30,136 nt of DNA. It comes from a virus. The stretch is from the IMG/VR virus record IMGVR_UViG_3300031772_000194, positions 1-30,136 of that record; one strand, 5' to 3'. A program made the translations under genes and the position numbers. Within the stretch, counting starts at the first letter, position 1. Each line of letters opens with the position of its first letter. The notes under the pieces were generated by a model that saw only the letters and a list, made by a program, of their open reading frames with translations, had not been told where the DNA came from and searched no databases. This document shows, piece by piece, positions 1-30,136 of this stretch.

Positions 1-1313
1 AACATCGCCTTCAGTTCAATACGCAGTCTTTCCTGTTCTGTTCGAGAATCTGCGATCAACTCAGAGCCATTCAAAGTAAGGTCACCATTGGGAATTGGTA
101 TAGTGTTCATCTTGCTTCTAATTTGACCCTCAGTCTCTTTGGCTAGCTCATATGAAAACCTACGAATCCACGTTCGTGATAGAGAGTTTAGATTAGAATA
201 CGTGATGTTTCCAAAAGGAATATTGGAAAGATTTGACACTCCATGGAACGTCTTATTCTCAACAGACCCACTTGTAGTGTTGACTGACCCAGCAACGCCA
301 GCTTCTCTTGGAAGAGAGTATGTGAAATATAGAGGAAGATCACCTGCTGGAGTTGGATAGACAGTAAGCTCGTTGTTGTGGATCTCGTAACTATAGTTTG
401 ATCGGCGAACCTTGTTAGATGTCTTGAATTGCATCTGTCGTAGGATGTCTTCCCAGATTGGAAGCATGTAGAAGATCGTCTCAGGAGTGTAAGACTCGAA
501 CCTCATCTGGCTATTGAGATAGTTGATCGTACTAGTCGTTCCAAACATTCGATAGTTTGAGATTGGACTGAAATGGTATACCTCACGAACTTGGATTCTT
601 GCTCCTACCTGTGATCCTGTCAAGGAAGACGCGATAGCTTGCTGCAAATCATATTTCTGTACGCCTGTGTGCAACGATACAGATCCACTGTACAGAGGAG
701 CGTCACTGTTTACATGTGCCTCATCGTTGTATGCCATCCCGATCTTCTTCTGAAACTCCATGTTCCACGACGGGTATGTCTGCTCAGAACCGCTCAATGA
801 TCCTGTCGGAGACCCGAGGAATAGAGAGATAACTGACTTTGCTTGATATGAATTTACAATCGCAGAGTATTCAAGACATGCTTCCTCGAACGACGCGTAG
901 ATCTGACTTGAGTCAAGATGAACGACCATGACAGGATCACCTAGCTTACGTCTAGTATAGTCGGCAACTCTATCTGCATCAACCTGAAAGTCTGGATCAT
1001 TATCAAAGAAGCCAAATGGAGTTGCACCCACGAAGAATGTCGGAGCTGTAAGTCCATTCGCTTGAAATGGTACGGATGGTATACTAGAATTACCGACAGC
1101 GTCAGCAGAGATTATTCGATACCACACATCTGCGGCGCTTACAGCATCTTGGTAATAATATCGGCCATTTAGAAAGTTCTGTGGCGTTTGTGCGGCAAGA
1201 ACTGTCGCAATTGCTCCCCATGGTCCCGAATTATCGGATCCAGTCTGTATAGAATACAAATACACATCTGGATCGATACTTGGAGCCCAGAAAATTTCAT
1301 TTACGGTCGTCAT
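1..1313 (-). CDS. Virion structural protein with Fn3-like N-terminus (partial, C-terminus beyond window)
   Basis: The minus-strand frame is open from an ATG at 1313 to the window edge (437 codons plus two bases), so the C-terminus is missing. Residues about 1-85 look like a fibronectin type III domain: an early FWAPS strand, then VWYRIISADAVGNSS near the end, the usual Fn3 F/G-strand pattern. A mixed alpha/beta region follows, with a helical segment EEACLEYSAIVNSYQAKS and aromatic strands further on. It starts three bases after the stop of the 1180-residue repeat protein, so it belongs to the same late operon. Proteins of this build occur among head-tail connector or neck genes of large phages, but I cannot assign the exact role. 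Virion function is likely from context; neck function is inference. Confidence 0.75.
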   Translation of the reverse strand, partial: MTTVNEIFWAPSIDPDVYLYSIQTGSDNSGPWGAIATVLAAQTPQNFLNGRYYYQDAVSAADVWYRIISADAVGNSSIPSVPFQANGLTAPTFFVGATPFGFFDNDPDFQVDADRVADYTRRKLGDPVMVVHLDSSQIYASFEEACLEYSAIVNSYQAKSVISLFLGSPTGSLSGSEQTYPSWNMEFQKKIGMAYNDEAHVNSDAPLYSGSVSLHTGVQKYDLQQAIASSLTGSQVGARIQVREVYHFSPISNYRMFGTTSTINYLNSQMRFESYTPETIFYMLPIWEDILRQMQFKTSNKVRRSNYSYEIHNNELTVYPTPAGDLPLYFTYSLPREAGVAGSVNTTSGSVENKTFHGVSNLSNIPFGNITYSNLNSLSRTWIRRFSYELAKETEGQIRSKMNTIPIPNGDLTLNGSELIADSRTEQERLRIELKAM

Positions 1314-1316
1314 TTA

Positions 1317-4300
1317 TCAACTTCTCCTCTTTCCGCCAACACCTGTCACAGGTGGAACATTTCGACCACCACCAACACCAATTATGGGCTGTGATATTCT
1401 TGAGACGGCCTGACCACTTACTGTCATAGTATATATGGTCCCGGACTCTACCTGGGTTACGATGTTAGTAAGTGATGGACTTAATGCCGTAAGAGACAAC
1501 GTCGATAACAGAGTTGATATGTTTTGAAGATAGGAGACATTCGGAACAAGTGCTGCCAATTGTAGAGTAGTCTTGTTTGAATTAATAGTATTAAGAATTG
1601 ATACAGTTATCTGTGCGGCAGTGAGCGTTAGATTAGACTGAAGTGTGGTGATGTTGTTGTTTGCATGTACTGTTGCATTTCCCGCATTCAAATTCAGTGT
1701 AACTTTATTCGCTACAATAGAAGCAATAGAACTTACAGTCACCTGAGCTGCAGACAATGCAAGATTTGCTTTGGAAGCATTGATCGTAACAACACTATGG
1801 ATAGTCGGTTGACTTGCGGACAACGATAATGTTGCAATGTTTGCTGAGATATCAACAGAACTACCCACAACGGTTGGCTGGAAAGCTGTTAGTGTCAGTG
1901 TTGCGAGAGTTCCAACAATTGGATATGTGGCTTTAACTACTGTTGGTTGAGCTGTCGTAATTGTAAGACTTGCCTTACTTGCGGAAATAATATTTGTAGC
2001 ATGAACAATCGGTTGTGAAGAAGAAAGTGTAAGACTTGTCTTATTAGCAGCTACGTTAACGGCGCCAGTAGTGATGATTGGTTGTGCGGCAGAGAGATTT
2101 AATGTTGCAAGCGTTCCAGCAATTGAATGCGCAACCTTAATAACGGTTGGCTGTGAAGCGATGAGATTAAGTGTTGTGATCGTCCCGACAATTGCATTGG
2201 TAGCTAGGACAGTCGATTGCGTGACTGTAAGACTTAACGCTGCGAGGTTTGCCTCTATTATACTTGAACCTTGTGTAACGGTTGGCTGGAAAGCTGAGAG
2301 TGTAAGTGTTGCTAGCGCTCCCGTGATGGGGTAGACGGCCTTGACGATGGTCGGTTGCGGAGCCGATAGCGTTAATGTTGCTCGATTCGCGACAACCGTG
2401 TTTGTTCGTGTGACAGTTGGTTGCGCTGCAGAACACGTAAGTGATGCAAGATTTGCGACGATTATATTTTGATTTAAAACAGTTGACTGTGGAGCGGAAA
2501 GACTTAGAGTCGCAAGATTTGCCGAGATTGTATAAATGACTTTGATGACTGTTGGTTGAGCTGCACTTAATGTCAATGTCGCAAGGTTCGCACCAATCGA
2601 TTGAGCTTGGGTGACTGTGGGTTGGAATGCACTAAGCGTCACTGTGGCAAGATTTGCCACAATTGGATACACCACCTTGACAACAGTGGGTTGTGGCGCG
2701 CTCAATGTCAGCGTTGCGAGGTTGCCAACAATCGGGTACACCGCTTTGACAACAGTGGGCTGGAATGCACTCAGCACTAGGGATACTGTGTTCGCTGTGA
2801 TAGCGTTAGTGGCAAGAACCGTTGACTGGAACGCGCTTAGCGTCAGTGACGCTTTGTTCGCTGTAATCGGGTACGCAACCTTGACGACCGTAGGTTGCGG
2901 AGCCGAGAGGCTTAGCGTCGCGAGATTGGCCCCGATGGATTGGACCTGCGTGACGGTGGGTTGGAACGCGCTTAGCGTGACACTCGCCAGTGTCCCCGCA
3001 ATGGCGTTGGTGGCAAGAACCGTTGGTTGCGGAGCCGAGAGGCTCAACGATGCCAACGTCCCTGCAATCGGATATACCGCTTTAACGACTGTCGGCTGGA
3101 GCGCGCTCAGCGCGACTGAAGCCAACGTCCCTGCGATGGCGTTGGTGGCACGGACGGTGGGTTGTGGAGCCGAGAGGCTCAACGATGCCAACGTCCCTGC
3201 AATCGGATATACCGCTTTAACGACTGTCGGCTGGAGCGCGCTCAGCGCGACTGAAGCCAGTGCTCCAGCGATTGGGTAGGCGACCTTGACGACGGTGGGT
3301 TGTGGAGCCGTGAGACTCAGCGTCGCGAGATTCGACGCGACGTTGACCACACCGACTGTCACGGTGGGTTGCGGAGCCGAGAGGCTCAGTGACGCCAGTG
3401 CTCCAGCGATTGGGTAGGCGACCTTGACGACGGTGGGTTGTGCGGCACCCAGCGTCAGTGACGCCAACGTCCCTGCGATGGCGTTGGTGGCACGGACGGT
3501 GGGTTGTGGAGCCGTGAGACTCAGCGTCGCGAGATTCGACGCGATGTTGACCGCACCGACTGTCACGGTGGGCTGCGGAGCACTCAACGTCAACGACGCC
3601 AGTGTCCCAGCGATTGGGTAGGCGACCTTGACGACGGTGGGCTGTGCCGCGCTTAGCGTGACACTCGCGAGGTTCGCGGAGATGTCCCGCGTCGGCGGCG
3701 TGACGGGCGCCACGAACGTCAACGCAGGCGCGAGGTGGTTCAGCCGAAGCGGTCCGTGCCGAGTGAAGTCCGGGTAGTTTGCGGTCCACGGGAAGTCGGC
3801 TGGGTTGAACGCGAGTTGGGCACCCAGCGTGAGGATAGGTCCGTCGGTACGTGTGGACCACGACCCCGGCCCGCCCTCGTTAAGCGCTTGAAGGTGCCGA
3901 TTGTGTCCCGAGGAATCGACCAGCTTGTTCGCAGCAGTCTGTTGATCGTAGAAAGCATGAAGGTTGGCAACGCGTGCTGGGCGTATCTGTCGCGACTCAG
4001 CATCCAACTCAGCAACTGTCAGTTCAGCGTTCCAAATTTTGACGGAACTTAGGTCGCCGTCCCACCACTCGTTCTGCGCGTTACCGGTGGTGTTTGCGTG
4101 GTCAGTCCCGAGGTAGAAGCGCTTAGCGACCCACGTGGTGAGCGGGTGGTCGTTGCCGACGACTGTTGTGAGTGCGCTCTGCCGCGAACTGCGCGCGTAC
4201 AACACTGTGTTTCCGGGGGAACTGACCTCCGCGCAGAAGTACCACTCGCCAACCGTTATCGTGGGTGTGAACAGGAACCCGTTGTTGACGGAGTCGTGAC

Positions 4301-4859
4301 ACTCCATCGTGTTCGCGTTGAACGTCGTCTCGAACAACTGGAAGTTGAGCGAATCGGTGGTATTGTACTCAGCGCCATCCTCAATCGACCACACGCACAT
4401 CTGTCGGCCAGAGCCGACGTTCGTGACGCGGAAGCGCATCCAGAACGTAATCGTGTGTCGATTCGGATCTACCGGTCTCAGTGAGGTGTCCGCCGAGGTG
4501 AGTCCATCATTGCCGGAAGTGGCACCGTACCGGACAGCGCCCGTTGGGACGGTGAGGACGTTGACCGCGCCGCCCTCTAGGTGCGGTTTGCGCACATTAC
4601 GGCAAACGAAATCGGGGTACGTCGCTGCCCATGACAATTCTGGGGCCGCCGGCGGCGGCGCGACCCACGGACAGAATGTGACTGCGGTAAGTATCAGCGC
4701 GACGCTGCGGGGCAACGTCCGACCCGGCATGATGTCCGGGTAGATGCCACGCGGAAATCCGTTGTCCCCACTGTCCTCAAGAAGGACCTTGCTCGTCCCG
4801 TCCTCTTGGAGGAGGAGGGACGTGCCGTCTTCTAAGAGTATCCGGTCGGTGGCTGCCAT
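1317..4859 (-). CDS. Large virion protein: LamG-like domain plus about 33 tandem beta repeats (fibre or decoration candidate)
   Basis: This 1180-residue protein opens with a duplicated LLEDGTS-type motif (residues 8-29), seen at the N-terminus of other phage structural proteins. A LamG/concanavalin-like beta-sandwich spans about 110-335 (TITFWMRF, GEWYFCAEV, LSSVKIWNAELTVAEL). It is flanked by two copies of a W-x-A-x-YPDF motif at about 77 and 358. From about 391 to 1110 there are roughly 33 copies of a 22-23-residue unit of the form I-A-x-x-L-A-S-L-T-L-S-A-x-Q-P-T-V. N-terminal copies are almost identical, while C-terminal ones are divergent. The C-terminus ends in a Gly-rich basic tail. LamG domains often bind glycans, so a fibre, decoration or host-adhesion role is plausible but unproven. 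It follows the 209-residue gene by four bases and has only a weak ribosome-binding site, suggesting coupling. Confidence 0.85.
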   Translation of the reverse strand: MAATDRILLEDGTSLLLQEDGTSKVLLEDSGDNGFPRGIYPDIMPGRTLPRSVALILTAVTFCPWVAPPPAAPELSWAATYPDFVCRNVRKPHLEGGAVNVLTVPTGAVRYGATSGNDGLTSADTSLRPVDPNRHTITFWMRFRVTNVGSGRQMCVWSIEDGAEYNTTDSLNFQLFETTFNANTMECHDSVNNGFLFTPTITVGEWYFCAEVSSPGNTVLYARSSRQSALTTVVGNDHPLTTWVAKRFYLGTDHANTTGNAQNEWWDGDLSSVKIWNAELTVAELDAESRQIRPARVANLHAFYDQQTAANKLVDSSGHNRHLQALNEGGPGSWSTRTDGPILTLGAQLAFNPADFPWTANYPDFTRHGPLRLNHLAPALTFVAPVTPPTRDISANLASVTLSAAQPTVVKVAYPIAGTLASLTLSAPQPTVTVGAVNIASNLATLSLTAPQPTVRATNAIAGTLASLTLGAAQPTVVKVAYPIAGALASLSLSAPQPTVTVGVVNVASNLATLSLTAPQPTVVKVAYPIAGALASVALSALQPTVVKAVYPIAGTLASLSLSAPQPTVRATNAIAGTLASVALSALQPTVVKAVYPIAGTLASLSLSAPQPTVLATNAIAGTLASVTLSAFQPTVTQVQSIGANLATLSLSAPQPTVVKVAYPITANKASLTLSAFQSTVLATNAITANTVSLVLSAFQPTVVKAVYPIVGNLATLTLSAPQPTVVKVVYPIVANLATVTLSAFQPTVTQAQSIGANLATLTLSAAQPTVIKVIYTISANLATLSLSAPQSTVLNQNIIVANLASLTCSAAQPTVTRTNTVVANRATLTLSAPQPTIVKAVYPITGALATLTLSAFQPTVTQGSSIIEANLAALSLTVTQSTVLATNAIVGTITTLNLIASQPTVIKVAHSIAGTLATLNLSAAQPIITTGAVNVAANKTSLTLSSSQPIVHATNIISASKASLTITTAQPTVVKATYPIVGTLATLTLTAFQPTVVGSSVDISANIATLSLSASQPTIHSVVTINASKANLALSAAQVTVSSIASIVANKVTLNLNAGNATVHANNNITTLQSNLTLTAAQITVSILNTINSNKTTLQLAALVPNVSYLQNISTLLSTLSLTALSPSLTNIVTQVESGTIYTMTVSGQAVSRISQPIIGVGGGRNVPPVTGVGGKRRS
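1560..3700 (-). repeat. Tandem 66-69 bp coding repeats with near-identical copies at the upstream end
   Basis: The repeat array of the 1180-residue protein is visible as DNA. Copies between about 2600 and 3700 are nearly identical and GC-rich; copies from about 2600 down to 1560 are diverged and AT-richer. A perfect 94-bp direct repeat occurs at 3031-3124 and again at 3166-3259, offset by 135 bp (two units). Other long near-perfect copies are offset by three units, for example from 3301 and from 3505. All offsets keep the reading frame, as expected from unequal recombination within a coding repeat. Confidence 0.9.
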
Positions 4860-4863
4860 GACG

Positions 4864-5493
4864 TTACGCCATCTTCATCACATAGCCGCTGCTGCCCACC
4901 TCGACGCGCGACGTCTGCCCCGCGACTTCCGAGCTATGCCAAAGTGCGAGCGCGCCTGCTGAGGTCGTGGTGACGATGATGCCCTCGACGATGATCAGCG
5001 CGTCGCTGGTCGTGGTGACGAAGCCTCCGCAGACCATGTTCGGCGCAGTGGTGCTCAGGGTCTTTGTCGCTTGCGACTCGTAGATCTGTCCGCCGACCGC
5101 ATTCACCGCATCGTCCACAGACCCGGTTGACGCGGCCGTGCCCGTCGAGGCGTAACGCATGTGAGCCACCATCTTGGTGACGACCCCCGCCGTGCAGTTG
5201 ATCCCAAATCCGATGCCGCTAGTCGCCGTGTCGGACTGGCAAATCAGCGCGAACTTAAATCTAAAAGTCCCAGTGCTTGGGAGGGTGATGGTCAGGTCGG
5301 TGACCTCGGTTCCGGTGGTTCCGGTGACCGAGTGTGGCGAGCCGGTGATGCACTTGCGTGGGCACGCCCCGATCAGCGTGCAGAGTTGCTCGAACGACAA
5401 CCTTTTTGAAGTCCCAGCCTCGTTGATGATGATCTCGTTTGCGACGGCTGCGGCTGAGGCTGCCGTCATGTTGTGAATGTCGCTGTCGGCCAT
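4864..5493 (-). CDS. Small virion-type protein, paralogue of the adjacent 207-residue protein
   Basis: This 209-residue protein begins with an Ala-rich segment then NEIIINEAGTSKRLSFEQL, a short N-terminal motif common in phage tail-associated and appendage proteins. A beta-rich Thr/Ser/Gly/Ala domain follows (TDLTITLPSTGTFRFKFALI, FGINCTAG, VVTKMVAHMRYASTG), ending in GYVMKMA. It aligns along its whole length with the next upstream gene (207 residues), including TDLT-T-LPSTGTF, NAVGGQ-YESQA and the VMKMA ending. The start follows GAGGAG (in gtgaggagctATG). No catalytic motif is visible. Role as a decoration or appendage protein is inferred from context. Confidence 0.8.
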   Translation of the reverse strand: MADSDIHNMTAASAAAVANEIIINEAGTSKRLSFEQLCTLIGACPRKCITGSPHSVTGTTGTEVTDLTITLPSTGTFRFKFALICQSDTATSGIGFGINCTAGVVTKMVAHMRYASTGTAASTGSVDDAVNAVGGQIYESQATKTLSTTAPNMVCGGFVTTTSDALIIVEGIIVTTTSAGALALWHSSEVAGQTSRVEVGSSGYVMKMA

Positions 5494-5499
5494 AGCTCC

Positions 5500-6123
5500 T
5501 CACGCCATCTTCATTACAGACAGGGAGCTTCCAACCTCAACCGTCGTTGCCACTGCCGTCTCGCTGCTGTGCCAAAGCTCCAAGGTTCCGGCGCTCGTCG
5601 TAGTGACGACGACCCCCTCGACGACGATGAACGTGTCGCTCGCCGAGGTTGCTACGCCTCCGAAGATCATGTTCGGGGCCGTGGTCGCCATCGTCTTGCT
5701 CGCTTGGGACTCGTAGAGTTGTCCGCCCACGGCGTTGATGGCGTCGTCGGCGACGCCGCTCGACGCAGTGGTGCCGGTTGAGGCGTAGCGGACGTTGACC
5801 ACCATTTTGGTCACCGCGCCAGCCGTGCAGTTGATGGAAAAGCCGAGCCCGGTGCCGGTCGCACTGGAGCGAACGATGAGCAGGTAGGTGAAGACGAATG
5901 TCCCGGTCGAGGGCAGCGTGACGGTCAGGTCGGTGACGGCAGTGCCGGTCGTCGTGCTGTTCGAGTGCGCGCTGCCCGTCATGCAGGCCTTCTGCACGCC
6001 GAGCAGAGTGCGAAGCTGCTCTACGGTGATTTTCTTCGTCGTGCCCGCTTCGTTGATCTGGATTTCGTTAGTGACCGCCGCAGCGGCGGCAGCGGTGAGC
6101 GCACTGATTTTCGTATCTGCCAT
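5500..6123 (-). CDS. Small virion-type protein, tandem paralogue (MADTKISALTAA N-terminus)
   Basis: This 207-residue protein starts MADTKISALTAA, followed by NEIQINEAGTTKKITVEQL, an N-terminal signature recurrent in phage tail-fibre and appendage proteins. The remainder is a beta-rich domain nearly collinear with the downstream 209-residue protein; both end in VMKMA. The start has a strong ribosome-binding site (ggaggtgagccATG). The pair arose by tandem duplication and has diverged substantially, so both copies have probably been kept under selection. The fold looks like a compact jelly-roll or decoration domain, which is inference only. Confidence 0.8.
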   Translation of the reverse strand: MADTKISALTAAAAAAVTNEIQINEAGTTKKITVEQLRTLLGVQKACMTGSAHSNSTTTGTAVTDLTVTLPSTGTFVFTYLLIVRSSATGTGLGFSINCTAGAVTKMVVNVRYASTGTTASSGVADDAINAVGGQLYESQASKTMATTAPNMIFGGVATSASDTFIVVEGVVVTTTSAGTLELWHSSETAVATTVEVGSSLSVMKMA

Positions 6124-6137
6124 GGCTCACCTCCATC

Positions 6138-6401
6138 TCAAATTCCTACGGCGCGGAGCAACCTGCCTCTGGCTTCATTGGCCAAGAGTCTCTTCTCGAA
6201 CGGGATGCACTTCTTTCCCACGCACTTCGGACAGACGTTCTTCATACATAGCGTGCAAAAGCCCCCCAACTCCTCGGGGGGCGCTTTGGGTTTGACGAGG
6301 ACGATGCTGTTGCAGTGACAGCAGGTGAAGGTGTCGCACTCCAGCACCGGCTTCTGCTGACCGGGGTCAACCGCGAGGGCGTAGCCTTGCGGACGACGCA
6401 T
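6138..6401 (-). CDS. Small zinc-ribbon protein
   Basis: This 87-residue protein has three CxxC pairs: C27-C30, C49-C52 and C57-C60, with further cysteines at 22, 28 and 65. They are separated by the conserved-looking VKPKAPPEELGGFC stretch. The N-terminus MRRPQGYALAVDP and C-terminal helix PFEKRLLANEARGRLLRA fit a family of small phage zinc-binding proteins found beside structural genes; I recall the family but not a characterised function. It probably binds two zinc ions. It sits between the two paralogue pairs, starts after GGAGCT, and its start lies just past the stop of the 150-residue gene. It may be a minor virion or assembly protein rather than a DNA-binding regulator. Confidence 0.8.
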   Translation of the reverse strand: MRRPQGYALAVDPGQQKPVLECDTFTCCHCNSIVLVKPKAPPEELGGFCTLCMKNVCPKCVGKKCIPFEKRLLANEARGRLLRAVGI

Positions 6402-6404
6402 CGG

Positions 6405-6857
6405 TTACAGCTCCTCGAAGTGGACGCCCGCCGTGACGGTCAGGAGACCACCGGCCGTCGGCGTCTCCCACTTCAGTCCGTTGGACGCCGTTGCTGGGAT
6501 GATCAACTCGCCACCGGGGTAGGCCACCCAACGGAAGGACGCGCGTTGGTTGAGCGGAATGCTCAAGAGCACCGTGGTCCCCGTCGGATCGACAGTGTGC
6601 GCTTGGCCGATGACGATGGTGCACGCGAGCGTGTCACCCGCGTCGAGGGCGACGGGCGTAGGGTTGGTGCCCGCCGTACCTGCCGTGGTGCAACGCTGCA
6701 CCTGCCAGAGGTAGGCATTGTCAGCAGTGGCTGCTTCGCAGCCGATAGAGAACTCGGACACCTTCGCCCGTCGCATGTTGGCAGCGGCAGCGGTCAGTGA
6801 CCCGACAGCAAGAGTCGTCGAAGCCGTTCGTTGAATTGTAGTTGCCCATCGAGCCAT
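6405..6857 (-). CDS. Small virion structural protein, paralogue pair member (150 residues)
   Basis: The protein is beta-rich, with the signature LTAAAANMRRAKVSEFSIGCEA, then YLWQVQRCTTAGTAG, HTVDPTGTTVLLSIPLNQRASFRWVA and GGELIIPATASNG. It matches its 149-residue upstream neighbour throughout. Phage proteins of this length and pattern (NQRA-x-F/Y-RWVA-x-x-GGEL) occur in structural clusters. The start is preceded by AAGGAG (gtaaaaaggagattattctATG). Hydrophobic/polar alternation suggests a single beta-sandwich or barrel. A decoration or minor capsid role is inferred from context. Confidence 0.8.
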   Translation of the reverse strand: MARWATTIQRTASTTLAVGSLTAAAANMRRAKVSEFSIGCEAATADNAYLWQVQRCTTAGTAGTNPTPVALDAGDTLACTIVIGQAHTVDPTGTTVLLSIPLNQRASFRWVAYPGGELIIPATASNGLKWETPTAGGLLTVTAGVHFEEL

Positions 6858-6872
6858 AGAATAATCTCCTTT

Positions 6873-7322
6873 TTACTGCTCCTCGAAACAAGCGCAAGCG
6901 GTAATCGCGACAAGCGCGCCGGCCGTTGGTGTTTCGATTTTGATGCCGTTTGATGCGGTGGCAGGGATGATCAACTCCCCGTAGGGACCTGCAACCCACC
7001 GGAATGTTGAGCGCTGGTTGACGGCCACCGAGAGAAGGACCGTGGTCCCCGTCGGATCAACGGTGTGCACCTGACCGCCGACAATGGTGGTGGCCAACGT
7101 GTCAGCGGAGTCCAAGCTGTTCATTGTCGCGGCGGAGGCCGTCCCCGCCGTTGTGCACCGCTGCACCTGCCAGAGGAACGCGAAGTCGTTCGCGGTGGCT
7201 TCGCACCCGAAGATGAGGTCGTACACCTTTGCCCGACGCATGCTAGCAGCGGCAGCCGTCAACGACCCGACTGCGAGGGTCGCGCTGGCGGTGCGCTGCA
7301 TCGTGACACCGAATTTTGCCAT
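6873..7322 (-). CDS. Small virion structural protein, paralogue pair member (149 residues)
   Basis: This protein is homologous over its full length to the 150-residue downstream gene. Both share RTAS-TLAVGSLTAAAA-MRRAKV, FLWQVQRCTTAGTA, VHTVDPTGTTVLLS and a C-terminal ITACACFEEQ-like ending. Its ribosome-binding site is strong (aggaggcttaagtATG). The C-terminal CxC is not kept in the paralogue (AGVHFEEL), so disulphide or metal binding there is not a family property. Likely a capsid- or tail-associated decoration protein from context. Confidence 0.8.
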   Translation of the reverse strand: MAKFGVTMQRTASATLAVGSLTAAAASMRRAKVYDLIFGCEATANDFAFLWQVQRCTTAGTASAATMNSLDSADTLATTIVGGQVHTVDPTGTTVLLSVAVNQRSTFRWVAGPYGELIIPATASNGIKIETPTAGALVAITACACFEEQ

Positions 7323-7346
7323 ACTTAAGCCTCCTGGACGTTGGTA

Positions 7347-7781
7347 TTACGCGATACTGAGGATGCCCGAAGCGTTCCACGTGATGGTGATGTCGCCGCC
7401 GTTAGGGGTGACCGGCAGGCCCGAGGCGACTTGATCGATGACCCCGATGAGGGGCCACGTGGTGTTCGCGCCACCATTGCTCTGGAAGAGCAGGATGGAC
7501 TCGACGCTCGCCCCGGAGACTGCGGTGAAGGTCACGTTGTCACCGTCGAACACGCCAACCGCCACGGAGCCCACGGTGGGAGTGGTGATGGTCTGAGGAG
7601 TACCAATGGCTCCCACGACAGCGTCGCTGTAGTGCGTGTGCGTCGCCGCGTACGTGTACGCGCCCTCATCGAGGAGCACTGCCTTGATCGGACCGGCGAT
7701 GAAGTCCACGGCATCTGTGGCGGTCGTTGGCGGGTTGTCAAGCAAATAATTCTTGAAGCTGTTGTAGAAACGATTAGCCAT
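7347..7781 (-). CDS. Small virion structural protein (MANRFYNSFKNYLL type, 144 residues)
   Basis: The N-terminal amphipathic helix MANRFYNSFKNYLLDN is followed by IKAVLLDEGAYTYAATHTHYSD and a beta-rich C-terminal half (GVFDGDNVTFTAVSG, SILLFQSNGG, GLPVTPNGGDITITWN). Phage proteins with this layout (an MANRLY-type start, a K-V-V-L-x-D-x-x-Y-T-Y segment and an LPVTPNGGDI-T-TW end) are common near head or tail genes; I recognise the family but no precise function. The ribosome-binding site is AAGGAG. It is the first gene of the GC-rich structural cassette, 57 bp after the preceding gene. Confidence 0.8.
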   Translation of the reverse strand: MANRFYNSFKNYLLDNPPTTATDAVDFIAGPIKAVLLDEGAYTYAATHTHYSDAVVGAIGTPQTITTPTVGSVAVGVFDGDNVTFTAVSGASVESILLFQSNGGANTTWPLIGVIDQVASGLPVTPNGGDITITWNASGILSIA

Positions 7782-7838
7782 TGTTATTTCTCCTTAGAGT
7801 TCTATGTTGCTCTCCAGTAAATATGCGTTATGGTGGTT

Positions 7839-8066
7839 TTACTTAGATTTCTTGAGCTTTGCAACATGTAATGCGGTCGCCCACGCTGCCATGAAATTCT
7901 CAAACGACTCAACAAGATCCTGCGGTGTTACGATGAAATTCTGATCGAGATTCTTCATAATCTCTTGTACTTTTCCCATGTCTTCTGGATCTATCATACC
8001 ATCGTACTCTGTAGCGACCTGTGTCAACTTACGAGCCTCAAGAATGAACACTTTTTTCATACTCAT
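7839..8066 (-). CDS. Small helical protein of unknown function (head-operon associated)
   Basis: This 75-residue, mostly helical protein has no domain I recognise. Its start overlaps the stop of the upstream 134-residue gene (ATGA), which implies coupled translation; a second in-frame ATG lies two codons later. Residues 8-11 read I-L-E-A, matching the T4-type prohead protease consensus L/I-x-E with a small residue following, so it could be a processed core protein. That is inference. The C-terminus is Lys-rich (KLKKSK). Confidence 0.65.
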   Translation of the reverse strand: MSMKKVFILEARKLTQVATEYDGMIDPEDMGKVQEIMKNLDQNFIVTPQDLVESFENFMAAWATALHVAKLKKSK

Positions 8067-8467
8067 GGCAGGTCCATGTTCTCATCGAGGATATCGCTGA
8101 GACTTCTGCACTCTGTTACGTTATCAAGGAATACGAACATCTCCACAAGTTTTGGGTCAACGGACTCCCATTCTTTGGCGTCCTCGGCATTGGTTCCACC
8201 ATCATCAGTGAAACACTGAGCATCTCCTGCAGAAAGACCAATACCATCGTCATCGGCTATGGATCGATCATCCTCCATTTCCTTCTTGAGCTCCCTCGAA
8301 CCATCCGATTTATCAAGAAGATCGGCAGCCAAGGCTTCCCAAGGTCCCATATCATTGACTTTCGAGTGACCCTTGATTTGATCTTCGGTTGCCGGCTTTG
8401 CTCCAGATGATCCATCAAATATTCCTTCTGCATATGCGTCTAAATCTTCAAATGTCATTAAAGCCAT
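8063..8467 (-). CDS. Acidic hypothetical protein
   Basis: This 134-residue, strongly acidic protein (FEDLDAYAEGIFDG, MEDDRSIADDDG, NAEDAKEWESVDP) has no transmembrane segment or recognised motif. The start codon shares a base with the stop of the upstream 238-residue gene (TAATG) and the stop overlaps the next start (ATGA), so it is the middle gene of a coupled triplet. Acidic, low-complexity proteins next to capsid genes are often core or scaffold accessories, but that is only a contextual guess. Confidence 0.65.
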   Translation of the reverse strand: MALMTFEDLDAYAEGIFDGSSGAKPATEDQIKGHSKVNDMGPWEALAADLLDKSDGSRELKKEMEDDRSIADDDGIGLSAGDAQCFTDDGGTNAEDAKEWESVDPKLVEMFVFLDNVTECRSLSDILDENMDLP

Positions 8468-9183
8468 TATACCCTCGCCGCCTTTTGATCATGATGTGTA
8501 AGGATTTGATCAACCATCTCTTTACGAGATGAAGTATCCGGAAGTTCCTCAAACTTACCATCCTTAGAAATGAAATGAGCTTCATAGTCCGTGCCGGCAG
8601 CTTTGTGCATGAAATACTCACCAGCAGCTGAAGTAAAATGTTCTACTGGAGATCCTGCTTTGATCGGGTCACCAGAAGCTGGGCCTGGGCCGGTACCAAA
8701 CAAATCTCCCTTAATTGGTTTGCCATACCACTTGCGCGGTGCAGGAGGAGCTTCGTGAAGGAACACCTCGAACATCGTCGGAATCTTCCCTTCCTTCTCG
8801 ACTTTCTTCAACTTCTTGTAATAGTTTGGATCTTCGCTGAGATGATCCATCGCGATCTCTTGGGCGATGTGTGGATCATCTGTATGTTCACGTTCGACCT
8901 TGGTACCTGCTTTTAGTTGTTCTGGATCGAACTCACTTGGATCTTTCTTATCAGCGAGACCACCATGTAATTTATCCTTTCGCTCATGAAGTCCTTCAAT
9001 TTCTTGATCTACGAACTCTGTCGGATCTTGCCATTTGTCAACATTTTGTTCATATCCAGGTTCATCGGCAACAAACTGCTCAATACGATCGAGCACATCT
9101 TTGAGGTCTGTTGGTTTGGATGATAATTTGCTCTTTGCGTAATTGACAGCGTCATAACTCCACTGTCCAGCTTGTGTTGGCAT
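8467..9183 (-). CDS. DUF5661-like hypothetical protein
   Basis: The protein has 238 residues. Residues about 90-132 (KAGTKVEREHTDDPHIAQEI through DHLSEDPNYYKKLKKVE) match the pattern I associate with DUF5661, a short helical module in phage proteins with conserved E-H-T-x-D and DHL-x-E-x-P-x-YY. The rest is hydrophilic. Residues 142-145 (L-H-E-A) resemble a prohead protease site. It is the first gene after the terminator that follows the major capsid gene and starts after AGGTGA (gtagaggtgatgagacATG). No biochemical role is known to me. Confidence 0.7.
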   Translation of the reverse strand: MPTQAGQWSYDAVNYAKSKLSSKPTDLKDVLDRIEQFVADEPGYEQNVDKWQDPTEFVDQEIEGLHERKDKLHGGLADKKDPSEFDPEQLKAGTKVEREHTDDPHIAQEIAMDHLSEDPNYYKKLKKVEKEGKIPTMFEVFLHEAPPAPRKWYGKPIKGDLFGTGPGPASGDPIKAGSPVEHFTSAAGEYFMHKAAGTDYEAHFISKDGKFEELPDTSSRKEMVDQILTHHDQKAARV

Positions 9184-9277
9184 GTCTCATCACCTCTACA
9201 TGTAAATAGAACAACCTGACGTAAGAAGATCAAGTCTTAGAATTCGCATAAACTAAATAGCAACTCAAAAGCGAAAT

Positions 9278-9307
9278 AAAAAGGGACCGCACTTTTTGGT
9301 GGGTCCC
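9278..9307 (-). terminator. Intrinsic terminator after the major capsid gene
   Basis: On the minus strand, GGGACC (9307-9302) pairs with GGTCCC (9288-9283). An inner 3-bp stem (9301-9299 with 9292-9290) has one bulged base, and the loop is six bases. A T-rich run (TTTTTATTT) follows immediately downstream. It lies just past the capsid-gene stop at 9339 and before the gene starting at 9183, so it should end or attenuate the head-operon transcript. The remaining 94 bases to 9183 may hold a promoter, but no convincing -35/-10 pair or T4-type late promoter is visible. Confidence 0.85.
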
Positions 9308-9338
9308 TCTCTTAGTTTCACAAACCTATGAAGTTATG

Positions 9339-11015
9339 TCAAATAACGTTCATGTCCATGCAGGTCACGGTCCCGAAGAAATCTGAGCGCACCATCTTCT
9401 TAGCATAGCGAGTCATTACGCCCTTACGAGGGGTGAAATCCTCAGGAGCGTAGATCGTCGGGGTGACGATGAGTGGGACATACGGAGCATACACGAACCC
9501 GGTCTCGAGGAAGGATGAACCCTTGTACCCGAGGAGAATCTTGTTGCGAGGGAAGTACGGATCCTTGTAGATCGTGAAACGATTGTTCAAGGTACCGATC
9601 TTCTCGGTTCCGACGGAGAACATGGTCTCCTTTGCGTCCATCGAGAGAACCGGCTTGTACAGAACCGATGCTTCGAAGATGGTGCCGACGTCTGGTGAAG
9701 TTACGCACCAGTTTGCAGCGCCACGCAGCGTCTTGCGGTGAATGGTGTTAGCCGCATCGATAACAGTCTCGATGAGGGTTTCATACCACTCACGAACAGT
9801 ACCGGTGAATGAAGCGCCGGACTGGACAACACCACTCGTCTTATCGACGAAGGTACCTGGCTTACGCGACCAGAAGAAGTTCGCACCGGTTGCCTGGAAC
9901 AGAAGGTCACCGAGGATTTCACGGTCGATTTCGAGAGCGATTGCCTCAGAGAGCACCTGGGTGAGCTCGACTTCAGCGTCCAGATTCTGGTAGGCCGCCA
10001 AGTCCTGCGCGACTTCCGGGGTCCACTTTGCACGAAGCTTACGCGAGTTGGCCGTTACACTGACCGACTGGATGCGAAGATCGAGCTCGGGGATAACCGG
10101 CATCGGGGTTGCACCGACATCGGACTCCCACTCAGACAGAGTGAGCGAGCCAGAAGTACCAGCGGTCAAGGTCGAACCCTGAACGTAGGACATCTTGGCA
10201 ACCAGAGCTTCGAGAGCGGACACGCCGTCGACGATGAACTGGAGATCACCACCGTTGATCTTGGTGTGGCGGCGGTAAACGATCGCACCCGTCTGGAAGC
10301 GAACTGGAGTACCGTCTGTGGACGCCGACTGGCCAGTTGAAGAACCAGAGAGCAGGATCCACTGCTTGACGGCCGAAGCCGACGAGTCGACGCCCGGTTC
10401 AAGAGCCAGAGTCGTAAGCGCACCAGAAACCGTGACCATACGAACGGTCGTGGAACCAGAGAGCTCGGGGTCATGACCCATCTGCACAAGGGTCGGAACA
10501 GAGAGACCGAGCGCAAAGGAGCCAGTGGTGACTCTCTCACGCTGCGAGAAAGACGATCCAAGGTTGTACATGCCACCCGTACCAGCGGCATCCTGGAGGG
10601 AGTTGCGATCACCGAAGATCGAACCACCAGCAGCGAAGTCGTTCGCGCGGTTACCAGCCTTGACGCTATCCCAACGATAGTCAAGATAGAAGAGCAGCCC
10701 TGACGGGAGGCTCATTGGCTGGACAGAGACGAGCTCGTTGGCGATGAGACCAGCGAAGACGCGACGGACGATTGGGAACGCAACATTCTGGAACCCGATG
10801 ATGTCAGTCGAGCTGAGTGACTCGTTTAGGAGCGTCGCAGCCTGGTTCTCAAGAAGACGAGCCATGTTGCTTCGCGCCTTGTTATTCTGGTAGTCCTTCA
10901 GACCTTCGAGCAGACCGGTCTTCGACCACTTTGACTCGAGGCGGCTAGCTTCCTTTGCCTGGTCTGGGCGTTGGATACCATCCGTGAGAGTCTTGATATC
11001 TACATTCATTGCCAT
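9339..11015 (-). CDS. Major capsid protein, T4 gp23-like
   Basis: This 558-residue protein is the HK97-fold capsid subunit of the T4 gp23 type. Residues about 52-110 carry family landmarks: ARLLENQ, a GFQNVAFPIVRRVFAGLIANELVSVQPMSLPSG stretch (the gp23 VQPMSGPTG region) and LLFYLDYR. T4 gp23 is about 520 residues, so the size fits. The first ~65 residues are helical and charged like a propeptide. L-N-E65 followed by S66 is a candidate prohead protease site; I recall the T4 gp23 propeptide as also 65 residues. It follows the gp22-like scaffold gene directly, has a strong ribosome-binding site (aaggagattaacgaaaATG) and ends at an intrinsic terminator, as expected for the most abundant virion protein. 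Confidence 0.93.
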   Translation of the reverse strand: MAMNVDIKTLTDGIQRPDQAKEASRLESKWSKTGLLEGLKDYQNNKARSNMARLLENQAATLLNESLSSTDIIGFQNVAFPIVRRVFAGLIANELVSVQPMSLPSGLLFYLDYRWDSVKAGNRANDFAAGGSIFGDRNSLQDAAGTGGMYNLGSSFSQRERVTTGSFALGLSVPTLVQMGHDPELSGSTTVRMVTVSGALTTLALEPGVDSSASAVKQWILLSGSSTGQSASTDGTPVRFQTGAIVYRRHTKINGGDLQFIVDGVSALEALVAKMSYVQGSTLTAGTSGSLTLSEWESDVGATPMPVIPELDLRIQSVSVTANSRKLRAKWTPEVAQDLAAYQNLDAEVELTQVLSEAIALEIDREILGDLLFQATGANFFWSRKPGTFVDKTSGVVQSGASFTGTVREWYETLIETVIDAANTIHRKTLRGAANWCVTSPDVGTIFEASVLYKPVLSMDAKETMFSVGTEKIGTLNNRFTIYKDPYFPRNKILLGYKGSSFLETGFVYAPYVPLIVTPTIYAPEDFTPRKGVMTRYAKKMVRSDFFGTVTCMDMNVI

Positions 11016-11054
11016 TTTCGTTAATCTCCTTGTATACTCTGTTGGTGCCGTCTC

Positions 11055-12224
11055 TTACTTCAGGAGACCGGCAAGCTTCTGCATACGAGCGAAGCTCTCG
11101 TTGGTTTGCGAACGATCCACAGATTCACTGAGGACTTTGTGATCAGGCGCTCCAGAAGAGCGAACGCGCTGTGCATTGACGGCTGGCTTCCGAGACTTTG
11201 ACTCAGACAGCTGACCGACTGATGCGAAAGAATTGAGAATGGCTTCCGCGACCATCTTGACTTCACTGACAGAACGTGCCTTGTCGATGGACTCGAGGAC
11301 AACTCCCTTCTGCTCCATCGTCAGCTTACCGTGCTTGTTCAGAATCTTATTGACATGGAGAACCTTTGAATTGAACAGGTTGACCTCGTGCAACTGCTTT
11401 GCGAGACGCTCACTGAGAGCGACCGACTTGGTGAGAGCGGCCTTGAGGGCCTTGTTCTCACGAAGACCGCGCTGGATCATCTCCTTGACGGTGTAATCCT
11501 GCTTTGCAGAAACCTCACCCTCTTCCCATGGAGTTGCGCTCTTGGTCTTGATATCAGCAAGACCCTTATCAAGGTCCTTCTGAACATCGTCAAGCTCGCC
11601 CATCGGGGTCATGTCGCTGAAGCCCTTCTTAACCTCAACCTCGGTCTGCAGAGCAGCCTCATACACTTTGCGAAGCTCTGACTCTGAAATCTCGATCTCT
11701 TCTTCCACGGGCTCTTTCCCCTCTTCCTCTTCCTCATCGCCACCCTTCTTCTTGCCTTCCTTCTTCGGGAGGGGCATCTCGTCATCTTCGCCACCAAGCG
11801 CACCGAGACCACCCGCCTCTAGACCAAGGCCTGGCTCTTCGCCGAGGGTCGGCATGCCATCAAGACCTTCATCGGGCTCCTCACTCATGTTAGGGAAGAA
11901 AGCGGCAAGCGCCTCCATGTCCAGTTCCTTGCTCTTCTTTGGTGCGCTCATGTCATCCATCTTGGTCTCTCCTTGTGCGTCTGGGTCTTTGGCTTCCTCG
12001 AAGCCTGTCTTGCTCTCGCCTGGATAGTCTTGTGCAACTCTCCTCATGCGATTCTGCCCCTCATTTCTACGACCGAGGACGCCATTGATGTTCTTCTCAA
12101 GCAAAAGCTTAATAGCGGGAGCCATATTCTCAATGATCTCTTTCTTCGCCGCTTCTAGTGCAGAATTACGGAGGGACTTCGCATCCTCGACTGCTTCCCT
12201 TACTAGCTCTCTTCCATCTTTCAT
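11055..12224 (-). CDS. Prohead core scaffold protein, T4 gp22-like
   Basis: This 389-residue protein is highly charged. Residues 1-70 form a Lys/Glu helix (ELVREAVEDAKSLRNSALEAAKKEI). Residues 90-185 are a low-complexity acidic Gly/Pro/Met/Glu region. A long coiled coil follows at about 190-335. The C-terminus reads FARMQKLAGLLK. Position immediately upstream of the gp23-like gene and downstream of the gp21-like protease matches T4 gp22, the core scaffold degraded by gp21. Two L-S-E-S sites (341/342 and 367/368) fit the protease consensus. Identification rests on composition and synteny, since scaffold sequences diverge quickly. Its ribosome-binding site is GAGGAG. Confidence 0.82.
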   Translation of the reverse strand: MKDGRELVREAVEDAKSLRNSALEAAKKEIIENMAPAIKLLLEKNINGVLGRRNEGQNRMRRVAQDYPGESKTGFEEAKDPDAQGETKMDDMSAPKKSKELDMEALAAFFPNMSEEPDEGLDGMPTLGEEPGLGLEAGGLGALGGEDDEMPLPKKEGKKKGGDEEEEEGKEPVEEEIEISESELRKVYEAALQTEVEVKKGFSDMTPMGELDDVQKDLDKGLADIKTKSATPWEEGEVSAKQDYTVKEMIQRGLRENKALKAALTKSVALSERLAKQLHEVNLFNSKVLHVNKILNKHGKLTMEQKGVVLESIDKARSVSEVKMVAEAILNSFASVGQLSESKSRKPAVNAQRVRSSGAPDHKVLSESVDRSQTNESFARMQKLAGLLK

Positions 12225-12253
12225 TCGAAACTCCTCTATACAACATGGGGCTC

Positions 12254-12295
12254 GGAAAATCTAAATTAAATGGTACGCCCCGAAAAATGCATACC
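12254..12295 (-). promoter_or_regulatory. Possible hairpin/attenuator between the bS21 gene and scaffold gene
   Basis: In the 87-bp gap, minus-strand GGTATGC (12295-12289) can pair with GCGTACC (12278-12272), with one G-T wobble and a 10-base loop, followed by the AT-rich ATTTAATTTAGATTTT. An alternative pairing of GGGGC (12281-12277) with GCCCC (12251-12247) would disrupt it. This could tune scaffold and capsid expression relative to bS21, or be a weak terminator. No standard promoter is evident. Confidence 0.3.
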
Positions 12296-12311
12296 AAAAA
12301 CTAAAAAATCA

Positions 12312-12509
12312 TTACTCTTGTTTCTTTTTCTGGTTATTCTTTTCAAACCTGCGTTCAGCAGAAGGCTTCATATAAAACCTTCTATCGTATAGTTCCTGTA
12401 GGACTCCTGACCCGCGAACTGATTTTTGGAATTTTTTAATGAGTTTGTCGTAACCATCTTTGTGATCTGATGGCTTTGAATTAACCTGTAACGCTTTGAA
12501 CGGTTTCAT
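12312..12509 (-). CDS. rpsU-like: Phage-encoded bacterial ribosomal protein bS21 homologue
   Basis: This 65-residue, strongly basic protein shows the bS21 pattern from about residue 20: YDKLIKKFQKSVRGSGVLQE, then RRFYMKPSAERR. Compared with E. coli bS21 it keeps F/Y-D, K/R-F-K/R, G-V-L, E, R-x-FY-x-KP-x-x-ER and the Lys-rich tail. bS21 sits in the 30S subunit near the anti-Shine-Dalgarno region and aids initiation on natural mRNAs. Phage-encoded bS21 is known from uncultivated and some cultivated phages and is thought to replace the host copy. Its start shares a base with the stop of the 404-residue gene (TAATG) and has little Shine-Dalgarno sequence, so translation is probably coupled. Confidence 0.88.
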   Translation of the reverse strand: MKPFKALQVNSKPSDHKDGYDKLIKKFQKSVRGSGVLQELYDRRFYMKPSAERRFEKNNQKKKQE

Positions 12510-13723
12510 TAAAACTGCTCGTAACGCTCTTCACCGTCTGGCCCAGTTACACGAAGTTGATAGCCTTTCGGCCACGGTTGTCCTTCTTGTCCTGCTTCAG
12601 CTGGTTGGCGAGCACATAGTTTCTTGTTACCAAACGCTCGAGGGTCGAATACTCCTCTCTGAACTACACGACCATGGGCGTCGACGACAATCGCAGTCGT
12701 CTTTCCTTTGACGACGTCTCTAGAAGAACCATGTCCACCAAGATCATCGTCTTCAGCTTCATCGACTTCTTTCTTCGGGCCGGCCTTTTTCTTCTTGATA
12801 TGCGCTGCAAGAGCCTTTGGATCCTTCTGACCCTTCTTGTGAGCGGTCTTTGGATCAACCTCAGAGAACGGATCGACGTCTGCGTCTTCTGCGTCTTGAG
12901 TCGTGTCGTCAGCATCATTCTGATCTTGTTTCGGTTCCTTCTTTTTCTTGCTCTCATCGGAAGCTTCCGCCGCGAACATCAAAGACTCCCACACACCTTT
13001 TGGCTGTGGCAAGCCTCTGTTTCCCTTGATGATTGACTCAAGCACCGGCCAATTAGACGCAGTGTTCGGACCCATACTGGATCCACCTTGCTGCTTGTAG
13101 AGGTTAAGATCACCAAGTGGCTTGGAGAAGTCAAACGCCTCAGCGTAAGTGAAACCAGGAGTCTCGTCTTCCTTCTCTTCTTTCTTCTTTTTCTTGGACT
13201 TGCGAGCCTCACTCAGCTGCAAGTCAACGATCTGTCGAATCTCATCTAGTGTCATGGAAACTCCTGTACTCTCTAAATGGAGAGATTCTACAGCAATCTG
13301 TTCGTTTTCTTCATTTTCAAAGTCTTCATGACCGCCGTAATTCAACGCTGGGAAGGCGTCTTCGGTATCGTCGTAGTCCCCATCATGCTCACCATGATCC
13401 CATGGTTTGATTGGAGAAGTTGCCCAACTACCCGCTGCTCCTACTACAGGAGCGCCGCCACCTGGATCAGACTTGTGAATTGACATTGCAGCATCGAAAG
13501 CTTCATCGGCTTCTTCCCACGCTGTATGTTTGGTGTCTTTGGGCACTGGAGGCTGATGTCCTTGAGCTGCAGAAACTGACTTGTTGTCATATGCCGCAGG
13601 TTGTCCGTAAAAGACTTCCTTGTCATATGGGTACTTCTTGGCTCTCTTGGAGAGTGGACGATTAAGTCCGCCTCTCATTCCAGAGCCATCTGGTTGTGCT
13701 GGGTCGTATACGCGATCTGGCAT
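12509..13723 (-). CDS. Low-complexity probable prohead/core protein of unknown function
   Basis: This 404-residue hydrophilic protein alternates acidic (EDFENEENEQIAVE, DADDTTQDAEDADVDP) and Lys-rich runs (KSKKKKKEEKEDE, HIKKKKAGPKKE). Its C-terminal ~65 residues look folded (TTAIVVDAHGRVVQRGVFDP, WPKGYQLRVTGPDGEERYEQF). L-S-E172 before A173 is a candidate prohead protease site. It lies between the 176-residue gene and bS21, within the segment from protease to scaffold, so a core or internal-head protein is the best contextual reading. The start is one base past the preceding stop with no clear ribosome-binding site, suggesting coupling. Confidence 0.72.
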   Translation of the reverse strand: MPDRVYDPAQPDGSGMRGGLNRPLSKRAKKYPYDKEVFYGQPAAYDNKSVSAAQGHQPPVPKDTKHTAWEEADEAFDAAMSIHKSDPGGGAPVVGAAGSWATSPIKPWDHGEHDGDYDDTEDAFPALNYGGHEDFENEENEQIAVESLHLESTGVSMTLDEIRQIVDLQLSEARKSKKKKKEEKEDETPGFTYAEAFDFSKPLGDLNLYKQQGGSSMGPNTASNWPVLESIIKGNRGLPQPKGVWESLMFAAEASDESKKKKEPKQDQNDADDTTQDAEDADVDPFSEVDPKTAHKKGQKDPKALAAHIKKKKAGPKKEVDEAEDDDLGGHGSSRDVVKGKTTAIVVDAHGRVVQRGVFDPRAFGNKKLCARQPAEAGQEGQPWPKGYQLRVTGPDGEERYEQF

Positions 13724-13724
13724 C

Positions 13725-14255
13725 TTACTTCACCGGAACTTCAAGAGCCTTTCGTCTACGTTCAAGTTCACGAAGCTTCGCATCGTCAGTTGTTGGCATC
13801 GGACCATTCTTCTCCAACGCACCAGCAAGACGAGCCATCTTCTTAAAATCAAGTCCAGCACTCTCTAGAAGCTGCGTGCTGACACCTTCTTCTACTTGAG
13901 AAACTTGTTTGACATCTTCATAAATGAACGACAATGGATTTGATCTTGATAGAAGAGCAGAGTTCATCGCATTACGCTTCGTAGCTTCTGCTGCAAGCTT
14001 ATCGTTGTCTAGATCGTCTGAATATTGCTCGTCATAGATTCCTGCATCATCTCGTTTCTTTGGCAAAGGAACATTCTGATCTCTACCTTGATCAAACTGC
14101 AGAGGACCAGACTCGTCTTCTCTGCTTTCCTTCATCATCTTGCGAATGTAATTTTCGGTTAGATGTTCGCGAATCAATCCAGGAAGAGCCCTCTTAAGCT
14201 CCTCTCTGACGATCGAACGAATTGCCGCTGATAATTCTTTGCCACCAACCTTCAT
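13725..14255 (-). CDS. Helical probable prohead protein with RMxxLAG-like C-terminal motif
   Basis: This 176-residue, largely helical protein begins with AIRSIVREELKRALPGLIRE. Residues about 128-147 read TQLLESAGLDFKKMARLAGA. The LAG segment resembles the scaffold C-terminus (FARMQKLAGLLK), and L-L-E131 before S132 fits the prohead protease consensus. It follows the protease gene by three bases with ribosome-binding site GGAGAT. Possibly an accessory core protein of the T4 gp67/gp68 kind by position; there is no sequence proof. Confidence 0.72.
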   Translation of the reverse strand: MKVGGKELSAAIRSIVREELKRALPGLIREHLTENYIRKMMKESREDESGPLQFDQGRDQNVPLPKKRDDAGIYDEQYSDDLDNDKLAAEATKRNAMNSALLSRSNPLSFIYEDVKQVSQVEEGVSTQLLESAGLDFKKMARLAGALEKNGPMPTTDDAKLRELERRRKALEVPVK

Positions 14256-14258
14256 TGT

Positions 14259-14861
14259 TTATCTCCGAGTGATATTGATATTATTCAGCGCTCTGAAGAT
14301 TCGATCGGCTTTGGAGGTGCGAACTTCCTCGTCAAAAATCGTCTTACCTTCCGCGAATAGATATGCTCCTGGAGTGGATGGTTCGGAGACGATATCGAAG
14401 CAGATGATCTGATAATCGGGTTGCACAGTGTCCAGCCCTTCGTTTGTCTTCTCTGTTGAACCTACTCCGCGGCTGCTGATTCCGATGACCACTCCGGCTT
14501 CCAGGAGCGACTCGAGGATCTTTCCTTTCGGAGTTGGTAGTACCTCAACCCTTCCAATGACGTTGTTCCCATCCCATCCGATCTCGCGAATGATGTGGGA
14601 AACATTCTGTAGACTTACAGAGCTTGATTCTGGATGGTCTAGTTCACCAACTGCGCGGGCTTCACGAACTGCCTTTGTGTAGTTCTCGACTTCACGTTGG
14701 AGAATCTCCATCGGGTAGATTCGCTTGTTTTGATTCTTGGTATTAGCCTTTTGCAGAATGCCCTTAAGCACAAGCTTTCCACCGTTGGACTCACGGGACT
14801 CCTTGATCAACGCCGCACTGTAATCAAGTGCATACCACTCTCTAAGAAGTTTCTTTGCCAT
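14259..14861 (-). CDS. Prohead core protease, T4 gp21-like (S80 family)
   Basis: This 200-residue protein has the gp21 hallmarks: GELDHPESSSVSL with catalytic His76, and GISSRGVGS with nucleophile Ser130. The spacing and overall length (T4 gp21 is about 212) match. It cuts scaffold, core and capsid propeptides after L/I-x-E during head maturation. The N-terminus has its own candidate autocleavage site, I-K-E21 before S22. It follows the 79-residue gene with stop and start adjacent (TAAATG), and an AGGAGA lies upstream. Its position after the portal region and before scaffold and capsid genes is as in T4. Confidence 0.92.
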   Translation of the reverse strand: MAKKLLREWYALDYSAALIKESRESNGGKLVLKGILQKANTKNQNKRIYPMEILQREVENYTKAVREARAVGELDHPESSSVSLQNVSHIIREIGWDGNNVIGRVEVLPTPKGKILESLLEAGVVIGISSRGVGSTEKTNEGLDTVQPDYQIICFDIVSEPSTPGAYLFAEGKTIFDEEVRTSKADRIFRALNNINITRR

Positions 14862-15101
14862 TTAAGTCCATTCTCCTGCTCGTCCTGATTGGCTCTTGTT
14901 TAACTGTGAATACAAATTCTCGATCAACTTACCTAGCGCGCTTGAACTTGGATGATCCTTCAACCAACTCTCGAGCACGTTTACTAATACTTCCCACTCC
15001 CGCCCTTTTAACTGCACGACATGCGGTCCACCTACAAATGCCTGTTTCTTATCTTCGGCACTTGCTTCAAGTAGGATCTGTGCTGACTCCCAATAGTTCA
15101 T
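14862..15101 (-). CDS. Small MNYWE protein A, unknown function
   Basis: This 79-residue helical protein begins MNYWESAQILLEAS, sharing the MNYWE start and a following L-x-E-A with the 89-residue gene upstream. L-L-E12 before A13 fits the prohead protease consensus, so maturation could remove the first 12 residues. Its start overlaps the upstream stop (ATGA). The segment REWEVLVNVLESWLKDHP is amphipathic helix. The family is not one I recognise. Confidence 0.65.
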   Translation of the reverse strand: MNYWESAQILLEASAEDKKQAFVGGPHVVQLKGREWEVLVNVLESWLKDHPSSSALGKLIENLYSQLNKSQSGRAGEWT

Positions 15102-15367
15102 GTATCAGACTGTCCGATACCCGCATCTCCGGCTTGTGGTTTATCATTGTCGATAAATTGTCTCAAAATTTTCTCAATTTTATCCTGTACACCAGTCGGA
15201 ATGTTTGCTTGATCGATTGATGACAATGCCATGTCTATCCAATCTTTCCTTTCGAATTTAGAACAATCAGATCCGTGCATAATATTCTTTATTTTGGGAT
15301 TATTTGCACTGACACATTTGTCTGATGGGTTTAACAGTGCTTCAGATAGTTGTTCCCAATAGTTCAT
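15098..15367 (-). CDS. Small MNYWE protein B, unknown function
   Basis: This 89-residue protein starts MNYWEQLSEALLNPSD, like its downstream neighbour. L-S-E9 before A10 is a candidate prohead protease site. The middle (FERKDWIDMALSSIDQ) parallels the neighbour's GREWEVLVNVLESW region, so the pair may be an old tandem duplication. The ribosome-binding site is strong (ctcgaaaggagaaactATG). It lies between the 642-residue protein and the protease and is probably a minor prohead protein. Confidence 0.65.
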   Translation of the reverse strand: MNYWEQLSEALLNPSDKCVSANNPKIKNIMHGSDCSKFERKDWIDMALSSIDQANIPTGVQDKIEKILRQFIDNDKPQAGDAGIGQSDT

Positions 15368-15386
15368 AGTTTCTCCTTTCGAGCTA

Positions 15387-17315
15387 TCAGAGTTTACGGT
15401 ACTTTTTGATCAAAAGCTGCTTCAGAATTGAAATTTGCAACGGCGTAAGCTTACTAACGTAGTCGTCGATGCCGTCTTGAGACTTGTTCAGATACTTGTC
15501 TCGACTCTGGATTGCTGTTGTGATATCATCCATCTCATCGAGCACGCGTTCCTGTACAGTAACAAGTTCTGCCCTGAACAGCTTGGCATCCTTTGGCTCT
15601 GCTTTAGTGAGCGCGACCTTCGCGTTGGAGGACAAATCAATCTTAGGTACACCGTTCTCAATGTAGATGTAGATCGGCTCAACGGCGACATTACCAATCG
15701 TTGCAGAAAAGCCAAGATAGACCTTGCCGAGCTCTTCTGACTTCTTCACACCGAAGTTCTTAAGCGTGACTTCCTTGCCAACGGCTTTCTTGATTACATT
15801 GAATGCCGTCGTCAGCGCGCCTTGAGTCTTCTTATCGATGTTACGCTGAAGACTATTATACTTCTTATCAGAACTGAGCGAGTTTTTGGACAGGTGTTTG
15901 ATATACTCGTCCCATTCACTGCCCGTTTTCTCGCCCTCTTCCTTGAACAGACCTTCACTCAGAACTCGCGAACGATATTCACGAAGAGACTCCTTGATCA
16001 CTTGTGCAAGGACTCCACGATGAAGCAAATCAAGTGATTCCTTCTTTGCAGGAGTCGGCTGGTCCTTCTTTTTCTTGTCATCTTTCTTTGGATCTTTCAT
16101 GAGACGCTCAACTTCTTTACGCAGACGAGCCAGCTTGCCTGGATCTTTCGGTGGATAACGAGCAAGTTCTGCGCGTTTTGCACCCATCTTTGTCGGGAAA
16201 TTGCCGGTCACTTTTGCGGGGCCTTTCTTTCCTTTGTTCGGAGCATAAAGAATGTAGCCGCCGCCGCCTGGCTTCTTACGGACAACTTCCTTCACTTTCT
16301 TCTGCGCGACATGACGAGCGATGAACTCACGAACCTCATCACTCACGGATGTATACTCTTGCTTGTCGAGTTTATCCTTCAGATCCTGCATTGCGTCCTC
16401 ATTCAATGACACAAGATATGAGAGCATTGCTCCTTCATGTAGATCTGGATTCTCTTTGAGCACATTCTCAATACGCTGTTTGCGAACACGAACACCAATC
16501 GGAAGCTGGTATCCCAGGACACCTCCGCCGCCCGTCGATTCTTTCTTTGAAGAAAGACCGGCTTTGGCGATCGCAACATCAAGTTCTTTGTAGACCGCAT
16601 CAGCTTCTGGGAATCTCTTCTGTCTATCAAGCATCTGAGCCTTTGCTGAAAGTGCCTGAATTTCATCTGGAACAGGTGAGCTTCCTGCCTTGTTTCCTGC
16701 TTTCATGGACGATGGAACAGCCGCAGAGACGGTTGCCTTTGGTTTCGCTGCCTGAGCAGCCTGCTTCATTGCTGTTGGCGGCGGCGCGGGTGGTTTCGAT
16801 GTTGACTGTTGTGCGGCGATAGACGTTGGTGATCCTGGTTTGTTGAATTTCTTGACGTCGATGTGAGGATTACCCGTTCTCATCTGATCTGGTTGTTTAT
16901 CGAACTTGTGAACAACTGCTGGCTTTGTTGCTGGTTGTTTATCGAACTTGTGAACAACTGCTGGCTTTGTTGCTGGTGGTCGAATGTGTGTCTTAGCGAT
17001 CATCGTTTGGTTTGGTCTATCTACAGGAGTCTTGTCTGGCGTATGTGGACCAGTGTTGTCAGTGTCTTCCGGAGCCGTTAAACTAATATGACCTGCAGGT
17101 GTTGATTTTCCCTTTAATTTGGGCGGCTTTGTCAATGGGGGTGTTGGAGCCTCATTCCTATATGTCTTTAGATCATAATGATCTGCTGGCTTTGGCTGAA
17201 GTTTCGGTGGCTGTTGTTGTGATTGAGCAATAGCTGCCTTGGAACCTGCAGCCGCGGCATCCCGTTTCATCATCTTCTTGAGCTCAGGACTCAATTTCTT
17301 CATTGGATCGCTCAT
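15387..17315 (-). CDS. Large probable head/prohead protein with Pro-Lys-rich N-terminus
   Basis: This 642-residue protein has residues 1-220 as low-complexity Pro/Lys/Ala/Gln sequence, including a perfect 14-residue duplication (PATKPAVVHKFDKQ twice). Residues about 285-400 contain EVVRKKPGGGGYILYAPNKG and TKMGAKRAELARYPPKDPGK, a module I associate with conserved unknown proteins of T4-like phages. A folded C-terminal half follows (LGKVYLGFSATIGNVAVEPI, SKLTPLQISILKQLL). Candidate protease sites include V-L-S-E before G and I-K-E before S, near the junction of the two halves. Its start overlaps the 282-residue gene (ATGA). No enzymatic motif is visible. Confidence 0.75.
   Translation of the reverse strand: MSDPMKKLSPELKKMMKRDAAAAGSKAAIAQSQQQPPKLQPKPADHYDLKTYRNEAPTPPLTKPPKLKGKSTPAGHISLTAPEDTDNTGPHTPDKTPVDRPNQTMIAKTHIRPPATKPAVVHKFDKQPATKPAVVHKFDKQPDQMRTGNPHIDVKKFNKPGSPTSIAAQQSTSKPPAPPPTAMKQAAQAAKPKATVSAAVPSSMKAGNKAGSSPVPDEIQALSAKAQMLDRQKRFPEADAVYKELDVAIAKAGLSSKKESTGGGGVLGYQLPIGVRVRKQRIENVLKENPDLHEGAMLSYLVSLNEDAMQDLKDKLDKQEYTSVSDEVREFIARHVAQKKVKEVVRKKPGGGGYILYAPNKGKKGPAKVTGNFPTKMGAKRAELARYPPKDPGKLARLRKEVERLMKDPKKDDKKKKDQPTPAKKESLDLLHRGVLAQVIKESLREYRSRVLSEGLFKEEGEKTGSEWDEYIKHLSKNSLSSDKKYNSLQRNIDKKTQGALTTAFNVIKKAVGKEVTLKNFGVKKSEELGKVYLGFSATIGNVAVEPIYIYIENGVPKIDLSSNAKVALTKAEPKDAKLFRAELVTVQERVLDEMDDITTAIQSRDKYLNKSQDGIDDYVSKLTPLQISILKQLLIKKYRKL
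16891..16974 (-). repeat. Two perfect 42-bp tandem repeats inside the 642-residue gene
   Basis: Two identical 42-bp copies (16891-16932 and 16933-16974) each encode 14 residues ending in VVHKFDKQ. They preserve frame and lie in the low-complexity N-terminal region. Perfect identity suggests a recent duplication. Confidence 0.9.
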
Positions 17316-18160
17316 TTGCTGTCGATCTCCTCGACGAGTTTCTGGAATAGAAGAATGTCTTCGACCGACGATTCAGTGCAAAGATCTTTCAGATTGCGTA
17401 ATTCGGACATCGATTCACGAAGTCGAGTTTGCATCACTGGATCTGAACGAAACTCTTCCATGTGTTCTGCTGCAAGAAGTTTTTCTTCGATCCTGATGCG
17501 TTCTTTTTCCATGATTCCTGTGAATGTATCAAACTTCTCCGTCATTGTCGATACCACGTACTTGCTAAGAAGTGAACGCTGGCTCTCATTGAGAACAGTT
17601 CCATACTTGTCATTGAACTTCTTAAGAACAAGCTCAGCAACAAGTGAGTCAACCTCCTCTTCCTTAATCAATGACTGTTGAGGCTCTGCGCTGGTCATGT
17701 ATCGAACCAGCGAATCCTCAAGCTGAGCGAATGTATACCCTTCGATCATCAACGCGGAGTTTCTATAGCTATCGACCAGTAATTGCGTAGTTGCAAGCAG
17801 ACGATAATCAGAGATTCTATGGTCGAAGACACCTTTGCCAAGCGTGTAATTGATCTCTTTGATGATGTTACTCTTTGTTATATCGATCTTTCGATGGTCA
17901 AGAGAAATAGCGATTCTCTTTGCCTCGCCAAGAACCTTCTGAGCTGACGTCTCCGTCACGCCTCGACTCTTTTTGACGAGCTCAAAAACTGTTCGTTCTC
18001 TAGAGAGCGCTTGTCCCCTAGAGAAGTACTTTCGTACGATGGTAATACATTTTTGGTAACGTTCCTTGTCACCTGTCACTAAGCATGATGACATCTCACG
18101 CACGAGGAACTCAAAGAGCAGTCCCGTGTTTCTCTTCTTATTATGGCGTAGAGAAGGCAT
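17312..18160 (-). CDS. Conserved T4-like-phage protein of unknown function (282 residues)
   Basis: The N-terminus MPSLRHNKKRNTGLLFEFLV is the mark of a protein family I associate with T4-like phages, next to the portal gene. The body is all-alpha (ERYQKCITIVRKYFSRG, YRLLATTQLLVDSYRN, long C-terminal helices). L-N-E before S occurs near residue 190. It follows the portal after an 86-bp gap and overlaps the next gene by four bases. Position fits a head-assembly or core role, but no function can be read. Ribosome-binding site is weak (aaggaaatATG). Confidence 0.8.
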   Translation of the reverse strand: MPSLRHNKKRNTGLLFEFLVREMSSCLVTGDKERYQKCITIVRKYFSRGQALSRERTVFELVKKSRGVTETSAQKVLGEAKRIAISLDHRKIDITKSNIIKEINYTLGKGVFDHRISDYRLLATTQLLVDSYRNSALMIEGYTFAQLEDSLVRYMTSAEPQQSLIKEEEVDSLVAELVLKKFNDKYGTVLNESQRSLLSKYVVSTMTEKFDTFTGIMEKERIRIEEKLLAAEHMEEFRSDPVMQTRLRESMSELRNLKDLCTESSVEDILLFQKLVEEIDSK

Positions 18161-18278
18161 ATTTCCTTGATGACCCCCAGTATGAGTTCCTGCGTGTAAC
18201 TATGAAAAGAAAGTCCTCTTGTGTACTTCTGGCGTAGAATCTTGGCTCAGATCTTTCGGAAAGTGTTCCGGTTGACAC
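18141..18278 (-). CDS. Possible 45-residue small protein in the portal downstream gap
   Basis: The gap between the portal stop and the next start is fully open in one frame, giving EPRFYARSTQEDFLFIVTRR, then NSYWGSSRKYAFSTP, a well-mixed protein-like sequence. A GTG at 18278 inside the portal 3' end could start it but lacks a ribosome-binding site; the stop lies 20 bases inside the 282-residue gene. It may be a real overlapping small gene, a remnant, or chance. Confidence 0.25.
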   Translation of the reverse strand: MSTGTLSERSEPRFYARSTQEDFLFIVTRRNSYWGSSRKYAFSTP

Positions 18279-20373
18279 GCTTGAAGACGCCTTTGATGGC
18301 TTCTTCGAACTGCTTATCAAGCTCTTTATTGCGCTCAATAGATTCATCGATGTAATTCGCCATAACATCCTTTTCTTCAGAGAAAGGTCGAGTGATCAAT
18401 CTGTGCATCGCTCTCTGATCCATTGGATCTGATGCGGTCTGTTTCTCCGTTCCGAAAGCGAGGTTGTACGAGTCTTCGCCAGTAGAAAAGAGATCCTTGC
18501 CCTTGTCAACGGCTATCTCGGATGATTGTCCCTCGCTGCCTGGGTTGCGTTTCTCATCCATTGGTGCGATCTCTAACTGATCTTCGGGCACCCATTCCGA
18601 CACCCGCATGTCGGAAGTGTATGGAACTCCACTGTATTGTTCGTCTGGAGGACCGTACTTCACTCGAAGTAATTTCAGGTTCCCGTGCATCTTTGGTGGA
18701 ACGTCTACGATGTGTCCGACTCTATCAGGATCCTGGACGAGCCTCACGATCGCTCCTGGTACAAGTTGGCCCTTGACATCCTCGTGAATGACCCCCTCGG
18801 GTGTCGTCGTTGGCTCTGGAGAGGCTTCCGGTGCAGTCTGAGCAGTTTCCCCTTCCCCGCCACCAGTCTCACCGCCGAGAGTACTCGGGAGCTCTTCCTC
18901 ACCTGGCAACGGCTCTTCTTCCCCTCCCACTGCATCTTCGGCAGCCTCATCTGTCGGTGCCTTCATTCCTTCAAGAATCAGGTCCTCGAGCTTGTCTGAC
19001 TTCTTCCCTTCCTTAATCTTCATGATCTCCTCATTAGAGAAATTAAAGATCTTGCGGTAAATACTATCTCGATCGAGGATCCCTTCGGTCGCAGAGCCTG
19101 CAATCTCGAACTTCATCCTCCAGAGCTCAAGCTTCTGTTGTTCTGCGATGGTGGAAGGATTGGCAAGACGAAGCTCAAAGTCGACGAGATCCTCTCCTTC
19201 ATAACCCAACATATAAAGATGAATCAAAGCGATCTTGTTGAGCTCTGCAATGACGATCTTCTGAATGCGCTCGATCGTCCTTGCGAATCGGACGTCCATC
19301 TGAGCGAGAGTCGCCTTCGATCCAAGCTCAGCCTCGTATCCAAGATGAGCCTTTGGAACCTTCAAGGCGGCGAACAACTTGTTCTGAATATACTGAACGT
19401 CCTCAATATCTCCAGTGAATTGTCCACCTGCGAGAGTCTCGATTTTGGAGCTCTTGTCCCCGCGCGTCGGGATAAAATAGTCCTCATCAACCGATAGTGG
19501 ATTGTATCTAAGATCGACACGTCCGGTGTTCGGGTCGATAACCTGATTTCTACGAAGACGAGTCTTGACCTGCTCCATGAACTGATCAACCTCGGCTGGA
19601 TTAATGTTTCCGACGTCGATGTAGAACACGCGGCGCTCTGGAGATCGTACGATACGATATACGAGCATCGCGTCCTCAATGAGAATCAGTTGTCTCCAAA
19701 TACGACGGGCTGGCTCAACGACAGAAGAACCGTATGGAAGGAAGTTATCATTTCCAAGCAGACGAAAATGGATCATCTGCCAATTCTCGAGAATCTGATT
19801 TCCTTGCGTTAACCAACGAAATCGAACGGCGAATGGATCATTCTTATCATATCCTTCCTCACGCTCGATCTCGTTGATCGGAATCGGAAGAAGATTTAGG
19901 ATACCGTTTTGTTCGGAGGCGTCAACGAATAGAACCATGTCGCCGTACTTTACCAGATTGCGTACCCAACTCCATGCATTAAACTCAATGTTTAAAATAT
20001 CGAAGAACAAAGTCTCAAGCACTTTCTTGATCTCAGCGTCTTTCGAAACAACATTAAGAATACGGCCCTCATCACCAAATGCGGTTACTTCATCAGCATA
20101 GATGTCCAGTGCGGAACTAATTTCAGGAGTGAACTCCATCTCAGTATAGTCTGAGTAGCGCGACAGTCGTTCATATTGTCCATAGCTTGCCAAACTGTGA
20201 ACATACAGGGACGACAATTCCTTCTTATATGCACGTGCAGTTCCACGCGGCTCTGTCATTGGCTCGCCAGCGGCGATCTTATGACGAACAACCGGACCAG
20301 ATCTAAAGAGACGCGTTAGTCTCTTCCAGACAGTTTCTTTCTCTTGACTAGGCTTGATTAGATCGTCGGCCAT
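18247..20373 (-). CDS. Portal protein, T4 gp20-like, with extended C-terminal domain
   Basis: The protein has 708 residues; T4 gp20 is about 524. Family segments are clear: DIYADEVTAFGDEGRIL, NAWSWVRNLVKYGDMVLFVD, the diagnostic RSPERRVFYIDVGN, DYFIPTRGDKSSKIETLAGG and DIEDVQYIQNKLFAALKVP. The dodecameric portal forms the DNA channel at the special vertex and docks terminase. From about residue 472 the protein departs from gp20: an acidic Gly/Pro/Thr linker (472-530), an SH3/KOW-like beta segment (about 532-602, LVPGAIVRLVQDPDRVGHIV) and a basic C-terminal helix (about 660-708). The start shares a base with the terminase stop (TAATG), so the two are probably translationally coupled. Confidence 0.93.
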   Translation of the reverse strand: MADDLIKPSQEKETVWKRLTRLFRSGPVVRHKIAAGEPMTEPRGTARAYKKELSSLYVHSLASYGQYERLSRYSDYTEMEFTPEISSALDIYADEVTAFGDEGRILNVVSKDAEIKKVLETLFFDILNIEFNAWSWVRNLVKYGDMVLFVDASEQNGILNLLPIPINEIEREEGYDKNDPFAVRFRWLTQGNQILENWQMIHFRLLGNDNFLPYGSSVVEPARRIWRQLILIEDAMLVYRIVRSPERRVFYIDVGNINPAEVDQFMEQVKTRLRRNQVIDPNTGRVDLRYNPLSVDEDYFIPTRGDKSSKIETLAGGQFTGDIEDVQYIQNKLFAALKVPKAHLGYEAELGSKATLAQMDVRFARTIERIQKIVIAELNKIALIHLYMLGYEGEDLVDFELRLANPSTIAEQQKLELWRMKFEIAGSATEGILDRDSIYRKIFNFSNEEIMKIKEGKKSDKLEDLILEGMKAPTDEAAEDAVGGEEEPLPGEEELPSTLGGETGGGEGETAQTAPEASPEPTTTPEGVIHEDVKGQLVPGAIVRLVQDPDRVGHIVDVPPKMHGNLKLLRVKYGPPDEQYSGVPYTSDMRVSEWVPEDQLEIAPMDEKRNPGSEGQSSEIAVDKGKDLFSTGEDSYNLAFGTEKQTASDPMDQRAMHRLITRPFSEEKDVMANYIDESIERNKELDKQFEEAIKGVFKRVNRNTFRKI

Positions 20374-22073
20374 TATTTTTTCCTCTTGTAGTCAATCAAC
20401 CAAGCTAGATCAATGGTCTGTCCACGTGGCATGCGGATCGTATAGTCGCTTCCACCCATGATCCCAAGCGGATGATTAACATGTGGTGTCATGTGGGCTT
20501 GAATGAAGCGCGGATCTTTCGATGCTCCAGGGATCTGAGTGTGTACATTCTTGCTGAATGATATGCCATTGATCATCTTTTTGTTCATCTCGTTTGTTGC
20601 CACAGAAGACGCGAAGAAAGTATCTCTCACCCACACTCCGATGGCGGCTGCCATAACTAAGTCGTCATTGTATCCTCGAGCTGCTTCGGCTCTATGGTTG
20701 TTCCAAATGAATGTTCTTAACTCATCACACAGACGATGAGAACTGATCACAAGATCTCTATTGCGAACATACTCCTCGAATTTTGCGACAAGGAGTGGAC
20801 GATTCTTGGAGTTCATCGTAAAACCTGGAATCAGATCGTCTCGAGTAGTTCCCCACTGAGCATTGATTGCAGAACCAGGTTTGATATCGTTCTTACGAGA
20901 ATAATAGAGATTTTCATACGCGAGGATCTTAATATGTTCGATACATGCTTGTCCGATTGAATTATTCTCGACGACCATTGTTGCGGTGTTGTATCTTCTA
21001 CCAAGACTTACAAGAAGCTTTGCAAACTGATCGGGAGGTATCTTGCCTTGATATTCAGCACATTGTGTCATCCTTTCGATGTCCCACACGTGACATGTGG
21101 AGAAGTCTTTTCCATCTCCTCTTGCGACGTCTGCCGACAAGAGATATCTGTGGCCGGTAGTTGGTGGAAACCAGACGTAGAGGTTCGAGTCGTCATGCTC
21201 CAAACTGATCGCATCATGAGCTGTCTCTCGAAGATGATCGATACTCTCCTGAGGGATAACGGTATCTCCTGAGGAGTTAAAATTACACTCAAGTTCCTGA
21301 GCTATGGAACGAGCTGTCATACTTGCAGAGCTTATTTCCTCACGGAACCAGCTTGATGTCTTAAATCCCGGACGATCAGGATCATCTGTTAAATCTGAAA
21401 TTCGCTCAGGGTGTCTCCACCACATGAACTTATGTGCTTTGAAATCATTCTTGCCCTGCTCTGCGTCAGAATAGATCTCATGAAACTTATTACCAACTCC
21501 ATTGGGTGTGGAGAGAACTGACACGCGACCACCTGTCGCGACCGTAGGACGAAGGCCCGTCCATAGTACATCAAACTTTGGAACGAATGCTGCTTCGTCG
21601 ATGACAAGAAACGACACGGCTTCAGAACGACCAGCATCTCCCGCAGATGCGATAGCCTTGATCCAGGAACCGTTGTCTAGCTCAATAGACAACTTGTTAT
21701 CAAATTTAACTGGAGAAAGTAACAGCCATTTTGGAAGGTACTTCAGAGCGGTCGCAACCTTCTTTACAATGTTCTTTGCCGTCTCAGCTTTGGAAGCGAT
21801 AACAAGAACACTCTTCTCACGATGGAACAACATCAACCAAACAGCAAACGCAGACGTACACTCAGATATGCCGATTTGGCGACCTTTGAGTGTTACGTTG
21901 AAGCGAAAATTCACATAATCGTGGATAAGCTCTGTCTGATAATCGAAGAGCTTAAACGGGATGATCCCTCTAACTGGATGGCGAATCTTGACATACTTGT
22001 CGATGAAGTAACAAGGGTCACGACCACACAGTAGGATCTCATCTCGAAGATTCGCTGGCTCAGTCGAGCTCAT
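20373..22073 (-). CDS. Terminase large subunit, T4 gp17-like (ATPase-nuclease)
   Basis: I place the start at ATG 22073 (566 residues), behind ttGGGAGGttct, rather than at the in-frame TTG at 22085, which overlaps that ribosome-binding site. The ATPase half has a variant Walker A (LKGRQIGISECT, Lys63) and Walker B SFLVIDEAAF (Asp159, Glu160). The RNase H-like nuclease half has LLSADVARGDGKD (Asp315), TMVVENNSIG (Glu369) and GYNDDLVMAAA (Asp470/471). It cuts concatemeric DNA and pumps it through the portal, whose gene follows directly. No small terminase gene is recognisable next to it. Confidence 0.93.
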   Translation of the reverse strand: MSSTEPANLRDEILLCGRDPCYFIDKYVKIRHPVRGIIPFKLFDYQTELIHDYVNFRFNVTLKGRQIGISECTSAFAVWLMLFHREKSVLVIASKAETAKNIVKKVATALKYLPKWLLLSPVKFDNKLSIELDNGSWIKAIASAGDAGRSEAVSFLVIDEAAFVPKFDVLWTGLRPTVATGGRVSVLSTPNGVGNKFHEIYSDAEQGKNDFKAHKFMWWRHPERISDLTDDPDRPGFKTSSWFREEISSASMTARSIAQELECNFNSSGDTVIPQESIDHLRETAHDAISLEHDDSNLYVWFPPTTGHRYLLSADVARGDGKDFSTCHVWDIERMTQCAEYQGKIPPDQFAKLLVSLGRRYNTATMVVENNSIGQACIEHIKILAYENLYYSRKNDIKPGSAINAQWGTTRDDLIPGFTMNSKNRPLLVAKFEEYVRNRDLVISSHRLCDELRTFIWNNHRAEAARGYNDDLVMAAAIGVWVRDTFFASSVATNEMNKKMINGISFSKNVHTQIPGASKDPRFIQAHMTPHVNHPLGIMGGSDYTIRMPRGQTIDLAWLIDYKRKK

Positions 22074-22201
22074 AGAACCTCCCAAGAATCACTCTGGGCC
22101 AGATTTTCGGAAGCCCACAATGATCGCAGATTTGAGAGCGAGTTCACAACAATTGCAGGAGTCTCAATAGGAATGATGCAAGTAAAGCATTCCTTTTGCA
22201 T
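22070..22201 (-). CDS. Possible 43-residue protein with CxxC, maybe a frameshifted zinc ribbon
   Basis: The ATG at 22201 shares a base with the preceding stop (TGATG), and the TGA overlaps the terminase start (ATGA), the usual layout of real genes here. The product starts MQKECFTCIIPIETPAIVVN. A second knuckle, ICDHCGLPKIWPRVILGRFY, is encoded downstream in the +1 frame, ending at 22060 inside the terminase gene. Joined by a net +1 shift around 22120-22140 the two would form a standard two-knuckle zinc ribbon. Either a sequencing or assembly indel, a broken gene, or programmed frameshifting could explain it. Confidence 0.45.
   Translation of the reverse strand: MQKECFTCIIPIETPAIVVNSLSNLRSLWASENLAQSDSWEVL
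22078..22083 (-). promoter_or_regulatory. Ribosome-binding site fixing the terminase start
   Basis: The minus-strand GGGAGG lies four bases before ATG 22073. The alternative in-frame TTG (22085-22083) overlaps this element and would lack a ribosome-binding site of its own. Confidence 0.75.
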
Positions 22202-22596
22202 CACGCCTCAATTTCATAAAACTTACAAAGAACGAAATAATATCTCTCGTTTAGTGAAGTCTTCTGTGCGTTTTCGAACTCCTTCGACTTGTCTTCTTTA
22301 AGCTTGAGTTCATGTTTCGTTGACTTCTTGAACTCCTTCTTGAGGTGCTTGACAAACTCATTTAGAGTCTTACCAGCATCTTCTCGGATTGACGACATCT
22401 TTCCAGGTCGAGATAAACCAATCTCGGACGTGTGGAAAGAAATACGTACTTGTCCAAGCTTAAAAGCAAGCTGGATCCCGACATTGGGACGCTCGCGTTG
22501 AAAGTCCTTGGTTATCTGAGCAAGCGCCGAGAAAGTCTTGGTCGCGTCCTCGGTTCCACTATATTCAGTAATTTCAAACCCTTCTGCTTTATCCAT
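22201..22596 (-). CDS. Conserved-looking small protein of unknown function
   Basis: This 131-residue protein has a beta-rich first half (GIQLAFKLGQVRISFHTSEI), then a basic helix (TLNEFVKHLKKEFKKSTKHE) and an aromatic C-terminus (SLNERYYFVLCKFYEIEA). There is no catalytic motif or membrane segment. Its ribosome-binding site AGGAG lies in a perfect palindrome GGAGATCTCC (22601-22610). Its stop overlaps the start of the small CxxC gene. Position before terminase is where a small terminase might lie, but the fold pattern does not look like the helical gp16 family, so I leave it unnamed. Confidence 0.7.
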   Translation of the reverse strand: MDKAEGFEITEYSGTEDATKTFSALAQITKDFQRERPNVGIQLAFKLGQVRISFHTSEIGLSRPGKMSSIREDAGKTLNEFVKHLKKEFKKSTKHELKLKEDKSKEFENAQKTSLNERYYFVLCKFYEIEA

Positions 22597-22645
22597 GATC
22601 GGAGATCTCCTAGTATATAACTAGAAACACTCTCCGAAAAGAACT

Positions 22646-22873
22646 TCAGGGATTCGAATCCTCTCGTCCCCAGATGTTCTTCTTGTGGCGCTCGAGCTCC
22701 TCTTGCGAGGGCCGCCATCCATTCTTCCAACGATCTTCTCTGCCCTCGACGAACTCTATCTTACAGAGAACACACACTCCGTAATCGTAATATGTGAAAT
22801 TTGATCGAGTACCTTTCATCACAAGCGAACAAAGCGGACAAAATGTTGGTACTCTCAGGCTCTCGTTTGGCAT
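22646..22873 (-). CDS. Small zinc-ribbon protein
   Basis: This 75-residue protein has two CxxC knuckles, C12-P-L-C15 and C34-V-L-C37, separated by 18 residues including a beta-like TRSNFTYYDYGVC, a minimal zinc ribbon. A charged helix follows (SQEELERHKKNIWGRED). The ribosome-binding site is AAGGAG immediately before the start. The RWKNGWRPSQEELERH segment looks like that of small phage zinc-finger proteins of unknown role. It might bind nucleic acid or stabilise a protein interface. Confidence 0.72.
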   Translation of the reverse strand: MPNESLRVPTFCPLCSLVMKGTRSNFTYYDYGVCVLCKIEFVEGREDRWKNGWRPSQEELERHKKNIWGREDSNP

Positions 22874-22889
22874 CTAACTCCTTGAAACG

Positions 22890-23198
22890 TTACGGTTTTA
22901 TGACCCAAAACGACATCCTTTCCGAGAATTTCTTACCATTAGCGTCGCTTCCATCGAACTGTATGAAAGAGACTCCATCAGAGACAGACTGATCTATATC
23001 AAACTCACAGAAAACTTTTCTGCCCCAGACATTGAAGTCATATCTCATTGACTTTCCATCAGAGTCTATAAGACGTAGACTAACCTCGTCTGCTGTCTTA
23101 AAGAAAGTTGGATTAAGCACAATCTTAAACTCATACTTCCCAAGCTCGTGATACGTTTCACGAAGATTATGAAAGATCAATTTCTTTTTGCTAACCAT
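22890..23198 (-). CDS. Small beta-sandwich-like protein of unknown function
   Basis: I choose ATG 23198 (102 residues), which shares a base with the previous stop (TGATG) and follows GAGGGA; a longer version would run back through the preceding gene. The sequence alternates beta strands (KYEFKIVLNPTFF, EVSLRLIDSDGK, RKVFCEFDIDQ, GVSFIQFDGSDANGKKF) and ends SFWVIKP, consistent with one Ig-like or C2-like beta domain. No signal peptide or catalytic residue is visible. The coupled position suggests it acts with the membrane-anchored protein before it, but its role is unknown. Confidence 0.68.
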   Translation of the reverse strand: MVSKKKLIFHNLRETYHELGKYEFKIVLNPTFFKTADEVSLRLIDSDGKSMRYDFNVWGRKVFCEFDIDQSVSDGVSFIQFDGSDANGKKFSERMSFWVIKP

Positions 23199-24037
23199 CA
23201 GTCCCTCTGGAAAGGATTCCAGCCAAGTGTTGCTCCAAGATATCCATTTGGAGCAAGATCCCAATTCATCGCACCCCACACCGTAGGACCGACAGTGAAC
23301 TTACCGATCTTATAGGACACTCCAAGACCAACAAGAATGCCAGTGCCAACACCAACATCTGCATGAAGTCCGATCTTTTCGTACCACTTTGACTCGAGCA
23401 TATATGGATTGACAGCTGCTAGACCGATATCGATCTGAAAATTGTCCTCGGATGATGTTGTCGATGTTTTCCACGTTCCATCTTTATCTTGCGAGACGAT
23501 CACGCTCAATCGCAAAGGTCTTGTCTGAGACATCCTCAACAATGCTCTAACAGGAACCACCGTTACCTCTTCTCTCATGCTACAATCAGCAACAATGTCA
23601 CCCGTGACACGAAACGGTGCGAAATCCTCCTTTGAATCTATTGTCGCGTGGATGATGTCTGGATACGTTGGATCTGTTGGTACCACAACGACGTTGCCAT
23701 GCGATTGAAGTTCCTTCTTCAACTTGACGATTAATGTTGTGGCAGTTAAAAGATCTGCTCCATTTTTTGCAAGTTGTTCATGTAGAGCGGCCAATTGAAT
23801 ATCTTGCTTGTCGAGCATGTCTTGTAGACCGCGACTTTGTATCGATAGTTTCTGATACACGCCAGCATGTAACTCGATCGTCTTATCTCTTAGAGCTACA
23901 TCGTTTTGGAGCGCGGTAATTTGCCTCTTGTATGAATTTGTGATGAGAGTGAATGTTCCGGCCAAACCTGCCGCGATCAAAAGAAGGACACTGGCAAAAC
24001 CTACAACGAGTTTCCACGTATTTGGTAGACTAAACAT
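23198..24037 (-). CDS. Membrane-anchored coiled-coil protein (inner-spanin-like topology)
   Basis: This 279-residue protein has one N-terminal transmembrane helix (about 10-32, VVGFASVLLLIAAGLAGTFT) preceded by a short head with a Lys. A coiled coil follows (about 35-112, QITALQNDVALRDKTIELHA), then a beta-rich C-terminal half with glycine-rich hairpins (VGVGTGILVGLGVSYKIG) ending in GWNPFQRD. The layout, next to a small two-helix membrane protein, resembles phage lysis or envelope modules; inner spanins are usually shorter and lack the C-terminal beta part. It could also be a tail or superinfection protein. Ribosome-binding site is AAGGAG. Confidence 0.7.
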   Translation of the reverse strand: MFSLPNTWKLVVGFASVLLLIAAGLAGTFTLITNSYKRQITALQNDVALRDKTIELHAGVYQKLSIQSRGLQDMLDKQDIQLAALHEQLAKNGADLLTATTLIVKLKKELQSHGNVVVVPTDPTYPDIIHATIDSKEDFAPFRVTGDIVADCSMREEVTVVPVRALLRMSQTRPLRLSVIVSQDKDGTWKTSTTSSEDNFQIDIGLAAVNPYMLESKWYEKIGLHADVGVGTGILVGLGVSYKIGKFTVGPTVWGAMNWDLAPNGYLGATLGWNPFQRD

Positions 24038-24039
24038 GT

Positions 24040-24273
24040 TTACTCCTTTGCAACTAGTGGCACGTTCTTATCTGTGTATCGTCTTGCAACATACGCGCTT
24101 AATGTTGGCGTCAGTAAAGACGCGATAAGCGACGCGTCGATCGTGCCAAAATTAAAACCCATGAAAACAACGCCACTTAAGGACACTTTCATCAAAACGA
24201 CAATCATCGTCATTACTGCCATCGTTAACACAGCATCTTCCTTTCCATCGGTATTCTTGATCCAGAGTGACAT
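24040..24273 (-). CDS. Small two-helix membrane protein, holin-like candidate
   Basis: This 77-residue protein has a predicted membrane helix at about 14-36 (AVLTMAVMTMIVVLMKVSLS) and a second at about 46-62 (DASLIASLLTPTLSAYVA), with a charged C-terminus RRYTDKN. Length and topology suit a small holin, and the FGTIDASLIASLLTPTLSAY segment looks like small membrane proteins of T4-like marine phages. No endolysin lies in the window, so the lysis assignment is tentative. The start shares a base with the stop of the fused Mre11-Rad50 gene (TAATG) and has GGAG upstream. Confidence 0.6.
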   Translation of the reverse strand: MSLWIKNTDGKEDAVLTMAVMTMIVVLMKVSLSGVVFMGFNFGTIDASLIASLLTPTLSAYVARRYTDKNVPLVAKE

Positions 24274-27200
24274 TATTTGGCTCCAACTTCTACGTGTGCA
24301 TAACCTTCGTCGTCTGTTGTAATCTCAATCACATTGTCAACCATATCCTTCATCGTGTCTAGATGGCTAATGATCAAGACATGGTCGTACACTGTCTTTA
24401 GGTAGTCAAACATCCTCTGAACATTCTCGACGTTTTTTGTATCTAGTTTTCCGAACCCTTCATCGATTATTAGAACATTCGTCTTGGGCAAATTAGAGAT
24501 GTTCAAAAGAGCAGTCCGAATCGCAAGAGATGCTAGGAATTTCTCGGCTCCACCTCCCAGTTCGAGCAAGCGCATTTTGTATTCTCCGTACTGAAGAAAG
24601 AATCTGATCGATTGATCTTCTGGATCGGCTTCGATCATCACGCCGAAATCTGTACATCCCGACAAGATCTTGTTTATCTCTTCATTTAGTAAAGGTAGCT
24701 TCTGTGTAAGGATCTGATATGCAATGCCATCCTTTCCCATTGCGTCGATATATCGTTCATATGCGCTGCACATATCTCGAGTCTCAGCAATCTCTGTGAG
24801 ATCCTTCGTGATCATATCAAATGCTGCTTGCTTGTTACCGGAAGACTTGTGATATCCAGCAAGACTCTTGTCGTTTTGTTCTAGTTTTTCCTCTATCTCG
24901 ATCTTATCTTTCTTAAATGCCGCAATCTTTGCATCGATTGCAAGATTTTTCATGATGTCTTCCTGCATCTGTAGAGCATTGGCTATCTGGAGTTCTGTGT
25001 CAACAATGTCTGTATAAAGCGCAGACATTTTAAGCGTAATATTCTCTAACTCCAACTTGATCTTTTCTTTCTTTTCGTTGAGAGATGTTCTCGCATCGAT
25101 CAATTGTTTGGAAGATTCTTGAGCGTAGACATGATCAGAAAAGACATTAACGTCGATCATGTATCTTTCAAGTTCAAATTCGATTGTCCGCAGCTCGTCA
25201 TCGAGCTTTTCTATCTTATGAGCTGACTCAAAGCCATTGATAAGGAATCTGCATCCTGGAAACTGTGTTCCGCATGGAACTGTCTCGAGAATGGCCGCAC
25301 TTTTCTGACATTCTGTAAGTTCTGCTTTTTTCTGTATAAGACTATCACGCGTTCTATCGACAAGTTCTTGTCCGCTTGTCTTTAGTGCTTTCAATTCGAA
25401 TAAACGAATATCATCATATATGATTGAAGAGACTGGGATCGAGGAAAATTCCTCATCCATCTTTGTGAGCTTAATGCTTGTCTGAATCCTGTCGTCATCA
25501 AGACTCTGGTTCTCTCTCTGCAAAAGGGTCAACTTATCTCGAGCAGAATCAATATGGACAAACTTTCCTAACTGTATCTTCTCTAGAGAAACATCCTCTA
25601 TCTGTCTATCGATCGTTATTTTAAGAGACTTAAGGATCGTGTTCTTTTCGGTAAGTTTTGAAATCTCTCCATCAAGTTCCTCGATTTCAGATAGTAGTTT
25701 AATCTTGTTCTTTTCGAGCTCACTTTCTTCGGCGTCGCTCAATTTGATCGTGAGTTTCTTGAATTCTTCCTTGGCGAGACGGTTCTTTTTCTCAAAAACA
25801 TCGAGGTCAAAGAACTTGAAGAAGATCTCACGACGTCGAGTCTCATTGCATGCGATCAGATCCATCTGATTCCACTGAGCAACAAGCGCGGTGAGCATGA
25901 AGTCTTCGAATGTTCCGACTCGTTGGCGGATATTAGCCTCTGTTTCTGGCCTAAGGGTACCAACCAACCTTTCGATTCCACCATCTTCGTCGATCATCGA
26001 GAACGACGTGGTGGTCTTTCCCCACTCCTTTGCTTCTGAAAACTTCTTATGGCCGTACTTGATCCTCTCGATGTTCCTCTCAATCATGTAATCTTGGCCG
26101 TTCGCGGTAACATCCGCGATCGATGTACCAGAATCCTTGTTGTCATTGATCAAGAAGATGTTCTTGCTGACTCCCTTGGTAACATTATCGAAGCAAGCGA
26201 GGGTTAGAATGTCAATCATGTTAGACTTGCCAGAGCCATTAGGAGCAAATATCCCAGTCAAGCCACCAAGCTGAGAGAAATCAATGAAATTGTCCTTGCC
26301 GTAATTGAAAAAGTTGGACCAGCCGATCTTGTTAATCTTCCAGAAGATATCTCTACCCGAATCATCATTCTGATCGATGTGAATCTGAAATTTCCTATTC
26401 AGATCGAGGACCTTGGACATGACAGAGTCTGTTATCGAGACTCCTTTGAAATAGTTTCTTATCAGACGTTCTTGAACGGGGATCTCACGGAGGTTCTCGT
26501 GATCGACACTTCTCTTTCCGACATTCGTCTTCTGTTCGCTAATGTTCGTCGCAGATAGAGTGATAACGTCGTGTGGTGAGAACATAAGTCGAGCATTCTT
26601 CTCGATCTCTTTCTGCTGAACGAGAGTGAGAGGAAATGGCGGGCTCAACCTTACATGTGCGTCTGGTTCAATGATCAAATCTTCTGGAAAGGAAAGATCT
26701 TCTTTCGGATGAATCGTATAGAACTTTCTGCTACCAGAAAGAAGAATGGGTTTGACGGTGAATTGCTTCTTTGGATCATTATCGTCAAATTCCCAGAGCA
26801 GGAATCCCTTATCGAGTTCTTCTCCGAAATTCTGCTGAATCAACGAGCCTGGATACCAAGCTCTGCTGTTGTTGAAGGATTGTTGTTTGTGGATATCGCC
26901 CATCATGACGTAGTCAAGACCGTCGAAAATCGACAGATCGTGTTCAACGTGCGTCATCCGCCAATTAGAGTCTGTCACACATGAGAGCACAGATCCGTGG
27001 AACAATCCGATGTTGTTATCATCTGGAAATTTTGCCCAATCTACTGGTCTCGGATAATTCTCTTGATCGGCCAGCGAAAATACCCAAAAGTTAAGCTGAC
27101 ATTGATCGTCACCGCGATGGCGCACTGCGAATCTACCAGACTTCTTGTGCAGGAAGATTCGATTGCTTCCAATACTCTCGACGACAGGAGTGATGGCATC

Positions 27201-27470
27201 CTGACGACTCAGGTTCATCAAGCTCATGTCATGGTTGCCGAGGATTAGGTGGTAAGGAGCGATCGTAGACGCAGCACGCATGTGATCTGACAACATACTC
27301 ACAAACTCGGGGCTGATCTGTGTCTTTGTATGTGCCGTGTCGCCCGTATTGACAATCAGGTCTGGCTTAAGAATCTCTAGTTCATCATACAGCGCATCAA
27401 ATACTCTTCTATACTCTTCGTGATATTTGAAATTGCGAATATGTACATCACTGATGTGAGCAATCTTCAA
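24273..27470 (-). CDS. Fused Mre11/SbcD nuclease and Rad50/SbcC ATPase (gp47-gp46 fusion)
   Basis: One 1065-residue frame encodes both subunits of the recombination nuclease. Residues 1-340 are a calcineurin-like phosphoesterase with all metal motifs: SDVH (Asp8, His10), NTGD (Asp44), LGNHD (Asn79, His80), FHGS (His158) and GDIH (His194). Residues 385-1065 are the SMC-like ATPase: Walker A GIFAPNGSGKS (Lys415), long coiled coils (about 560-730 and 745-900), a hook apex with C733 and C740, signature LELGGGAEKF (about 970), Walker B VLIIDEG (Asp1003, Glu1004) and H-loop His1036. In T4, gp46 and gp47 are separate and make 3' ends for recombination-dependent replication. The start is TTG, overlapping the primase stop (TTGA), with GGGAG seven bases upstream. 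Confidence 0.93.
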   Translation of the reverse strand: MKIAHISDVHIRNFKYHEEYRRVFDALYDELEILKPDLIVNTGDTAHTKTQISPEFVSMLSDHMRAASTIAPYHLILGNHDMSLMNLSRQDAITPVVESIGSNRIFLHKKSGRFAVRHRGDDQCQLNFWVFSLADQENYPRPVDWAKFPDDNNIGLFHGSVLSCVTDSNWRMTHVEHDLSIFDGLDYVMMGDIHKQQSFNNSRAWYPGSLIQQNFGEELDKGFLLWEFDDNDPKKQFTVKPILLSGSRKFYTIHPKEDLSFPEDLIIEPDAHVRLSPPFPLTLVQQKEIEKNARLMFSPHDVITLSATNISEQKTNVGKRSVDHENLREIPVQERLIRNYFKGVSITDSVMSKVLDLNRKFQIHIDQNDDSGRDIFWKINKIGWSNFFNYGKDNFIDFSQLGGLTGIFAPNGSGKSNMIDILTLACFDNVTKGVSKNIFLINDNKDSGTSIADVTANGQDYMIERNIERIKYGHKKFSEAKEWGKTTTSFSMIDEDGGIERLVGTLRPETEANIRQRVGTFEDFMLTALVAQWNQMDLIACNETRRREIFFKFFDLDVFEKKNRLAKEEFKKLTIKLSDAEESELEKNKIKLLSEIEELDGEISKLTEKNTILKSLKITIDRQIEDVSLEKIQLGKFVHIDSARDKLTLLQRENQSLDDDRIQTSIKLTKMDEEFSSIPVSSIIYDDIRLFELKALKTSGQELVDRTRDSLIQKKAELTECQKSAAILETVPCGTQFPGCRFLINGFESAHKIEKLDDELRTIEFELERYMIDVNVFSDHVYAQESSKQLIDARTSLNEKKEKIKLELENITLKMSALYTDIVDTELQIANALQMQEDIMKNLAIDAKIAAFKKDKIEIEEKLEQNDKSLAGYHKSSGNKQAAFDMITKDLTEIAETRDMCSAYERYIDAMGKDGIAYQILTQKLPLLNEEINKILSGCTDFGVMIEADPEDQSIRFFLQYGEYKMRLLELGGGAEKFLASLAIRTALLNISNLPKTNVLIIDEGFGKLDTKNVENVQRMFDYLKTVYDHVLIISHLDTMKDMVDNVIEITTDDEGYAHVEVGAK

Positions 27471-28441
27471 TTAAGGCTCCCGATCTTCACTCCTGCATGT
27501 ACGGCTACCTTTAAAAGATCTGTCGAGCTTACTCTCGTTGCTTTCTCGAACTGTGATCTGAACTCTTCCTTTGACATCTCGCCTGGATCCTTTTTGCCTG
27601 CGAGATTAACCATCATACATTCCGCTCCATGACGCAAAAACTTGTTAACGACTCTTAGCTGTTGTCGTGGAACGTCAGAATCAAGAGCAAAATAGACAGG
27701 TTTGCCCTCAAATAGGACTCTTCGAAACATCGTGGAGTCTGTCTGCATGCTGTTTCCCTGGAGCGGGATGGCATTCGTTCCTGCTTTTATCGCATCGAAT
27801 GGACCTTCCGTTATTATGACGGACTTTGTCCAATCAATCATGTACTCGTTGAAGATCACGTCCTTATCAAACTCTCCATGTTTGAACTTACGCGGATCAT
27901 TGTAGTAAGTTCTACCAACAAAGAAGTTCAGTTCGCCCTGTGAGTCGAATGACGGAATGATAATCCTGTTCTTGTACTCTCCATCCTCGCAATATCCAAG
28001 CTTGTAGAGCAGAATGTCTTCGAGGGTCACTCCCCTTTGGTTAAGGTATGCTATGGCCCTGGTATAAAATGGGCTTCTGGTGGGCTTCGAGAGACTCTTG
28101 AAGTTGGTTGGAAGGATTGGTCTATCATACACCTTTGGCTTATCAACTCTTACAGTAAACTCCTCAAGAAATCTGAGATAGTCCCTCTTACGAGGATCTC
28201 CATCCTTGAACAGCGGAAGCAATCCGCTTCCTCTGGTTCCATCTGGTCGAACACGAAAGCCACCCCATTGACATGTCCAACAATGAAATTCATCCTTGAA
28301 CAAATTGACGCTTAGCTGGCCACTTGTTCTACCGGCTTTCTTGCCGTGCTTGGGACAAAAGAAGATCACTTCATCACCTTTGACGGCCTGTTCGGTACCA
28401 AGAGTCTCTCTAATTGCCGATAACTTTTCGCGCTTGTTCAT
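27467..28441 (-). CDS. DNA primase, DnaG/gp61-like (zinc finger plus TOPRIM)
   Basis: The protein has 324 residues. The N-terminal zinc-binding domain is seen as C29-P-K-H32 and C54-W-T-C57. The TOPRIM catalytic core shows IITEGPFDAIKAG (Glu212), YFALDSD (Asp254, Asp256) and a later DPGE (Asp285). Size is close to T4 gp61 (about 340). It synthesises RNA primers for lagging-strand replication, normally with a replicative helicase that is not in this window. The gene overlaps the RuvC-like gene by 32 bp and is joined to the fused nuclease gene by TTGA. Ribosome-binding site AAGGA precedes the ATG. Confidence 0.9.
   Translation of the reverse strand: MNKREKLSAIRETLGTEQAVKGDEVIFFCPKHGKKAGRTSGQLSVNLFKDEFHCWTCQWGGFRVRPDGTRGSGLLPLFKDGDPRKRDYLRFLEEFTVRVDKPKVYDRPILPTNFKSLSKPTRSPFYTRAIAYLNQRGVTLEDILLYKLGYCEDGEYKNRIIIPSFDSQGELNFFVGRTYYNDPRKFKHGEFDKDVIFNEYMIDWTKSVIITEGPFDAIKAGTNAIPLQGNSMQTDSTMFRRVLFEGKPVYFALDSDVPRQQLRVVNKFLRHGAECMMVNLAGKKDPGEMSKEEFRSQFEKATRVSSTDLLKVAVHAGVKIGSLN
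27477..27481 (-). promoter_or_regulatory. Ribosome-binding site supporting a TTG start
   Basis: GGGAG lies seven bases before TTG 27470-27468. The next residues (KIAHISDVH) are the invariant Mre11 N-terminus, so no later start is possible, and no in-frame ATG lies just upstream. Confidence 0.75.
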
Positions 28442-28970
28442 TTTCCTTCATGTATCCAGCTCTGGCGACGATATAGGAATCAGCCATGTCAAAACAATAG
28501 GGTTGTGGTTTGTCGTTTCTGTTCAAATTACGAGAGACGATGTCCTTAAACATCGGTTCTTTCGCAATGACAAAATCGAGAGTCAACTTCTTCTTGTCAG
28601 AGCCCTTGGGTATTACTAAGCCTTCCCTTTTCATTATAGCCTTAATGGTTGATGGATGTAACTTCCGCACGCTACCTTCTCGTGATAGTATCCAAGAGCA
28701 AGCAAAGTTGATTGCAGCAAGTTTCATGAGAGTTTGCATGCTTGTAAATCCACGAGTGAAACCAGCAAGACGTTCTTCTACGATATGGATTGTCTGTCCG
28801 TCCATACCGACGTTGTACGCAAATTCTTCAAACTTATTGATTCGTTCGTATTCGCTTTCGATCTTTCTAAGATCAAGAAAATCCATTGATTTCGTCGATC
28901 CAGTTTCCTTGTCAAGAACACAGACGCCAACAAGATTTGACGAGATATCCCAACCAATAAGTTCACTCAT
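28410..28970 (-). CDS. RuvC-like Holliday junction resolvase
   Basis: This 186-residue protein has the RNase H/RuvC fold signature: first strand LIGWDISSNLVGVCVLD with Asp8, a central HIVEERL with Glu66/67, and a C-terminal FDMADSYIVARAGY helix with Asp161 and Asp164. Such phage RuvC-like enzymes cut branched DNA before packaging, the job done by endonuclease VII (gp49) in T4. It starts 16 bp after the LamG virion protein and overlaps the primase gene, opening the DNA-metabolism block. Ribosome-binding site is not obvious. Confidence 0.82.
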   Translation of the reverse strand: MSELIGWDISSNLVGVCVLDKETGSTKSMDFLDLRKIESEYERINKFEEFAYNVGMDGQTIHIVEERLAGFTRGFTSMQTLMKLAAINFACSWILSREGSVRKLHPSTIKAIMKREGLVIPKGSDKKKLTLDFVIAKEPMFKDIVSRNLNRNDKPQPYCFDMADSYIVARAGYMKENEQARKVIGN

Positions 28971-28986
28971 ACTGCTAAATGGTAAC

Positions 28987-30136
28987 TCAAAAGTCCATGC
29001 GAAGACGAATGTTTATCTTGTCTTCTGGGCGCTTGCGAATTGGTTGTGCAAGTTTAGCAATTGCAACGATTCTGTTCTCTTCGTTACAGATGGCGATCGA
29101 GGTGATCCATGTCGTCTGCGTCTCGTCGCGCATCAGATATCGATCATCTGACGTATCGTCGGCGGTCCCATTGTCATCTGCTCTAGAGAAGCTAGGATTG
29201 CGTGAACAATTAAGCTCTGAGGAGTTTGCTCTGCATGAAAATGTCTTGACATGCGTCTTACTCAATCCTTTGAAGCTGATCTGGAGTTGATCTGTTTTCG
29301 CGGTGTCGAAATCCATCGCCGCTTCCCCGAAATCCAGAAGTGACGGATCTGTTATAACGACTAATCCTTCCGTATAGAAAACGTTTCCAACCTTGTTCCA
29401 ACAAACTCCTCTGAAGTCCTCACCTGCAATATCTTTCGTTAATGAACCAGAAACATAAAGGCCACCGCGACCGTCATCACGTAATGTTCGAACGATCCCC
29501 TGTCCTGAATACCCATTGCATGTTAGAACGATGCTTCCTGTCGCGATCTGTCTGCCATAGAACATGCTTGGAACATGGACCACTTTGAACATATTACGTT
29601 CATCGGTAATCTTCGTTTTGAACGTGGTGAAATATCTATCGTCATTTGGCTGCCAGATTGGTGCTGCTGGAAGAACGGAACGAATATTCTGGAACTGTCC
29701 GTGGATCGCTGTTTGACTATGATCAAAAGTTCCAGATCCCATCGAGAACCCATGACGAACACTTAGTGGACCATCATTGAATCTAGCATAATGAAGCAAT
29801 CCAGACGAACCAGACGCTATCGTTGAATCCGCACTCGAAGACAGTTGTACATTGCTCTTGACGGAGTTCCATATTCTTGTCTCATATAGAAACCCACGGA
29901 ACCCATTGTCGGGTCTTGGTCCGGGAAACATGACGTGCTCCGCACCAACAACAAGATGTGATCCAGTTAGTCCTCCAGCTATGGCTAGCAATGATCCTGT
30001 GTATGCTACTGTTCCAACACTCTGTAGGCCGACGTAAAGACTCGCACTTCCGTTACCGACAATGGCAGATACGTGGTTCCATTGACCAACGGGTACAGCC
30101 GCCGATGATGTCACAGACGACGCGAAATCAGAGAAC
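28987..30136 (-). CDS. LamG-containing virion/appendage protein (partial, N-terminus beyond window)
   Basis: The frame stays open through the right window edge, so the GTG at 30114 is not a convincing start and the N-terminus is missing. The visible N-terminal ~130 residues are LamG-like (GQWNHVSAIVGNGSASLYVG, FRGFLYETRIWNS, SSGLLHYARFNDG). The C-terminal half reads TDERNMFKVVHVPSMFYGRQ, GSIVLTCNGYSG, then TTWITSIAICNEENRIVAIA and a final INIRLRMDF. This ending is one I associate with tail or appendage proteins of T4-like phages. LamG plus such a tail domain suggests a surface-exposed, perhaps glycan-binding virion component. It lies directly upstream of the RuvC-like gene. Confidence 0.8.
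   Translation of the reverse strand, partial: FSDFASSVTSSAAVPVGQWNHVSAIVGNGSASLYVGLQSVGTVAYTGSLLAIAGGLTGSHLVVGAEHVMFPGPRPDNGFRGFLYETRIWNSVKSNVQLSSSADSTIASGSSGLLHYARFNDGPLSVRHGFSMGSGTFDHSQTAIHGQFQNIRSVLPAAPIWQPNDDRYFTTFKTKITDERNMFKVVHVPSMFYGRQIATGSIVLTCNGYSGQGIVRTLRDDGRGGLYVSGSLTKDIAGEDFRGVCWNKVGNVFYTEGLVVITDPSLLDFGEAAMDFDTAKTDQLQISFKGLSKTHVKTFSCRANSSELNCSRNPSFSRADDNGTADDTSDDRYLMRDETQTTWITSIAICNEENRIVAIAKLAQPIRKRPEDKINIRLRMDF

Follow-up and report, generated by a model that had tools for sequence, protein, structure and literature searches.

The viral fragment analysed here, referred to as the window (30,136 bases; all window coordinates refer to this fragment), carries a gene for the ribosomal protein bS21 within the head-gene cluster of a T4-like phage. 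It is fairly probable that this gene is a translationally coupled, head-module bS21 paralogue of a gp23 phage, the product of which enters the host 30S subunit and alters initiation during capsid translation. In the proposed mechanism, a functional phage bS21 paralogue would be inherited with the head module of a T4-like (gp23) lineage and transcribed together with the protease, scaffold and capsid genes. Its translation would be fed mainly by ribosomes completing a 404-codon ORF, through a TAATG junction with almost no Shine-Dalgarno (SD) sequence. The protein would then join the host 30S platform beside the anti-SD tail, in place of host bS21 or as a supplement to it, and initiation would be altered late in infection, while the scaffold and capsid messages, both SD-led, are produced. 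Co-transcription, actual translational coupling, late timing and ribosome entry of bS21 are what we infer from the sequence, and a preference for phage messages would be conjecture.

The minus-strand order of the genes was terminase, gp20 portal, four ORFs, S77 protease, a 176-aa ORF, a 404-aa ORF, bS21, a scaffold-like gene and gp23. The presence of the terminase, portal, protease and gp23 in this order on one strand identified the region as the head module of a T4-like myovirus. The features were as follows.

20373..22085, minus strand, large terminase (PF03237, 4.4e-17; phrog_2, 1.2e-50)
18247..20373, minus strand, portal protein gp20 (PF07230, 7.9e-73)
14259..14861, minus strand, prohead protease, Peptidase_S77 (PF03420, 3.2e-31)
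13725..14255, minus strand, 176-aa head-region ORF with an MK..L..II.EE-like N-terminus and no assigned function
12509..13723, minus strand, 404-aa ORF upstream of bS21, whose homologues adjoin bS21 in the two nearest relatives (L009 and L103)
12507..12511, minus strand, TAATG stop/start overlap of the 404-aa ORF and bS21, read from the sequence
12312..12509, minus strand, bS21 ribosomal protein gene, 65 aa (PF01165, TIGR00030 and phrog_21469 matches)
12225..12311, minus strand, 87-nt gap between bS21 and the scaffold-like gene, with no significant RNA fold (z -0.21)
12231..12236, minus strand, GAGGAG, SD sequence of the scaffold-like gene
11055..12224, minus strand, scaffold-like acidic protein, 389 aa, whose homologues precede gp23 in relatives (alignment)
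11026..11031, minus strand, AAGGAG, SD sequence of gp23
9339..11015, minus strand, major capsid protein gp23 (PF07068, 1.9e-75)

The original prediction, which named no strand, had placed the minus-strand bS21 gene between a prohead-type protein and the scaffold gene. Its position before the scaffold-like gene was borne out, the label "scaffold" resting on position, acidity and conservation beside gp23, with no family hit and no PHROG name. The prohead-type assignment was not recovered for the adjacent 404-aa gene, which had no family match in the Pfam, PHROG and NCBIfam searches; the S77 protease lies farther upstream (14861-14259), and the 176-aa ORF is located between the two. Small head-region proteins, represented by 13725-14255 in the window and by equivalents in many loci, shared the MK..L..II.EE-like N-terminus, as well as a C-terminal W..LA[FG]-like motif that was also found near the ends of the scaffold-like proteins.

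The 65-codon ATG ORF (12509..12312) encodes the product MKPFKALQVNSKPSDHKDGYDKLIKKFQKSVRGSGVLQELYDRRFYMKPSAERRFEKNNQKKKQE, a short, Lys/Arg-rich protein with a GVLxE...RRxFYxKPSxxR-like core (GVLQELYDRRFYMKPSAERR); the bS21 motifs quoted in the original prediction were all found in the translation of 12312-12509. Family membership, for which a failed profile search had been named as the refuting outcome, was confirmed by Pfam Ribosomal_S21 (PF01165; E 1.1e-9, 38.3 bits, cut-off 27) and by the NCBIfam equivalog TIGR00030 (34.6 bits, cut-off 28.95), both above cut-off, as well as by a match to phrog_21469. On these profile matches, the ORF is a true bS21. A chance ORF was rejected because bS21 homologues were present in 30 examined records, window included, and host contamination was rejected because phage head genes flank bS21 on both sides. 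Against solved bS21 chains, the best phmmer match had an E of 2.6e-5, and the F. johnsoniae chain was among the lowest-scoring (14.9 bits, against 27.7 for the best) in a set that samples few phyla. The predicted model (pLDDT 81.6) contained helices at residues 20-34, 36-44 and 49-64, and the stretch ahead of the first helix (residue 20) was longer in the window protein. Among the fold-search matches listed, B. subtilis bS21 was the only one from the PDB, and its match was weak (Foldseek E 4.8; VIA Z 3.4, with an rmsd of 3.9 across 52 residues), as is perhaps expected for a protein of this length. In four loci (L010, L042, L065 and L111), P[VL]T[RK]GxKxRKK replaces FYxKPSxxxR and the slot is kept.

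The TAATG sequence cited for coupling was literally present. The stop TAA of the 404-codon ORF (12511-12509) and the start ATG of bS21 (12509-12507) share one base, and upstream of the bS21 start there was GAG only, almost no SD sequence. SD matches of at least 4 nt preceded 24 of the 31 window genes, compared with 31% of other ATGs. The bS21 start was overlapped by, or located no more than 14 nt after, the end of the preceding ORF in 19/21 loci (window included). Because of the overlap, the near-absent SD and this close spacing, the simplest reading makes the gene the downstream member of a translationally coupled pair of cistrons. Together with the location in the head run, the same strand and the conserved placement, coupling leads us to expect co-expression of bS21 with the head genes. 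Head genes are late genes in phages, and bS21 would probably serve a late adjustment of host ribosomes. The scan for the T4 late promoter TATAAATA gave 7 matches vs 8.8 expected, and the sigma-70 promoter and terminator scans were at chance level. No consistent RNA fold was found across loci in the gap between bS21 and the scaffold-like gene, where only L009 stood out (z -3.2), and the Rfam and tRNA scans of the window found none.

With the window bS21 as query, no relative was found in the viral-contig or genome-contig collections, the phage hits were weak only, and alignment A2 of bS21 had diverged too far to be used for scanning. Homologues were reached through gp23 and scaffold rather than bS21, together with named phage records reached via bS21 or gp23, and bS21 was detected in these loci with an iterated profile. 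This gave 30 bS21-bearing loci, window included, and in alignment A3 all of the 28 bS21 homologues matched PF01165 at E<=0.01. Among loci with both protease and gp23, 24/36 carried bS21. Comparison with other phage bS21 genes, which the original prediction had proposed, found the same location: bS21 was located between the protease gene and gp23 in all informative bS21 loci (24/24) and on the gp23 strand in 30/30 loci, and contigs from bacterial genome bins (MAG) provided further cases with the same slot and strand (7/7), so that wherever bS21 and gp23 co-occurred they were on the same strand (37/37). The location is not peculiar to the window. In the gene maps, bS21 was one to three genes past the protease, with extra genes sometimes inserted ahead of the scaffold and with the huge phage LR756508 as the exception. 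The nearest relatives, L009 and L103, had the same order of 404-like ORF, bS21, scaffold and gp23. HNH-like ORFs were observed around the head genes of L009 (5019-5549, 7804-8475 and 12179-12604), one of which is inserted immediately upstream of bS21. No host could be inferred from bS21, which is too divergent, or from the 30 kb window; the gp23 relatives in MAG contigs were spread over bins of many phyla, and phage contigs in bins are unreliable for host assignment.

bS21 was absent from the available stretch of 12 loci, and a sister phage group with the same head module had no bS21 in the region examined, which means that bS21 is not essential to the head module. On the gp23 tree, where the window grouped with L009 and L103 with full support, bS21 presence required 4 changes (at least 3), compared with the 10.3 that shuffled labels required. 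The bS21 and gp23 distances were correlated (Mantel rho 0.53), with 0/2000 permutations as high. Since bS21 divergence follows that of gp23, the gene appears to be passed on as a component of the head module. The simplest reading would be that bS21 was gained once, long ago, and lost within one sister group, a reading of which the tree alone is no proof. Inheritance with the capsid gene argues for a stable function in late translation, not a chance pick-up from hosts.

The occurrence of bS21 in the head-gene cluster is a known habit of big phages. Chen et al. 2022 (PMC9723584) describe Bacteroidetes phages of clades a-e with bS21 in the head region, and both these phages and the window have bS21 near TerL, portal, prohead protease and MCP. 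Of the 900 published bS21 phages surveyed there, 310 had prohead protease and 154 had MCP within ten genes, which makes the neighbourhood as such an already known one; those with bS21 two to four genes from prohead protease or MCP have hosts of several phyla, and the window is one more member. The same text proposes late co-expression of bS21 and ribosome hijack, and reports phage bS21 RNA as abundant, along with structural genes, in samples with high capsid RNA. The original prediction, that bS21 is made with the head proteins and biases ribosomes towards late messages, is plausible, was published in essence and is partly supported here. The available survey text is silent on strand, coupling and inheritance of bS21, and the present analysis adds the coupled arrangement on the same strand, the context of genes that use SD sequences and the inheritance shared with gp23.

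According to that paper, the Bacteroidetes phage bS21 is always encoded on the other strand from the structural genes and not in one operon with them, has an aromatic residue at the Tyr54 site (F. johnsoniae numbering) that blocks or faces the anti-SD in 61/61, and belongs to genomes of 31-34% GC. In contrast, the window and all of the 30 gp23 loci have bS21 on the same strand, the Tyr54 site is occupied by Lys in the window and by an aromatic residue in 1/28 aligned phage rows, the window has 49% GC and its genes are SD-led. Because of the strand, the Lys and the SD-led genes, the window bS21, by sequence, is not of the Bacteroidetes type, and the hidden anti-SD mechanism is not transferable to it. 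A better starting point is the classical bS21 role of aiding mRNA-16S pairing at initiation (summarised in PMC6375957 and in PMC9723584).

Named phages showed the same slot with some variation. In Microcystis phage Mel-JY01 (PP395634; annotated host Microcystis elabens), rpsU directly follows the protease and a single small gene and precedes scaffold and gp23 on the same strand, as in the window, but two further genes separate bS21 from scaffold; the Mel-JY01 bS21 was 33-37% identical to that of the window. In the uncultured LR756508 (484 kb), bS21 immediately precedes scaffold and gp23 on the same strand, as in the window, but after a 91-nt gap and with the protease about 11 kb upstream. The ribosome-bias idea is directly testable, since Mel-JY01, with a recorded host, has the slot and the sister phages lack the gene. 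With the window, the phages in which bS21 is maintained within the head cluster now include a large T4-like lineage that uses SD sequences.

Pelagiphage HTVC008M encodes a bS21 of the same family, but its gene is about 19 kb from the prohead protease, outside the slot. This protein was incorporated into E. coli 70S ribosomes, and the ribosomes carrying it had about 5% activity in GFP synthesis (PMC6375957). By analogy, such a value would fit inhibition as well as bias, and it favors a reading in which phage bS21 in ribosomes chiefly impairs host initiation in a dominant-negative manner, not favoring phage messages. We regard host shut-off of this kind as unlikely; it is ill-suited to a module where the phage itself needs the most translation, and the effect may arise because a Pelagibacter-phage protein is poorly matched to E. 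coli ribosomes, according to the authors of PMC6375957. The low activity was nevertheless counted against the coupled head-module paralogue, as were the sister group without bS21, the weak fold match, the promoter scans without a recognisable late promoter and the 87-nt gap before the scaffold gene, which could hold a separate promoter. In favor of the head-module reading, a bacterial bS21 paralogue shifts the proteome with transcripts unchanged (PMC9578407).

Phage bS21 could also top up a limiting, exchangeable host protein without selectivity. The core bS21 motifs retained by the window protein and most relatives are in line with mere supply, which requires only late expression from the gene position. 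Nonetheless, supply without selectivity is improbable, since a supply gene is expected to be host-like, whereas the phage bS21 proteins are strongly diverged (17-34% identity to the window protein) and have N-terminal extensions, and solved host bS21 reached only the phmmer E given above. For huge-phage bS21, such N-terminal extensions were proposed to help preferential initiation (Al-Shayeb et al. 2020, PMC7162821).

It is very improbable that the small basic bS21 now serves as part of the prohead core or of the virion, perhaps being injected so that it acts on ribosomes immediately, and equally improbable that in part of the lineage a bS21-like protein of this kind would reach ribosomes with the injected genome. 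The fixed slot among head genes, the relatives that lost the FYxKPS motif yet keep the slot, and encapsidation, raised as a possibility by Chen et al. (PMC9723584), speak for such a role. So does L014, where a 361-aa ORF, in a 361-codon frame with no intervening stop, ends in a bS21-like domain and has an N-terminus that resembles head-region proteins; however, this fusion was seen in one metagenomic contig, which has no relatives and no second example, and its bS21-like domain could conceivably have an internal GTG start. The window bS21 itself has neither the MK..L..II.EE-like N-terminus of its neighbours nor, by eye, a clear L/I-x-E protease site. No bS21 in virion proteomes was found in the literature, and the PA5oct bS21, from a different phage family and location, is unmarked where the annotation marks proteins seen by ESI-MS/MS.

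Several other features were observed in these genomes. The prohead protease of L014 (5373-7085) is broken after GELDH by an intein-like insertion (CLAGDTEVLTEDGW...), the LR756508 protease matches in two pieces inside a 576-aa frame, and the portal ORF of a 595-kb phage (L004, 6371-8944) contains an intein-like segment (CVAGDTLISTVYHG...VMHNC). In the window, a 1065-aa ORF (24273-27470, minus strand) joins a calcineurin-like nuclease domain (residues 1-195) to an SbcC/Rad50-type ATPase (385-1021) and thus fuses the counterparts of T4 gp47 and gp46. Downstream of gp23, on the minus strand, there are two tandem paralogue pairs (4864-5493/5500-6123 and 6405-6857/6873-7322), and a 1180-aa tail-fibre-like protein (1317-4859, minus strand) has a Laminin_G_3 domain and many repeats like ANLATLSLSAPQPTVVKVAYPI.
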